DNA of 64,000 bases from Falsirhodobacter sp. 20TX0035 (GTDB lineage: Bacteria; Pseudomonadota; Alphaproteobacteria; Rhodobacterales; Rhodobacteraceae): NCBI RefSeq assembly GCF_028307215.1, contig NZ_JAQMHV010000003.1, forward strand, positions 62,001-126,000, written 5' to 3'. How positions within the stretch are numbered: position 1 is the first letter of the stretch; every line of letters starts with the position of its first letter. Positions 1 to 64,000 of the stretch are shown here, in pieces. Below the pieces are notes generated by a model. It searched no databases. It was not told the origin of the DNA and saw only the letters and a list, made by a program, of their open reading frames with translations. The position numbers and the translations under genes were made by a program.

Positions 1-661
1 GCGTGACGGCCAGACGGCCGTTTTCCAGCGTCTGGGCCAGCCCGTCCACCATGATCAGCTTCGGCCCCGTCTCGTTCCGGACCAGAAAGGCGCGTTCGGC
101 GGTGTAGATCACCTGCTCGACGCCCCGGTCGTCCTGCAGGAACATGCCCTGCATCTCTCCGTTCGGGGAAATCTCGCGGATGAACAGTGTAACGCCGTCC
201 ACGGGGTGCAGGAACTCCCCGTCCTTCACGAATTGCGAGGCGAGGCTGTCGCGCACCTCGGCCGTGCGGTCGGCAAGGATGGTGCGGGACATCGGGACCA
301 GCAGGTTCATCAGGATCAGCATCATCACGGCCACGATCACCCCGAAGATCGCGGCCGGGCGCGCCAGCCGGAACGCCGAAAAGCCCGTGGCCTGCATCAC
401 CACCAGTTCGGATTCCGCCATCAGGCGGTTCACCACATAGACCGTCGCCACGAAGGCCGAGATCGGCAGCACCAGACGGATCACGTTGGGCAGCGACAAA
501 AGCGAGAATTCCAGGAAGACGAGCGCGGACTGACCGTCGCTGATCAGATCCTCGAACAGGCCGACGGCGGTGTTGATCCAGTAGATCGCGACCAGCACCA
601 GCGAGAAGAAACCGAACAGCGCCAGAAGTTGCGACAGCATGTACCTGTCGAATCTTGCCAC
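1..661 (-). CDS. lptF: LPS export permease LptF (N-terminal part, cut by window edge)
   Basis: LptF is an inner-membrane permease subunit of the LptB2FG transporter, which pulls lipopolysaccharide out of the inner membrane toward the periplasmic Lpt bridge. About 220 N-terminal residues are visible. Hydrophobic segments lie near residues 11-29, 55-77 and 103-122, and the family's conserved cytoplasmic loop NRLMAESE is at 78-85. The start is taken as GTG at 661, giving VARFDRYML, because GAGGG lies 5 nt upstream; an in-frame ATG at 673 is the alternative. The gene is divergent from pepA, a common proteobacterial arrangement. The periplasmic jellyroll and the C-terminus lie off the left edge. 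LptG is the only close alternative, but the opening sequence fits LptF better. Confidence 0.88.
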   Translation of the reverse strand, partial: MARFDRYMLSQLLALFGFFSLVLVAIYWINTAVGLFEDLISDGQSALVFLEFSLLSLPNVIRLVLPISAFVATVYVVNRLMAESELVVMQATGFSAFRLARPAAIFGVIVAVMMLILMNLLVPMSRTILADRTAEVRDSLASQFVKDGEFLHPVDGVTLFIREISPNGEMQGMFLQDDRGVEQVIYTAERAFLVRNETGPKLIMVDGLAQTLENGRLAVT

Positions 662-792
662 CTCTGCCCTCATGCTTCTTGTTGTTTGGCGGCAAGGTAG
701 CGCAAGACCGCGGCAGGGAAAACTGCTATCTGGCCTTCCCCCGGCGCGGGGGCTACGCTCACGCGGAACCTTGCCCTTCCCAGGAGACGCCG

Positions 793-2262
793 ATGACCGC
801 CCCCGTGACCATCCAGTTCGTTGAAACGGATCTTGACCGCGTCGAGGGCGCGGCGGGCCGTGTGGTCGTGTTCCTGGGCACCGACGGCAAGATGGGCGCG
901 GGTGCCCGCAAGGTGGACCGGCTGACCCGCGGGGCGCTGAAGCGCGTGGCGGCCTCGGACGCGTTCGCCCGGCTGAAACCGGGTGAGGGGCTGGATCTGG
1001 CCTTTCCGGCGGGGCTGGCCGCGCCGGCGCTGCAGGTGATCCGGCTGGACCGCAAGGACGACGTGGCCGCCGCCCGCCGCGCGGGGGCCGCGATCGGCCG
1101 CGCGCTGGGCGCCGAGGGCGCGCTGGTGCTGGCCGACACCGTGGCGCAGGCGGCGGAGCTGTCCTTCGGCCTGGCCCTGCGCGCCTATCAGTTCACCGAC
1201 CGCAAGAGCCGTCCGCCCGAGAGTTTCGGCGGCGTCACGATGATGGTGAACGGCCCCGAGGCCGTGGCCGCCGAGGCCGCCCCCCTGGCCGCGCTGGCCG
1301 AGGGTGTGTTCTTCACCCGCGATCTGGTCAACGAACCCGCCAACATCCTGACGACCGAGGATTTCGCCGCCCGCCTGGCCGCCATGCAGGAACTGGGCCT
1401 TGAGGTGGAGATCCTGGAGGAGGCCGATCTGGCCGCGCTGGGCATGGGCGCGCTTCTGGGCGTGGGCATGGGGTCGGAAACCCCCTCCAAGGTCGTGGTC
1501 ATGCACTGGAACGGCGGCGGGGACGAGGCGCCCTTCGCGCTGGTCGGCAAGGGCGTCGTGTTCGACACGGGCGGCATCTCCATCAAGCCCGCCGGCGGGA
1601 TGGAGGAGATGACCATGGATATGGGCGGCGCGGGCACCGTAGCGGGCGTCATGCGCGCGCTGGCGCTGCGCAAGGCCAAGGCGAACGTTGTGGGTCTTGT
1701 GGGGCTGGTGGAAAACATGCCCGACGGGCGGGCCCAGCGCCCCGGCGACGTCGTGACGTCCATGAAGGGCGACACGATCGAGGTCATCAACACCGACGCC
1801 GAAGGCCGCCTCGTGCTGGCCGACGTGATGTGGTACGCGCAGGAACGCTTCAACCCCAGCGGGATGATCAACCTCGCCACCCTGACGGGCGCGATCATCG
1901 TGGCCCTGGGGTATGAGCACACGGGCGTCTTTTCCAACGACGACCCGCTGTGCGACGCTTTCCTGTCCGCCGCGAAGGCCGAGGGCGAGGGGGCGTGGCG
2001 CCTGCCCATGGGCGAGGCCTATGGCGCGGTGCTGAAATCCCGCGTGGCCGACATCCGCAACGTCGGCACGGGACGCGAGGGCGGGTCCATCGTGGCGGCG
2101 CAGTTCCTGGGCCGGTTCGTGAAGGACGGGATGCCGTGGATCCATCTGGACATCGCGGGCACGGCGCTGTCGAAGGGCGACACGCTTCTGGCGCCCAAGG
2201 GGGCGACGGGCTGGGGCGTGCTGGCGCTGAACCGCCTGATCCGCGACCGTTTCGAACGGTGA
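793..2262 (+). CDS. pepA: Leucyl aminopeptidase (M17 family)
   Basis: This cytosolic dizinc/manganese exopeptidase releases N-terminal residues, typically leucine, from peptides. The 489-residue length is normal for the family. The catalytic half shows GKGVVFDTGG at 252-261, the metal-bridging region SIKP at 263-266, and the M17 signature NTDAEGRL at 333-340. The start ATG at 793 follows AGGAG at 782-786; the frame is open upstream but without family similarity. holC begins 4 bp after the stop, so the two are probably co-transcribed, and lptF is divergent. In enterobacteria PepA also binds DNA; nothing here shows whether that holds in this organism. Confidence 0.96.
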   Translation: MTAPVTIQFVETDLDRVEGAAGRVVVFLGTDGKMGAGARKVDRLTRGALKRVAASDAFARLKPGEGLDLAFPAGLAAPALQVIRLDRKDDVAAARRAGAAIGRALGAEGALVLADTVAQAAELSFGLALRAYQFTDRKSRPPESFGGVTMMVNGPEAVAAEAAPLAALAEGVFFTRDLVNEPANILTTEDFAARLAAMQELGLEVEILEEADLAALGMGALLGVGMGSETPSKVVVMHWNGGGDEAPFALVGKGVVFDTGGISIKPAGGMEEMTMDMGGAGTVAGVMRALALRKAKANVVGLVGLVENMPDGRAQRPGDVVTSMKGDTIEVINTDAEGRLVLADVMWYAQERFNPSGMINLATLTGAIIVALGYEHTGVFSNDDPLCDAFLSAAKAEGEGAWRLPMGEAYGAVLKSRVADIRNVGTGREGGSIVAAQFLGRFVKDGMPWIHLDIAGTALSKGDTLLAPKGATGWGVLALNRLIRDRFER

Positions 2263-2266
2263 TGTT

Positions 2267-2728
2267 GTGGCGGTGATGTTCTATCACCTGTCGCACTCCC
2301 GGCTGGAGGATACGGCGTTCACGCTTCTGACCCGCGCGCTGGGTCAGGGGTGGCGGGTCATGGTGCGGGGGGATGACGCCACGCTGGCCCGGCTGGACCA
2401 GGCGTTGTGGACCCTGTCCGACGACAGCTTCCTACCCCACGGGCGGGAGGGCGGCCCCCATGACGCCGCGCAGCCCGTGCTGCTGGGCGAAGGCGCGATC
2501 GGCAATGGGGCAAACTGCCTGATGGTGGTGGGCGACGCCGCCTTCGACCCGGCCGAGGCCGCGCCCTTGGAGCGGCTGTGGGTGCTGTTCGACGGGCTGG
2601 ACGACCGCGCCTTGGCCCGCGCTCGCGACCAGTGGCGCGCGGTGGTCGGTTCCGGCGTCACCGCACAGTATTGGTCCGAGGAAGGCGGGCGGTGGGAGAA
2701 GAAGGCCGAACGTTCGGCTTCTTCATGA
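2267..2728 (+). CDS. holC: DNA polymerase III chi subunit
   Basis: The chi subunit of the clamp-loader assembly links DNA polymerase III holoenzyme to single-strand-binding protein. The 153-residue product begins with FYHLSHSRLEDTAFTLL, typical of HolC, where an N-terminal strand and helix precede a Rossmann-like core. The start is GTG at 2267; ATG at 2276 is possible. It follows pepA by 4 bp, and its TGA overlaps the next gene's ATG (ATGA at 2725-2728), indicating translational coupling. The pepA-holC pairing is conserved widely in proteobacteria and supports the call. Confidence 0.9.
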   Translation: MAVMFYHLSHSRLEDTAFTLLTRALGQGWRVMVRGDDATLARLDQALWTLSDDSFLPHGREGGPHDAAQPVLLGEGAIGNGANCLMVVGDAAFDPAEAAPLERLWVLFDGLDDRALARARDQWRAVVGSGVTAQYWSEEGGRWEKKAERSASS

Positions 2729-3204
2729 AGATACGCCCGGAAGCCTTGGAAGATCATCAGAAAATCACGGAACTGGTAGCCGTCGCCTATCAGGGGGCGG
2801 AGGAAAGCACGCTGGTCGACGCGCTGCGGCCCGACGCGCATCTGTCGCTGGTGGCCGAGGATGAGGGCGAGATCGTCGGCCATGCCCTCCTGTCGCCACT
2901 GGAGGCGCCCTTTGCCGCGGGCGCGCTGGCGCCGCTGTCCGTGGCGCCCTTGTGGCAGGGCCAAGGCATCGGCGGCGCCCTGGTGCGCGAGGTGTGCCGC
3001 CTTGCGCCCTGCGACGCGATCTTCCTGCGCGGCGATCCAGCCTTCTACGGGCGCTTCGGGTTTCGGGCGGATCTTGCGGCGGGATACGCCTGCGTCTTTG
3101 CCGGGCCGTTCTTTCTGGTGAAACCGCTGCGCGACATTCCGGCCACGGGCCGCGTCCTGTATCCGCGCGCCTTCAGCGCTGCAGGATCATCTGGTCCCCG
3201 CTGA
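2725..3204 (+). CDS. GNAT-family N-acetyltransferase (YhbS-like)
   Basis: This 159-residue single-domain acetyltransferase probably transfers an acetyl group from acetyl-CoA to an amine; the substrate is unknown. The CoA-binding region is visible as LSVAPLWQGQGIGGALV, with the Q/RxxGxG/A core in QGQGIG, and GDPAFYGRFGF is characteristic of YhbS-like proteins. The ATG at 2725 overlaps the holC stop by 4 bp, so it is the third gene of a pepA-holC operon. The last 32 bp overlap the convergent protease gene. The family is confident; the specific function is not. Confidence 0.85.
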   Translation: MKIRPEALEDHQKITELVAVAYQGAEESTLVDALRPDAHLSLVAEDEGEIVGHALLSPLEAPFAAGALAPLSVAPLWQGQGIGGALVREVCRLAPCDAIFLRGDPAFYGRFGFRADLAAGYACVFAGPFFLVKPLRDIPATGRVLYPRAFSAAGSSGPR

Positions 3205-3748
3205 TGCGGATGTCGAACTGGCCGAGATAGCTCATCCCCAGAAGCGAGGTGTCCAGCTCTCCGCTGTTGACATAGGCGGGCAGGCGGGGATCGGCGGTGT
3301 CGCCCAGCCGCACGTCGCGCAGCTCCACCCGCGCGGTCTGCACCGGGCCGTTGGCGGTATAGGCGGTGCCGAGATAGTCCAGATCGTCCGGATCAAAGCC
3401 CAAGGTCCGCGCGTCACGGGCGGATAGCACCACCTCGCTCGCCCCCGTGTCGGCCATGAAGCGGACGGGCGTGCCGCCGATTTCCAGCGTGATGTAGTAA
3501 TGGCCGTCGGGGGCGCGGGGAATGTCGATCTCTCCGCCCTCCATCACCTGCTGGCCGGGGGAAAGGGTCGGCCCCATCTCAGTCCACAGGCCGTAGCCCG
3601 CGGCCACGGCCAAGAAGATCAGGCCCCAGGCCATGGCGGTGCGCAGGGCGGACCCCATGCGCCCGCGATATTCGACGAGAACCCAGCCGCCGACAAAAGT
3701 CAGCAGCAGAAGAAGATAGGCGACGCGGCCGAATTCGAAGCTTTCCAT
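3173..3748 (-). CDS. Membrane-anchored retropepsin-like aspartic protease (TIGR02281 type)
   Basis: The protein is predicted to be a single-domain, retropepsin-like aspartic protease of the clan AA family found widely in alphaproteobacteria. In 191 residues, two hydrophobic segments at about 9-25 and 38-54 anchor the protein. The catalytic motif DTGAS is at 100-104, followed by a C-terminal beta-rich domain ending [17 protein letters not shown]. Such proteins are thought to dimerise to complete the active site and to face the periplasm; neither can be seen here. The start ATG at 3748 precedes MESFEF. Its 3' end overlaps the convergent acetyltransferase by 32 bp. Confidence 0.85.
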
Positions 3749-3767
3749 GCCTCCTGATATAGGGAGG

Positions 3768-5603
3768 TCAGCCCGCCGCCTCCAGCTTCTCTTGCGCGCG
3801 CAGCCAAAGATCCTCGGCCCGGTCGAGGCCTTCCATGACCTCGGCGTATTTCTTCTGCCAGACGGCGGCCTCATCCGGGCGTTCGTACAGCACCGGATCG
3901 GACAGCTTCCTGGCCAGCTTGTCGCGCATGTCGTTCAGCTTGGTCACCCGCTCCTCGCACTTGCGCACCTCGGTGCGGAGGGCGGAGATGTCCTCGCGGC
4001 TGGCTGTGGGTTTCTTCTTCTCGACCTTGGGCTTTTCCGGCTCGTCCCCCGCCAGAAGCAGGCGGCGATAGGCCTCCAGATCCTGATCGAAGGGCGTCAC
4101 GGCCCCGTCCTTCACCAGCCACAGCCGGTCGGCGACCAGCGACAGAAGGTGCATGTCGTGGCTAACCAGCACCACGGCGCCGGAATAGCTGTTCAGCGCT
4201 TCGGTCAGCGCTTCGCGGCTTTCCATGTCAAGGTGGTTGGTCGGTTCGTCGAGGATCAGCAGGTGCGGCGCATCCAGCGTGGCCAGCAGCAGCGACAGGC
4301 GCGCCTTCTGGCCGCCCGACAGGCGGCCCACGGCGGTTTCCGCCTGATCCGCGCCCAGACCGAAGCCGGCCAGGCGAGCGCGCAGGCGCGGCTGGCCTTC
4401 GGCGGACCGCATCCGTTGAAGGTGCTGCAAGGGCGTCTCGTCCACGAACAGCTCATCCACCTGATGCTGCGCGAAATAGCCGATGCGCAGCTTGGAGGAC
4501 TTGGTGAACTTCCCTTCCATCGCCTCAAGTTTCCCGGCCAACAGCTTGGAAAGCGTGGACTTTCCTTCACCATTGCGGCCCAGAAGGGCGATGCGGTCGT
4601 CCTGGTCGATCCGCAGGCTGAGCTTTCGCAGGATCGGCTTGCCGTCATAGCCGACCGACGCACCGTCAAGGTTGATGATCGGGGGCGACAGCTCCTCCGG
4701 CTCGGGGAAGGTGAAGACCATCTGCCGCGCTTCTTCCGGCGGGGTAATCGTTTCCATCTTCTCCAGCTGCTTGACGCGGGACTGGGCCTGCGCGGCTTTC
4801 GAGGCCTTGGCCTTGAAGCGGTCCACGAAGGCCTGAAGATGGGCGCGGCGGGCGTCCTGCTTCTTCGCCTCGGCCGTCAGGACGGCGCGCTTTTCGGCCA
4901 TCTGGCGGGCGAACTGGTCGTAGGGGCCGGTCCAGTAGGTCAGCTTCTTCGAATCCAGATGCAGGATGCCCTGCACGGCGCGGTTCAGAAGCCCCCGATC
5001 GTGCGAGATGATCAGCACGGTGTGCGGGTATTTCTGAAGGTAGCTTTCCAGCCACAGCGCCCCTTCGAGGTCGAGGTAGTTGGTCGGTTCGTCCAGCAGC
5101 AGAAGGTCGGGCTGCGCGAACAGCACGCCGGCCAGCGCCACCCGCATCCGCCACCCGCCCGAAAAGTCCGAGCAGGGGCGCAGCTGCGCCTCGGCGTCGA
5201 AGCCCAGACCTTTCAGGATGGCCGAGGCGCGGCCTTCGGCGGACCAGGCGTCGATGTCGGCCAACCGCGTCTGGATGTCCGAGATGCGGTTGGGATCGGT
5301 GGCCGTCGCGGATTCGGCCAGCAGCTCCGCCCGCTCGGTGTCGGCGGCCAGCACCGTGTCCAGCAGCGAGGTCGACGACGACGGCACTTCCTGTGCCACG
5401 CCGCCGATGCGGGCGCGGGCAGGAAGGGAAATCTCGCCCCCTTCCAGCACGTTCTCGCCCCGGATCAGGCGGAAGAGCGTGGTCTTGCCCGCCCCGTTGC
5501 GCCCGACAAGGCCCACCTTGTGGCCATAGGGGATCGTCGCGGATGCGTTCTCGAAGAGCGGTCGGCCTTCGATCGAATAGCTTATGTCGGAGATACGGAG
5601 CAT
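3768..5603 (-). CDS. ABC-F family ATPase (translation-associated, Uup/YheS-like)
   Basis: This soluble ABC-F ATPase has two ABC domains and no membrane segments. Members act on ribosomes or, as Uup, in genome stability. In 611 residues the first Walker A is GRNGAGKTT at about 34-42, the first signature is FSGGWRMR, the linker between domains is charged and helical, the second Walker A is GRNGEGKST and the second signature is LSGGQKAR. Both Walker B motifs read LLLDEPTN or LILDEPTN. A charged C-terminal coiled coil (about 520-611) is typical. The start is ATG at 5603 (MLRISD). It is divergent from aroG. Confidence 0.9.
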
Positions 5604-5662
5604 GCCCGTGGCTTGCCCGAACCCGCGCCCGCCGTCAATGGAGTGGCGGGCCCATATCGGCG

Positions 5663-5691
5663 TTTCCATCAGGGTTGTTCTGCGCTATCAC
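5663..5691 (+). promoter_or_regulatory. Candidate promoter of aroG
   Basis: The -35-like TTTCCA (5663-5668) is separated by 17 bp from the -10-like TATCAC (5686-5691), each matching four of six sigma-70 consensus positions. The transcript would start near 5698, about 23 nt before the aroG ATG. This is motif matching only. Confidence 0.3.
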
Positions 5692-5720
5692 GCGTGAACC
5701 CGAAAGTGGTGGAGAGTATC

Positions 5721-7091
5721 ATGACACAAGGCTGGACCAAATCCGACTGGCGCGCGAAACCCCGCATCCAGATGCCGGATTATCCCGACACGGCGGCGCT
5801 GAACGCGGTCGAGGCGCAGCTTGTGAGCTATCCCCCGCTGGTCTTTGCCGGCGAGGCGCGGCGGCTGCGCGGCCAGCTGGCCGACGTGGCGGCGGGCAAG
5901 GCGTTCCTGCTGCAGGGCGGCGACTGCGCCGAAAGCTTCGGTGAATTCCGCGCCGACAACATCCGCGACACGTTCCGCGTGATGCTGCAGATGGCCGTCG
6001 TGCTGACCTATGGCGCGAAGGTGCCCGTGGTGAAGGTGGGCCGGATGGCCGGCCAGTTCGCCAAGCCCCGTTCCGCTCCGATGGAGATGGTGGGCAACAC
6101 CGAGCTGCCGTCCTACCGCGGCGACATCATCAACGGCTTCGACTTCACGCCCGAGGCGCGGATCCCCGATCCCCAGCGGATGCTTCAGGCCTACACCCAG
6201 GCGGCGGCGACGCTGAACCTGCTGCGCGCGTTTTCCACGGGCGGCTTTGCCGACATCCACCGTGTTCATTCCTGGACGCTGGGCTTCACCAATGACGACA
6301 AGGCCGAACGCTACCGCGAATTGTCGAACCGCATCGGCGATGCGCTGGACTTCATGACGGCGGCCGGGGTGAACGCCGACACCGCGCACACGCTGTCGAA
6401 GGTCGATTTCTACACCAGCCACGAAGCGCTGCTGCTGGAATATGAAGAGGCGCTGTGCCGCGTCGACAGCATCTCGGGCAAGCCGGTGGCGGGGTCGGGG
6501 CACATGATCTGGATCGGCGACCGCACGCGGCAGCCCGATGGCGCGCATGTGGAATTTGCCCGCGGCGTGCTGAACCCGATCGGCCTGAAATGCGGGCCCA
6601 CCACCACGGCCGAGGATCTGAAGATCCTGATGGCCAAGCTGAACCCCGAAAACGAGGCTGGCCGCCTGACCCTGATCGCGCGCTTCGGCGCGGGCAGGGT
6701 GGGCGACCACCTGCCGCGCCTGATCAAGGCCGTGCAGGAGGAAGGCGCGAACGTGGTCTGGTCCTGCGATCCGATGCACGGTAACACGATCAAGTCGCCC
6801 TCGGGCTACAAGACGCGGCCGTTCGACGACGTGCTGTCCGAGGTGCGGGACTTCTTCGGCGTCCATCGCGCGGAAGGCACGATCCCCGGCGGCGTGCATT
6901 TCGAGATGACGGGGCAGGATGTGACGGAATGCACCGGCGGCCTGCGCGCCGTCACGGATGAAAACCTGCAGGACCGCTATCACACCGCCTGCGATCCCCG
7001 CCTGAACGCCAGCCAGTCGCTGGAACTGGCCTTCCTTGTGGCCGAAGAGTTGTCCGCCCGTCGGGATGAGGCCCGCCGCGTCGCGGTTTGA
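5721..7091 (+). CDS. Class II (plant-type) 3-deoxy-7-phosphoheptulonate synthase
   Basis: The enzyme condenses phosphoenolpyruvate with erythrose 4-phosphate, the first step of the shikimate pathway. The 456-residue size fits the class II (AroH/plant-type) family rather than the roughly 350-residue AroFGH class I. Conserved stretches include [11 protein letters not shown] near the N-terminus, WIGDRTRQ, the metal-site region CDPMHGNT and [18 protein letters not shown] at 5721 follows GGAGAG at 5711-5716. It is divergent from the ABC-F gene and followed by a strong stem-loop at 7114-7145. No aromatic-amino-acid leader peptide was seen upstream. Confidence 0.95.
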
Positions 7092-7113
7092 GCGGGGTCA
7101 CGCTGTCATGATC

Positions 7114-7145
7114 CCCTGCGCGGTTGGCTTCCCGGCCGCGCAGGG
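7114..7145 (+). terminator. Stem-loop after aroG
   Basis: Perfect 10-bp arms CCCTGCGCGG (7114-7123) and CCGCGCAGGG (7136-7145) enclose a 12-nt loop. No run of T follows, so it may be a weak or factor-assisted terminator, or an mRNA 3'-end stabiliser between aroG and the DUF4177 gene. Confidence 0.5.
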
Positions 7146-7177
7146 CTATCTCCTTTCGCAGATATACGGAGACAGTC

Positions 7178-7522
7178 ATGACGCGCTTTGAATACCAGGT
7201 CGTTCCCGCCCCCTCGAAGGGGGAAAAGGCGCGCGGAGTCCGCAACGGGACGGAACGGTTCGCGCTGGCGCTGGCTGCCGTCATGAACCGCATGGGGCGC
7301 GAAGGCTGGGAATACGTCCGCGCCGAAAGCCTTCCGGCCGAGGAGAAGTCCGGCCTGTTCCGCAGCGCGACCACCCTGCAGCACGTCCTCGTATTCCGCC
7401 GCACGGTTGGCGATGACACGGCCCGCATGGGTGCGGTGGAAGTGACGACGGGGTCGGTGCAGGCGCTGCCCGTGGCCAACGCGCCCGAAGGCGTGTCGCG
7501 GCCCATCGGCCCCGCGGTCTAA
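7178..7522 (+). CDS. DUF4177-type protein
   Basis: A 114-residue soluble protein with a short N-terminal domain, FEYQVVPAP then MGREGWEYV, matching DUF4177-like small proteins of unknown function. The C-terminal 30 residues are low in predicted structure. ATG at 7178 follows CGGAG at 7168-7172; the frame is open upstream but lacks similarity. It lies downstream of aroG, separated by a stem-loop, and its TAA shares a 4-bp CTAA overlap with the convergent aminotransferase stop. No function can be assigned. Confidence 0.75.
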   Translation: MTRFEYQVVPAPSKGEKARGVRNGTERFALALAAVMNRMGREGWEYVRAESLPAEEKSGLFRSATTLQHVLVFRRTVGDDTARMGAVEVTTGSVQALPVANAPEGVSRPIGPAV

Positions 7523-8619
7523 CCCCGCGCGGCGGCCAGCGCCTTCGGCAGGGCGGCGGCGAACAGGGCCTGATCCTGTTCGGTGCCGGCGCTGACGCGG
7601 ATGCAGCGATCGTGCGGGGCCACGAAGGGCATTCGCACGAACACGTCCTGCCGCACCAGTTCCCCAAGCACCGCCTTGGCAAAGGCGCCGTCCGCCCCGC
7701 AATCCATCGTCACGAAGTTCGTGGCCGAGGGGAGGGGCGTCAGCCCGTGGGCGCGGGCGATGGAGGACAACTCCTCCCGCCCCGACTGGACCTGCTGGCG
7801 CACATGGTCCAGCCAGGCGGTGTCGGCCAGCGCAGCAAGGGCCCCGGCCTGCGCGATCCGATTCACGCCGAAATGGTTGCGCACCTTGTCGAAGGCGGCG
7901 ATCAGGTCCGCCGCACCGATGGCATAGCCGATCCGCGCGCCCGCCATGCCGTAGGCCTTCGAAAACGTGCGCATCCGGATCACCCGCGGATCCTCGACGG
8001 CGATGCGCGGGATGGCCGTGTTAGGCGCCAGTTCCACATACGCCTCGTCCAGGATCAGGAGGGCGCCGTCCGGCATCGCCTCCACCATCCGTTCCAGCAC
8101 CTCGCCGGAATGGTGGCTGCCCATGGGGTTGTCGGGGTTGGCGATGTAGACCAGCTTGGCGTCCACCTCGCGCGCGCAAGCGATCAGGGCGTCGGGGTCT
8201 TCATGGTTGCCGGCATAGGGCACCTTGTGCAGGACGCCGCCAAAGCCCGCGACGTGGAAGTTGAACGTGGGATAGGCCCCGTCCGAGGTGACGACCGCGT
8301 CGCCCTTGTCGATCAGCAGGCGGACCAGCAGGCCCAGAAGCCCGTCGATCCCTTCGCCCACCACGATGTTCGCCGGCGCCACGCCATGATGGGCCGCCAG
8401 CGCCTGCCGAAGGTCGTGGTTTTCCGGATCGCCGTACATCCACGCCTCGGCCGCCGCCTGCCGCATCGCGTCGATCGCGGCGGGCGAGGGGCCGAAGACG
8501 CTTTCGTTCGCGCCCAGCCGTGCCGCGAAGGGGCGGCCCCGCATCCGCTCCTGCGTTTCCGGGCCCACAAAGGGCACGGTGGAGGGCAGGGACCGGATCA
8601 GAGGCGTGTAGCGGGGCAT
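7519..8619 (-). CDS. HisC-like pyridoxal-phosphate aminotransferase
   Basis: A fold-type I PLP aminotransferase of the histidinol-phosphate/aromatic class, probably transferring the amino group of glutamate to an imidazole or aromatic keto acid. In 366 residues, the PLP-lysine motif is TFSKAYGMAGARIGY, the substrate-side ANPDNPMGS and LDEAYVE motifs are present, and an FVRMPF segment lies near the C-terminus. No other his genes are nearby, so a role in phenylalanine/tyrosine transamination is as likely as histidine synthesis. The start ATG at 8619 (MPRYTPL) lies 19 bp after the valS stop, so the two may be co-transcribed. Confidence 0.85.
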   Translation of the reverse strand: MPRYTPLIRSLPSTVPFVGPETQERMRGRPFAARLGANESVFGPSPAAIDAMRQAAAEAWMYGDPENHDLRQALAAHHGVAPANIVVGEGIDGLLGLLVRLLIDKGDAVVTSDGAYPTFNFHVAGFGGVLHKVPYAGNHEDPDALIACAREVDAKLVYIANPDNPMGSHHSGEVLERMVEAMPDGALLILDEAYVELAPNTAIPRIAVEDPRVIRMRTFSKAYGMAGARIGYAIGAADLIAAFDKVRNHFGVNRIAQAGALAALADTAWLDHVRQQVQSGREELSSIARAHGLTPLPSATNFVTMDCGADGAFAKAVLGELVRQDVFVRMPFVAPHDRCIRVSAGTEQDQALFAAALPKALAAARG

Positions 8620-8638
8620 GGGCGGGCCTTTCGACGGA

Positions 8639-11584
8639 TTACAGCTGGGCGAGGGCGGCGGCGAGCTTGCGCGCCTCGTCCTCCTGCTGGGCAAGGTTCT
8701 CCCGCGCCTCGTCCACGACCTCCTCGGGGGCGGAGGCGATGAACTTCGGGTTGTTCAGGCGGCCGCGCAGGCCCCCCATGTCCTTTTCCAGCTTTTGCAG
8801 CGTCTTTTCCAGCCGCGCCTTTTCGGCCGCGATGTCGATGATGCCTTCCAGCGGGATGGCGAAGGTCGCGCCTTCGACGGCCACGGTGACCGCGCCCTGC
8901 GGAATGGCCGCGGCTTCGGTCAGGCTGTCCACGCGGGCCAGACGCTGGATCAGGGCTGCGTTGCGGTCCCAGGCCGCGCGCGCGGTGGCGTCCATGCCCA
9001 CGGCCTGCGCCGCCAGCTTCAGCCCCACCGGCACCCGCACCTGCGCGCGGGCCGACCGGATGCCGTCGATGACGGAGATGACCCACGTCATCTCGGCCGT
9101 CGCTTCGGCGTCGGACATGGCGTATTCCGGCCAGTCGGTGTGGACCAGCGGTTTCGCGCGCGCGCCGGTGGTGCCCCACAGCTCCTCGGTGACGAAGGGC
9201 ATGATGGGGTGAAGCAGGATCATGCACTGGTCCAGCACCCAGGCCATGGTGCGGCGCGTCTCGTCGGCCTGTTCGCCGTCGAACAGGGGCTTGGCGAATT
9301 CCACGTACCAGTCGCAGACCTTGCCCCAGACAAAGGCGTAAAGGGCGTTGGCCGCCTGATCGAAGCGGTAGCCTTCCAGCGCCGCGTTCACCTCGGCCAG
9401 CACGGCGGAGGTTTCCGAGATGATCCAGCGGTTCACCGTGGCCGTGGCGACGGGGGGCTGCGCCTGCGTGGCATGGCCTTCCCAGACGCCGTTCATCTCG
9501 GCAAAGCGGCAGGCGTTCCACAGCTTCGTGCCGAAGTTGCGATAGCCGGCGATCCGCGCGGTGGACAGCTTCAGGTCGCGACCCATCGCGGCCATGGCCG
9601 TCACGGTGAAGCGCACGGCGTCCGCGCCGTATTCGTCGATCAGCTCCAGCGGGTCCAGCACGTTGCCCAGCGACTTGGACATCTTCTTGCCCTTTTCGTC
9701 GCGGACAAGGGCGTGGACATAGACGGTCTTGAACGGCACCTGATCCACGACGGCCAGCTGCATCATCATCATCCGGGCGACCCAGAAGAAGATGATGTCG
9801 AAGCCGGTGACCAGCACGTTGGTCGGAAAGTATTTCTGCAGTTCCGGCGTCTGTTCCGGCCAGCCCAGCGTCCCGATCGGCCAGAGGCCGGAAGAGAACC
9901 ACGTGTCCAGCACGTCCGGGTCACGCCAGTAGCAGACCGAATCCGGCGTCTGCACATGGGCCAGCGCCGTGTCGCGATCGGCCACGGGCACCAGCGCAAA
10001 ATCGCCGTAATAGTCCAGCATCTGCTCGCGCGCCTCTTCCTCGGTCGCGGCGCAGAAGGACACGGTTTCGGACCAGTCGAAGGGGGCGACGCCCTCTTCC
10101 TCCGGGATGCGGCGGGGGCCGTACCAGACGGGGATCTGGTGACCCCACCACAGCTGGCGGCTGATGCACCACGGCTCGATGTTCTCCAGCCAGTGGAAAT
10201 AGGTCTTGGTGTCCCGCTCGGGCAGGATCTGCGTGTCGCCGTTGCGCACTGCGTCCAGCGCGGGGCCGACGATCTTGTCGGTGGCCACGAACCACTGGTC
10301 GGTCAGCATCGGCTCGATCACGACCTTCGACCGGTCGCCGAAGGGCTGCATGATGGGCTTCGCTTCCACGACCGGGTGGCGTTCCAGATGCTCGGACCCC
10401 GTCTCCTCGTCAATGGAGGTGACGAGTTCCGTCACGGCCAGTCCGGCGGCGTTGATGTCGGCGATGACGGCCTTGCGCGCCTCGAACCGGTCCATGCCCC
10501 GATACTTCATCGGCACGAGGTTGAGGCTGTCGACCTCCGTCTCGTTCGTGGGCGACCCGGCGGCGATCTCGCGGGCGCGCTGGACGGCGTCCTCATAGGG
10601 GGCGCCGTCGTCGCGCATGGCACCCTTGGTGTCCATCAGGCGGTACATCGGCAAGTTCGCGCGTTTCGCCACCTGATAGTCGTTGAAGTCGTGCGCGCCC
10701 GTGATCTTCACCGCGCCCGAGCCGAAGGTCTTGTCCGGGTATTCGTCGGTGATGATCGGGATCAGGCGGTCGCACAGCGGCAGGTGCACCATCTTGCCCA
10801 CGATGGGGGCGTAGCGTTCATCGCTCGGATGCACCGCCACCGCGCCGTCGCCCAGCATGGTTTCCGGCCGCGTTGTCGCGATGGAGATGTAGTCGCGGGT
10901 TTCGCGCAGGGTGACGTTGCCGTCCTCGTCCTTTTCCACGTATTCATAGGTCGCGCCGTCGGCCAGACGGTACTTGAAGTGCCACATGTGGCCGGGGGTT
11001 TCGATGTTCTCGACCTCCAGATCCGAGATCGCGGTTTCGAAATGCGGGTCCCAGTTGACCAGACGCTTGCCGCGATAGATCAGGCCCTTGCGGTACATCT
11101 CCACGAAGACCTTGGTCACGGCTTCGGGGAAGTTGCCGGACATGGTGAACGCCTCGCGGTCCCAGTCGCAGGACGCGCCCAGACGTTTCAACTGGCCCAC
11201 AATGGTGCCGCCGGACTTGTCCTTCCAGTCCCACACCTTTTCCAGAAACGCCTCGCGCCCCAGATCGCGGCGGCCGGGCTGGCCGGTGCGGGCCAGTTCG
11301 CGTTCCACCACCATCTGGGTGGCGATGCCGGCATGGTCGGTGCCCGGCTGCCACAGCGTGTCGAAGCCGCGCATCCGGTGCCAGCGCACCAGGATGTCCT
11401 GAAGCGTGTTGTTGAAGGCGTGGCCCATGTGCAGGCTGCCCGTCACGTTCGGGGGCGGGATCATGATGCAGAAGGTTTCGGGACGCGAGGCGTTGGCACC
11501 CGCGCGGAAGGCGCCCATCCGTTCCCACATGGCCGACAGGCGGGCTTCCGCCTCGCCTGCGTCGAACGTCTTTTCCATCGCCAT
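8639..11584 (-). CDS. valS: Valyl-tRNA synthetase
   Basis: Class I aminoacyl-tRNA synthetase charging tRNA-Val, with post-transfer editing of threonine. In 981 residues the HIGH-type motif is [13 protein letters not shown] near 48-60, the editing (CP1) insert follows, and the KMSKS motif is seen as [11 protein letters not shown]. The C-terminal region has the anticodon-binding domain and a coiled-coil arm ending in [18 protein letters not shown] at 11584 gives MAMEKTF; a second ATG at 11578 is possible. It is followed by the HisC-like gene and is divergent from the decarboxylase leader. Length is normal for ValS. Confidence 0.97.
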
Positions 11585-11682
11585 TGTCCGGCCCCCTCAT
11601 GCACTGTTGGGGCAGGGATACAGGCGATTGCCGCCAAGGAAAAGCCCGTCGTGAAACCGTCGATTTTCCCTGTCAGGCTTGG

Positions 11683-11874
11683 CAAAAGCGGGTTTTTGCG
11701 GCCGGGGCAAAAAAACGCTTTGCAAACGCTTCGATGTGCTGCATAGGGGCGTCCTTGTTTTCAGGAAAAGGGCGGCTCATACGCACCTGGCCTGGTTTTT
11801 TGAAACCGCGCAGGTGCCGCTTCCCGGGAACATCCGGGCGGGTGCTGCGTCTTGTTGGCTGAAAGGAAACGCCG
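11683..11874 (+). promoter_or_regulatory. Structured 5' leader of the ornithine/lysine decarboxylase gene (speF-motif candidate)
   Basis: This occupies most of the 290-base gap 11585-11874, the longest in the window. Helix A pairs GCACCTG (11783-11789) with CAGGTGC (11811-11817) and encloses a small hairpin GGTTT/AAACC. Helix B pairs GCAG (11810-11813) with CTGC (11845-11848), then CCG with CGG and CCCGG (11823-11827) with CCGGG (11834-11838), leaving a symmetric GTG/GTG internal loop. A and B share 11811-11817 and cannot both form fully. A further inverted repeat GCAAAA/TTTTGC lies at 11683-11700. The SD AAAGG sits 9 nt before the ATG. The speF RNA motif is known upstream of alphaproteobacterial ornithine decarboxylase genes; the match here is from position and structure only. 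Confidence 0.5.
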
Positions 11875-13020
11875 ATGGGACTCTCGAAAACAATCTGGAC
11901 GTCGCCGGCCGAATACATTCGGACGCTGACGCCCGACACGCCGATCCTGTTCTTCTCTCCGTCTGTCCTTCAGGGCATGGCGCGGAAGTTCATCGACGGC
12001 TTCCCGGGCATGGTCACCTATGCCGTGAAGTCCAACCCCGAGGAGGTGGTGATCGAGAACCTGGCCGCCGCGGGCGTGCGGGGCTTCGACGTCGCCTCCC
12101 CGGCCGAGATGCGGCTGATCCGCCGCCTGGTTCCGGACGCGGCGCTGCACTACAACAACCCGGTGCGCGCGCGGCATGAGATCCTGACCGCGGTGGAACT
12201 GGGCGTCAAAAGCTACAGCGTCGACTCCGCGTCCGAGCTGGCCAAGCTGATCGAACTGGTTCCGGCCGAGGGGACGGAGATCTCCGTCCGCTTCAAGCTG
12301 CCGGTGGCGGGGGCCGCCTACAACTTCGGCGCCAAGTTCGGTGCCACGGTGGAACTGGCGACCGAACTGCTGGCGACCGCGGCGAAGGCGGGCTTCATCC
12401 CGTCCATCACCTTCCACCCCGGCACCCAGTGCACGGATCCGGCGGCCTGGGGCAGCTACATTTCGGCCGCGGCCGAAATCGCGCGCGGCGCCGGCGTGTC
12501 CATCGCCCGGCTGAACGTGGGCGGCGGCTTCCCGAACCACCGCCTGTCGGCCGTGACGCCCGATCTGGACGCGATCTTCGATCTGATCGACCGCACCGCG
12601 ACTGAAGCGTTCGGCGACGACCGTCCGCAACTGGTGTGCGAGCCGGGCCGTGGCCTGTGCGGCGACGCGTTCACGCTGGCCGCCCGGGTGAAGGCCGTCC
12701 GGGACGGGCAGCACATCTTCCTGAACGACGGCACCTATGGTTCGCTGACCGAACTCCCGATGATCGGCGTGATCGACCGGATCGAGGTGATGACCCCGAA
12801 GGGCCAGCTGCGCGACGGCGACCGTTCGGACCGCATCATCTTCGGGCCCACCTGCGATTCGGTGGACCGCCTGCCCGGAGAGCTTTCGCTGTCAGTCGAT
12901 ATCGAGGAAGGCGACTTCGTCATCTTCCAGGGGATGGGCGCCTATTCGGCGGCCACCAACACCCGCTTCAACGGCTTTGGCGAGCTGTCGATGGCAACGG
13001 TCCTGTCGCTGAAGCTCTGA
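11875..13020 (+). CDS. Type III PLP-dependent ornithine/lysine decarboxylase
   Basis: This alanine-racemase-fold decarboxylase forms putrescine from ornithine, or cadaverine from lysine, the entry to polyamine synthesis. In 381 residues, the PLP lysine is K52 in YAVKSNP, the glycine-rich phosphate loop is GGGFPNH, the EPGRGL motif follows, and the catalytic cysteine is in GPTCDSVD. These match eukaryote-like and alphaproteobacterial ODC/LDC enzymes rather than the large fold-I SpeF. ATG at 11875 follows AAAGG. The long structured leader suggests translational or transcriptional control. argS lies 64 bp downstream past a stem-loop. Confidence 0.92.
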
Positions 13021-13042
13021 CGCTGACGCATTGACCCCGTCC

Positions 13043-13069
13043 GTCGCCTCTGGCAATCCCGGAGGCGAC
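13043..13069 (+). terminator. Stem-loop between decarboxylase gene and argS
   Basis: Perfect 8-bp arms GTCGCCTC (13043-13050) and GAGGCGAC (13062-13069) with an 11-nt loop lie in the 64-bp gap. No T run follows. It may end decarboxylase transcripts or insulate the argS ribosome site at about 13072. Confidence 0.45.
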
Positions 13070-13084
13070 AGACAGGACAATGAC

Positions 13085-14827
13085 ATGAACCTCTTTACCG
13101 AACTCCGCACCGTCGTGACCGAAGCGATCGCCGCGATGCAGGCGGCCGGGGAACTGCCCGAGGGGCTGGATCTGGCCAATGTCGCGGTCGAACCTCCGCG
13201 CGACGCGGCCCATGGCGACATGGCCACCAACGCCGCGATGGTTCTGGCCAAGCCCGCCGGACTGCCCCCCCGCAAGATCGCCGACACTCTGGCCGCCCGC
13301 CTGGCCGCCGATCCGCGGATCGCCGCGGCCGAGGTCGCCGGCCCCGGCTTCCTGAACCTGCGCCTGAAGGCGAATGTGTGGCAGCGCCTTGTGGGCGCCG
13401 TCCTGTCGCAGCAGGGGGAATTCGGCCGCAGCGCGATGGGGCAGGGCCAAAAGGTCAACGTCGAATTCGTGTCCGCCAACCCCACCGGCCCGATGCATGT
13501 GGGGCACACCCGCGGCGCGGTGGTGGGCGACGCGCTGGCGAAGCTTCTGGCCTTTGCCGGCTATGACGTGACGCGCGAATACTACATCAACGACGGCGGC
13601 GCGCAGGTCGACGTGCTGGCGCGGTCGGCCTATGAGCGCTACCGCGAGGCGAACGGGCAGGAGCCGCAGATCGCCGAGGGTCTCTATCCCGGCGACTACC
13701 TGATCCCGGTGGGGCAGGCGCTGAAGGACCTCTATGGCGACAGCCTTCTGGACCAGCCCGAACGCGTCTGGCTGGCCGATCTGCGCGAATTCGCGACCGA
13801 AAAGATGATGGAGATGATCCGCGAGGATCTGGCCGCTCTGAACGTGGAGATGGACGTCTACTCCTCGGAAAAGGCGCTGTATGGCACCGGCAAGATCGAG
13901 GCGGCGCTGCAACGCCTGCGCGACATGGACCTGATCTATGAAGGCGTGCTGGAACCCCCGAAGGGCAAGACGCCCGAGGATTGGGAGCCGCGCGAGCAGA
14001 CGCTGTTCCGGTCGACCCTGCACGGCGACGACGTGGACCGCCCGGTGATGAAGTCCGACGGCTCCTGGACCTATTTCGCGCCGGACATCGCCTATCACTT
14101 CGACAAGGTGGAACGCGGCTTCGACCAGCTGATCGACATCTTTGGCGCGGACCATGGCGGTTACGTCAAGCGGATGAAGGCGGCCGTGGCGGCCTTGTCG
14201 AACGGTCGCGTGCCGCTGGACGTGAAGCTCGTGAACCTCGTGAAGCTGTTCAAGAACGGTGAGCCGTTCAAGATGTCGAAGCGCGCGGGCACCTTCGTGA
14301 CCCTGCGCGACGTGGTCGATCAGGTGGGCCCCGACGTGACGCGCTTCGTGATGCTGACGCGCAAGAACGATGCGCCCTTGGACTTCGACTTCGACAAGGT
14401 GCTGGAGCAGTCGAAGGACAACCCGGTCTTCTACGTCCAGTATGCCAACGCGCGCATCAACTCGGTCCTGCGCAAGGCGACCGAGGCGGGGGTGCCCGTC
14501 GACGACCTGACGCTGGCCGCGACCGATTTCGCCGACCTGACGCACGAGGCGGAGCTGGCGCTGATCCGCAAGCTGGCCGAATGGCCCCGGCTTGTGGAGA
14601 TCGCGGCCCGCAACAACGAGGCGCATCGCGTGGCCTTCTACCTCTACGAGCTGGCCTCGGACTTCCACGGGCTGTGGAATCGCGGCAATGATGAGGTGTC
14701 GCTGCGCTTCCTTCAGGACGACACCGCCACGTCGCAGGCGAAAATCGGTCTGGCCCGGGCCACGGGCGTTGTGATTTCCAACGGATTGGGTATCCTTGGT
14801 GTCACCCCGGTCGAAGAAATGCGCTGA
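13085..14827 (+). CDS. argS: Arginyl-tRNA synthetase
   Basis: Class I synthetase charging tRNA-Arg. In 580 residues there is an N-terminal Add-1 domain, the HIGH motif [16 protein letters not shown] at about 129-144, the KMSKS-like [11 protein letters not shown], and a helical anticodon-binding C-terminal domain. ATG at 13085 is chosen because the product then opens [13 protein letters not shown] lies 8 nt upstream. The SPOR-domain gene follows within 68 bp and the argS-SPOR-nagZ-scpAB order is typical of Rhodobacteraceae, so a multi-gene transcript is likely. Confidence 0.97.
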
Positions 14828-14895
14828 AAAGGCGATATCCGGGCGTGAAAAACGGGCAAGATCGTGGCGCGCAGACGCCGCACTGGGGCAGTGAC

Positions 14896-15873
14896 ATGGC
14901 TGAGGTGGACTTCGACGAATTCGGAGCCGTGGACTATGCGCCACGGCGACCTTACCGCGTCCAGCGCGCGATCAACATCGCCGGGGCCGTCAGTTCGGTC
15001 GCGCTGGTCGTGGCGTTGGGCTGGTGGGGCTACCACACCGCAGTTCGCGACGTGCAGGGCGTGCCCGTCGTGCGGGCGCTGGAAGGTCCGATGCGGATCA
15101 CCCCGGAAAACCCCGGTGGACAGATCACCGACGGTGAAGGTCTGGCCGTCAACGCCATCGCGGCCACCGGCGAATCCGGTGTGATGCCCGACGAACTGCT
15201 GCTGGCCCCGAAACCGGCCGAACTGGACGTGGCCGATGGCCCCGGCCTTGAAGGGTCCGAGCCTTCGAAGGAGATCATGGACGCCGTGGCCGAGGCGACG
15301 GGCGCCACCGGCACCGTGCTGATCCCCGCCGCCCAGCCCGCCGCCCCCGCCACCATGGTCCCCGACCCCGAAGAGGGCCTGTCCCGTACCGTGGAGGGTG
15401 AGCCGATCCAGGAGATCGCGGTGGCCCCCCCGGCGATCGATCCCACGCTGATCCCGCCGGAGCTGAAGGAAGAACCCGCCGTCGCGCCCGCGCCGCCCGG
15501 CGCCGTGACCCGTTCGCTGCGCCCGCCGATGCGGCCGACGATGATGGCGGCCGCTTCCACGCCCGCCGCGGCGGCCCCTGCGGCCGCGCCCGTTAAGGAA
15601 ATGCCGGTGACCGCCCTGAAATCCGGGGAGCATCTGGTCCAGCTGGGAGCCTTCGACAACGAGGAGCAGGTCCGCACGGAATGGGCGCGGTTGACCGGCA
15701 AGTTCGGCAACCTGATCGGGGCGAAGAACCTGATCGTGCAGAAGGCCGTCAGCGGCGGCCGCACCTTCTATCGCCTGCGCGCCGCCGGGTTCGAGGATGC
15801 GGCCGACGCGCGGCGTTTCTGCTCCGCTCTGCTGGCGGAAAACGCCGCCTGCATCGCGATCGTGAACCGATGA
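14896..15873 (+). CDS. SPOR-domain envelope protein
   Basis: A bitopic membrane protein probably binding denuded septal peptidoglycan through its SPOR domain. In 325 residues from ATG 14896 (MAEVDFDEFG), one membrane helix lies near 27-45, followed by a long Pro/Ala-rich periplasmic linker and a C-terminal SPOR domain beginning HLVQLGAFDNEEQV and covering roughly the last 80 residues. An in-frame GTG at 14845 would add 17 residues but they look unlike relatives. Its TGA overlaps the nagZ ATG (ATGA at 15870-15873), coupling it to cell-wall recycling. Confidence 0.85.
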   Translation: MAEVDFDEFGAVDYAPRRPYRVQRAINIAGAVSSVALVVALGWWGYHTAVRDVQGVPVVRALEGPMRITPENPGGQITDGEGLAVNAIAATGESGVMPDELLLAPKPAELDVADGPGLEGSEPSKEIMDAVAEATGATGTVLIPAAQPAAPATMVPDPEEGLSRTVEGEPIQEIAVAPPAIDPTLIPPELKEEPAVAPAPPGAVTRSLRPPMRPTMMAAASTPAAAAPAAAPVKEMPVTALKSGEHLVQLGAFDNEEQVRTEWARLTGKFGNLIGAKNLIVQKAVSGGRTFYRLRAAGFEDAADARRFCSALLAENAACIAIVNR

Positions 15874-16859
15874 TCGGACGGGGCGCGGCGATCTTCGGCT
15901 GCGACGGGACGACGCTGGGAACCGAGGAGAAGGCCTTCTTCCGCGACGCCGATCCGTTCGGGTTCATCCTGTTCGCCCGCAACGTCGACACGCCCGACCA
16001 GCTGCGCCGCCTGACGGGCGAGTTGCGCGACGCGGTGGGCCGGGATGCGCCCATCCTGGTCGATCAGGAAGGCGGCCGCGTGCAGCGCCTGCGCGCGCCC
16101 CATTGGGCCGAACATCTGCCCGCGCTGGACATGGTGGCGCGCGCCTGCGATCCGCGCCGCGCCATGGAACTGCGCTTCGCCCTGATCGCCGCCGAGTTGA
16201 AGGCCGTGGGCATCGACGCCAATTGCGCGCCCGTGGCCGATGTCGCGACAGAGGCCACCCATCCCTTTTTGCGCAACCGCTGCTATGGCACCGATCCTGA
16301 AACCGTGACGGACCTCGCCCGCGCGGCGGCCGAGGCGCATCTGGCCCAAGGCGTCCTGCCGGTCATCAAGCACATGCCGGGGCATGGACGGGCCACCGCC
16401 GACAGCCACCGCGATCTGCCCACGGTCACGGCGGACCGCGCGCTGCTGGAAACGGACTTCGCCCCCTTCCGCGCCCTGAACCACCTGCCGATGGCGATGA
16501 CGGCGCACATCGTCTTCTCGGCGCTGGACGATCGCCCGGCCACCTGTTCCCCGGTGATGATCGACCTGATCCGCCGGGACATCGGCTTCGACGGTCTGCT
16601 GATGACCGACGACATCGAGATGGAGGCCCTGTCCGGCACGGTGGCCGAACGCACGCGCGCCTCGCTTTCCGCGGGCTGCGACGTGGTGCTGCACTGCAAC
16701 GGCCCCATGCCCGCACGGCGGGCCGTGGCCGAGGCGGCGGGCGAGATGGGGCCGGAGGCCCGGCGCCGGGCCGAGGCCGCGCTGGCCCTGCGCCGTCCCG
16801 CGCCCGCCACGGACGTGGCGGCGCTGTCGGCGGAACTGTCGGACCTTCTGGGCGCCTGA
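15870..16859 (+). CDS. nagZ: Beta-N-acetylhexosaminidase (GH3)
   Basis: A cytosolic enzyme removing N-acetylglucosamine from 1,6-anhydro-muropeptides during peptidoglycan recycling. In 329 residues the substrate-site motif KHMPGHG is at 167-173, the flexible-loop Asp-His pair is at D178/H180, and the nucleophile aspartate lies in MTDDIEM (D247 or neighbour). Length and the single TIM-barrel domain fit NagZ rather than secreted two-domain GH3 enzymes, and there is no signal peptide. It is coupled to the SPOR gene upstream; scpA starts 3 bp after its stop. Confidence 0.93.
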   Translation: MIGRGAAIFGCDGTTLGTEEKAFFRDADPFGFILFARNVDTPDQLRRLTGELRDAVGRDAPILVDQEGGRVQRLRAPHWAEHLPALDMVARACDPRRAMELRFALIAAELKAVGIDANCAPVADVATEATHPFLRNRCYGTDPETVTDLARAAAEAHLAQGVLPVIKHMPGHGRATADSHRDLPTVTADRALLETDFAPFRALNHLPMAMTAHIVFSALDDRPATCSPVMIDLIRRDIGFDGLLMTDDIEMEALSGTVAERTRASLSAGCDVVLHCNGPMPARRAVAEAAGEMGPEARRRAEAALALRRPAPATDVAALSAELSDLLGA

Positions 16860-16862
16860 GCG

Positions 16863-17630
16863 ATGAGGGACCTGCCCGAAGGGGTCAGCGACCGCCTTGC
16901 GGCCGAGGCGCTGATCGTCGATGTGGACGGCTATGAAGGGCCGCTGGACTTGCTGCTGACCCTGTCGCGTGCGCAGAAGGTGGACCTGCGCCGCATTTCC
17001 GTGCTGGAGTTGGCGGAGCAGTATCTGGCCTTCGTGGAACGGGCGAAGCTGCTTCGGATCGAACTGGCGGCCGACTACCTCGTGATGGCCGCGTGGCTGG
17101 CCTTTCTGAAGTCCCGCCTTCTGCTGCCGCCCGATCCCGCCGAACGCGGCCCGTCGGCCGAGGATATGGCCGATCACCTCGCCTGGCAGCTGGAGCGGCT
17201 TCAGGCCATGCGCGACCGCGCCGCCGCCCTGATGGCGCGCGACCAGAAGGGTCGCGACGTGTTTCCGCGAGGGGAGCCGGAGGCCGTGATCCAGCATCGG
17301 CGCAGCGTGTATTCCGCCAGCCTGATCGACCTGATGCGCGCCTATGCCCGCCTGCGCACCAAGGACGAGTTCCGCCCCTTCGTCATGGACCGCGAGCACG
17401 TCTTCACGATGGAGCAGGCGCTGGAGCGGATGCGCGAGATGCTGGGCTATCTGGGCGAGTGGGGCGACCTGCACGACTGGCTGCCTTCGGGCTGGGACAC
17501 GCATCCAATGCGGCGGCGGTCGGCCACCGCCTCGCATTTCGCGGCGGTGCTGGAAATGGCCAAGCGCGGGCAGATCGACCTGCGGCAGGGCCAGACCTTC
17601 GGCCCGATCCAGATACGGAAGAAAGAATGA
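16863..17630 (+). CDS. scpA: Segregation and condensation protein A
   Basis: The kleisin subunit of the SMC-ScpAB condensin complex, bridging SMC heads during chromosome segregation. The 255-residue product contains the family hallmark YEGPLDLLLTLSRAQKVDLR near 22-41 and a C-terminal winged-helix region. ATG at 16863 follows nagZ by 3 bp. Its stop overlaps the scpB start by three of four bases (ATGA at 17627-17630). No smc gene is in the window. The nagZ-scpA-scpB order is common in alphaproteobacteria. Confidence 0.95.
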   Translation: MRDLPEGVSDRLAAEALIVDVDGYEGPLDLLLTLSRAQKVDLRRISVLELAEQYLAFVERAKLLRIELAADYLVMAAWLAFLKSRLLLPPDPAERGPSAEDMADHLAWQLERLQAMRDRAAALMARDQKGRDVFPRGEPEAVIQHRRSVYSASLIDLMRAYARLRTKDEFRPFVMDREHVFTMEQALERMREMLGYLGEWGDLHDWLPSGWDTHPMRRRSATASHFAAVLEMAKRGQIDLRQGQTFGPIQIRKKE

Positions 17631-18241
17631 CCGCCCCCATCCCCCCCACCTTGGACGAGCAGGAGCGGATGGTGGAGGCGATGCTCTTCGCCTCGGCCGC
17701 GCCAATGGGGCTGGCCGAACTGGGCGCGCGCATGCCGGTCGGATCGGACCCGGCCCGCGCCGTCGCGGCCTTGCAGAGGCGGTATGAAGGGCGGGGCGTG
17801 CGGGTTGTCCGCGTGAACGAGGCTTGGGCCTTCCGCACGGCGCCCGACCTGGCCTTCCTGATGCAGCGCGACGTGGTGGAAACCCGCCGCCTGTCGCGCG
17901 CCGCGATCGAGACGCTGGCCATCGTCGCCTATCACCAGCCCGTCACGCGGGCCGAGATCGAGGAGATCCGCGGCGTTGCCGTCAGCCGCGGCACGCTGGA
18001 CCAGCTGCTGGAGATGGAGTGGATCCGCCTTGGCCGGCGCCGGATGACGCCGGGGCGGCCCGTGACGTTCATTGTGACGGAACAGTTTCTGGACCAATTT
18101 GGTTTGGAGACTGCCCGCGACCTTCCCGGACTGAAGGAATTGCGCGAGGCAGGCCTTCTGGACAGCCGTCCTGCCCCCGGCGGGCCGGCGACCCCGGAAG
18201 GGGAACCGCCGGACGATCAGGCCCAATGGACCGAGGATTGA
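17627..18241 (+). CDS. scpB: Segregation and condensation protein B
   Basis: The winged-helix accessory subunit of SMC-ScpAB. In 204 residues, two tandem winged-helix domains are recognisable from MVEAMLFASAAP and from SRAAIETLAIVAYHQPVTRAE followed by GVAVSRGTLDQLLE. A Pro-rich acidic tail of about 25 residues is probably disordered. The ATG at 17627 overlaps the scpA TGA, so translation is coupled and the stoichiometry is probably linked. The small gene at 18244 begins 2 bp after its stop. Confidence 0.94.
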   Translation: MTAPIPPTLDEQERMVEAMLFASAAPMGLAELGARMPVGSDPARAVAALQRRYEGRGVRVVRVNEAWAFRTAPDLAFLMQRDVVETRRLSRAAIETLAIVAYHQPVTRAEIEEIRGVAVSRGTLDQLLEMEWIRLGRRRMTPGRPVTFIVTEQFLDQFGLETARDLPGLKELREAGLLDSRPAPGGPATPEGEPPDDQAQWTED

Positions 18242-18243
18242 AC

Positions 18244-18441
18244 ATGATGATGAAAATGCTGCAGCGGATGCTCGTCGGGATGGTGATGGGCAAGGTCATC
18301 AACAAGGGCATCGACTACGCCTCGCGCGGGGGCAAGGCCGAGGCGGACATGACGCCGGCCGAACGCGCCAAGGCGAAGAAGACGCGGATGATGGCGCAGC
18401 GGGCACGCAAGATCGCGCGGATGACCAACCGCCTGCGTTAA
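18244..18441 (+). CDS. Small basic protein of unknown function
   Basis: A 65-residue product opening MMMKMLQRMLVGMVMG, which is rich in methionine and hydrophobic, followed by a strongly basic lysine/arginine-rich tail (AKAKKTRMMAQRARK). It follows scpB by 2 bp and would be the last gene of the argS-scpB transcript. The start could be any of ATG 18244, 18247, 18250 or 18256. Its TAA and the convergent dcd stop share the palindrome TTAA at 18438-18441. I do not recognise a family; an amphipathic membrane-surface or nucleic-acid-binding peptide is only a guess. Confidence 0.6.
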   Translation: MMMKMLQRMLVGMVMGKVINKGIDYASRGGKAEADMTPAERAKAKKTRMMAQRARKIARMTNRLR

Positions 18442-19490
18442 CGGAAGTGCTTGGCCAGCTTCAGACCCTGGCCCTGATAATTGGACGCGATGCCGGCGCC
18501 GTAAAGGACGTCCGGCACATCGGCCATGCGCTCGTACACGAGGCGGCCCACGACCTGCCCGTGTTCCAGCACGAAGGGGGCCTCGTGGCACCGCACCTCC
18601 AGCACGCCGCGTGATCCGACGCCGTGGCCGAAGCCCGGATCGAAGAAGCCGGCGTAATGGACGCGGAATTCCCCCACCATGGCCAGATAGGGCGCCATCT
18701 CGGCCGCCTGATCGGGCGGGATCGTCACCGCCTCGCGGCTGACGAGGATGTAAAACGCGCCGGGATCGAGGATGATCTGACCGTTGGTAGTCGTCACCTC
18801 CTCCCAGAAATCGGCGGCAGGGTAGTGGGCGATGCGCGACAGGTCGATCACGCCGCTGTGGGGTTTCGCCCGATAGCCGACATGATGGCCCAGCTGAAGA
18901 TCCACCGAGAAGCCCAAGCCGTCGGCGATCAGGGCAGGGCCGTCCACCAGCGGGGTCGCGGCGTGCAGGGCCCGCAGCTCCTCATCCCCCAGAACGGACT
19001 GGCCGACGCGCAGACGAAGCTGGTTCAGCCGCATCCCCGGCCGGACGAGGACGGAAAAGCTGCGCGGGCACACCTCGGCGTAAAGCGGGCCGTCATAACC
19101 GGCGGCGATGCGGTCGAATTCGACGCCGCCATCGGTGATGGTCCGCGTCAGCAGGTCCAGACGACCGGTGGAGCTTTTGGCGTTCGCCACGCCGCCCACA
19201 TCCGCGGGCAGGTGCAGCCGTTCCATCAGCGGGATGACATAGACGCAGCCCTTTTCCAGAACCGCCCCGTCCGACAGGTCGATCCGGTGCATCTCGAACT
19301 CGGCCAAGCGTTCGGCGACGGTGCGGCCCTTGCCGGCCAGAAAGCTCGCTCGCACGCGATAAGCCTGGGTGCCAAGGCGCAGGTCCAGACTGGCCGGCTG
19401 CACCTGTTCGGGCAGGATCGCCGGTTCGGCCCGAAGGGCACCGTCGGCGATCATGCGGCGAAGACGCTGCGACGGAAGAACACCGATCAT
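18438..19490 (-). CDS. dcd: 2'-deoxycytidine 5'-triphosphate deaminase, long two-domain form
   Basis: Converts dCTP to dUTP for thymidylate synthesis. At 350 residues it is nearly twice the enterobacterial Dcd and consists of two tandem dUTPase-fold domains, as in many alphaproteobacteria. Visible conserved parts are VQPASLDLRLG near the N-terminus, NAKSSTGRLDLLTR in the first domain, and EFRVHYAGFFDPGFGHG with GQVVGRLVYERM in the second. ATG at 19490 opens MIGVLPS. It lies downstream of tRNA-Pro on the same strand, separated by a hairpin. Confidence 0.9.
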   Translation of the reverse strand: MIGVLPSQRLRRMIADGALRAEPAILPEQVQPASLDLRLGTQAYRVRASFLAGKGRTVAERLAEFEMHRIDLSDGAVLEKGCVYVIPLMERLHLPADVGGVANAKSSTGRLDLLTRTITDGGVEFDRIAAGYDGPLYAEVCPRSFSVLVRPGMRLNQLRLRVGQSVLGDEELRALHAATPLVDGPALIADGLGFSVDLQLGHHVGYRAKPHSGVIDLSRIAHYPAADFWEEVTTTNGQIILDPGAFYILVSREAVTIPPDQAAEMAPYLAMVGEFRVHYAGFFDPGFGHGVGSRGVLEVRCHEAPFVLEHGQVVGRLVYERMADVPDVLYGAGIASNYQGQGLKLAKHFR

Positions 19491-19510
19491 GCCATATCCC
19501 TGAATGCACG

Positions 19511-19539
19511 AAAGCCGCCCGTTTTCACGGACGGCTTTC
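19511..19539 (-). terminator. Hairpin downstream of tRNA-Pro
   Basis: On the reverse strand, AAAGCCG then CCGT pairs across a GAAA tetraloop with ACGG then CGGCTTT, with one mismatch between the two helical blocks. Only three T residues follow. It sits between the tRNA 3' end and dcd and is a plausible terminator or tRNA-precursor 3' processing boundary. Confidence 0.55.
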
Positions 19540-19544
19540 TGTTG

Positions 19545-19622
19545 TGGTCGGGCCGGCGAGATTCGAACTCGCGGCCTTCCGCCCCCCAGACGGACGCGCT
19601 AACCAGGCTGCGCCACGGCCCG
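19545..19622 (-). tRNA. tRNA-Pro (anticodon GGG)
   Basis: The reverse strand folds as a full cloverleaf. The acceptor pairs CGGGCCG with CGGCCCG, followed by A and an encoded CCA. The D stem is GCGC/GCGC with loop AGCCTGGTTA. The anticodon stem TCCGT/GCGGA has loop CTGGGGG, giving anticodon GGG. The T stem GCGAG/CTCGC carries TTCGAAT. It reads CCC/CCU proline codons, abundant in this GC-rich genome. Confidence 0.95.
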
Positions 19623-19634
19623 ACACTGGGCGGA

Positions 19635-19662
19635 TACATACCAATATTCGCAGCGGGGGCAA
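19635..19662 (-). promoter_or_regulatory. Candidate tRNA-Pro promoter
   Basis: On the reverse strand TTGCCC (19657-19662) is followed after 16 bp by TATGTA (19635-19640), placing a start near 19628, just ahead of the mature tRNA 5' end at 19622. Motif match only. Confidence 0.35.
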
Positions 19663-19686
19663 GCCGAAAGCTGCGAAAAGACATCA

Positions 19687-20379
19687 TTATTCTTCGACGA
19701 TCTTCATCCGGTCGCGCAGGGCCAGAAGGCGCGCCAGCAAGGGCTGGATCGCGGCGCCCTCGACGCTGCCCGGCTCCAGCGCCAGAAGGCGGCTGATCAG
19801 GGGACGGGGGGGCGACTCCGGCACTGCGGGCTCGCGCAGGCGCTCCGCACGCTCTCTCGCCAGCGTCGCGTCGCGCAGGCCAAGGGGCGGGGGCGGGCCA
19901 TCATCCGTGGCCGCGCTGGTCTTGGGATCGGTGCGGGAAAAGAATTCTTCCTCGGTCACGGTGTCATCCTCTTCGTCGGAAGCGGGGGAGAACGTCCAGC
20001 CGGCGTCGTCGGCCGACACCTGCGCCACGGCGCGACGTTGGGGAAAGGCGTGAACCTCGGCGGTCTGGGGGGTGTCGTCCGGCTCCACCTCGATGAAGCC
20101 GGCCTCTTCCTCGCGGGCCATCTCGGCCACGCGGCGCACGCCCTGTTCGCGCAGGATCTTCTGGACGCCGCGAATCGTCATCCCATCATCGTGCAGCAGC
20201 TTGCGGATGCCCGCCAGCAGCGCGATGTCCGACGGGCGGTAGTAGCGGCGGCCACCCGCGCGCTTGACGGGCTTGATCTGCGGAAACCGGCTTTCCCAGA
20301 AACGCAGCACATGCGCCGGTGTCTGCAGGACATCGGCCACCTCGCTGATGGTGCGGAAGGCGTCGGCCGATTTCTCCAT
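19687..20379 (-). CDS. MerR-family transcriptional regulator
   Basis: A 230-residue DNA-binding regulator. The N-terminal 70 residues carry the MerR winged helix: [22 protein letters not shown], with [17 protein letters not shown] in the wing. The remainder is acidic, Pro-rich and without the usual dimerisation helix length, ending in a helical leucine-rich stretch, so the ligand is unknown. The gene follows ihfA by 12 bp, and this ihfA-merR pairing is common in alphaproteobacteria. No operator of the usual 19-20-bp spaced promoter type was found nearby. Confidence 0.88.
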
Positions 20380-20391
20380 CAGATCCTCGTG

Positions 20392-20694
20392 TTACTTCTT
20401 CGTCCCCGAGACGACACGCTCCTTCATCAGGTGCGAGGGGCGAAAGGTCAACACGCGGCGGGGGCTGATCGGCACCTCGTCCCCGGTCTTGGGGTTACGG
20501 CCGACCCGCGCCGCCTTGTCGCGGACCGAGAAGGTGCCGAAGCTGGAGATCTTCACCTGCTCCCCCGCGACGAGGGCATCGGACACGTGCTTCAGCACGC
20601 TTTCGACCAATTGTGCCGAATCATTTCTCGACAGGCCGACCTCGCGGAAGACGGCCTCGCTCAAATCCATGCGTGTCAAAGTCTTACCGCTCAT
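20392..20694 (-). CDS. ihfA: Integration host factor alpha subunit
   Basis: Alpha subunit of the heterodimeric DNA-bending protein IHF, which acts in transcription, replication and recombination. In 100 residues the beta-arm region has the proline-tipped sequence [12 protein letters not shown], which intercalates into DNA, and the N-terminus opens [19 protein letters not shown] at 20694 is preferred over GTG at 20697 because a GGGGG run lies 7 nt upstream. It has its own probable promoter at 20721-20749 and is followed by merR. No ihfB is in the window. Confidence 0.95.
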
Positions 20695-20720
20695 CACTCA
20701 CCCCCCGTATACCCGCAAGA

Positions 20721-20749
20721 AGGATGGTGCGCGGGCAGTACCCTGTCAA
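20721..20749 (-). promoter_or_regulatory. Candidate ihfA promoter
   Basis: A perfect -35 hexamer TTGACA (20744-20749) is followed after 17 bp by a weak -10 CATCCT (20721-20726; three of six). The predicted start near 20714 leaves a 20-nt leader to the ihfA ATG. It would separate ihfA-merR from the upstream fabH transcript. Confidence 0.45.
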
Positions 20750-20769
20750 GGTGGACAACCTTGCGTTGA

Positions 20770-21726
20770 TCACCAGCGAAGGACGACCGAACCCCAGGCC
20801 AGACCGCCGCCGATGGCCTCGGTCACGACCACATCGTTCGTCTTGATCTGCCCCCGCGCCTTACCGACCGAGAGGGCCAGCGGGATGGACGCGGCCGAGG
20901 TGTTGCCGTGGTCCTGCACGGTCACGACCACCTTTTCCATGGTCAGGCCCATCTTCTGGGCGGTGGCGCTGATGATGCGCAGGTTGGCCTGATGCGGCAC
21001 GATCCAGTCCACTTGGTCTGCCGTCAGCCCGGCCTTGTCCAGCGCGGTGTGCGCCGTTTCGGCCAGCTTCGCCACCGCGTGACGGAAGACTTCCTTGCCC
21101 TGCATCCGCAGATAGCCCGTCTTGCCGGTGGAGGTGCCGCCGTCGACGTAAAGAAGGTCGCGGAACCGCCCGTCGCTGTGCAGGTCCGACGACAGGATGC
21201 CGCGTTCGCCCTCTTCGGCCTCCAGCACCAGCGCGCCGGCGCCATCGCCGAACAGCACGACCGTGGTGCGGTCCTCCCAGTCCATCAGGCGCGAAAACGT
21301 CTCGGCCCCGATCACGAGGACGCGCTTGGCCTGACCCGACCGGATCAGCCCGTCGGCGTTGGTCAGCGCGAAGATGAAGCCCGCGCAGACGGCCTGAACG
21401 TCGAAGGCGAAGCCCCGCGTCATCCCCAGCTCGCCCTGCACCATCGTCGCGGTGGAGGGAAAGGTGAGATCGGGGGTGGAGGTGGCAACGATGATCGTGT
21501 CGATGTCGTCCGGTTCCAGACCGGCATCGGCCAACGCCGCGCGCGCCGCGCGGGTGGCAAGGTCCGTCGTCGTCTGCCCTTCGGCCACGAGGTGACGGCG
21601 TTCGATCCCGGTCCGCGTGCGGATCCATTCGTCCGACGTCTCGATCCTGGCTTCCAGATCGGCGTTGGACACGACATGGTCGGGCAGGTAATGCCCGACA
21701 CCCTTCACGACGGCACGCAATGTCAT
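20770..21726 (-). CDS. fabH: 3-oxoacyl-ACP synthase III
   Basis: Initiates type II fatty-acid synthesis by condensing acetyl-CoA with malonyl-ACP. In 318 residues the catalytic cysteine is C114 in QAVCAGF, the histidine is in VPHQANLRI and the asparagine in [11 protein letters not shown], completing the Cys-His-Asn triad. The ATG at 21726 overlaps the plsX stop (ATGA at 21723-21726), so translation is coupled to phospholipid precursor synthesis. The rpmF-plsX-fabH order is widely conserved in bacteria. Confidence 0.97.
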
Positions 21727-22826
21727 CCGGTGGTTCCGTCCTTGGAAAGGGCGGGATCCTGTCCCGCTGCCGCAGCCGGGGCGACACGTGCCGCCAGCCG
21801 CTCGTTGAAGCCGGATTTCGCCAGCTGGAAGGCCAGCTTCACCGCCGAGGAGACGCCCGTCGCATCCGCCGAGCCGTGCGACTTCACGACCGTGCCGTTC
21901 AGGCCCAGGAACACCCCGCCGTTCACGCGGCGCGGATCGATCCGCTTCTGCATCCGCTTCAGCGAGGTCAGCGCCAGCATGGCCGCGATCTTCGACATGA
22001 AGGTGGCCGCGAACGCCTCACGCAGGAAGGCGGAGATCAGCTTGGCCGTGCCTTCGCCCGTTTTCAGCGCGATGTTTCCCGTAAAGCCGTCCGTCACAAT
22101 CACGTCGCAGCGGTTGGACGGGATGTCCCCGCCTTCCACAAAGCCCACGTAATCGTAATGTCCGGCCTCGGCCTGACCCGCGATCAGGTCATGCGCCTCT
22201 TTCATGCCCGGACGACCCTTGTGCTCCTCGGTGCCGACGTTCAGCAGGCCCACGCGCGGACGCATGACCTCCAGCCCGTTGCGGGCATAGGAGGCGCCCA
22301 TCATCGCGTATTGAAGCAGATCCTCGGCCTCGGCGCGCACATCGGCGCCGACATCCAGGATGACGTTGAAACCGGCGGGATTGGTTGAGGGCCACAGCGC
22401 GCCAATGGCCGGACGGTTGATGCCCGGCATCTTGCGCAGCTGCAGCATCGACACGGCCATCAGCGCGCCGGTGTTGCCGCAGGACACGGCGGCCTGCGCC
22501 TCGCCCGAGCGAATCGACTCGATCGTGGACCACATGGACGTGCCCTGGCCGTGGCGCATCACCTGGCTGGGCTTGTCCTCCATCGTGACCACGCGGGGGG
22601 CGTGACGCACCTCGCAGCGGCCGACAAGGATCTTGCGCTTGGCCAGAAGCGGCCCGATTTCCGCCTCATCCCCATGAAGGATGAAGTGGATCTCGGGATT
22701 CTTCTGAGCCGAGGCGGCGAGACCGGCCACGACATCGGCCGCACCCCGGTCGCCGCCCATGGCGTCGACGGAGATGACGATCCTGCGCTCGGCGCCTGAC
22801 GTCTGGGTCATCGTCTCGCTCGACAT
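21723..22826 (-). CDS. plsX: Phosphate acyltransferase PlsX
   Basis: Makes acyl-phosphate from acyl-ACP, the first step of phosphatidic acid synthesis by the PlsX-PlsY route. In 367 residues the opening [10 protein letters not shown] is a family hallmark, and [10 protein letters not shown] and [14 protein letters not shown] are also conserved. The start is ATG at 22826; ATG at 22811 is equally plausible from spacing to a GAG element. It is preceded by rpmF and coupled to fabH. The product is a peripheral membrane enzyme with no membrane helix. Confidence 0.95.
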
Positions 22827-22845
22827 GAGGGAACGGAGGCGCGGC

Positions 22846-23052
22846 TTACGCCGCGTCGTCGTCCAGGTCGACCTCGGTCGTGGTCGCCACGACTTCGCGC
22901 GAGTCGTAGTGGCCGCACGCGCCGCACACGTGGTGCGGGCGCTTCAGCTCGCCGCAGTTCGAGCATTCCGCCGGGTTCGACGCGACAAGGGCGTCATGCG
23001 AGCGGCGCATGTTGCGGCGGGATTTCGTAACGCGGTTCTGCGGGACAGCCAT
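22846..23052 (-). CDS. rpmF: 50S ribosomal protein L32
   Basis: A small structural protein of the large ribosomal subunit near the peptidyl-transferase exit region. In 68 residues the opening [20 protein letters not shown] is typical. Four cysteines (CSNCG and CGACG) form a zinc ribbon, so this is the C+ form. ATG at 23052 follows GGTGGAG; an upstream ATG at 23061 is less likely. It heads rpmF-plsX-fabH, linking ribosome and lipid synthesis as in many bacteria. Confidence 0.96.
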
Positions 23053-23193
23053 TGTCTCCACCTCAGCTTATGAGGGGACGAGGCCCCTGTGTTTCCTAGA
23101 ATCCGAACAGCCCCCGAGACCCGGGTTTGCATGTCCGATGAGGCGCGGAACATAGCGAAATCCCGCCCCGATGCAACCCCCAATCGCCCCGGA

Positions 23194-23739
23194 TCAGCTG
23201 TCCTTTTCCAGCTTGTCCTTCAGGGCCTGAAGCCCGGCGAAGGGGCGCAGGTCCGCATCGCGCAGCGGGGCGGCGTCGGGTGCGGCGAACACGGCCTCTC
23301 CCAGCTCCGCCCCCGGGGCGCGGGGCCAGTCGGGCAGGGCCAGCGCCAGTTCCTCGGCCGCCAGTTCGCGCAGGTCGATCACCTCGGGGATCGGCTCCAG
23401 CGTGTCGTCCTCGGGCATCTCGGTCTCTTCGCCCGTGGGGGCGGTGTAGCTGGCCGAATACCGGCGCCGCACCGGCGTGTCGATCTTCGTGACCACGGGG
23501 GTCAGCGTCACGACGCAGGGCTGTTCCACCGTCCCTTTCAGCCGGCCGTCCAGCCGGTAGTCCTCGCGCCCCTCGGCCCGGATCTCGCCCTCGAAGCTCA
23601 GCGCGGCGATGGCGGTGATGTCCAGATCCCTGGCCAGCGCCGCGCGATCGGCGGCCGAGGGCGTCAGGCGGAACCGCTGCGGCTTGCGCGCGGGAAGGGT
23701 GGCCACCCGGAACGTGTGGTTCTGCGGTTCGTCGGTCAT
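23194..23739 (-). CDS. YceD/DUF177 family protein
   Basis: A 181-residue DUF177 protein. Homologues sit immediately upstream of rpmF in most proteobacteria, and the family has been linked to 23S rRNA accumulation. The conserved features are the central segment ALSFEGEIRAEG, the Cys-containing QPCVVTLTPV, and an acidic DLRELAAEELALALP near the C-terminus. ATG at 23739. The gap to rpmF is 141 bp and holds no clear terminator, so co-transcription is possible but not shown. It is divergent from bamE. Confidence 0.88.
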   Translation of the reverse strand: MTDEPQNHTFRVATLPARKPQRFRLTPSAADRAALARDLDITAIAALSFEGEIRAEGREDYRLDGRLKGTVEQPCVVTLTPVVTKIDTPVRRRYSASYTAPTGEETEMPEDDTLEPIPEVIDLRELAAEELALALPDWPRAPGAELGEAVFAAPDAAPLRDADLRPFAGLQALKDKLEKDS

Positions 23740-23828
23740 CGGTGCGCTTCCTTTCTTGAACAGGGGCGGGACCTTCTGTTAAGCCAAAGGTCGATATGGG
23801 CCCACGGCCCGCAAGGCAAGGGGTGGGC

Positions 23829-24290
23829 ATGGCTTTGGCAGGACGAAAGACGGCGGTGCTGCGGAATCTCGCGGCCGGGCTGGCCCTGATGGCCACGGTG
23901 GCCTGCGCGCCGATCTATCGCAACCACGGCTACGTGCCGATGGATCAGGATCTGGGCCGCGTCCAGATCGGCGCCACCCGGGACGAGGTGCGCGAGGTCA
24001 TCGGCCTGCCCTCCGTCACCTCGCTGGCCAACGATTCCGGCTGGTTCTACGTGCAAAGCCGCTTCCGCACCTTCGGCCTGTCCCGGCGCGAGGTGGGGCG
24101 CGAGGTGGTGGCCGTCAGCTTCAACCCGCAGGGCCGCGTCAGCAACGTCGAACGCTTCGGGCTGGAGCAGGGCCGCATCGTGCCCCTGTCGCGCCGCGTC
24201 ACCGACAGCGGCGTGGAAGGCAGCAGCTTCCTGCGCCAGCTGTTCGGCTCCGTCGGTCGCCTGCGCGCCGATCAGGTGCTGGACGACTGA
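23829..24290 (+). CDS. bamE: Outer membrane assembly lipoprotein BamE
   Basis: A small lipoprotein of the BAM complex that folds beta-barrel proteins into the outer membrane. In 153 residues a signal peptide ends in the lipobox TVAC with lipidated C26, and the mature domain shows IGATRDEVREVIGLPS, typical of the SmpA/OmlA fold. ATG at 23829 is used; an ATG at 23796 would lengthen the signal peptide unnaturally. It is divergent from yceD, and its last 19 bp overlap the convergent msrB. Confidence 0.9.
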   Translation: MALAGRKTAVLRNLAAGLALMATVACAPIYRNHGYVPMDQDLGRVQIGATRDEVREVIGLPSVTSLANDSGWFYVQSRFRTFGLSRREVGREVVAVSFNPQGRVSNVERFGLEQGRIVPLSRRVTDSGVEGSSFLRQLFGSVGRLRADQVLDD

Positions 24291-24682
24291 TCCCGGGGTT
24301 CGAAATCCAGCGCGACGCCGTTGATGCAATAGCGAAGCCCCGTCGGTTGCGGACCGTCGGGGAAGACGTGGCCCAGATGCGCTTCGCAGCGCGGGCAGTG
24401 CACCTCGATCCGCTGCATCCCCAACGAGTTGTCACGCGACATGCCCACCGCATCCTCGCCCGCGGGGGCGTAGAAGCTGGGCCAGCCGCAATGGCTTTCG
24501 AACTTCGTTTCCTGTTCGAACAGCGGCGCGCCGCAGCCGGCGCAGGTGAAGGTGCCGGCGTCCGTCGGCAGATCCTCGTGGCTGCCCGGACGTTCCGTGC
24601 CATGCTTGCGCATCACACGGTACTGTTCGTCCGTCAGCTGTTCGCGCCATTCGGCATCGCTCTTGATGACTTTTTCAACCAT
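24272..24682 (-). CDS. msrB: Peptide-methionine (R)-S-oxide reductase
   Basis: Repairs methionine-R-sulfoxide in proteins, using thioredoxin. In 136 residues two CxxC pairs (CAGCG and CPRCE) bind zinc and the catalytic cysteine is in RYCINGVALDF. The substrate loop HCGWPSFYAP is intact. ATG at 24682. There is no signal peptide, so the product is cytosolic, and no adjacent msrA was seen. It is convergent with bamE and divergent from the acyltransferase gene. Confidence 0.96.
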   Translation of the reverse strand: MVEKVIKSDAEWREQLTDEQYRVMRKHGTERPGSHEDLPTDAGTFTCAGCGAPLFEQETKFESHCGWPSFYAPAGEDAVGMSRDNSLGMQRIEVHCPRCEAHLGHVFPDGPQPTGLRYCINGVALDFEPRDQSSST

Positions 24683-24784
24683 TCTGATCTCCTGCTGGGG
24701 CGGATCCGGCAATCGCTTGTGCCGGCCCGCCTCTGCAACGATATTTAGGGTCAGGCACGGCCTACGCCAAGGAGAGCGACCGAC

Positions 24785-25501
24785 ATGCGGAGCCTGACCC
24801 GGGGACGCCTGACCGCCCGCGAAGCGACCGAACCGTCCGATCTGGCCCGCGCGCAGGCCTTGCGGACGCTGGCCTTCCAGCTGGCCGAACCGGACCGGGA
24901 CCGCTTCGACGACCTGTGCACCCATGTGCTGGTGGAGGAGGAGGGCGATCTGGTCGCCTGTTTCCGCATCCTGCACCTGACGCCCGGAGAGGTGGATCGC
25001 AGCTATTCCGCCCAGCACTACGATCTGGCCGCCCTGCGCGCCTATGACGGTCACATGATCGAGATCGGCCGCTTCTGCCTGCATCCCGACCGGCATCAGG
25101 CCTCCATCGTGCGCTTCGCATGGCGGGCGCTGGCGGGCTATGTGGCCGAACACGACGCGCGGATTCTGTTCGGCTGCTCCTCATTCCCTGGCACGCAGCC
25201 GGAGCCTTATGCCGACGCCTTCGCCCTGCTGCGGCAGGCGCATCTGGCGCCGGACCCCTGGGCCCCGGGGCCGAAGGCACCGCAGGTCTTTCCCTATGCC
25301 GCGACGCTGGACGGGCACGTGATCGACATGCAGCGCGCCATGCGGTCGATGCCGCCCCTTCTTCGCAGCTATCTGCTGATGGGGGGGTGGGTGTCGGACC
25401 ATGCCGTGGTGGACCCGCAGATGAACACCATGCACGTCTTCACGGGGGTGGAACTGCACCGCATGCCGCCCGGCCGCGTGCAGGCGCTTCAGCGCGCCTG
25501 A
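24785..25501 (+). CDS. olsB: OlsB-type ornithine N-acyltransferase (GNAT fold)
   Basis: Probably transfers a 3-hydroxyacyl chain from ACP to ornithine, giving lyso-ornithine lipid. In 238 residues the GNAT acyltransferase core shows CFRILHL, IEIGRFCLHPD, LFGCSSFPGT and, near the C-terminus, KAYLLMGG-like SYLLMGGWVSDHAVVD, the pattern of the COG3176 family. ATG at 24785 follows AAGGAG. No olsA partner is adjacent, although in Rhodobacter the two are often neighbours, so the partner may lie elsewhere. The family is secure; the exact substrate is inferred. Confidence 0.78.
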   Translation: MRSLTRGRLTAREATEPSDLARAQALRTLAFQLAEPDRDRFDDLCTHVLVEEEGDLVACFRILHLTPGEVDRSYSAQHYDLAALRAYDGHMIEIGRFCLHPDRHQASIVRFAWRALAGYVAEHDARILFGCSSFPGTQPEPYADAFALLRQAHLAPDPWAPGPKAPQVFPYAATLDGHVIDMQRAMRSMPPLLRSYLLMGGWVSDHAVVDPQMNTMHVFTGVELHRMPPGRVQALQRA

Positions 25502-26319
25502 AGGCCGACCATCCGGCGGATGTCGTCGGGCGTTGCCCCTTCGGCCCGGAAGGTGGCCAAGGCCCGCGCGTCGTCGCGTTTCGCCAGCCGGCGGCCCTGT
25601 TCGTCCCGGATCAGGCGATGGTGGTGATAGGCGACGGGGGGAAGTCCCAGCAGGTGGCCCAGCAGGACGTGGATCGGCGTCGCATCAAACAGGTCCGCGC
25701 CGCGCACGGCTTCGGTCACCCCCTGGAGCGCGTCGTCCACCACCACGGCCAGATGATAGGCGGCGCCCATCCCGCGCCGCGACAGGATCACGTCGCCCAC
25801 GTTGCGGATCATGTGATCGGGGGACACGGCGTGGCGGCCCGGGTGCAGGCCCGTTTCGGTGAAGAACAGCGGCCCCGGCATCGCTTTGGCCATGTCCAGC
25901 CGGATCGCATCCTCCGGCCCCGCCTCGGCCATCGAGCGGTGGCGGCAGGTGCCGGGATAGATCAGCCCGTCCGGCCCCAGTGCGCCTTCCTGAGGGGCGT
26001 TCAGGGCCGCGCGAATGTCGGCCCGGGTGCAGCGGCAGGGATAGGTGAAGGGGGCCAACCGCTCCAGCGCCGCATCATAGGCGGACTGGCGGTCGGACTG
26101 GCGCAGCACGGGCCGGGGCCAGTCGAGGCCCAGCCAGTGCAGGTCGTCGAAGATCCGCGCCTCCCATTCGGGGCGGGCGCGGGAACGGTCCAGATCCTCG
26201 ATCCGGAGAAGGGCGGTGCCGCCCTCGGCCCGTTCCCACACCGTCAGGGCGGAAAAGGCGTGCCCCAGATGCAGCGGCCCCGTCGGCGACGGGGCAAAGC
26301 GCGTTACTGGCCCAGCCAC
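25489..26319 (-). CDS. gluQ: Glutamyl-queuosine tRNA(Asp) synthetase
   Basis: A truncated GluRS-like enzyme that attaches glutamate to queuosine in tRNA-Asp. In 276 residues the HIGH-type motif is [18 protein letters not shown], the zinc-site region CRCTRADI with later CRHRS is present, and the KMSKS-like motif is RRLAKRDDA. It lacks the anticodon-binding domain of full GluRS. The start is GTG at 26319, overlapping the trmFO stop by 16 bp. The 3' end overlaps olsB by 13 bp. Confidence 0.93.
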
Positions 26320-27638
26320 GCGGTGAACGCCTCTTTTGCGCGGTCGGTATAGGCCTTGTAGCGGTCCTTGCGGCCGCGGCGCCCGCCCTTGGCGTCGATC
26401 GGGGGGAACAGGCCGAAGTTCACGTTCATCGGCTGGAAGGTCTTCGCCTCCGCCCCGCCGGTGATGTGGGTGATCAGCGCGCCCATCGCCGTTTCGGCGG
26501 GCGGGGGCGGCAGGTCGCGGCCCAGCAGTTCCGCCGCGGCCATGCGGCCCGCCAGAAGGCCCATCGCGGCGCTTTCCACATAGCCCTCCACCCCGGTAAC
26601 CTGCCCGGCAAAGCGCAGGTTCGGCCGGTTGCGCAGCCGCATCCGGTCATCCAGCAAGGTGGGGGAGTTCAGGAACGTGTTCCGGTGGATGCCGCCCAGT
26701 CGCGCGAACTTGGCGTCCTGAAGGCCCGGAATCATCCGGAACACCTCGGTCTGCGCGCCGTATTTCATCTTCGTCTGGAAGCCCACGATGTTGTAAAGCG
26801 TGCCCAGCTTGTTGTCGCGGCGCAGCTGCACCACGGCATAGGGCTTCACCTCGGGATCGTGCGGGTTCGTCAGGCCGATGGGCTTCATGGGCCCGAAGCG
26901 TGGCGTTTCGGCGCCGCGTTCGGCCATCACCTCGATCGGCAGGCAGCCGTCGAAATAGCCGGCCGTCTCGCCCTCGTGGAACTCCGCCTTCTCGGCCGCC
27001 AGCATGGCGGCGATGAAGGCCTCGTACTCGGCCTTCGTCATGGGGCAGTTGATGTAGGCGGTCCGCTCCTCCTCCGTCTCGCCCTTGTCATAGCGGGACT
27101 GCCGCCAGGCCACGGACATGTCGATGCTGTCGGCATAAACGATGGGCGCGATGGCGTCGAAGAACGCAAGGCTTTCGGCCCCGGTGACACCCCGGATCGC
27201 CTCCGCCAGCGCGGGGGAGGTCAGGGGGCCGGTGGCGAAGATCCACGATCCGTCCACCGGCAGTTCCGTCACCTCGGCATCGACAATGCGGATCAGGGGA
27301 TGGGCGCGCAGCGCGGCGCTGACGGATTCGGCGAAGGCGTCGCGGTCCACGGCCAGCGCGCCGCCGGCGGGCAAGCGATGTTCACCCGCCATCCGCATGA
27401 TCAGCCCGTCCGCCGCCCGCATTTCCCAGTGCAGCAGGCCCACGGCGTTCTGTTCGTCATCGTCCGACCGGAACGAGTTGGAGCAGACCATCTCGGCAAA
27501 GCTGCCGGTGCGGTGGGCGAAGGTGCCGACGGTGGGGCGCATCTCGTGCAGGACGACGGGCACGCCCAGGTTGGCGGCCTGCCATGCGGCCTCGGACCCG
27601 GCCATGCCGCCGCCGACGATGTGGAGTTCTTGTGTCAT
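26304..27638 (-). CDS. trmFO: Folate-dependent tRNA uridine-54 methyltransferase TrmFO
   Basis: An FAD enzyme that forms 5-methyluridine 54 in the tRNA T-loop using methylene-tetrahydrofolate. In 444 residues the dinucleotide-binding motif [11 protein letters not shown] lies at about 8-18 and the conserved CSNSFRSDD and [18 protein letters not shown] follow. ATG at 27638 opens MTQELH. gluQ overlaps its 3' end, so two tRNA-modifying enzymes share a transcript. It is divergent from the AI-2E transporter gene. Confidence 0.95.
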
Positions 27639-27730
27639 CCGCCCCTCATAATCCTGTGCGGGGGATTTGGGAAGGTGGCCGCCACGGCGCAACACGCTAT
27701 GCTGCGATCAAAACGAAAAGGGACGGGACG

Positions 27731-28747
27731 ATGACACGACGCGGCTGGGTTTCGGTGCTGCTGATCGCGGCGGTGCTGGTGGCGGTGGTGGTGTTCGCCC
27801 CGCAGGTGCCGCTGCTGATCTTTGCCGGAGTTCTTGTGGCCGTGTTCCTGCGGGGCGGGGGCGAAGGCCTCGGGCGCATGACGGGCATCGGGGGCGGCTG
27901 GGGGCTTCTGGTCTTCCTGCTGCTGCTGGCGGCGCTGATCGCGCTGTTCTTCACCAACGCCTCGCAGGGGCTGTTCCAGCAATTCGGCCAGCTTCTGGCG
28001 CAATTGCCCAGCGCCATCGACCGGCTGGAGCAGTTGGTGAACGACAATCCGTGGATGCAGCAGGTCCGCCAGCGGATCGACCTCGACCGCCTGATCCCCA
28101 GCGGCATGGGGGCGCTGGCCACGGTGTCGTCCACCGTAGGCGTGCTGGGCAACATGTTCCTTGTCGCGTTCATCGGCATCTACTGCGCGATCTCTCCGGC
28201 CGTGTATCGCCGGGGCGTCGTGGCCCTGATCGCACCCGAGATGCGGCCACGGGCCCGCGCCATGCTGACGGACGCGGGCGGGGCGCTGCGATCCTGGCTG
28301 ACGGCGCAGCTGGCGTCGATGGCGGTGATCGGCGTGCTGACCTTCATCGGCCTCAGCGTCCTTGGCGTGCCCTTGGCGCTGGTTCTGGCCGTGATGGCGG
28401 GGATCGCCACATTCGTGCCCAACATCGGCCCGGTGGTGGCCGCGATCCCGGCGGTGCTGCTGGGCCTGTCGCAGGGGCTGGACCAGGTGGCGCTGATCGT
28501 CGGCCTTTACGTGATGGTGCAGGCGATCGAAAGTTATCTGGTGACCCCGCGCCTGCAGCAGGAACTGGTGTCGCTGCCGCCCGCGCTGACCATCTCGTTC
28601 CAGCTGATGCTGGGTTACCTGTTCGGCCTTCTGGGCTTCGCGCTGGCGACGCCCTTGCTGGCGGTGGTCATGACCCTCGCCAACAGGCATTACATCGCGG
28701 ATTATCTGGAGGGGGCTCAGCCCTCCTCCACCTCGTCCTCGCCCTGA
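27731..28747 (+). CDS. AI-2E family membrane transporter
   Basis: An inner-membrane protein of the PF01594 family, whose members export autoinducer-2, act as sodium/proton antiporters or have no known substrate. In 338 residues about seven to eight membrane segments are seen: two at 5-30, others near 55-75, 145-165, 205-265 and 300-330. An amphipathic cytosolic region with [12 protein letters not shown] lies between. ATG at 27731. The C-terminal 31 bp overlap the convergent gyrA gene. The substrate cannot be inferred. Confidence 0.82.
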
Positions 28748-31437
28748 TCGGCAATGCGGGCCACGGACACGACCTGTTCGCCCGCCGCCGTGTTGAACAC
28801 GCGCACCCCGCCGGCCGAACGCGAACGGAAGCTGATGCCTTCCACCGGCACCCGGATCGACTGGCCGGTGGAGGTGGCGAGCATGATCTGATCGCCCATC
28901 TCCACCGGGAAGGAGGCGACAAGCGCGCCGCCCCGCATCCCGTTGTCGATGGCGCGCACGCCCATGCCGCCACGCCCCCGGATCGGATAGGCGTGCGAGG
29001 AGGACAGCTTGCCCGAACCCTGCGCCGTGATCGTCAGCAGCAGATCCTCGGCCGCCGACATCTCGGCATAGCGTTCGGGGGTCAGGGTGCCAGCGCCGGC
29101 CTCTTCCTCGTCGGTCTCCGTCTCGTCCACGTTGCCCATCACGGCGCGGCGCTGCTTCAGATAGGCGGCGCGTTCCTGGGGATCGGCCTCGAAGTGGCGC
29201 AGCACGGACATGGACACGACTCGGTCGTCCTCGCCCAGACGGATGCCGCGCACGCCGGTGGAATCGCGGCCCTTGAAGACGCGCACATCCGTGGTCGGGA
29301 AACGGATCGCCCGGCCCGAGGCGGTGAACAGCATCACGTCGTCCTGCTCGCTCGTCACCCGGACGTTCACGAGGGTGACGTCCTCGGGCAGTTTCATCGC
29401 GATCTTGCCGTTGCGCATGACGTTGGTGAAATCGGACAGGGCGTTGCGGCGCACGTCGCCTTCGCTGGTCGCGAAGACGAGTTGCAGGCCATCCCATTCC
29501 TCCTCCGGCTCGTCGATCTTCAGAAGCGCCGCGATGGAGATGCCGGGCTGGATCGGGAGAATGTTCACCATGGCCTTGCCCCGCGCCTGACGGCTGGCCA
29601 GCGGCAGGCGCCACGTCTTCAGCTTGTAGACCATGCCGTCGGTCGTGAAGAACAGAAGCTGCGTGTGGGTGTTGGCCACGAACAGCGTGGTCACCACGTC
29701 GTCTTCCTTGGTGGCCATGGACGACAGGCCCTTGCCGCCGCGGCGCTGGCTGCGGAATTCGGCCAGCGGCGTGCGCTTGATGTAGCCGCCCGAGGTGATG
29801 GTCACGACCATGTCCTCGCGCTCGATCAGGTCCTCGTCCTCCATGTCGCCGGACCAGTCCATGATCTCGGTCCGGCGGGGAACAGCGAACATCTCGCGCA
29901 CCTCCCGCAGCTCGTCCGAGATGATGCCCATGATCCGTTCGCGCGACCCGAGGATGTCGAGGTAGTCGCGGATCTTCGCGGCCAGTTCCTGCAGCTCGTC
30001 CGTGATTTCGGCCACGCCCATCGCGGTCAGGCGCTGCAGGCGCAGTTCCAGGATGGCGCGGGCCTGCGCTTCGGACAGGTTGTAGGTCCCGTCGTCGTTC
30101 ATGGTGTGGGTCGGATCGTCGATCAGGCGAATGTAGGGCGCGATGTCCCCCGCCGGCCAGCGGCGGGTCATCAGCTTCTCCCGCGCCTCGGCCGGGTCGG
30201 AGGAGCCGCGGATCGTGGCCACGACCTCGTCGACATTGGACACGGCGACGGCGAGGCCGCACAGGATGTGGCTGCGCTCGCGGGCCTTGTTCAGCTCGAA
30301 CGCGGTGCGGCGGGCGACCACCTCCTCGCGGAAGGTGATGAAGTGGGTCAGGAAGTCGCGCAGCATCAGCTGTTCGGGCCGGCCGCCGTTCAGCGCCAGC
30401 ATGTTGCACCCAAACGAGGTCTGCATGGGCGTGAAGCGGAACAGCTGGTTCAGCACCACGTCGGGCGTCGCGTCGCGCTTCAGCTCGATCACCACACGCA
30501 CGCCGACCCGGTCGGATTCGTCCGCCACGCCGGAAATGCCCTCGATCTTCTTCTCGCGCACCATCTCGGCGATCTTCTCGATCATCGAGGACTTGTTCAC
30601 CTGATACGGGATCTCGTCGATGACGATGGCGTAGCGGTCCTTGCGGATTTCCTCCACGCGCGTCTTCGACCGGATGATGACCGAACCGCGGCCTTCCAGG
30701 TAGGCCTTGCGCGCGCCCGACCGGCCAAGGATCAGCCCGCCTGTGGGGAAGTCGGGGGCGGGGATGATCTCCATCAGCGCCTCGGTCGACAGGTCCGGGT
30801 TCTCGATCAGCGCAAGAGTGCCGTCGATCACCTCACCCAGGTTGTGGGGCGGGATGTTGGTGGCCATGCCGACCGCGATGCCGCCCGCGCCGTTGACCAG
30901 CATGTTCGGAAAGCGCGCGGGCAGAACCGTGGGTTCGCGGTCCTTGCCGTCATAGTTGTCCTGAAAATCGACCGTGTCCTTGTCGATGTCGGCCAAGAGG
31001 AAGGCGGCGGGCTTGTCCATCCGCACTTCGGTGTAGCGCATGGCGGCCGCGCTGTCGCCGTCCATGGACCCGAAGTTGCCCTGACCGTCCAGCAGCTTCA
31101 GCGACATGGAGAAGGGCTGCGCCATCCGCACCAGCGCGTCGTAGATCGCGCTGTCGCCGTGGGGGTGGTATTTCCCCATCGTGTCGCCCACGGGCCGCGC
31201 CGACTTGCGATAGGGCTTGTCGTGGCCGTTCCCGGATTCGTTCATCGCGTGCAGGATGCGGCGGTGGACGGGCTTCAGCCCGTCCCGCAGATCCGGGATC
31301 GCGCGCGACACGATCACGCTCATCGCGTAGTCCAGATAGGCCGTCCGCATCTCCTCGCTGATGGAGACCTGCGGCTGAAGCGGGCCGCGGTCGGGGGTGT
31401 CGTCAGCGATGTCTGGAATGTCGGGCGTATCGGTCAC
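28717..31437 (-). CDS. gyrA: DNA gyrase subunit A
   Basis: The breakage-reunion subunit of DNA gyrase, introducing negative supercoils. In 906 residues the catalytic tyrosine lies in [10 protein letters not shown]. The quinolone region reads [13 protein letters not shown], with the sensitive-type Ser and Asp at the positions equivalent to 83 and 87. The GyrA-box is QRRGGKG. A Glu-rich segment ([10 protein letters not shown]) interrupts the C-terminal blades. GTG at 31437 is preferred because a good promoter lies at 31471-31499, downstream of the alternative ATG at 31497. The last 31 bp overlap the AI-2E gene. Confidence 0.95.
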
Positions 31438-31470
31438 GTCTGCGCGCTTTCTGGTTTTTCCGTTGCGCCG

Positions 31471-31499
31471 ACTATATCCTTCGGCCCGCGTCGGCACAA
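31471..31499 (-). promoter_or_regulatory. Probable gyrA promoter
   Basis: A near-consensus -10 TATAGT (31471-31476, five of six) has a -35 candidate TTGTGC (31494-31499) 17 bp upstream. The transcript would begin near 31464 and carry a 27-nt leader to the GTG at 31437. The -35 lies inside a perfect inverted repeat at 31488-31508. Confidence 0.5.
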
Positions 31500-31508
31500 T
31501 GCCGACGC
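31488..31508. repeat. Perfect inverted repeat between arginase stop and gyrA promoter
   Basis: Arms GCGTCGGC (31488-31495) and GCCGACGC (31501-31508) flank a 5-base centre. On the reverse strand it starts 4 bases after the arginase stop, so it could be its terminator, though no T run follows. It also overlaps the gyrA -35, so an operator or supercoiling-sensitive cruciform is possible. Confidence 0.65.
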
Positions 31509-31512
31509 ACCC

Positions 31513-32439
31513 TCAGAAGCTTCGGGTGGGCCGGTCGAAGACCTTGCGCCCCATCAGCGATCCGACCAGATCCACCATCATCTTCGCCGTGCGCCCGCGT
31601 TCGTCCAGAAACGGATTCAGCTCCACCAGATCCAGCGAGGTGACGAGCGCGCTTTCGTGCAGCAACTCCATCACCAGATGCGCCTCGCGGAAGGTGGTGC
31701 CGCCCGGAACCGTGGTGCCCACGGCCGGCGCGATGGAGGGATCGAGGAAGTCCACGTCGAGCGAGACGTGCAGCATCCCGTTCGCCGCCCGCACCCGGTC
31801 AAGGAACGCCCGCAGGGGTGCCGCGATGCCGTATTCGTCCAGCACCCGCATGTCGTTGATCTCGATCTCGTGCTCCAGCAGGGCAGCGTGTTCCTCGGGG
31901 TCGACCGACCGGATGCCGAACAGGCAGATGTTCTGCGGCGGCAGGGGCACGGGGAAGGGGGGAAACGCCTCGAACCCGTCGCGGCCGGCGATATAGGCCA
32001 CGGGCGTGCCGTGCAGGTTGCCCGAGGTGGTGGTGCGCGGCGTGTGAAAGTCCGAATGCGCGTCCAGCCACAACAGGAACAGCGGACGCCCCACCGCATG
32101 GGCGTGCGCCGCGGCCCCCGCCACCGATCCCAGCGCCAGCGAATGATCGCCGCCCATCACGATGGGAAAGCCGCCTTCGGACAGGGCGTTCTGGACCGTG
32201 GCCGACAGCGCCTCGGTCCAGCCCACGGTTTCGGCCAGCGCGTGCACGACGGGGTTGTCCGCCACCGCGTCGCGCAGGGCGGGCAGAGCCACGTCGCCAT
32301 GGTCCTGCGTCGGGTGGCCCAGCGCGGTCAGCGTCGCGCCAAGGCCGGCCACGCGATAGGCGGCGGGCCCCATCAGGCAGCCCGCGCGCCGCTGGCCGCT
32401 GTCGATGGGGGCGCCGATCAGGATGCAGGAATGTGGCAT
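31513..32439 (-). CDS. Arginase
   Basis: Hydrolyses arginine to ornithine and urea with a binuclear manganese centre. In 308 residues the three metal-binding motifs are GGDHS, DAHSDFH and DVDFLDP, all intact, and SGNLHGTPVA is the arginase-specific substrate loop. The ATG at 32439 follows AAAGGACACC. It is divergent from ccmF and upstream of gyrA. Ornithine made here could feed the decarboxylase at 11875 or ornithine-lipid synthesis, but there is no physical linkage. Called rocF in some species. Confidence 0.92.
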   Translation of the reverse strand: MPHSCILIGAPIDSGQRRAGCLMGPAAYRVAGLGATLTALGHPTQDHGDVALPALRDAVADNPVVHALAETVGWTEALSATVQNALSEGGFPIVMGGDHSLALGSVAGAAAHAHAVGRPLFLLWLDAHSDFHTPRTTTSGNLHGTPVAYIAGRDGFEAFPPFPVPLPPQNICLFGIRSVDPEEHAALLEHEIEINDMRVLDEYGIAAPLRAFLDRVRAANGMLHVSLDVDFLDPSIAPAVGTTVPGGTTFREAHLVMELLHESALVTSLDLVELNPFLDERGRTAKMMVDLVGSLMGRKVFDRPTRSF

Positions 32440-32490
32440 GGGTGTCCTTTCGCTTTGCGGTGAACTTAACGTCACCGGCGCCGGATGCTA

Positions 32491-32519
32491 TTCAAAACCG
32501 GGGAAAATTCTCCTATGGT
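32491..32519 (+). promoter_or_regulatory. Candidate ccmF promoter
   Basis: TTCAAA (32491-32496) and TATGGT (32514-32519) are separated by 17 bp, each matching four of six consensus positions. A start near 32526 leaves a 20-nt leader that includes the SD AGGGAG before ATG 32546. Confidence 0.4.
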
Positions 32520-32545
32520 CCGCGCGCCGCAGCAGGGAGCCACGC

Positions 32546-34519
32546 ATGATCACCGAACTTGGCCATTTCGCGCTGGTGCTGGCGCTGGGCGTGGCGCTGC
32601 TGCAATCGACGCTGCCGCTGATCGGAGCGCAGAAGGGCTGGACGGGCTGGATGGCGCTGGCGGGCACGGCGGCCAAGGTGCAGCTTCTGCTGGTGGGCTT
32701 CGCCTTTGCCGCGCTGATGCACGCCTTCGTCACCTCCGACTTCTCGCTGAAGCTGGTGGTGGAGAATTCGCACACGCTGAAGCCGCTTCTCTACAAGATC
32801 TCGGGCGTGTGGGGGAACCACGAAGGCTCGCTTCTGCTGTGGTCGCTGATCCTTGCGCTGTTCGGGGCGCTGGTCGCGTGGTTCGGGGGCAACCTGCCCG
32901 ACCGGCTGCGCGCGCGGGTGCTGTCGGTGCAGGGCATGATCGGGGTGGCGTTCCTTCTGTTCATGCTCTTGACCTCCAACCCCTTCCTGCGGCTGGCGAT
33001 ACCGCCCCTGAACGGCAACGACCTGAACCCGCTGCTGCAGGATCCGGGATTGGCCTTCCATCCGCCGTTCCTCTACCTTGGGTATGTGGGGATGAGCATG
33101 CCCTTCGCCTTCGCCGTTGCCGCCCTGATCGAGGGGCGGGTGGACGCCGCGTGGGGCCGCTGGGTCCGGCCCTGGACGCTGGCTGCGTGGCTGTTCCTGA
33201 CGCTGGGCATCGGCTTGGGGTCGTGGTGGGCCTATTACGAACTCGGCTGGGGCGGCTTCTGGTTCTGGGACCCGGTGGAGAACGCGTCCTTCATGCCGTG
33301 GCTGATCGGGGCGGCGCTGCTGCATTCCGCCATCGTGGTGGAAAAGCGGGAGTCGCTGAAGGCGTGGACGATCCTTCTCGCGATCCTGGCCTTCGGCTTT
33401 TCGCTGATCGGGACGTTCCTGGTGCGGTCGGGGGTCATCACCTCGGTCCACGCCTTTGCCAACGATCCGGACCGGGGCGTGTTCATCCTGATGATCGTGG
33501 GCCTGTTCATGGGCGGGGCGCTGACGCTGTTCGCCGCCCGCGCCGGGGCGATGGAAGGCAAGGGCGTGTTTTCCACCGTCAGCCGCGAAAGCGGGCTGGT
33601 GCTGAACAACCTGCTGCTGACCGTGTCCTGCTTTGTCGTCTTCATCGGCACCATCTGGCCCCTGATCGCCGAGATCGTGTGGGGCCGCACCCTGTCGGTC
33701 GGTGCGCCCTTCTTCAACGCGGCCTTCACGCCCTTCATGGTGGTGATCGCGCTGGCCCTGCCCATCGGCGGGTTGATCCCGTGGAAGCGCGGGCAATTGC
33801 GCCGCGCCCTGTGGACGATGCGGGGCGGGCTGGTTCTGGCGCTGGCGCTGGGTGCGCTGGTCTGGGCAATGCAGAACGGCCGTTCGGCGCTGGGCCCGAT
33901 CGGTGTTACGCTGGCCGTGTGGGTCGGCGCGGGCGTGATCGTGGACCTGTGGCTGCGCACGGGCCGCGGCGCGCTGGGCGACCGGCTGGGCCGCCTGCGC
34001 CGCCTGCCGCGCGCCGACTGGGGCAAGGCGCTGGGCCATGCGGGCTTTGCCGTCACCGTCTTCGGCATCAGCGCCGTCACGTCCTGGCAGGTGGAGGATA
34101 TCCGCGTGCTGCGCGAAGGCGAGGGCTACGACCTTGGCGCCTATCACGTCACGCTGGAGGGGGTGCGCGAGGGGCAGGGCTCCAACTACCTGACCACCAT
34201 CGCGGACATGCGGGTGGACCGGGACGGGCGGTTCGTCACGCGGCTGCATCCGGAAAAGCGGATCTATCCCATCGCGGGGATGCCCACGACCGAAGCCGGG
34301 ATCGACCACGGCTGGCTGCGCGACATCTATCTGGTGATCGGCGATCCGCAGGACGGGGGCGGCTATGCCGTGCGCGGCTATCTGAAGCCGTTCGCGAACT
34401 GGATCTGGGGCGGGGCGCTGATCATGGCGCTGGGTGGGATCGTCAGCCTGACCGACCGCCGCCACCGCGTGGCCGCCGGCGCGGCCCGCACCGCAGCGAA
34501 AGGGGTGCCAGCCGAATGA
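32546..34519 (+). CDS. ccmF: Cytochrome c heme lyase subunit CcmF
   Basis: A polytopic inner-membrane protein of system I cytochrome c maturation that transfers heme from CcmE to apocytochrome. In 657 residues more than a dozen hydrophobic segments are seen. The WWD heme-handling motif is WGGFWFWDPVENASF, with conserved periplasmic histidines around it. ATG at 32546 follows AGGGAG. Its stop overlaps the ccmH start (ATGA at 34516-34519). Other ccm genes (A-E, G, I) are outside the window. Confidence 0.95.
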   Translation: MITELGHFALVLALGVALLQSTLPLIGAQKGWTGWMALAGTAAKVQLLLVGFAFAALMHAFVTSDFSLKLVVENSHTLKPLLYKISGVWGNHEGSLLLWSLILALFGALVAWFGGNLPDRLRARVLSVQGMIGVAFLLFMLLTSNPFLRLAIPPLNGNDLNPLLQDPGLAFHPPFLYLGYVGMSMPFAFAVAALIEGRVDAAWGRWVRPWTLAAWLFLTLGIGLGSWWAYYELGWGGFWFWDPVENASFMPWLIGAALLHSAIVVEKRESLKAWTILLAILAFGFSLIGTFLVRSGVITSVHAFANDPDRGVFILMIVGLFMGGALTLFAARAGAMEGKGVFSTVSRESGLVLNNLLLTVSCFVVFIGTIWPLIAEIVWGRTLSVGAPFFNAAFTPFMVVIALALPIGGLIPWKRGQLRRALWTMRGGLVLALALGALVWAMQNGRSALGPIGVTLAVWVGAGVIVDLWLRTGRGALGDRLGRLRRLPRADWGKALGHAGFAVTVFGISAVTSWQVEDIRVLREGEGYDLGAYHVTLEGVREGQGSNYLTTIADMRVDRDGRFVTRLHPEKRIYPIAGMPTTEAGIDHGWLRDIYLVIGDPQDGGGYAVRGYLKPFANWIWGGALIMALGGIVSLTDRRHRVAAGAARTAAKGVPAE

Positions 34520-34956
34520 TCCGCGCCCTGCTTCTGTCGCTGCTGCTGGCTGGACCGGCCTTTGCTGTCCAGCCGGACGAAATCCTGTCGGACCCGGCGC
34601 TGGAGGCGCGCGCCCGTGCGATCAGCCAAGGACTGCGCTGCCCCGTCTGCCGGAACGAGAACATCGACGACAGCAACGCCGGCATCGCCCGCGATCTGCG
34701 CCTTCTGGTGCGCGAGCGGCTGGTGGCGGGCGACACGGATCAGGAGGCGCTGGACTTCATCGTCGGGCGGTACGGGGAATACGTGCTGCTGTCGCCCCCG
34801 GCGAAGGGGACGACGCTGATCCTCTGGGCCGCGGGGCCGCTTCTGCTGCTGGCGGGGGGCGGGATGGCCGTGGCCTTCCTGCGCCGTCGCCGTCCGGCGG
34901 TGGAGGAGCTGACGGAAGAGGAGCGCGCCCGGCTGGACACGCTCCTGAAAGACTAG
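34516..34956 (+). CDS. ccmH: Cytochrome c maturation protein CcmH
   Basis: A thiol-redox lipophilic protein that reduces apocytochrome c CxxCH cysteines before heme attachment. In 146 residues a signal peptide precedes the CxxC motif C42-P-V-C45 in LRCPVCRNENI, and a membrane helix lies near 102-121. This is the short CcmH/CycL form without the TPR domain; CcmI would be separate. ATG at 34516 overlaps the ccmF stop. Its TAG shares the palindrome CTAG (34953-34956) with the convergent ilvN stop. Confidence 0.95.
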   Translation: MIRALLLSLLLAGPAFAVQPDEILSDPALEARARAISQGLRCPVCRNENIDDSNAGIARDLRLLVRERLVAGDTDQEALDFIVGRYGEYVLLSPPAKGTTLILWAAGPLLLLAGGGMAVAFLRRRRPAVEELTEEERARLDTLLKD

Positions 34957-35483
34957 GCGCCGCGGGACAGGGCGGCGACGCCGGTCCGCGCGATCTCCCG
35001 CAGGCCCAGCGGGCGCATCAGGTCGGCAAAGGCGTCGATCTTCTCGGCCGTGCCCGTCATCTCGAACACGAAGCTTTCAAGCGTCGAATCCACCACGTTG
35101 GCGCGGAAGATCTCGGCCAGGCGCAGCGCCTCGATCCGCGCCTCGCCCTTGCCGGACACCTTGAAAAGCGCGAGTTCGCGCTGCACGGACGGGCCCTCGA
35201 CGGTCAGGTCGTGGACTTCGTGCACCGGGACCAGTCGGCCCAGCTGCGCCTTGATCTGGTCGATCACGATGGCCGTGCCGGTGGTGACCACGGTGATGCG
35301 GGACCGGTGGCCTTCATGGTCCACCTCCGCCACGGTCAGGCTTTCGATGTTGTAGCCGCGGCCCGAAAACAGGCCGATGACGCGGGCCAGCACGCCGCTT
35401 TCGTTGTCCACCATCACGGCCAAGGTGTGGGTCTCGATGATCTCGCCGTTCGTGTCGCGCATGTGATAGGCGCCCTTGTTCAT
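34953..35483 (-). CDS. ilvN: Acetolactate synthase small (regulatory) subunit
   Basis: The regulatory subunit of acetolactate synthase, giving valine feedback inhibition. The 176-residue form has an N-terminal ACT domain (HTLAVMVDNESGVLARVIGLF) and a C-terminal ACT-like domain. ATG at 35483 is chosen over 35489 because the SD AGGGG is 8 nt away rather than 2. It lies 11 bp after the ilvB stop, and both genes are controlled by the attenuator ahead of ilvB. By length it is an IlvH-type subunit. Confidence 0.94.
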   Translation of the reverse strand: MNKGAYHMRDTNGEIIETHTLAVMVDNESGVLARVIGLFSGRGYNIESLTVAEVDHEGHRSRITVVTTGTAIVIDQIKAQLGRLVPVHEVHDLTVEGPSVQRELALFKVSGKGEARIEALRLAEIFRANVVDSTLESFVFEMTGTAEKIDAFADLMRPLGLREIARTGVAALSRGA

Positions 35484-35494
35484 CGCCATTCCCC

Positions 35495-37246
35495 TTACAC
35501 CAGTGCCGCGCCGTGGGTCTCGATGATGCCCTGCGTTTCGGCCTCGCCCATCAGCATCTCGTTGTGGGCCTTGCCCGACGGGATCATGGGGAAGCAGTTC
35601 TCGTGCTTTTCCACAAGGCAGTCGAAGATGACGGGGCCGTCATAGCGGATCATCTCCAGGATGGCGTCGTCCAGATCGGCCGGGTCCTTGCACTGGATGC
35701 CCTTGCAGCCGAAGGCTTCGGCCAGCTTCACGAAATCGGGCAGGGATTCCGACCACGAGTGGCTGTAGCGCTCGCCATGGATCAGCTCCTGCCACTGGCG
35801 GACCATCCCAAGGCGTTCGTTGTTCAGGATGAACTGCTTCACGGGGGCGCGGAACTGCATGGCCGTGCCCATCTCCTGCATGTTCATCAGCCACGACGCC
35901 TCGCCGGCGACGTTGATGACCAAGGCTTCAGGGTGCGCGATCTGCACGCCGATCGACGCGGGCAGCCCGTAGCCCATGGTGCCGAGACCGCCCGAGGTCA
36001 TCCAGCGGTTCGGCGCCTCGAACCCGAGGAACTGCGCGGCCCACATCTGGTGCTGTCCGACCTCGGTCGTGATGTAGCGGTCCATGCCCTTGGTCAGGGC
36101 CTCCAGCCGCTCCAGCGCATATTGCGGCTTGATGGTCGCGGTGGAGGGGCGATAGCTGAGGCAACGCTTGGCGCGCCATTCGCCAATCTGCGCGTTCCAC
36201 GCCGCGATGGCGGGCGTGTTCAGCTTGCGGCCGCGTTCAGTCCACACGCGCAGCACGGCGGCCAACGTTTCGGCGATGTCGCCGACAATGCCCAGATCCA
36301 CCCGCACGATCTTGTTGATCGAGGACGGGTCGATGTCGACATGCACCTTCTTCGAATGGGGCGAGAAGTCGGCCAGCCGGCCCGTCACCCGGTCGTCGAA
36401 GCGGGCGCCGATGTTCAGCATCAGGTCGCAGCCGTGCATGGCCATGTTGGCCTCATAAAGCCCGTGCATCCCCAGCATCCCCAGCCAGCCCTTGCCGCTG
36501 GCCGGATAGGCCCCCAGACCCATCAGGGTGGACGTGACGGGGATCTGCGCCGCATCCGCGAGTTCGCGCAGGAGGCGCGACGCTTCGGGGCCCGAGTTGA
36601 TGACGCCGCCGCCGGTGTAGAGGACGGGGCGCTCGGCCGTCTCGATCATCTCCACCATCCGGGTGACGGCGTCGGTGTTGGGGGTCGTGCGGGGCTGGTA
36701 ATGGGGCACGCGGACCGCGTCGGGGGTCACATAGGTGCCTTCCGCGAACTGGATGTCCTTGGGGATGTCGATCAGCACCGGGCCGGGGCGGCCCTTCGTC
36801 GCGACGTGGAAGCCTTCGTGGATGGTGGCGGCCAGCTTTTCCGTGTCCTTTACCAGCCAGTTGTGCTTGGTGCAGGGGCGCGTGATGCCCACGGTGTCGG
36901 CCTCCTGGAAGCCGTCGGTGCCGATCAGGAAGGTGGGCACCTGGCCCGACAGCACCACCAGCGGGATTGAATCCAGCAGCGCGTCGGTCAGGCCCGTCAC
37001 GGCGTTGGTCGCACCGGGGCCGGAGGTGACGAGCACGACCCCCGGCTTGCCCGTGGACCGGGCATAGCCTTCGGCCATGTGGACGGCGCCCTGTTCGTGA
37101 CGGACGAGGATGTGGCGGATGTCGTTCTGCTGGAAGATCTCGTCATAGATCGGCAGCACGGCGCCGCCGGGATAGCCGAAGACGACCTCCACGCCCTGAT
37201 CCTTCAGGGCCTGCACCACCATTTTCGCACCGCTCATCCGTGTCAT
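35495..37246 (-). CDS. ilvB: Acetolactate synthase large subunit
   Basis: A thiamine-diphosphate enzyme making acetolactate and acetohydroxybutyrate, the first common step of valine, leucine and isoleucine synthesis. In 583 residues, conserved features are FGYPGGAVLPIYDE near the N-terminus, HEQGAVHMAEGYAR with the catalytic glutamate, and VAGEASWLMNMQEMG in the cofactor-binding region. ATG at 37246 is used, with GGAG 6 nt upstream. ATG at 37273 would lie only 2 bases past the attenuator's T run. It is the first gene of ilvBN. FAD is expected from the family. Confidence 0.96.
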   Translation of the reverse strand: MTRMSGAKMVVQALKDQGVEVVFGYPGGAVLPIYDEIFQQNDIRHILVRHEQGAVHMAEGYARSTGKPGVVLVTSGPGATNAVTGLTDALLDSIPLVVLSGQVPTFLIGTDGFQEADTVGITRPCTKHNWLVKDTEKLAATIHEGFHVATKGRPGPVLIDIPKDIQFAEGTYVTPDAVRVPHYQPRTTPNTDAVTRMVEMIETAERPVLYTGGGVINSGPEASRLLRELADAAQIPVTSTLMGLGAYPASGKGWLGMLGMHGLYEANMAMHGCDLMLNIGARFDDRVTGRLADFSPHSKKVHVDIDPSSINKIVRVDLGIVGDIAETLAAVLRVWTERGRKLNTPAIAAWNAQIGEWRAKRCLSYRPSTATIKPQYALERLEALTKGMDRYITTEVGQHQMWAAQFLGFEAPNRWMTSGGLGTMGYGLPASIGVQIAHPEALVINVAGEASWLMNMQEMGTAMQFRAPVKQFILNNERLGMVRQWQELIHGERYSHSWSESLPDFVKLAEAFGCKGIQCKDPADLDDAILEMIRYDGPVIFDCLVEKHENCFPMIPSGKAHNEMLMGEAETQGIIETHGAALV

Positions 37247-37275
37247 CGGAAACTCCGTATCATCGTCGGCCATAG

Positions 37276-37299
37276 AAAAGCCCCCGAAAGGTCAGGGGC
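37276..37299 (-). terminator. Attenuator terminator ahead of ilvB
   Basis: On the reverse strand GCCCCTGA (37292-37299) pairs with TCGGGGGC (37280-37287), one pair being G-U, across a CCTT loop, followed by TTTT (37276-37279). This is the only hairpin I found in the window with a clean T run. It lies between the leader peptide and ilvB. Confidence 0.8.
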
Positions 37300-37340
37300 G
37301 CATGGGAATCGGTCCGGGTCGCCGTCACTGGCCCATGCGC
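37298..37340 (-). promoter_or_regulatory. Antiterminator helix of the ilvBN attenuator
   Basis: GCGCATGGG inside the leader ORF (37332-37340) is perfectly complementary to CCCATGCGC (37298-37306). The second arm overlaps the terminator's 5' arm by 2 bases and abuts its remaining helix, so the two are probably exclusive. A ribosome at the leader stop would cover the first arm; a ribosome stalled at the Ile/Val/Leu codons would leave it free. Confidence 0.65.
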
Positions 37341-37372
37341 GTCATTTCAAAGATAAGCACGATGGATGTCAC
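37325..37372 (-). CDS. ilvBN leader peptide
   Basis: A 15-codon ORF, MTSIVLIFEMTRMGQ, starting GTG at 37372 and ending TGA at 37327-37325. A strong SD (AAGGAGG) lies 7 nt upstream. Codons 4-7 are ATC, GTG, CTT and ATC, four consecutive branched-chain residues, which is the control-codon pattern of ilv attenuators. The downstream order is antiterminator, terminator, ilvB. It is the regulatory element rather than a functional protein. It is too short for standard gene finders. Confidence 0.7.
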   Translation of the reverse strand: MTSIVLIFEMTRMGQ

Positions 37373-37398
37373 CGCACCCCCTCCTTCGTCGTGAAGGT

Positions 37399-37427
37399 GG
37401 GATATAAGCCGTGACCGGTGGCGTCAA
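37399..37427 (-). promoter_or_regulatory. Candidate ilvBN promoter
   Basis: TTGACG (37422-37427) lies upstream of TTATATCCC. The -10 is TATATC at 15-bp or TATCCC at 17-bp spacing. The leader RNA would start near 37394, about 20 nt before the leader-peptide GTG. Confidence 0.4.
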
Positions 37428-37438
37428 TGCGTTAATTG

Positions 37439-37460
37439 TGCGGAACGGGTAATTTCCGCA
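37439..37460 (-). terminator. Stem-loop after the PAS-protein gene
   Basis: Perfect 7-bp arms TGCGGAA (37439-37445) and TTCCGCA (37454-37460) with an 8-base loop begin 3 bases after the PAS gene's stop. No T run follows. It would separate that gene from the ilv promoter. Confidence 0.5.
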
Positions 37461-37463
37461 TCT

Positions 37464-38069
37464 TTATTCCCGAGGGTCGTCATCCCGCGATATTTTATGA
37501 TCCGAAGAGTGGACCAGCCGCAGAGCCGGACGGCCGGGCGCGAAGGGCGCCGCCGGTTCGGCGAAGCCCGCCCCCGGTTCCAGCACCCCTACGCGTTCGG
37601 ACAGCACCCGGAGTGGGCGGAAGCGGCGGGGCGGGCGGCCGATCAGGCCCTCCGTCTCGATGCAGCCCAGGGCCATGTCCACGCCGCGGAAGGTCTGCAG
37701 GGGCAAGAGCACGATCCGGGCGCCAAGGCGCGCGGGGCCCGGCACGGCGCTGGCCAGTTCCATGTCCAGAATGGCGGGATCGTGGAAGACGCGGTCCACC
37801 TGCGACACCAGCGCCTCACGCTCTCCCGGGTCGATCAGGGACAGAAAGGGCATGCCGCGCACGTCCATGCCCATGATCTCGGGCAGAAGGGCGCCGGTGT
37901 GGCGAAAGCGCACGACCGACGGGGCCACATGCTCCAGCAGGAAGACGTTGGGCAGCAGGTCGGGCAGGGCGCGCGGGTCCACGTCCGCGCGCTGGGGCAG
38001 GGCGCCGTTCTTGCGAAGACCCTCCCAATAGGCGCGCACGCGCGTGATGTGTTTCGGCCGCACTGTCAT
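37464..38069 (-). CDS. PAS domain protein (PAS_5/DUF1457 type)
   Basis: A 201-residue soluble protein with one PAS-like domain covering roughly residues 8-150: ITRVRAYWEGLRKNGALPQR opens the domain, then PNVFLLEH, RFRHTGALLPEIMG and ARIVLLPLQTF. Proteins of this type are frequent in alphaproteobacteria and have no attached output domain. ATG at 38069 follows AAAGG; longer in-frame starts exist at 38087 and 38108. It is divergent from gmk. The sensed signal and partner are unknown. Confidence 0.75.
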   Translation of the reverse strand: MTVRPKHITRVRAYWEGLRKNGALPQRADVDPRALPDLLPNVFLLEHVAPSVVRFRHTGALLPEIMGMDVRGMPFLSLIDPGEREALVSQVDRVFHDPAILDMELASAVPGPARLGARIVLLPLQTFRGVDMALGCIETEGLIGRPPRRFRPLRVLSERVGVLEPGAGFAEPAAPFAPGRPALRLVHSSDHKISRDDDPRE

Positions 38070-38236
38070 CCGACCTTTCGGCACCATCCTTAACAAGAAA
38101 TCAACCATCAACCTGCAACCCTCAACCGGTCGCACGGGCAGAACACGCCCGCACATATACTTTTACACGGCCGTAATTAGCACCATTCCTCGCGGAGTGC
38201 CGGAAAAGGTGAACAAATGGTTAAAAAGTCCCGCGC

Positions 38237-38265
38237 TTGACCTTCGCGCCACATGGGGCCAGATG
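38237..38265 (+). promoter_or_regulatory. Candidate gmk promoter in the 225-bp divergent region
   Basis: TTGACC (38237-38242) then 17 bp and CAGATG (38260-38265). The -35 is good but the -10 is weak. The rest of 38070-38294 is relatively AT-rich and holds no further element I can name. Confidence 0.3.
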
Positions 38266-38294
38266 CCGCTGACGGCACCAGAAGGGACATCACG

Positions 38295-38927
38295 ATGCGG
38301 CGCGGACTTCTTTTGATCCTTTCCTCCCCCTCGGGGGCCGGGAAATCCACGCTGTCCAAGCGCCTGATGGCGTGGGACCCGACGATCCGCTTCTCCGTCT
38401 CGGCCACCACCCGCGCCCCGCGCGAGGGGGAGGTGCATGGCCGCGACTATTTCTTCCGCACGCGGGACGAGTTTCGGACCATGGTGGCCGACGGCCAGAT
38501 GCTGGAACATGCCGAGGTGTTCGGCAACTTCTACGGCAGTCCGCGCGGCCCGGTGGAACAGGCGATGTCCGAAGGGCGCGACACCCTTTTCGACGTGGAC
38601 TGGCAAGGCGGCCAGCAGATCCGCAACTCCGCCCTCGGGCGCGACGTGGTGTCGGTTTTCATCCTGCCGCCGTCGATCGCGGAACTGGAACGGCGCCTGC
38701 GCGGGCGCGGGCAGGACAGCGACGAGGTGATCGACCACCGCATGGCCAAGTCGCGGGACGAGATCAGCCACTGGGCCGAATACGACTATGTCCTGATCAA
38801 TCACGATCTGGACCGAGCCGAGGCGGAATTGCGCACTATCGTCATGGCGGAGCGGTTGCGCCGTGACCGCCAGCCGGCCCTGACCGGCCTTGTGCGCGAC
38901 ATGAACGGGGAGTTCGAGAACCGATGA
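38295..38927 (+). CDS. gmk: Guanylate kinase
   Basis: Phosphorylates GMP to GDP with ATP. In 210 residues the P-loop is [11 protein letters not shown] at 10-20, the GMP-binding region includes [17 protein letters not shown], and the lid with [13 protein letters not shown] follows. ATG at 38295 follows AAGGGA. Its TGA overlaps the carbonic anhydrase start (ATGA at 38924-38927). It is divergent from the PAS gene. Length is normal. Confidence 0.97.
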
Positions 38928-39448
38928 TCTATGCACTGGACGACATGGCCCCCAGCCTGCCGGCCTCGGGCGACCTGTGGATCGCGCCGGGCGCGCATGT
39001 GATCGGCAAGGTGTCGATCGGGGAAGGCGTGGGCATCTGGTTCGGCGCCGTGCTGCGCGGCGACAACGAAGGCATCCGCATCGGGGCCGGATCCAACGTG
39101 CAGGAAAACGCCGTGCTGCACACCGACTGGGGCTTTCCCCTGACGGTGGGGGCGAACTGCACCATCGGCCACCGCGCCATCCTGCACGGCTGCACCATCG
39201 GCGACGGCACACTGATCGGCATGGGGGCTACGGTGATGAACGGCGCCCGCATCGGGTCGGGCTGCCTGATCGGCGCAAACGCCCTCGTGACGGAAGGAAA
39301 AGAGATCCCGGACGGCTCGCTCGTCATGGGCGCCCCCGCCCGCGTCGTGCGGCCCTTGGCAACCGAGGAGGTGGAGAGGCTGCGGGTGTCGGCGCGCAAC
39401 TATGTGGCCAACATGCGCCGGTTCCGCGCGGGCCTGATCGCGACCTAG
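38924..39448 (+). CDS. Gamma carbonic anhydrase family protein
   Basis: A left-handed beta-helix trimer of the gamma-CA/YrdA/PaaY type; metal-dependent carbon dioxide hydration is possible but many members lack measured activity. In 174 residues, hexapeptide repeats run from about 20 to 140, and the three metal-ligand histidines are H66, H83 and H88. The acidic residues of Cam-type catalytic loops are not obvious, so it is nearer the CamH/YrdA subgroup. ATG at 38924 is coupled to gmk. The TAG shares CTAG with the convergent gene. Confidence 0.85.
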
Positions 39449-39804
39449 AGCGTCAGGAGCGACACCTCTAGCCCGCCCGCATGGGACTGAAGTTCGCGTT
39501 CCACCATCCGGCGGTTCGGCAGCGCCTGGCTCAGCACGCCCACGCGCAAGGTGCGTCCGGTATCGCCCAGCCGGGACAAAACGTCCAGCGCATCGAAGCC
39601 CGTCGCCACCAGCGGGCAGATCACCCAGTCCGGCTGCACCCGTTCGATCAGCGGTGTCCCGATGTCGCGGAACCGCGCCATCACGATCGAAGGGCGCGCC
39701 GGGAACCGGTCCAGATACCGAAACGCCTCGGGCGTCTCGATGATCAGGCAGGTTTCCTGCGTGCCGGCAAAGGGCGGCCTGGTCCCCGGGACGAGCGAAC
39801 GCAT
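39445..39804 (-). CDS. Conserved-looking protein of unknown function
   Basis: A 119-residue soluble protein I do not recognise. It opens MRSLVPGTRPPFAGTQET and has an alternating strand-helix pattern (CLIIET, SIVMARF, WVICPLVA, LRVGVLS) suggestive of a receiver-like or Rossmann-like fold, but without a clear phosphorylatable Asp pattern. ATG at 39804 follows GGAGGAG. It is divergent from the PhoR-type kinase gene, so a functional link is possible but unproven. The last 4 bp overlap the carbonic anhydrase gene. Confidence 0.6.
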   Translation of the reverse strand: MRSLVPGTRPPFAGTQETCLIIETPEAFRYLDRFPARPSIVMARFRDIGTPLIERVQPDWVICPLVATGFDALDVLSRLGDTGRTLRVGVLSQALPNRRMVERELQSHAGGLEVSLLTL

Positions 39805-40027
39805 GTTCTCCTCCGTTGCGTCGCCTTCAGTTTCAGGTTGCAAGCTGGCGAAACAGACCCGGCAACCGTCGACACCTCCAAGTTGCGCTCATCGATTTGT
39901 CACAATCCCTTTACCGATCGTAAGGCAAAGGCTGTATCTGGCCAGAGTACGTGGCAAAAATTATTGGGACGCAACCGGTCTTTTCGATTTGGTACGGTTG
40001 CGCACTTTCCATAAGGGTGGGGAAAAA

Positions 40028-41077
40028 ATGGATATTCTCGTGTCCGCCGAGGGGCGTCTTCTGGGAAGCCTGGTGGACGGCATCCCGGCCCCGGCGCTGG
40101 TCATCGCGCAGGATGAACGGATTTCGTTTGCCAATGCGGCCGCGCTGGCCCTGTTCGGCGGGGGAATCGTGGGACGGCACTACATCATCGCGATGCGGCA
40201 ACCGGGCCTTCTGGACGCCATCGAAGGCACGCTGCGCCACAAGCAGAAGGCGTGCACCCGTTACATCGTGGCAGGTCCCTCGCGCGAAATCGCCTTTCAG
40301 GTCACGGTGTCCCCGGTGGAAGGCAACCGCGCCCTGTGCGTGTTCGAGGATGTGAGCGAGCAGGAGCAGGTCAGCGCCATGCGCCGCGATTTCGTGGCCA
40401 ATGTCAGCCACGAACTTCGCACGCCCCTCACCTCGCTTCTGGGGTTCATCGAAACGTTGCAGGGCGCGGCCAAGGACGACGCGGCCGCGCGCGACCGCTT
40501 CCTTGGCATCATGTCGCGCGAGGCGGAGCGGATGAATCGGCTGGTCCGCGACCTTTTGTCGCTGAGCCGGGTGGAAAGCGAAGAGCGGATGCGCCCCACG
40601 ACCCCCGTCGACATGGTGGCGCTGGTGGCGGTGGCCATGGCGGCGCTGCGCCCCGTGGCGGCGGCCAAGGGGGTGCGGCTGGAACAGGGCGGGCAGGCCG
40701 GCCCGCTGCCGGTGCCCGCCGATGCCGACCAGATGACGCAGGTCTTCCAGAACCTGATCGAAAATGCGGTGAAATACGGCGCCTCGGGCGGCGTGGTGCA
40801 CATCACGGTGGAGCGGGATGACAGCGACGCGCTGCGCCTTGGGCCGGCCGTGGTGATCCGCGTGACCGACAAGGGCGACGGGATCGACCCCATCCACATC
40901 CCGCGCCTGACCGAACGCTTCTACCGCGTCGACGACCACCGCTCGCGCGAGATGGGGGGGACGGGGCTGGGGCTGGCCATCGTGAAGCACATCATCAATC
41001 GCCATCGCGGCCGCTTCCGCATCGAAAGCGCGAAGGGGCAGGGCAGCACCTTCTCGGTCTTCCTGCCGGTGGCTTAA
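40028..41077 (+). CDS. PhoR-like sensor histidine kinase
   Basis: A phosphate-type sensor kinase. In 349 residues a PAS-like domain spans about 15-110, the H-box is FVANVSHELRTPL with H128, the N-box is NLIENAVKYG, and G-boxes DKGDGI and GGTGLGLAIV follow. I see no membrane helix, unlike enterobacterial PhoR, so it is probably cytosolic or held through partners. ATG at 40028; the opening is not strongly conserved. There are no pstSCAB, phoU or phoB genes next to it, so PhoR identity rests on sequence type alone. Confidence 0.7.
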   Translation: MDILVSAEGRLLGSLVDGIPAPALVIAQDERISFANAAALALFGGGIVGRHYIIAMRQPGLLDAIEGTLRHKQKACTRYIVAGPSREIAFQVTVSPVEGNRALCVFEDVSEQEQVSAMRRDFVANVSHELRTPLTSLLGFIETLQGAAKDDAAARDRFLGIMSREAERMNRLVRDLLSLSRVESEERMRPTTPVDMVALVAVAMAALRPVAAAKGVRLEQGGQAGPLPVPADADQMTQVFQNLIENAVKYGASGGVVHITVERDDSDALRLGPAVVIRVTDKGDGIDPIHIPRLTERFYRVDDHRSREMGGTGLGLAIVKHIINRHRGRFRIESAKGQGSTFSVFLPVA

Positions 41078-42015
41078 AGGCGGGCGATCCGTTCCGTCAG
41101 GACGGAAAAGACGCCGTTTGCGTCCACCTCGGTCAGGAACAGGGCGTTCGGGGGGCGCATCGTCATGCCCCACCAGTCCACCACGCTGGTGCCGCGGGTC
41201 AGGTCGCTGTCGGTTTCGACCTCCACGTTCACATGGCGGCCGGTGAACAGGAATGGGCGCAGCAGGAAGGCGATGCCGCAGGGCGCATGCAGCGGCATCC
41301 CCGGCGCGCCGAAGGTGTCGGCGTAGATGCGGACAAGCACGTCTGCCCAGGCCGCGACGGCGCGGGCGGGCTCGGTCCCGATCTCGCGCAGTTCGGCCAG
41401 ACGCTCGGGCCCCGCGATGACCTTATGGGCCACGTCCAGCGGGACCAGCGTGCAGGTGATGCCCGCCTGAAGGACAATCCGCGCGGCCTCCGGGTCCAGC
41501 CAGATGTTCGCCTCGGCCACGGGGGTGATGTCGCCCAGTTCGTAATGACTGCCGCCCATGATCACGATCTCCTGGATGCGGGGGGCCACGTCGGGCGCGC
41601 GTTCCAGAAGCGTCGCGATGTTGGTCAAGGGCGCAAAGCAGCACAGGGTCACGCTTCGGTCCGGCGCCTCGCGCAGCGTGCGCAGCAGGAAGTCGACGGC
41701 CGGTTCGTCCCGCAGGTTGGTCAGGGGCGCATGGGCGTCATAGCCGTCCAGCCCCACATCGACGTCGGGGCGCTGAAGGCCCGTGACCGGGCGCCGCATC
41801 GGCCGGTCGCAGCCGACATGCATCCCCACATCCGGGCGCTTGGCGATGTCGCAAATGCGCTGGGCGTTGTGGATCACGGCGTCCATGGGCACGCGGGACG
41901 CAACCAGCGTGATGCCCAGAACCTCAAGCTCCGTCGGGCTGGCAAGGGCCGTCAGCAGCCCGATCGCATCGTCCTGCCCGGGTGCCGTGTCGATGATGAT
42001 CTTGCGTGGTGTCAT
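41074..42015 (-). CDS. Nucleoside hydrolase family protein with altered metal site
   Basis: A homologue of inosine-uridine preferring nucleoside hydrolases, 313 residues. The family's calcium site normally uses Asp in DTDPGxDD and Asp in LHDP. Here the first motif reads DTAPGQDD (A11) and the second PLHAPCG (A244). The DD pair 15-16, the NIWLDPEAA region with E168 and N170, PLTNIA and the tail VVDWWG are kept. It may bind nucleosides without hydrolysing them, or use a changed metal site. ATG at 42015, with a TTG at 42021 possible. It is followed by an overlap with the kinase gene. Confidence 0.82.
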   Translation of the reverse strand: MTPRKIIIDTAPGQDDAIGLLTALASPTELEVLGITLVASRVPMDAVIHNAQRICDIAKRPDVGMHVGCDRPMRRPVTGLQRPDVDVGLDGYDAHAPLTNLRDEPAVDFLLRTLREAPDRSVTLCCFAPLTNIATLLERAPDVAPRIQEIVIMGGSHYELGDITPVAEANIWLDPEAARIVLQAGITCTLVPLDVAHKVIAGPERLAELREIGTEPARAVAAWADVLVRIYADTFGAPGMPLHAPCGIAFLLRPFLFTGRHVNVEVETDSDLTRGTSVVDWWGMTMRPPNALFLTEVDANGVFSVLTERIARL

Positions 42016-42089
42016 GAGCAAATGTCCAGGACCTGAGCATCATCAAAGGCAAAAGAAATCCTTAAGTCTATGTTAATATCGTTCTCAAT
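42016..42089 (-). promoter_or_regulatory. AT-rich promoter region of the nucleoside hydrolase homologue
   Basis: This 74-bp gap is strikingly AT-rich for the window. On the reverse strand it reads TTGAGAACGATATTAACA and onward, with TATTAA as a possible -10, directly downstream of the mazG stop. It is probably the promoter for the gene at 42015; a precise -35/-10 pair cannot be fixed. Confidence 0.35.
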
Positions 42090-42902
42090 TTAGACGGTAG
42101 GCCAGGGTTTGCTTACACGTTCCACCCGCTTGGCCTCGGTCCACAGGGCGTCCATCTCCTCAAGTGTGCTTGCCGCCGGGGTTTTTCCCTGTTCGGCCAG
42201 CCGGTCCTCGATGTGGCGGAAGCGGCGGGTGAATTTGTCGTTGGTGGCGCGCAGGGCGGCCTCGGGGTCCACGTTCAGGTGCCGGGCGAGGTTCGCCATC
42301 ACGAACAACAGGTCCCCGAACTCGGCCGCGACCTCCTCGGGGCCCAGCTGATTCCGCGCCTCGACCAGTTCGGCCATCTCCTCGGCCATCTTGTCCAGCA
42401 CCTGGTCTGTCGACGGCCAGTCGAAGCCCACCCGCGCGGCGCGGCCCTGAAGCTTCACCGCCCGCGTCAGGGCCGGAAGGCCAAGGGCCACCCCGTCCAG
42501 CACCCGCGTTTCCGCCCGCTGCGCCCGCTCCTGCGCCTTCTGCGCCTCCCACGCGCGGTTCTGGTCCCCGGTGCTTCGCGGCGTGTCGCCGCCGAAGACG
42601 TGGGGGTGGCGGGCGATCATCTTGTCGGCGATGGACCGGGCGACATCGGCGAAATCGAAGCGTCCCGCCTCTTCGGCCATGCGGGCGTGGAAGACGGTCT
42701 GCAACAGCAGGTCGCCCAACTCGCCCGGCAGTTCGTCCCACGCCTCACGCCCGATGGCGTCGGCCACCTCATAGGCTTCCTCGATCGTGTAGGGGGCGAT
42801 CGTGGCGAAGGTCTGCTCCAGATCCCAGGGGCATCCGGTTTCGGGATGGCGAAGGGCCGCCATGACATCCAGCAGGCGACGCAGTTCGCTTTCGGCATGC
42901 AT
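42090..42902 (-). CDS. mazG: Nucleoside triphosphate pyrophosphohydrolase
   Basis: Hydrolyses nucleoside triphosphates to monophosphates and pyrophosphate, limiting aberrant or excess nucleotides. In 270 residues two MazG domains are present: HPETGCPWDLEQTFATIAPY with EEAYEVADAI, and the second with EEMAELVEA and EFGDLLFVMANLARHL. Both have the metal-binding EExxE-type helices. ATG at 42902 follows GGAG at a 9-nt spacing. It is divergent from the M20 gene. Confidence 0.93.
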   Translation of the reverse strand: MHAESELRRLLDVMAALRHPETGCPWDLEQTFATIAPYTIEEAYEVADAIGREAWDELPGELGDLLLQTVFHARMAEEAGRFDFADVARSIADKMIARHPHVFGGDTPRSTGDQNRAWEAQKAQERAQRAETRVLDGVALGLPALTRAVKLQGRAARVGFDWPSTDQVLDKMAEEMAELVEARNQLGPEEVAAEFGDLLFVMANLARHLNVDPEAALRATNDKFTRRFRHIEDRLAEQGKTPAASTLEEMDALWTEAKRVERVSKPWPTV

Positions 42903-42963
42903 TGCACACTCCGTGATTTTCCGCTTCAAGTCTGGCTACGCCGCCCCCTTGAAGGAGTCCACC

Positions 42964-44130
42964 ATGCCCGTCCCCAACAGCATCCAGGCGCTGGCCGAGG
43001 ATATGAAGGCCTGGCGCCGCTATCTTCACGCGAATCCCGAACTGGATCTGGAATGCTTCGGCACCGCGGCCTTCATCGCCGACCGTCTGGCCGCCTTCGG
43101 CGTGGACGAGGTGCATGAAGGGTTCGCCCGCACCGGGATCGTCGCGATCATCCGCGGCGGCGCGCCAGGCCCCACCATCGGCCTGCGCGCCGACATGGAC
43201 GCCCTGCCGATCGAGGAGGCGACGGGCGTGGACCACGCCTCGGTCGTGGAGGGCAAGATGCACGCCTGCGGGCATGACGGGCATGTAGCGATGCTGCTGG
43301 GCGCGGCCCGGCATCTGGCCGAAACCCGCAACTTTGCCGGCCGCGTCGCCCTGATCTTCCAGCCGGGGGAGGAAGGCGTCGGCGGCGCCCGCATGATGGT
43401 CGAGGAAGGGCTGATGCAGCGCTTCGGGATCGAGAAGGTCTTTGCCATGCACAACTGGCCCAACCGCGAACAGGGCAAGTTCTTCGTGCGTCCCGGACCG
43501 ATCATGGCCTCGGTCGACACGGCGACGGTGATGTTGCGGGGGGTCGGCGGGCACGGGGCGATGCCGCACACCACGGTGGACCCGGTGATCGCCATGGCAT
43601 CGCTGGTGCAGGCGTTGCAGACGGTGGTGGCCCGCAACGTGCCGGCGCTGGAACAGGTGGTGGTGTCCGTCACCCAGATCCACACGGGCAGCGCGTCCAA
43701 CATCATCCCGTCTGAGGCGTGGATGACCGCGACGATCCGCGCCTTCACGCCCGAAATGCGCAAGCTGGCCGAGGAGCGCATCCGCGCCATCGTCGCCGGT
43801 CAGGCCGCCAGCTTCGGGGTCGAGGCGGTGCTGGACTACGACCTCGGCTATCCGCCCACGATCAACGACGCCGCCGAGGCGGCCTTCGCCGCCCGCGTCG
43901 CGGCCGAGATCGCGCCCGTGGACGCCGACACCACAAGCGAGATGGGGGCGGAGGATTTCGCCTACATGCTGAACGCCCGGCCGGGCGCCTACCTGTTCCT
44001 GGGCGCGGGGCCGGGGGCGGGCCTGCACAACGCCGGCTATGATTTCAACGACGACATCGCGCCCGTGGGGGCCGCGTTCTTCGTGCGGGCCGTGGAAATG
44101 GCCCAGCCGCTGAATATGACAACGTCGTGA
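42964..44130 (+). CDS. M20-family amidohydrolase (hippurate hydrolase-like)
   Basis: A metal-dependent amidohydrolase cleaving N-acyl amino acids or similar amides. In 388 residues GLRADMDALPI near 75-85, HACGHDGHVAMLLGAA, GEEGVGGARMM and the dimerisation domain around VGGHGAMPH are intact, as is SEMGAEDFAYML near the C-terminus. No signal peptide is visible. ATG at 42964 follows AAGGAG. sqdB lies 80 bp downstream. The substrate is not known; closest families include HipO and IAA-amino acid hydrolases. Confidence 0.85.
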   Translation: MPVPNSIQALAEDMKAWRRYLHANPELDLECFGTAAFIADRLAAFGVDEVHEGFARTGIVAIIRGGAPGPTIGLRADMDALPIEEATGVDHASVVEGKMHACGHDGHVAMLLGAARHLAETRNFAGRVALIFQPGEEGVGGARMMVEEGLMQRFGIEKVFAMHNWPNREQGKFFVRPGPIMASVDTATVMLRGVGGHGAMPHTTVDPVIAMASLVQALQTVVARNVPALEQVVVSVTQIHTGSASNIIPSEAWMTATIRAFTPEMRKLAEERIRAIVAGQAASFGVEAVLDYDLGYPPTINDAAEAAFAARVAAEIAPVDADTTSEMGAEDFAYMLNARPGAYLFLGAGPGAGLHNAGYDFNDDIAPVGAAFFVRAVEMAQPLNMTTS

Positions 44131-44210
44131 TTTCTTCATTCGACTTTGAAACGGCGCTGTCATAATTTGCGTCACCGCGGCCGGTGGCCGCTACCTGGGA
44201 GGGATCTGTC

Positions 44211-45428
44211 TTGCGTATTGCTGTTCTTGGTGGTGACGGTTTCGTGGGCTGGCCCACCTCGCTGCACCTGTCGAACCTTGGCCACGAGGTTCACATCGTG
44301 GACAACCTGTCCCGCCGCTGGATCGACACCGAGCTGGGCGTCCAGTCGCTGACACCGATGGATTCGATCCAGGAACGCTGCCGCATCTGGCATCAGGAAA
44401 CGGGCAACCGCATCCAGTTCCACCTGCTGAACCTTGCCACCGAATACGACCGGCTGAAGGGCTGGCTGCTGGACGTGAAGCCCGACGCCGTGATCCACTT
44501 CGCCGAACAGCGGGCCGCGCCCTATTCGATGAAGACGGACCGCCACAAGGTCTACACCGTCAACAACAACGTCAACGCCACGCACAACCTTCTGGCTGCG
44601 CTGGTAGAAACGGGGATCGACGCACACCTGATCCACCTCGGGACCATGGGCGTCTACGGCTACTCCTCGGTCGGGGCGCCGATCCCCGAAGGTTATCTGG
44701 ACGTGGAGATCGACACGCCGACGGGCAAGAAGGGTCAGCAGATCCTGTATCCCACGAAGCCCGGTTCGGTCTATCACATGACCAAATCCTTGGATCAGAT
44801 CCTGTTCCAGTTCTACGCCCAGAACGACGGGCTGCGGATCACCGACCTGCATCAGGGCATCGTCTGGGGCACCCACACCGACCAGACGCGCCGCCACGAA
44901 CAGCTGATCAACCGCTTCGACTATGACGGCGATTACGGCACGGTGCTGAACCGTTTCCTGATCCAGGCCGCCATCGGCTATCCGCTGACGGTGCACGGCA
45001 CGGGCGGGCAGACGCGCGCCTTCATCCACGTTCAAGACTCGGTCCGTTGCGTGGAACTGGCGCTGGGCGATGCCCCGAAGGCCGGCGAGCGGGTGAAGAT
45101 CTTCAACCAGATGACTGAAACGCACCGTGTCCGCGATCTGGCCGAACTCGTGGCGAAACTGACCGGTGCCAAGGTCGCGAACCTGCCCAACCCGCGGAAA
45201 GAGGCGCCGGAGAACGACCTGATCGTGAACAACGAACAGTTCCTGTCGCTGGGCCTGAAGCCGATCACGCTGGCCGAGGGCCTTCTGGCCGAGGTGGTGG
45301 ACGTGGCGAAGAAGTACGCCCACCGCATCGACCGCAGCCGGGTGCCCGCTGTGTCCGCCTGGACCAAGGACATCGCCCGCGTGGTGGAGCATGACCCCGA
45401 GGGCAAGCGCCTCCGCTCCGTTTCCTGA
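44211..45428 (+). CDS. sqdB: UDP-sulfoquinovose synthase
   Basis: Converts UDP-glucose and sulfite to UDP-sulfoquinovose, the headgroup donor of sulfolipid SQDG. In 405 residues an NAD-binding GGDGFVGWPT is at 7-16, and the active-site residues are T145 in LGTMGVYG and Y188/K192 in SVYHMTK. The start is TTG at 44211: it gives MRIAVLGGDG and has GGGAGGG 7 nt upstream. sqdD follows with no gap, then sqdC overlaps. In R. sphaeroides the same three genes are linked, and sulfolipid rises when phosphate is short. sqdA is not in the window. Confidence 0.95.
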   Translation: MRIAVLGGDGFVGWPTSLHLSNLGHEVHIVDNLSRRWIDTELGVQSLTPMDSIQERCRIWHQETGNRIQFHLLNLATEYDRLKGWLLDVKPDAVIHFAEQRAAPYSMKTDRHKVYTVNNNVNATHNLLAALVETGIDAHLIHLGTMGVYGYSSVGAPIPEGYLDVEIDTPTGKKGQQILYPTKPGSVYHMTKSLDQILFQFYAQNDGLRITDLHQGIVWGTHTDQTRRHEQLINRFDYDGDYGTVLNRFLIQAAIGYPLTVHGTGGQTRAFIHVQDSVRCVELALGDAPKAGERVKIFNQMTETHRVRDLAELVAKLTGAKVANLPNPRKEAPENDLIVNNEQFLSLGLKPITLAEGLLAEVVDVAKKYAHRIDRSRVPAVSAWTKDIARVVEHDPEGKRLRSVS

Positions 45429-46235
45429 ATGGACGGGCTTCATCCCGACCGGCCCGCGTCCTCGACGCGGGCCTTTGTCACGCTCGTCACCAACGCGGAT
45501 TACGCGCTGGGGGCGAAGGCGCTGATCCATTCGCTTCGTGCGACGGGAACGACGGCGGACGTGGTGGTGCTGCACACCGACGTGGCCGAGGTGGCGGGTC
45601 TGGACGCAAGGCAGGTGCGCTGCGACCTGCTGCCCACGTCCGACGCGTTCAACATGGCCCATGCGCGCGACGCGCTGCACGCGCGCGCCGCCTTCACCAA
45701 GGGCGGCAAGCCGCCGTTCCACACGCCTCTGGACAACTTCGCCAAGCTGCGGCTGTGGCAGCTGGATTATGAACGGGTGGTGTTTCTGGACGCCGACACG
45801 CTGGTGCTGCGCAACGTGGACAAGCTGTTCGACTATCCCGAGTTCTGCGCCGCGCCCAACGTCTATGAAAGCGTGGCCGACTTCCACCGCATGAATTCCG
45901 GCGTGTTCACGGCCCGCCCGTCGGCCGCGACCTTTGCCGACATGCTGGCCCGGCTGGACGTGCCGGGCGCCTTCTGGCGGCGAACGGACCAGACGTTCTT
46001 GGAAGCGTATTTCCCCGACTGGCACGGGCTTCCGGTCTTCTGCAACATGCTGCAATACGTCTGGTTCGCCATGCCGGAGTTGTGGAGCTGGGACGACATC
46101 CGCATCCTGCACTTCCAGTATGAAAAGCCGTGGCAGGACCATGACAAGGCCGACAAGCTGCGCCCGCTGATCGATCTGTGGAAGGCCCATGCGCGGGGTG
46201 AGGTGCCGGACCTGTCCACGATGCCCGCACCATGA
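45429..46235 (+). CDS. sqdD: Sulfolipid glycosyltransferase SqdD
   Basis: A GT8 glycogenin-like glycosyltransferase thought to transfer sulfoquinovose in SQDG synthesis. In 268 residues the nucleotide-sugar metal motif DAD is at 121-123 in VFLDADTLVL, the opening FVTLVTNADYALGAKALI is typical of the family, and HFQYEKPW is conserved at the end. ATG at 45429 begins one base after the sqdB stop. Its TGA overlaps sqdC (ATGA at 46232-46235). Confidence 0.9.
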   Translation: MDGLHPDRPASSTRAFVTLVTNADYALGAKALIHSLRATGTTADVVVLHTDVAEVAGLDARQVRCDLLPTSDAFNMAHARDALHARAAFTKGGKPPFHTPLDNFAKLRLWQLDYERVVFLDADTLVLRNVDKLFDYPEFCAAPNVYESVADFHRMNSGVFTARPSAATFADMLARLDVPGAFWRRTDQTFLEAYFPDWHGLPVFCNMLQYVWFAMPELWSWDDIRILHFQYEKPWQDHDKADKLRPLIDLWKAHARGEVPDLSTMPAP

Positions 46236-47020
46236 GGGTGGCCGTCACCGGCGCGTCCGGTCTGGTCGGACGGTTCGTGGTGCAGGGGCTGCGTGCGGCG
46301 GGGCAGCATGTCATCATCCTTGGCACCGGCGGCGTGCCCTGGCGGTTGGGAGAGGCGGCCGAGGTAGAGGCCGACGTGCTGGTCCATTGCGCCTTCGCCC
46401 ATGTGCCCGGCCGCTACCGGGGTGGCGAGGGGGATGATCCGGACGGGTTCCGGCGGGCGAACCTCGACGGCTCCGTCCGGCTGCTGCGGGGGTTTCCGGG
46501 GCGGACGATCTTTCTGTCCACCCGCGCCGTCTATGGCGACCATCCCCCCGGCACCCGGCTGACCGAGGATCTGGAGCTGCGCCCCGACACCCTCTACGGC
46601 GAGGTGAAGGCCGCGGCCGAGGCGGAGGCCACGGTCAGCCTGCGCGCCACGGGCGTCTACGGCCCGGGGCCGGACCACAAGTGGCAGGGGATGTTTTCGG
46701 ATTTCCTGGCCGGCCGACCCGTCGCGCCCCGCGTCGCGACCGAGGTGCATGGCGCGGATCTGGCGTCGGCGGTCATGGCCGTGCTTCTGCGGGGGCAGGG
46801 TGCGTTCAACGTGTCGGATCTGCTGCTGGACCGGCGGGACCTGCTGGCCGAGGTCGCGATCCAAACGGGCTGCGTTCACCCGTTGCCGGAGCGGGCGGAT
46901 CGCCATGCCGTCAACGTGATGGATTGCGAAAGAATACGGGCGCTTGGTTGGGCGCCGGGCGGATGGGGAAGGCTGATCGCCAGCCTTCCCGCCTTGATTC
47001 AAAGCGTGCCGTCCAGATAG
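46232..47020 (+). CDS. sqdC: Sulfolipid-operon reductase SqdC
   Basis: A short-chain epimerase/dehydratase-family protein encoded with sqdB and sqdD in Rhodobacter; its exact reaction in sulfolipid synthesis is unresolved. In 262 residues the NAD(P)-binding motif is TGASGLVGRF near 6-15, and STRAVYGDH and YGEVKAAAE carry the Ser, Tyr and Lys of the active site. The start ATG is coupled to sqdD. The last 22 bp overlap the convergent mtlK. Confidence 0.87.
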   Translation: MRVAVTGASGLVGRFVVQGLRAAGQHVIILGTGGVPWRLGEAAEVEADVLVHCAFAHVPGRYRGGEGDDPDGFRRANLDGSVRLLRGFPGRTIFLSTRAVYGDHPPGTRLTEDLELRPDTLYGEVKAAAEAEATVSLRATGVYGPGPDHKWQGMFSDFLAGRPVAPRVATEVHGADLASAVMAVLLRGQGAFNVSDLLLDRRDLLAEVAIQTGCVHPLPERADRHAVNVMDCERIRALGWAPGGWGRLIASLPALIQSVPSR

Positions 47021-48471
47021 CGACGGATTACGGCGACGCTGCCTTCGGCCCAGACCGCGCGCAGCAGTTCGTCGAAACGGGCGGCCACGGCGGCATTCTC
47101 GCCCAGATCGCCATAGACTTCGCGCATCGCAAGCCAGGCGGCCGGATTGGTCTTCGCCTCGGCCGCGACCAGCGTCAGCTTTTCCCAATTCGGGTCGTTC
47201 GGCGCGATCTCGGTCCCGTTCTCGCTGGTGCCGAAGCAATAGCGGCACCACAGCGCCGACAGCAGGATCAGGCCGGTCGCGTCGTTGCCCTTGGCCACCA
47301 CATCGCGGATCGACGGCACGATGAACTTCGGCTGACGGTTCGACCCGTCCAGGCACAGCCGGCGCACCGTGTCCGCCACCGAGGGGTTGGAGCAGCGGTC
47401 GAGGATCAGCTGCTTGTAGGCGTTCAGATCCGTGTCCGGCACCGGCGGCACGATCGGCAGGATCTCCGTCGTTTCGACCTTGTCGAGGAAGGCGCGGATC
47501 TGGTCGTCCTCCATCGCCTCGTGCACGAAGTGGATGTCCTTCAGCCCGCCGGGATAGGCGATGATCGCGTGGCCGCCGTTCAGGATGCGGATCTTCATCG
47601 TTTCATACGCGTCGACCGCGTCGGTGAAGGTCACGCCCACCTTTTCCAGCTGCGGACGGCCGGCGGGGAAGTTGTCCTCCACCACCCACTGGCGGAACGG
47701 CTCGCAGGTGACGGGGGCCGCATCCTCGATCCCCAGATCGCGGACCATCTTCAACTCGCGCGGGCCGGTGGCGGGGGTGATGCGGTCAACCATGGAGTTC
47801 GGGAAGGCGACGTTGGCCTTGATCCACTGGGCCAGATCTGCGTCGAACAGCTGGCACAAGCCCACCACGGCGTCGCGCGTGACGCGGCCGTTGTGCGGGA
47901 CGTTGTCGCAGCACATCACGGTGAAGGGTTGGACGCCCGCCGCGCGGCGCGCCTTCAGCGCCGCGATGATCGCGCCGAAGGCGGTTTCGGGCGTATCGGG
48001 ATGGGCGGCGTCGCGCTGGATCGCGGGATGTTCGGGGCTGAAGGTGTTGGTCTTGGGGTCAATGAAATACCCGCCCTCGGTCACCGTCAGGGACACGATG
48101 CGGATCGCGGGATCCGCCATGGCCGCGATCAGCGGCGCGTTGGTCGGATCCACCGGCACGAAGCCCGGCATCGCGCCGATCACGCGGCTGTTGGTCTGGC
48201 TCGGATCCAGCTCCGTGACCGAGGACAGGTAGTCCTGTTCGGCCAGCAGAAGGCGCATCTTCTCATCCCCCTCGCGCACGCCGGCGCCAAGGATGGCCCA
48301 GTCGTGGTCCAGCCCCATGCCGAACAGGTCGTCCAGATAGACGGCCATGTGCGCGCGGTGGAAGTTGCCGGTCCCGATGTGCACGATCCCCGGGGCCAGG
48401 GCGCTGCGGTCATAGGCCGGAACCTTGATGTCCGCGGGCAGGGAGGAAAGGTTGGCTTCGTTCAGTTTCAT
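46999..48471 (-). CDS. mtlK: Mannitol 2-dehydrogenase
   Basis: An NAD-dependent long-chain polyol dehydrogenase that oxidises mannitol to fructose and also uses arabitol or sorbitol in some species. In 490 residues the nucleotide-binding GTGNFHRAH is near 34-42, and the catalytic lysine helix lies in FPNSMVDRITPA with LKDIHFVHEAM later. ATG at 48471. It lies downstream of smoK with a stem-loop between and no smoS. In R. sphaeroides smoS, a sorbitol dehydrogenase gene, separates smoK and mtlK. Confidence 0.94.
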   Translation of the reverse strand: MKLNEANLSSLPADIKVPAYDRSALAPGIVHIGTGNFHRAHMAVYLDDLFGMGLDHDWAILGAGVREGDEKMRLLLAEQDYLSSVTELDPSQTNSRVIGAMPGFVPVDPTNAPLIAAMADPAIRIVSLTVTEGGYFIDPKTNTFSPEHPAIQRDAAHPDTPETAFGAIIAALKARRAAGVQPFTVMCCDNVPHNGRVTRDAVVGLCQLFDADLAQWIKANVAFPNSMVDRITPATGPRELKMVRDLGIEDAAPVTCEPFRQWVVEDNFPAGRPQLEKVGVTFTDAVDAYETMKIRILNGGHAIIAYPGGLKDIHFVHEAMEDDQIRAFLDKVETTEILPIVPPVPDTDLNAYKQLILDRCSNPSVADTVRRLCLDGSNRQPKFIVPSIRDVVAKGNDATGLILLSALWCRYCFGTSENGTEIAPNDPNWEKLTLVAAEAKTNPAAWLAMREVYGDLGENAAVAARFDELLRAVWAEGSVAVIRRYLDGTL

Positions 48472-48512
48472 GTCGGATCATCCGGTGGCGCCGAGGGCGT
48501 TCTGCAAAGGTG

Positions 48513-48538
48513 CCCGGCCGGCGCAGGGGCCGACCGGG
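48513..48538 (-). other. Intergenic stem-loop between smoK and mtlK
   Basis: On the reverse strand CCCGGTCGGC (48529-48538) pairs with GCCGGCCGGG (48513-48522), with one G-U pair, across a 6-base loop. No T run follows. It sits just after the smoK stop in the place where relatives carry smoS, and may protect the upstream mRNA 3' end. Confidence 0.55.
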
Positions 48539-48549
48539 AGGGGGGCCGC

Positions 48550-49542
<993 letters not shown>

Positions 49543-49552
49543 GTTCTTTTCC

Positions 49553-50383
49553 TTATTTCACGGCGCCGAAGGTCAGGCCGCGCACCAGCTGCTTCTGGCT
49601 GAACCAGCCAAGGATCAGGATCGGTGCGATGGCCATCGTGGATGCGGCAGAGAGTTTCGCGTAGAACAGCCCCTCGGGCGAGGAATAGCTGGCGATGAAC
49701 GTGGACAGGGGCGCCGCGTTCGAGGTGGTGAGGTTCAGCGTCCAGAACGCCTCGTTCCACGCCAGGATGATGTTCAGCAGAAGGGTGGAGGCGATGCCCG
49801 GCACCGCCATCGGCGTCAGGACATACAGGATCTCTTTCCCCAGCGAGGCGCCGTCCATGCGGGCGGCCTCCAGGATCTCGCCCGGGATCTCCTTGAAGTA
49901 GGTGTAGAGCATCCAGACCACGATCGGCAGGTTCATCAGCATCAGCACGATGATCAGGCCGGTGCGGCTGTCCAGAAGGCCCCAGTCGCGGAAGATCAGG
50001 TAGATCGGGATCAGCACGCCCACGGCCGGCATCATCTTGGTGGACAGCATCCACATCAGGATGTCCTTGGTGCGCTTGCCCGGCACGAAGGCCATCGACC
50101 ACGCCGCCGGGATCGCCACGATCAGCGCCAGCACGGTGGAGCCGAGCGAGATGATGACCGAGTTCATGAAGTGGCGGAAGTAGTCCGACCGTTCCTGCAC
50201 GGTGATGTAGTTGTCCAGCGTCCAAGTGAAGTTCAGGAACTTCGGCGGGATCGCGATGGCGTCGGCCTCGGTCTTGAACGAGGTCAGGATCGTCCACAGG
50301 ATCGGGAAGAAGATCGCCAGGGCGATGATCCAGGCGATCACCGTGACGACGATCTTGCGTTGCGTTGTGCTTGCGCGCGCCAT
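49553..50383 (-). CDS. smoG: Polyol ABC transporter permease SmoG
   Basis: An inner-membrane permease of the sorbitol/mannitol transporter, of the MalG/CUT1 class. In 276 residues six membrane segments are seen (near 13-33, 75-97, 110-130, 140-160, 188-210, 245-265). The ATPase-contact EAA loop is [19 protein letters not shown] at 50383. Its upstream partner SmoF ends 1 bp away, so they form a tight operon pair. Confidence 0.93.
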
Positions 50384-50384
50384 C

Positions 50385-51257
50385 TTACGCCTCCAGGTTC
50401 TTGCCGATCATCCGCATCAGGAAGATCGCGACGATGTTGGCGAGGATGACGGCGACGATGCCGCCGGCAGAGCCGAGGCCCACGTCGTATTGCAGCAGCG
50501 ACTGCGAATAGACGAGGTAGGTGAGGTTCGTCGACGCGTTGCCCGGACCGCCGTTCGTGGTCACCAGGATCTCGGCGAAGATGGACAGCAGGAAGATGGT
50601 CTGGATCAGGATCACCACCGTCGCCGCGCGCGACAGGTGCGGCAGCATGATGTGGAAGAAGCGGCTGAAGGGACCGGCGCCGTCCATCTCGGCCGCTTCC
50701 AGCTGTTCGCTGTCCAAGGATTGCAGGGCGGTCAGCAGGATCAGGGTCGCGAAGGGCAGCCATTGCCACGCCACGATCAGGATGATCGACAAAAGCGGCG
50801 CCTGCGACAGGAAGTCATAAGGCGGCACGCCGAACACGTTCGCGAGCCAGCCGAAGATGCCGTTCACGGGGTTCATGAACATGTTCTTCCAGACCAGCGC
50901 CGAAACGGTGGGCATGACGAAGAACGGCGCGATCACCAGAACGCGCACGATGCCCTGTCCGAACATCGGCTGGTCCAGCAGCAGCGCCAGAAGAATGCCG
51001 CCGACCGTGGTGATCAGCAAAACGCCCCCCACCAGCAGCAGCGTGTTGATCAGCGCCGGCCAGAAGTTGGGGTCGGTGAAGAAGAACTGGTAGTTTTCGA
51101 ACCCTGCAAAGGCATGGTCACCGGGAATAAGCAGATTGTAGCGCAGGAACGAGAAATAGATCGTCATCCCGAGGGGCACGATCATCCAGAGAAAGAGGAC
51201 GATCACGGCAGGAGAGATCATCAGGCGTCCGGCGGCGCGAGAGGCTTGCGTGGCCAT
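50385..51257 (-). CDS. smoF: Polyol ABC transporter permease SmoF
   Basis: The second inner-membrane permease, of the MalF/CUT1 class. In 290 residues six membrane segments are seen, and the EAA loop is EAAEMDGAGPFSRFFH. ATG at 51257. The gap to smoE is 75 bp and contains a 12-bp perfect stem-loop, while smoG begins 1 bp after its stop. This is the pattern for binding-protein genes expressed more strongly than permeases. Confidence 0.93.
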   Translation of the reverse strand: MATQASRAAGRLMISPAVIVLFLWMIVPLGMTIYFSFLRYNLLIPGDHAFAGFENYQFFFTDPNFWPALINTLLLVGGVLLITTVGGILLALLLDQPMFGQGIVRVLVIAPFFVMPTVSALVWKNMFMNPVNGIFGWLANVFGVPPYDFLSQAPLLSIILIVAWQWLPFATLILLTALQSLDSEQLEAAEMDGAGPFSRFFHIMLPHLSRAATVVILIQTIFLLSIFAEILVTTNGGPGNASTNLTYLVYSQSLLQYDVGLGSAGGIVAVILANIVAIFLMRMIGKNLEA

Positions 51258-51282
51258 GCGGGCGGGTCCTTTTGTTGCGAAT

Positions 51283-51309
51283 GGGGTGTGGCGGAACCCG
51301 CCACACCCC
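51283..51309 (-). other. 12-bp perfect stem-loop between smoE and smoF
   Basis: The arms GGGGTGTGGCGG (51283-51294) and CCGCCACACCCC (51298-51309) are exactly complementary around a 3-base loop. No T run follows on the reverse strand. It lies between a high-demand binding-protein gene and its permease gene, the position of mRNA-stabilising or partial-termination hairpins in other ABC operons. Confidence 0.75.
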
Positions 51310-51332
51310 GTGTCATGTGCCTGAAGGCAGGC

Positions 51333-52646
51333 TTATTTCGGGTAGCCCGCGCGCTGCATCTCGCGCTGCGTCAGCGTCTGGGCAGCCGTCAGCGCCTGAT
51401 CGGCGGTGGAGGTGCCGGCCAGCGCGGCCGAGAAGACCTGACCCACGGCCGTGCCGATCGCCTGGAATTCCGGGATCGAGATCCACTGGCCGCCCGTGTA
51501 GGGAACCTCCTGCACCGAGGGGTGCTGGGTGTTGGCGTTCTCGATCGCGGTCAGCGTGGGCTGGGCGAAGGGGGCCTTCAGATATTCCTCGTTCGCGTAG
51601 AGCGAGGTGCGCGTGCCGGGAGGGGCATTGGCGATCCCATCCTCTTCGGCCACGAGGTTCGTGTATTCCTTGGAGGTCGCCCAAGCGACAAAGGCCTTGG
51701 ACGCTTCCTGCTTGGTCGACGAGGCCGGGATGGCAAGGTTCCAGGACCACAGCCAGTTGCCGTGGTTGTCCACGCCGTCCTTGTGGGGGAAGGGAGCAAA
51801 GGCCACGTTGTCGGCCACGGTGGATTCCTCGGGGTTCGACACGAAGGAGGCCGCGACCGTCGCGTCCATCCACATGCCGCACTTGCCCGTCTGGAACAGC
51901 GCGAGGTTCTCGTTGAACCCGTTCGACGACGCGCCGGGCGGGCCGTACTTCGTCATTAGGTTCAGGTAGGTGTCCAGCGTCTCTTTCCACTCGGGGCTGT
52001 CGAACTGGGGCTTCCATTCCATGTCGAACCAGCGCGCGCCCATGGAGTGGGACATGGCGGTCAGGAAGGCCATGTTCTCGCCCCAGCCGGCCTTGCCGCG
52101 CAGGCAGATGCCGTAGACGCCGGCGTCCTTGTCCGTCATCTTCTCGGCGGCTTCGGTGATGAAGTCCCAGGTCGGATCCTCGGGCATCGTCAGACCGGCC
52201 TTTTCCAGCAGGTCCGACCGGTACATCAGCATGGCCGATTCCGCATAGAAGGGCGCGGCGTACAGCTTGTCATCCACGGTCAGCGCCTGCGCCACCGGCG
52301 CCAGGAAGTCGGCCGCATCATAGTCGGCGCCCATGTCGTCCAGCGGCAGCAGCCAGCCCTGCTTGGCCCAGATCGGAACCTCGTAGTTGCCGATGGTCAG
52401 CACGTCGTACTGGCCGCCCTTGGTCGCGATGTCGGTCGTCACGCGCTGGCGAAGGACGTTCTCCTCCAGCGTGACCCAGTTCACCTCGATGTCGGGGTGC
52501 TTTTCGTTGAACTGGGCCATCAGGCCCTGCATGCGGATCATGTCGCCGTTGTTCACGGTGGCGACGGTGATCGTTTCGGCGGCCAGGGGCGCGCCGAAGG
52601 CGGCAAGGCAGCAAGCGCCCATCAGCCCGCGAATGGTCGTGGTCAT
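51333..52646 (-). CDS. smoE: Polyol-binding periplasmic protein SmoE
   Basis: The periplasmic substrate-binding protein for sorbitol/mannitol uptake. In 437 residues a Sec signal peptide of about 23 residues ends near PLAAETITVA, and the mature part is a type-1 extracellular solute-binding protein with TVNNGDMIRMQGLM, YDVLTIGNYEVPIWA and GKCGMWMD. ATG at 52646 follows GGGGGAGGATC. It is the first structural gene of smoEFGK, next to smoC. A palindromic repeat CATATG AG CATATG lies at 52664-52677 just before the SD. Confidence 0.93.
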   Translation of the reverse strand: MTTTIRGLMGACCLAAFGAPLAAETITVATVNNGDMIRMQGLMAQFNEKHPDIEVNWVTLEENVLRQRVTTDIATKGGQYDVLTIGNYEVPIWAKQGWLLPLDDMGADYDAADFLAPVAQALTVDDKLYAAPFYAESAMLMYRSDLLEKAGLTMPEDPTWDFITEAAEKMTDKDAGVYGICLRGKAGWGENMAFLTAMSHSMGARWFDMEWKPQFDSPEWKETLDTYLNLMTKYGPPGASSNGFNENLALFQTGKCGMWMDATVAASFVSNPEESTVADNVAFAPFPHKDGVDNHGNWLWSWNLAIPASSTKQEASKAFVAWATSKEYTNLVAEEDGIANAPPGTRTSLYANEEYLKAPFAQPTLTAIENANTQHPSVQEVPYTGGQWISIPEFQAIGTAVGQVFSAALAGTSTADQALTAAQTLTQREMQRAGYPK

Positions 52647-52663
52647 CGTAGATCCTCCCCCTT

Positions 52664-52677
52664 CATATGAGCATATG
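52664..52677. repeat. Paired CATATG palindromes before smoE
   Basis: Two copies of the self-complementary hexamer CATATG are separated by AG at 52664-52677, 3 bases upstream of the smoE SD. It could be a regulator operator or chance; no functional evidence. Confidence 0.3.
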
Positions 52678-52789
52678 CCCATTGCAGCGCCAGATGTTCA
52701 CGACGTGCGGGCCATGGTCAAGACAATAGTGCTACAGATACCGCTAACAGCCAACTTGCAATTTTAGGCGGTTTTTCGCTAAGTGCCGA

Positions 52790-53734
52790 TTATTTGATCT
52801 GACTGTCGAGAAGGGCAAGGGCGGTCGGTTCATCCGTGACAAGGCCGTTCATCAGGCGGCCGGTCAGAGCCGCCCTCAGCGCCGTGATCTTGGCCGGTCC
52901 GGCCCCCACGACGACCGTCAGCCCCGGCGCCCCCGCCTCGATCCGCAGCGAGGTGAGGCGGTCGTTCAGCGGCGTGTCGATGTAGCGGCCCCCGGCGTCG
53001 AAGGCGTGGCCCGTCAGCTCTCCCACCGCGCCGCGGCGCTCCAGATCGGCCAGGTCGGTCGCCGTGATGAAGCCTTCGGTCAGAAGCGGCGCCTTCGGCC
53101 CCATCTGGCCCAAGCCCACCAGCCGCAGGTCAGCCCGCTGCGCCAGATCCCGCACCGCGCGCACGGCCTGAAGGTTCCACAGCGCCGCCCGCTCCTCGGC
53201 CGAGCCCACGAAGACCGGGGCGGGCATCGGGTAATGCGGCGCGCCGATCCGGCCCGCCAGCGTCATGATGACCGCAAACTGGCTGGCCGACCCGTCATCG
53301 GCCACGTTGCCGATCAGGGACACCAGCCGCTGGTCCGGCCGCGCAAGGGTCTCCACCTCGGACGCCATGGCGGTCAGGGTGCGCCCGATGCCCAGCGCGA
53401 CCACCTTCGTTTCGGGCCGCGCCAGCAGCCCGTCGAACAGGGCGGCCCCCACCGGGGCCAGCGCCCGCACCACGTTGTCGCCCAGGGACGGGGCGACGCG
53501 CACCTCCTCCAGCTCGAACCGGTCGCGCAGGCGGGCTTCAAGGTCTAGGCACACGGCCAGCGGGTGTTCCAGCCGCACGCGGACCAGCCCTTCCTGCATG
53601 GCGCGGCTGACCAGCCGCTGCGCCCGCTGCCGCGAGATGCCCATGCGTTGCGCGATCTGATCCTGCGTGAGCCCGCCCGCGTAATAAAGCCAGCCCGCAC
53701 GCGCGGCCGCGTCCAGGGGATCGGGCACGCTCAT
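52790..53734 (-). CDS. smoC: SmoC-type SorC-family transcriptional regulator
   Basis: A SorC-family sugar-responsive regulator, probably controlling smoEFGK-mtlK. In 314 residues the N-terminal helix-turn-helix is YYAGGLTQDQIAQRMGISR (with RQRAQRLV), and the remainder is the SorC sugar-binding domain (GIGRTLTAM, VGLGQMG, GELTGHAFDAGGRYIDTPL). ATG at 53734 has a weak SD (GGGGG) and overlaps the stop of an upstream ORF with five consecutive ATG codons. Its gene lies directly upstream of smoE. Confidence 0.9.
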   Translation of the reverse strand: MSVPDPLDAAARAGWLYYAGGLTQDQIAQRMGISRQRAQRLVSRAMQEGLVRVRLEHPLAVCLDLEARLRDRFELEEVRVAPSLGDNVVRALAPVGAALFDGLLARPETKVVALGIGRTLTAMASEVETLARPDQRLVSLIGNVADDGSASQFAVIMTLAGRIGAPHYPMPAPVFVGSAEERAALWNLQAVRAVRDLAQRADLRLVGLGQMGPKAPLLTEGFITATDLADLERRGAVGELTGHAFDAGGRYIDTPLNDRLTSLRIEAGAPGLTVVVGAGPAKITALRAALTGRLMNGLVTDEPTALALLDSQIK

Positions 53735-53769
53735 CGCGGGCCCCCGTCATGTGCCATCATCATCATCAT
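53731..53769 (-). CDS. Possible 12-codon upstream ORF coupled to smoC
   Basis: The reverse strand carries GGAGGAGGAG followed directly by five ATG codons and then GCACATGACGGG, giving the peptide MMMMMAHDGGPR. Its TGA overlaps the smoC ATG as ATGA (53731-53734). The third ATG has a 6-nt spacing from the SD. Re-initiation or ribosome loading onto smoC is a plausible role; the repeat itself is in triplets, so slippage would not shift the frame. Translation is not shown. Confidence 0.4.
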   Translation of the reverse strand: MMMMMAHDGGPR

Positions 53770-53885
53770 CTCCTCCTCCGGTCCGGGTTATGGCGGATGC
53801 GGGAAGGGCGGAAAAGCGGTTTCGGCAATATGGCCATTCCCGCCGGATCGTGGCAGCTTCACCCAAACCGCAAAGGATGCAATCG

Positions 53886-54950
53886 ATGTCAGCCCCCCGA
53901 ATGCCCGTGTTTGACGGCCACAATGACTTCCTGCTGCGCCTGCAGCGCGCGCCCCAGCGGCGCGAGGAGATCTGGCTGCACGGCGAGGGGCTGGGCCATC
54001 TGGACCTGCCGCGGATGAAGCGCGGCGGCTTTGCGGGCGGGATGTTCGCCATCTATGTCCCTTCGCCGCAGCTGGACGGGCCGGTGGACCGGGGGATGGA
54101 CAACCCGCCCTATGACGTGCCGCTGCCTGCGATGCTAGACCAGACGATGGCGCTGGCCTACGCCACCTCCATGGCGGGGCATCTGATGTGGATGGAGCGT
54201 GCCTCGGCCGGGGCGCTGCGGATCGTGCGGACGGCCACCGGGATCGAGGAGGCGATGCGCGACGGGGCGATCGCCGCCGTCATGCACATGGAAGGGGCGG
54301 AGGCGATCGGCACCGACCTTGACGCGCTCCACGCGTTCCACGCCATGGGCCTGCGCTCCCTTGGCCCGGTGTGGAGCCGGCCGACCGCCTTCGGCCACGG
54401 CGTGCCGTTCCGCTTCCCCTCGGGGCCCGACACGGGGGACGGGCTGACGGATGCGGGCAAGCGGCTGATCCGCGAATGCAACGCACTGAAGATCATGGCC
54501 GACCTGTCGCACCTGAACGAAAAGGGCTTCGACGACGTGGCCGCGATCACGGACGCGCCGCTGGTCGCCACGCATTCCAACGCGCACGCCGTCACGCCGT
54601 CCGCCCGCAACCTGACGGACCGGCAGCTGGCCGTGATCCGCGAGACGCAAGGGATGGTGGGTCTGAACTTCGCCACCTGCTTCCTGCGCGACGACGGTCG
54701 CCGCGCGCCCGAGATCGGGTGGGAGCCGGTCCTGCGCCACATGGACCACCTGATCGCCACATTGGGAGAGGATCATGTGGGCTTCGGGTCGGACTTCGAC
54801 GGGGCTACGGTGCCCGAAGGCATCGGCGACGTCACGGGGCTGCCCGCGCTTCTGGGCGCGCTGCGGGCGCATGGCTATGACGACACGCTGCTGGAAAAAC
54901 TGGCATGGCGGAACTGGATCGGGGTCTTGCGCCGCACATGGGGGGAATGA
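53886..54950 (+). CDS. M19-family membrane-dipeptidase-like peptidase
   Basis: A zinc dipeptidase of the renal-dipeptidase family, here probably cytosolic. In 354 residues the metal-site motif DGHNDFLL is near 9-16, an HMEGAEAIG motif carries the bridging Glu, the ATHSNAHAV metal site follows, and GFGSDFDG near the C-terminus is conserved. The start ATG at 53886 (MSAPRMP) follows AAAGGA; ATG at 53877 is possible. There is no signal peptide. It is divergent from smoC, and the glg cluster starts 45 bp later on the same strand. Confidence 0.88.
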   Translation: MSAPRMPVFDGHNDFLLRLQRAPQRREEIWLHGEGLGHLDLPRMKRGGFAGGMFAIYVPSPQLDGPVDRGMDNPPYDVPLPAMLDQTMALAYATSMAGHLMWMERASAGALRIVRTATGIEEAMRDGAIAAVMHMEGAEAIGTDLDALHAFHAMGLRSLGPVWSRPTAFGHGVPFRFPSGPDTGDGLTDAGKRLIRECNALKIMADLSHLNEKGFDDVAAITDAPLVATHSNAHAVTPSARNLTDRQLAVIRETQGMVGLNFATCFLRDDGRRAPEIGWEPVLRHMDHLIATLGEDHVGFGSDFDGATVPEGIGDVTGLPALLGALRAHGYDDTLLEKLAWRNWIGVLRRTWGE

Positions 54951-54995
54951 TCGCCGCAGGCGCTTGACCGGCGGCGACGGGCGGTCACATGGTCG

Positions 54996-57395
54996 GTGGC
55001 AACGATCACGAGAGCCATTGTGACCCAATCCCTCAAGACCGAGATCCTTCGCCATCTGACGTTCACCATCGGCAAGGACGCGGCGAACGCCACGACCTAC
55101 GACTGGCGCATGGCCCTGTCCCACGCCATGCGCGACCGGATCATGGAGCCGTGGTTCGACGCCACCCGCCGCACCTGGGCCGAAGACCGCAAGCGCGTCT
55201 ACTACCTGTCCATGGAGTTCCTGATCGGGCGCCTGCTGGAGGACGCGACGATCAACCTTGGCCTGCACGAGGAGGCCGAGGCCGCCATGACTGCGCTGGG
55301 CCAGGACTTCCACGCCGTGGTGGAGGACGAGCCCGACGCCGCCCTTGGCAACGGCGGTCTGGGCCGTCTGGCCGCCTGCTTCATGGAATCCATGGCGACG
55401 CTGGGCTGCCCCGCCTACGGCTATGGCATCCGCTACGAACACGGGCTGTTCCGGCAAAGCTTCCGCGACGGCCAGCAGGTCGAACAGCCCGAAAACTGGC
55501 TGGACCACCCCCACCCATGGGAATTCCCGCGCCCCGAGGCGCGCTATGTCATCCCGTTCAAGGGGCAGGTGGAGGTCCGGAACGGCCGCTCCGTCTGGAC
55601 CCCGTCCGAAACCGTGCTGGCTGAGGCGCATGACACGCCGGTGATCGGCTGGCAGGGGCGCTGGGCCAACACCCTGCGCCTGTGGTCGGCCCGGCCCACG
55701 GGGGACTTCAACCTCGAACGGTTCAACAAGGGCGACTACGCCGCGGCGGCGGAGCCGGAAACGCTGGCCCGCACGTTGTCGCGCGTGCTTTATCCCGACG
55801 ACACCACCTATCAGGGCAAGGAACTGCGCCTGAAGCAGGAGTTCTTCCTGACCTCCGCCGCGCTGCAGGACATCCTGCGCCGCTTCCTTCAGGGCCATTC
55901 GGACCTGCGCGCGCTGCCCAAGCACGTCGCGATCCAGATGAACGACACACATCCCGCCATCGCAGGTCCCGAACTGATCCGCCTTCTGGTGGACGATCAC
56001 GGGATGGAGTTCCGGGAGGCGATGCAGGTCGCGCAGCAGGTGCTGGGCTACACCAACCACACCCTTCTGCCCGAGGCGCTGGAGCGGTGGGCGACCTACA
56101 CCTTCGGCAACGTGCTGCCCCGCCACATGCAGATCGTCGAACAGATCGACGGCTGGCACCTGGAGGAGCATCGCGCCCGCCCGCATTACGTGGGCATCGT
56201 GAAGCACGCCGAGGTGCGGATGGGCGAACTGGCCTTCATCGCCTCGCACAAGGTGAACGGGGTATCGGCGCTGCACACGGAACTGATCAGGAAGAACCTG
56301 TTCCCCGAACTGAACGCCCTGCATCCCGACCGCATCGTGAACCAGACCAACGGCGTCACGCCGCGCCGCTGGCTGAAGATGTGCAACCCCGCGCTGTCGG
56401 GTCTGATCACCGACACCATCGGGTCGGGCTGGGAAGCGGATCTGGACCGCCTGAGGGGGCTGGAGCCGCATGTGGAGGACGCCGCCTTCCGGCAGGCCTT
56501 CGGCACGGCCAAGCGCGACAACAAGGTGAAGCTGGCGGCCTGGCTGGAACGGACCTGCGGCGTGGACGTCGATCCCGACGCGCTGTTCGACGTGCAGGTG
56601 AAGCGCCTGCATGAATACAAGCGCCAGCTTCTAAACATCCTGGAAACCGTAGCCCGCTGGAAGGCGATCCACGACAATCCGAACGCGGGCTGGGTGCCGC
56701 GGGTCAAGATCTTCGGCGGCAAGTCCGCCCCCGGCTATGCCGTTGCGAAGGAGATCATCCACCTGATCAATGACGTGGCCACCGTCCTGAACGACGATCC
56801 GGTGACGCGCGATCTGCTGAAGGTGGTATATCCGCCGAACTACAACGTGTCCATGGCCGAACGGCTGGTGCCGGCGGCGGACCTGTCCGAACAGATCTCC
56901 ACCGCCGGGAAGGAAGCGTCGGGCACGGGCAACATGAAGTTCATGATCAACGGCGCGCCCACCATCGGCACGCTGGACGGCGCCAATGTGGAGATTTTGA
57001 AAGAAGTTGGAGACGAAAACTTCTTCCTCTTCGGACTGACCGCCGAGGAGGTGGTGAAGCGCCGCGAGGACCCGGACCACGCCCGCCACGCCATCGAATC
57101 CAGCCAAGCCCTGCAGGATGTTCTGCAAATGATCGCGGAAGGGCGCTTCTCTCCGGACCAGACGGATCGGTACCACCAGCTGGTCCATCGCATTTGGCAC
57201 CATGATTATTTTCTGGTCGCCTCGGACTTCGACTCCTACATTCAGACGCAGGGGAAGGTCGATGCGGCCTTCGCCGACCGCGACCGCTGGCTCCGGATGG
57301 CCGCGCTGAACACCGCCCGCTCGGGCTTCTTCAGTTCGGACCGGACGATCCGGGGGTACATGACCGACATCTGGGACATCGATCCCGCGATCTGA
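54996..57395 (+). CDS. glgP: Glycogen/starch/alpha-glucan phosphorylase
   Basis: Releases glucose 1-phosphate from glycogen by phosphorolysis, using PLP. In 799 residues the PLP-lysine motif is [15 protein letters not shown], with the family hallmarks [16 protein letters not shown] and [17 protein letters not shown]. The start is GTG at 54996; an in-frame GTG at 55020, with GAGAG 9 nt upstream, is equally possible. It is the first gene of glgP-B-A-X-pgm; glgB follows in 10 bp. Confidence 0.95.
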
Positions 57396-57405
57396 AGGAC
57401 GGGCT

Positions 57406-59562
57406 TTGAGCAACGAGATCCCGGTCATCGACGTGAATGACGCCATCGCCCTGTGCGAAGGGCGTCATGGCAATCCCTTTGCCTTTCTGGGCCCGCATGG
57501 CGGCCGCGTCACGGTGTGGCAGCCGGGGGCCGAGCGTGTCTGGCTGGAACCGGGGACCGAGGCGCGTCCCGTGGAAGGCTTCCCCGGGCTGTTCGTGGGC
57601 GAAAGCCCCGTACGCGATTACCGCATCCGGGCACAGGGCTTCGGATCGGAATGGGTGCAGGACGATCCCTACCGCTTCGGCCCGGTTCTGGGAGAGATCG
57701 ACGAATACCTTCTGGGCGAAGGCACGCACCGCAAGCTGTGGGATGCACTGGGCGCGCATCTCATGGTGCATGAAGGTGTGGCCGGCACGCATTTCGCGGT
57801 CTGGGCCCCTAACGCGCAACGTGTGTCGGTGGTGGGCGACTTCAACCACTGGGACGGCCGGTGCCACCCGATGCGCCTGCGCGGCGCCACCGGCGTGTGG
57901 GAGATCTTCCTGCCCGGCGTGACCGAGGGCACGTCCTACAAGTACGAGATCCGGACCGGCTGGGGCCATGTCCAGACGCAGAAGGCCGACCCCGTCGGCT
58001 TTGGCGCCGAACATCCGCCGCGCACCGCTTCGGTCGTGCGGGACCTGTCGCGGTCGAACTGGACCGACGACACCTGGATGACCACGCGGTATCAGGCGCA
58101 GAACGTCGACGCCCCCATCTCCGTCTACGAGGTGCATCTGGGCAGCTGGCGCCGCGCGCCCGGCAACCGGATGCTGTCCTATGCCGAGCTGGCGGAGCAG
58201 CTGATCGACTATGTCGAATGGATGGGCTTCACGCATATCGAGCTGATGCCCGTGTCCGAATACCCCTTCGACGGAAGCTGGGGCTATCAGCCCGTGGGCC
58301 TGTTCGCACCCACGATCCGCCACGGCACCCCCGATGAATTCCGCGCCATGATCGACGCGGCGCACCGCCGCGGCATCGGCGTCCTGCTGGACTGGGTGCC
58401 CGGGCACTTCCCCAGCGACCCGCACGGGCTGGGCCAGTTCGACGGCACGCCGCTTTATGAACATGGCGATCCGCGCGAAGGGTTCCACCACGACTGGAAC
58501 ACGCTGATCTACAACTACGGCCGGCGCGAGGTGATGAACTACCTGACCGCCAACGCACTGTACTGGCTGGAGGAGTACCATCTGGACGGGTTGCGGGTGG
58601 ATGCCGTGGCCTCCATGCTCTACCGCGACTATTCCCGCCCGGCGGGGGAATGGGTTCCGAACCACTTGGGCGGGCGCGAGAATTTCGAGGCGATCGCCAT
58701 GCTGCGCGACATGAACAGCGCAGCCTATGGCGCCAACCCCGGCATCATGACGGTGGCGGAGGAGTCGACCTCCTATCCCGGCGTGTCGCGGCCGGTGGAC
58801 CATGGCGGCCTTGGCTTCGGGTTCAAGTGGAACATGGGCTGGATGAACGACACCCTGTCCTACATCCAGAAGGACCCGATCTTCCGGAAATACGACCACC
58901 ACAAGATGACCTTCGGCCTGCACTACGCATGGTCCGAGAATTTCATCCTGCCGATCAGCCATGACGAGGTGGTGCACGGCAAGGGCAGCATGATCGAGAA
59001 GATGCCGGGGGACGGCGACCAGAAGTTCGCCAACCTGCGCGCCTATTACGCCTTCATGTGGGCGCATCCGGGCAAGAAGCTGCTGTTCATGGGCTGCGAA
59101 TTCGCGCAGGGGCGCGAATGGACGCATGAACAAAGCCTCGACTGGCATCAGGCCGACCTGCCGCCGCATCGCGGCGTGCAGCTTCTGGTGCGCGATCTGA
59201 ACGCCCTGTACCGCGGCACGCCCGCGCTGCACCGCAACGACACCCGGCCGGACGGCTTCCGCTGGCTGGAGGCGAACGATCCCGACGCGTCGGTCTTCGC
59301 CTGGACGCGCCTTGGCGCGCCGGGGGAGCCGATGATGGTCTTTGTCGTCAACTTCACGCCCGTCGACCGCGACTACCGCGTGGGCTTCCCCGCCGCCGGC
59401 CGGTGGGAGGAGGTGCTGAATACCGACTCCTCGGCCTATGGGGGGCAGGACCGCGGGAACTTCGGCGGCATCACGACCGAGCCGGAAGCGTGGCACGGGC
59501 AGGGACAGTCGGCCCGGCTTCGTCTGGCGCCCCTGACCGCCGTCATGTTCCGGCAGGCATAG
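57406..59562 (+). CDS. glgB: 1,4-alpha-glucan branching enzyme
   Basis: Creates alpha-1,6 branches in glycogen. In 718 residues, an N1/CBM48 domain ([20 protein letters not shown]) precedes a GH13 barrel with [13 protein letters not shown] (nucleophile Asp), AEESTSYP (acid/base Glu) and [14 protein letters not shown]-terminal beta domain closes the protein. The start is TTG at 57406, with AAGGA 10 nt upstream. glgA begins 26 bp after its stop; no glgC lies between. Confidence 0.95.
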
Positions 59563-59588
59563 AATTGAAAGAGGGAGGGGAGAGGCGG

Positions 59589-61022
59589 ATGGCAAAGGCG
59601 ATACGGGTTCTTTCGGTGGTGTCGGAATGCGTACCGCTTCTGAAGACTGGCGGATTGGCGGATGTGGCGGGGGCCTTGCCCCGCGCGATGGCGGTGAAGG
59701 GCGTCGCGATGCGGGTGCTCATGCCCGCCTATCGCAAGCAGCGCTGGCGGCTGGACGGCATGGACGTCCTGCTGCACGAGGAGGACCTGTTCGGCGGTCC
59801 GGGCACCGTCTATGGCGGCGTGATCGGCGGGATCGACTTCCTGCTGCTGGACGCGCCCCATCTTTATGACCGTGAAGGCGGCCCCTATGCCGGCCCGTGG
59901 GGAGAGTGGGAGGACAATCCCCAGCGGTTCGCCGCGTTGTCCTGGATCGCCGCCCGCATCGCCCGCAAGGGCCTGTCCGACGGATGGCGCCCGCAGATCC
60001 TGCATTGCCACGACTGGCAGGCGGGCTTCGCGCCGGCCTATCTGGAATGGGGCGGGCCGCGGGACGTGAAGTCCATCATCACCATCCACAACATCGCCTT
60101 CCAGGGCTGGGCCAAGGCCGAGCTTCTGACCGAACTGCGCCTGCCGCCCGAAGAATTCCACATCCATTCGCTGGAATACTACAACGGCTTGTCCAGCCTG
60201 AAGGCCGGACTGGTCACGGCGGACCGCATCACCACCGTGTCGCCCAACTATGCGATCGAACTGATGCGCCCGGAATTCGGCATGGGCCTTCAGGGCGTGC
60301 TGGCCGAACGGGCCGACATCGTCAGCGGCATCCTGAACGGCGTGGACACCACCGTCTGGGCGCCCGAGGCGGAGGAGCGCCCCTACAGCTTCGACAACCT
60401 GCGCGGCAAGATCGAGAACCGCGCCACCCTTTGCGCCGCCTTCGATCTGGAGGTGCCGGGCCCGCTGGTGATCGTGGTCAGCCGCATGACGGACCAGAAG
60501 GGCATCGACCTTCTGCCCGAGGTCCTGCCCGAGTTCATCGAGGCGGGGGGCGGTGTCGCCATCCTCGGATCAGGCGATCCGGCGCTGGAAAGCGCCATGC
60601 GGGAACTGGAGTTGCGCTATCCCGACCGGGTGGGCGTGCGCGTCGGCTATGACGAGGGGCTGAGCCACCTGATGTTTTCGGGCGGGGACGCGGTTCTGGT
60701 GCCGTCGCGGTTCGAACCCTGCGGGCTGACGCAGATGTACGGGCTGCGCTACGGCACGCTGCCAGTGGTGGCGCATGTGGGCGGTCTGGCCGACAGCGTC
60801 ATCAACGTGAACCCCGCGTCCATGATCGCGGGGGTGGCGACGGGCTTCACCTTCTCTCCCACCACGGCGGACGCGCTGTCGGGCGCGCTGCGCCGCCTTG
60901 TCCGCCTGTGGCACGAGCCGGAGGCCTGGGCCCAGGTGCAGCGCAACGCGATGCGGCATCCGGTCGGCTGGGAAGCCTCGGCCGAGGAATATGTGGAGCT
61001 GTACGCGGAACTGGTCCGGTGA
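59589..61022 (+). CDS. glgA: Glycogen synthase (ADP-glucose type)
   Basis: A GT5 enzyme extending glycogen from ADP-glucose. In 477 residues the ADP-glucose motif is KTGGLADV with K19, and the conserved HCHDWQAGF and later EPCGLTQMYGLRYGT with the catalytic glutamate are intact. The ATG at 59589 follows GGGAGGGGAGAGG. Its stop overlaps the glgX start (GTGA at 61019-61022). The supplier of ADP-glucose, GlgC, is not encoded in the window. Confidence 0.95.
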   Translation: MAKAIRVLSVVSECVPLLKTGGLADVAGALPRAMAVKGVAMRVLMPAYRKQRWRLDGMDVLLHEEDLFGGPGTVYGGVIGGIDFLLLDAPHLYDREGGPYAGPWGEWEDNPQRFAALSWIAARIARKGLSDGWRPQILHCHDWQAGFAPAYLEWGGPRDVKSIITIHNIAFQGWAKAELLTELRLPPEEFHIHSLEYYNGLSSLKAGLVTADRITTVSPNYAIELMRPEFGMGLQGVLAERADIVSGILNGVDTTVWAPEAEERPYSFDNLRGKIENRATLCAAFDLEVPGPLVIVVSRMTDQKGIDLLPEVLPEFIEAGGGVAILGSGDPALESAMRELELRYPDRVGVRVGYDEGLSHLMFSGGDAVLVPSRFEPCGLTQMYGLRYGTLPVVAHVGGLADSVINVNPASMIAGVATGFTFSPTTADALSGALRRLVRLWHEPEAWAQVQRNAMRHPVGWEASAEEYVELYAELVR

Positions 61023-62899
61023 ACCTTGGCGCGACGCTGACCGCCCATGGCGTGCGCTTTGCCGTGCATTCGGCGCATGCGGAGGCCATGGACCTGTGCC
61101 TGTTCGACCCCGAGGTCGTGGTGCCGATGGAACGGCAGGGCGACGTCTGGGTGGTGGAGGTGGCGGGCCTTGGCGCCGGCACCGAATACCTGTTCCGCGC
61201 CCATGGGCCCTGGCAGCCGGATCAGGGGCACTGGTTCAACCCCGACCGCCTGCTGCTGGACCCCTACGCGCAGGAATGGACGGGGCCGCTGCGCTGGAAC
61301 GCGCGCCTTCAGCCCGACGCCCCGGCGGCGGAGGCCGATCTTCCGCGCTGCGTCGTGACGTCGCCCCGGCCGCCGCTGTCGCGCGGGCCCCAAACCCCTT
61401 GGGACCGCACCGTTGTCTACGAGGCGCATGTGCGTGGCCTGTCCATGCAGCACGGCAAGATCCCCGAGGCGTTTCGCGGGACCTTCCTTGGCATCGCCTC
61501 AAAGCCCGTCATCAAGCATCTGTGCCGCTTGGGCGTGACGGCGGTGGAACTGCTGCCCGTTCAGGCCTTCATCGACGACCGTTTCACGCTGGAACGCGGG
61601 CTGTCGAACTATTGGGGCTACCAGCCGATCGGATATTTCCTGCCCGATCCCCGCTATGGCACGCTGGCCGAATTCCGGCACATGGTGCGCAGCCTGCACA
61701 AGGCCGGGATCGAGGTGATCCTCGACATCGTGTTCAACCACACGGGCGAGGCGGACGAGGCGGGGCCGGCGGTCATGTATCGCGGGCTCGACAATGCCAG
61801 CTATTACCGGATGGACGGCGGCGCCTATCGGAACGAGGCCGGGACGGGCAACACGCTGGACCTGACGCAGCCCGTGGTGCAGCGGCTGGTCATGGACGCG
61901 CTGCGCTTCTGGGCCGATCAGGGCGTGGACGGCTTCCGCTTCGATCTGGCGGTGACGCTGGGAAGGGGCCCGGACGGGTTCGATCCGCGGGCGGCCATCT
62001 TCGACATGATCCGCCAGGACCCCGTCCTGCGCGACCTGAAGCTGATCGCCGAACCCTGGGACGTGGCCGACTACCGCCTTGGCCAGTTCCCGCCGCCCTT
62101 TGCCGAATGGAACGACCGATTCCGCGACGACGTCCGCCGTTTCTGGCGGGGGGAGAAGGTGGCCGGGGCCGTGGCTTCGCGCCTCACCGGCTCGGCCGAG
62201 GTGTTCGACCATGGCCGGCGTCCGGCGTGGTCCTCGGTCAACTATGTCACGGCGCATGACGGGTTCACGCTGACGGATCTGGTCAGCTATGCCGAACGCC
62301 ACAACGACGCCAATGGCGAAGGCGGGCGCGACGGGGCGGGCGACAACCTTTCGGACAACATGGGCACCGAGGGGCCCGATCCCGCGCTGGACGCCGCCCG
62401 CGCCCTGCGCCGCCGCAACCTTCTGGCCACGCTGATGCTGTCGCAGGGCACCCCCATGATCCTTGCGGGGGACGAGATGGGGAACAGCCAGAACGGCAAC
62501 AACAACACCTATGCTCAGAACAACCCGACCGGTTGGACCGACTGGCGCCGCGATCCGCTGACGGACTTCGTGGCCCGCCTGTCCGCCCTGCGTCACGGGA
62601 CGGACCTGCTGCGCCAGCCTCGCTTCCTGCATGACGACGTCGTGGCTTGGTATCTTCCCGACGGGAGGGAGGCCGCGCCCGGCGACTGGGACGCGATGAC
62701 GACCCTGTGCATGGAGTTGCAGGGCGAGGACGAGGCCGTCTTCGTCGTGCTGAACCCCGGTCCGGCCGTGGCCCTGACGCTGCCCCCCGGCTGCGACTGG
62801 CAACTGGTGCTGGACACCACGCAACCTGCTTCCGATCCGCCGGAATGGGGGGTTGATGCCCCGGCCCATTCCGTGCTGGTCTTCCGCCACATCGACTAG
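61019..62899 (+). CDS. glgX: Glycogen debranching enzyme GlgX
   Basis: A GH13 isoamylase-type enzyme hydrolysing short alpha-1,6 branches. In 626 residues, an N-terminal CBM48-like domain (FAVHSAHAEAMDLCLFD) is followed by the barrel with DGFRFDLAV (nucleophile), LIAEPWD (acid/base), and NYVTAHDGFTL. The start is GTG at 61019, sharing bases with the glgA stop, so it is translationally coupled. It is slightly shorter than enterobacterial GlgX. Confidence 0.94.
   Translation: MNLGATLTAHGVRFAVHSAHAEAMDLCLFDPEVVVPMERQGDVWVVEVAGLGAGTEYLFRAHGPWQPDQGHWFNPDRLLLDPYAQEWTGPLRWNARLQPDAPAAEADLPRCVVTSPRPPLSRGPQTPWDRTVVYEAHVRGLSMQHGKIPEAFRGTFLGIASKPVIKHLCRLGVTAVELLPVQAFIDDRFTLERGLSNYWGYQPIGYFLPDPRYGTLAEFRHMVRSLHKAGIEVILDIVFNHTGEADEAGPAVMYRGLDNASYYRMDGGAYRNEAGTGNTLDLTQPVVQRLVMDALRFWADQGVDGFRFDLAVTLGRGPDGFDPRAAIFDMIRQDPVLRDLKLIAEPWDVADYRLGQFPPPFAEWNDRFRDDVRRFWRGEKVAGAVASRLTGSAEVFDHGRRPAWSSVNYVTAHDGFTLTDLVSYAERHNDANGEGGRDGAGDNLSDNMGTEGPDPALDAARALRRRNLLATLMLSQGTPMILAGDEMGNSQNGNNNTYAQNNPTGWTDWRRDPLTDFVARLSALRHGTDLLRQPRFLHDDVVAWYLPDGREAAPGDWDAMTTLCMELQGEDEAVFVVLNPGPAVALTLPPGCDWQLVLDTTQPASDPPEWGVDAPAHSVLVFRHID

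Positions 62900-64000
<1,101 letters not shown>

Follow-up and report, generated by a model that had tools for sequence, protein, structure and literature searches.

In the attenuators of the trp and ilvGMEDA operons of Escherichia coli, the position of the ribosome on the leader chooses whether an antiterminator or a terminator is formed. Attenuation of ilv operons, which the preliminary description of the present locus took as known in proteobacteria, is already in print for the alphaproteobacteria (PMC4117421, PMC2573895 and PMC1273637, here and below in the parts available to us). The leader of the ilvBN (ilvIH) operon of Caulobacter crescentus was reported as an attenuator by Tarleton, Malakooti and Ely in 1994 (as described in PMC4117421), and attenuation of ilvIH/ilvB in alphaproteobacteria was predicted by Vitreschak et al. 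in 2004 (as cited in PMC2573895 and PMC1273637). Two further systems are relevant, again from the accessible parts of the sources: the uORFC-8-2 motif upstream of cysS in Rhodobacterales, which is an attenuator with two stems (PMC8632094), and the trp leader peptide of Sinorhizobium, which acts in trans (PMC7298713).

The DNA considered here, referred to as the window, is a stretch of 64,000 nucleotides from Falsirhodobacter sp. 20TX0035. Judged from its sequence and from that of its relatives, a short element ahead of ilvBN in this window is highly likely to be a ribosome-mediated transcription attenuator of that operon, in which the speed of leader translation probably decides whether transcription continues.

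The ilvBN leader in the window

The anatomy put forward in the preliminary description (promoter, Shine-Dalgarno sequence, 15-codon leader, arms and terminator) was found in full on the minus strand between 37246 and 37430. The features, in the order of transcription, are as follows.

37422–37427, minus strand: –35 element TTGACG (sequence, and conservation in relatives)
37401–37406, minus strand: –10 element TATATC, after a spacer of 17 nt (sequence, and conservation in relatives)
37380–37386, minus strand: Shine-Dalgarno sequence AAGGAGG of the leader ORF (sequence)
37325–37372, minus strand: leader ORF VTSIVLIFEMTRMGQ-stop, 15 codons, GTG start at 37370–37372 and TGA stop at 37325–37327 (sequence; equivalent leaders in relatives)
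37352–37363, minus strand: control codons ATC GTG CTT ATC, i.e., Ile-Val-Leu-Ile (sequence)
37332–37340, minus strand: arm 1, GCGCATGGG, inside the final leader codons (sequence, covariation)
37322–37331, minus strand: putative stop-codon hairpin CCA-GUGA-CGG with a GNRA-type loop and, in the window, an A.C mismatch (covariation)
37298–37306, minus strand: arm 2, CCCATGCGC (sequence, covariation)
37280–37299, minus strand: predicted intrinsic terminator GCCCCTGA-CCTT-TCGGGGGC, its first 2 nt being the last 2 of arm 2 (folding, covariation)
37274–37279, minus strand: U-rich tract TTTTCT (sequence)
37253–37257, minus strand: Shine-Dalgarno sequence CGGAG of ilvB (sequence)
35495–37246, minus strand: ORF of 583 amino acids, which from its family we take to be ilvB, acetolactate synthase large subunit
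34953–35489, minus strand: ORF which from its sequence and position is presumably ilvN, acetolactate synthase small subunit

A predicted intrinsic terminator does lie between the leader and ilvB, as had been claimed, but it folds as eight base pairs (GCCCCTGA/TCGGGGGC), of which arm 2 enters just 2 nt. The start of ilvB proposed earlier, at 37246, is borne out: an ATG is present there, and the ilvB genes of relatives begin at the equivalent position, behind a stretch resembling a Shine-Dalgarno sequence. An alternative ATG at 37273, which would give a longer ilvB ORF, abuts the U-tract.

A plain scan against Rfam gave a tRNA as the window's sole match. A pattern made of the arms and the stop codon has a single occurrence in the window and none in 100 shuffles; as the pattern was written after the fact, the real test is the comparative one.

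Conservation of the leader within the family

Upstream regions of ilvB were pooled from genome searches and 80 named loci, which gave 259 usable and 250 distinct sequences, 212 of them counted as belonging to the family (by the handle of the window's GTDB-style family, or as named loci, which were taken as family members en bloc). The comparison of family ilvB upstream regions that had been suggested as a check upholds the leader ORF: a strict anatomical test, requiring a terminator, a helix of at least 8 bp, a Shine-Dalgarno sequence and a leader with at least four Ile/Leu/Val in five codons, is passed by 166 of the 212 family regions versus 0 of 1060 dinucleotide shuffles. Outside the family it is passed by 2 of 38 upstream regions, a set that includes the paralogue from the window's own genome (L002). 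The canonical pair of arms is kept in 181 of the 212 and absent from 31. The conservation of the arms is inflated by the way in which this canonical set was assembled, as similarity to the arms themselves (no more than 4 mismatches in 18 nt) was the criterion. Canonical arms are present in 67 of 77 named loci and absent from all six Paracoccus named loci (L116, L121, L132, L138, L142, L151). The promoter is kept as well: TTGACn-N16-18-TAnnnT is found in 159 of 179 relatives, and 178 have TTGAC ahead of the leader. As a separate observation, the alphaproteobacterial ilvB leaders L043, L248, L252 and L257 resemble attenuators of another form.

The commonest residues of the family leaders are M-x-x-L-V-V-I-V-G-x-x-R-M-G-R-stop. 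At least four of seven aligned codons specify Ile, Leu or Val in 169 of 178 relatives, the window having IVLI, so that the predicted leader is a short ORF with clustered Ile/Leu/Val codons, as expected of an attenuator responding to branched-chain amino acids. These leaders make use of codons that are rare in the genes downstream: GTA accounts for 54.8% of leader Val codons versus 3.6% in 112 ilvB genes, and CTA for 35.7% of leader Leu codons versus 1.1%. None of these rare codons is among the control codons of the window copy.

In 178 of 181 leaders, the distance from the start of arm 1 to the stop codon is 13 nt. Between the start of the last Ile/Leu/Val codon and arm 1 the distance is 11 nt in 143 of 178 leaders, and 14 nt in the window copy and 8 more. 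From this spacing, and taking the usual size of the ribosome footprint, a ribosome stalled at the control codons should leave arm 1 free and one at the stop codon should cover it, which agrees with the arrangement first proposed. The candidate 5′ arm of an antiterminator is thus placed at the end of the leader.

Within the window's own genus, the leaders of L004 (MSAVMVHGTTRRMDR-stop) and L006 (MAMNTVSRGSGRKDR-stop) have mostly dispensed with control codons, although the fold there scores 71.9 and 59.1 bits, respectively; a third member, L003, has no element at ilvB. Either the regulation is decaying in this genus or the fold serves some additional purpose. The window copy is itself not the best of its kind, having common codons, a mismatch in the stop hairpin and a short U-tract.

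Three helices

For covariation, two leaders lacking a TTTT tract (L066 and L230) were excluded; thinning took the 179 segments down to 151, of which L069, in the wrong register, was removed so as to stay within 150 rows, leaving 150 aligned leaders. The compensatory changes anticipated in both of the helices first described are indeed present in both, but those in the arm helix are few: it is 98.0% paired, with two-sided change at 4 of its 9 pairs in just 7 of 1350 cells. The inner terminator (six pairs) is 92.3% paired, with two-sided change at 5 of 6 pairs and in 36 cells. In addition, three pairs around the leader stop codon are 88.7% paired and show two-sided change at all three, in 13 cells. 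Altogether, 12 of 18 pairs carry two-sided change, versus a mean of 3.8 after shuffling, and 0 of 500 shuffles reach 12; a single terminator pair, itself unpaired in 64 leaders, contributes 28 of the 56 two-sided cells. Controls in which the register was slid gave 2 to 7 pairs with two-sided change, but up to 48 cells versus the 56.

Thus, the statement that only two helices are needed has to be amended, since the alignment points to a third, a hairpin holding the leader stop codon, which is conserved and covarying. Its usual form is CCG-GUAA-CGG, with variants such as UCU-GUAA-AGA (L018), CGG-GUAA-CCG (L061) and GCG-GUAA-CGC (L059). By a loose criterion it is found in 177 of 178 leaders, and with a GNRA loop in 136 of 178; the loose criterion shifted to other positions is satisfied in 54 to 143 of the 178, which makes that count a weak test, and so the case for the stop hairpin rests on covariation. 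RNAalifold, run on the same alignment of 150 leaders, recovered the terminator completely and the arm helix in part, assigning the nucleotides common to both to the terminator rather than to the arm helix, and did not return the stop hairpin.

The absence of a classical 1:2 pause hairpin, a feature that not every attenuator possesses, by contrast with the two-helix count, stands: none is conserved. The mean probability that arm 1 pairs upstream is 0.08, versus 0.12 with the upstream sequence shuffled, and it exceeds 0.5 in 5 of 179 leaders versus 26 of 537 shuffled ones. A 1:2 hairpin appears in the 133-nt minimum-energy fold of the window copy; it was rejected on account of a centroid structure without it and a probability of 0.06 after trimming at the 5′ end.

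The same fold ahead of an MFS transporter

When the three helices were built into a covariance model (R1), it matched 120 of the 129 genomes of the family at E 0.01, a count that takes in weak hits and hits at other loci. In the class, 59 of 289 genomes have a match at E 0.001, for the most part below 30 bits. Ten matches in the class reach at least 30 bits; four are ilvB copies of the family, and the other six (L302–L307), which are from other families, all lie upstream of a transporter of the MFS type. Within the family, six matches of at least 30 bits lie away from ilvB, and four (L296, L297, L299, L300) precede the same transporter. At the remaining two, L298 (37.9 bits) and L309 (32.1 bits), the gene that follows is neither ilvB nor the MFS transporter, and we do not include them as members. 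Two of the transporter copies pass TIGR00710 (Bcr/CflA family).

Approached from the protein, 30 loci of the class yielded seven with a terminator in the right place, all among the 12 loci of at least 48% identity, and six of these seven have a leader with at least three Ile/Leu/Val in five codons. Across the 11 MFS loci with the element (seven from the class and four from the family), seven leaders have four or five Ile/Leu/Val in five codons (e.g., MNPKSVVVVVSRRCMVR-stop and MHILIVVVGERRLDR-stop), two have three, and two have fewer. Plasmids also carry the element. Eight of 25 plasmid hits were opened: three from Roseobacteraceae match R1 at 51 to 68 bits, three loci from Hyphomicrobiales match the Rfam family RF02502 (Atu_C8) at 105 to 112 bits, and one record has a TPP riboswitch. 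The leader on pTB1 of Roseobacter denitrificans reads MTVKFVVVVSKRRMVR-stop; the plasmid locus L343 gave no match in the R1 search.

All four above-threshold RF02502 loci that were opened (the three from Hyphomicrobiales and G143) precede a Bcr/CflA-type MFS transporter, although three had been reached from the transporter and the G143 copy alone was found independently. Their leaders are of the type MKIAMVLVVVIGRMGRMV-stop, in which RMG coincides with arm 1 and a hairpin encloses the stop codon. The window itself scores 20.6 bits against RF02502 (E 0.086), below the gathering score of 50 bits, and is not a filed member. At E 0.001, RF02502 has matches in 5 of 289 class genomes, G143 alone being above the cut-off; the sub-threshold matches in G225 and G288 are at ilvB, and those in G128 and G311 were set aside as resembling, by eye, unrelated terminators.

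It can tentatively be imagined, with the balance against it, that all these copies are one module: a leader rich in branched-chain amino acids or in Val, near-constant arms (CGCATGGG/CCCATGCG), a stop hairpin and a terminator clipped at its base, common to ilvB in Rhodobacterales and to a Bcr/CflA-type MFS gene in several alphaproteobacterial families. The transporter would then belong to the physiology of branched-chain amino acids, Atu_C8 would be an attenuated leader, and the frozen arms would point to a second role, in trans or bound by protein. This reading is weighted lower because just 7 of the 11 MFS leaders have at least four Ile/Leu/Val in five codons and because three of the four RF02502 loci came from the transporter. 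The transporter and Atu_C8 are nevertheless a more interesting lead than the ilvBN attenuator itself.

Mode of action and alternative explanations

The simplest way in which such a leader could work is a competition of two helices, in which the arm helix sequesters the 5′ arm of the terminator and so prevents the terminator from forming. Arm 1 does sit where a ribosome at the stop codon would cover it, there is some covariation in both helices, and in the MFS-type elements the terminator starts earlier, which makes the overlap there look longer by eye. The exclusion of terminator by antiterminator supposed in the preliminary description is, however, not supported in this simple form. The 9-nt core of arm 2 overlaps the terminator by 2 nt in 146 of 175 leaders and by 1 nt in 27, leaving the inner terminator pairs untouched, and with arm 1 free the basal pair of the terminator keeps a mean probability of 0.70 across the 175 leaders (0.83 in the window), versus 0.99 when arm 1 is masked. 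In 102 of the 175 this probability falls by more than 0.2, and in 30 by more than 0.5; in a 78-nt fold of the window copy both arm helix and terminator are present. With an overlap of 2 nt, a high probability of the basal pair and coexisting helices, sequestration alone seems insufficient, and we regard simple competition as rather unlikely. (About a dozen divergent family members have as their best helix, which in some cases may be spurious, one that shares no nucleotides with the terminator.) What does change is the energy gained on closing the pairs next to the U-tract, which averages –6.0 kcal/mol with arm 1 covered and –1.1 kcal/mol with arm 1 free in the 175 leaders (–6.6 and –1.2 kcal/mol, respectively, in the window). 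It is proposed that the arm helix acts by cancelling this closing energy beside the U-tract, thereby clipping the foot of the terminator.

Other explanations depart further from this proposal. The leader RNA could be mainly a trans-acting sRNA or a protein-binding element, premature termination being the route of its production; the arms vary less than pairing needs (98.0% paired, with those 7 two-sided cells), the related element RF02502 is filed as an sRNA in Rfam, and a leader peptide acting in trans is described for trp in Sinorhizobium (PMC7298713, in the part available). This is nonetheless improbable, as the rare control codons, the fixed spacing of the stop codon and the place upstream of ilvB fit attenuation in cis, and the canonical set was partly selected on arm sequence, so that its conservation is inflated. 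A compact fold whose loops vary little in length, with a terminator adjoining, might also call to mind a metabolite-binding riboswitch with the arm helix and stop hairpin as its aptamer; we give this very little credence, given a leader signature with rare codons for branched-chain amino acids and, among the Rfam matches to the ilvB leader region, no riboswitch family. Least plausible of all, and barely worth entertaining, is that the terminator belongs to the upstream gene (ORF 37464–38156) and that the leader is a chance ORF: that gene has the same orientation, with about 190 nt from its end to the terminator, but a conserved promoter lies in between and the leader frame is conserved across the family.

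Attenuation by clipping of the terminator foot would proceed as follows. RNA polymerase would start about 25 nt upstream of the leader, as placed from the conserved promoter, and a ribosome would translate the 15 codons. When charged Ile, Val and Leu tRNAs are available, the ribosome would reach the stop codon and cover arm 1, the 8-bp terminator would close, and transcription would end before ilvB. When they are not, the ribosome would stall on the Ile-Val-Leu-Ile codons, and with a footprint of the usual size its front edge should halt just short of arm 1. Free arm 1 would then pair with arm 2 before the 3′ arm of the terminator emerges, perhaps helped by the stop-codon hairpin. The arm helix would take 2 nt at the terminator base beside the U-tract, so that closing those pairs gains little; the terminator would sit flush against the arm helix, and read-through would presumably follow. 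As there is no conserved 1:2 hairpin, an untranslated leader should also read through, unlike that of the E. coli trp operon.

Comparison with known systems

The ilvB leader is very probably, as far as sequence comparison goes, a real attenuator of known kind in a new structural variant. If so, the outcome would turn on which helix wins 2 nt at the base of the terminator, and a conserved hairpin would carry the stop codon; such a design is simpler than the classical leader and open to testing. It would also supply annotation of the start site and regulation of ilvB in many Rhodobacteraceae, suggest what an Rfam family now catalogued as an sRNA does, and link a little-understood branch of MFS transporters to valine supply. 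In our searches of open-access literature, we found no stop-codon hairpin in such leaders, no transporter with such a leader, and no account of Atu_C8 as an attenuator.

In the trp and ilvGMEDA attenuators of E. coli there is a 1:2 hairpin, and the antiterminator extends over most of the 5′ arm of the terminator, whereas here no 1:2 hairpin is conserved and the overlap is about 2 nt. There is also a likeness to the ilvBN leader of Caulobacter, which is from the same class and the same operon and, in the available account, has tandem Ile/Val codons and a terminator before the operon (PMC4117421), and to the leaders of Vitreschak et al. (2004), in which attenuation of the acetolactate synthase operon of alphaproteobacteria was likewise predicted (as far as the citing articles relate). 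The uORFC-8-2 motif, from the same bacterial order, shares the two prominent stems, the terminator and a leader with control codons, but its Cys codons lie inside the first stem and the part of PMC8632094 available mentions no stop-codon hairpin. A resemblance in structure is also seen to RF02502 (Atu_C8, listed as “Rhizobiales sRNA”), which has the arms of the window (GCGCATGGG/CCCATGCGC), a leader with RMG, a stop-codon hairpin and a terminator; unlike the window copy, those of its copies that were opened stand ahead of an MFS transporter, the stop hairpin is longer, and two of them (L308 and L340) have 7 nt between arm 2 and the terminator.

Attenuator fold ahead of a transporter gene

The fold of the ilvB-type attenuator is also found upstream of a Bcr/CflA-type MFS transporter gene in several alphaproteobacterial families, at these loci (L-numbers) from other genomes or plasmids:

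L296, L297, L299, L300, L302-L308, L341, L342, L344: attenuator fold ahead of the MFS gene

The leaders of most of these copies are Val-rich, and the presence of the fold, mostly with such a leader, ahead of this gene suggests that the transporter is valine-linked. In Mesorhizobium, one homologue of the MFS gene is preceded by a TPP riboswitch (L347:256-372, 75.4 bits) in place of the attenuator. A further match to the fold (L298:1340-1408, 37.9 bits) has one or more Val codons in its frame, lacks a stop codon at the expected position, and is followed by neither ilvB nor the MFS gene; it is perhaps a degenerate copy or a chance match.

Variation ahead of ilvB

Within the window's genus, L004 and L006 have lost most of the control codons and retained the RNA fold, and ilvB of L003 is without the element. 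The attenuator was absent from all six Paracoccus ilvB upstreams examined (L116, L121, L132, L138, L142, L151). Other alphaproteobacterial ilvB genes (L043, L248, L249, L252, L257) are preceded by BCAA-rich leader ORFs, e.g., MNRTLVLIPWSLSEWS*, in a different architecture, with a terminator called in most.

Arm sequence and RF02502

The arms (window 37332-37340 and 37298-37306) are more constant in sequence than base pairing demands among relatives partly selected on the arm sequence itself. The arm sequence recurs, at a gene other than ilvB, in these copies of RF02502, all upstream of the same Bcr/CflA-type MFS gene:

L340:195-314, RF02502 copy
L345:195-314, RF02502 copy
L346:195-315, RF02502 copy
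L308:2229-2348, RF02502 copy

RF02502 (Atu_C8), classed in Rfam as an sRNA, includes a BCAA-rich leader ORF, the stop codon of which lies inside a hairpin.
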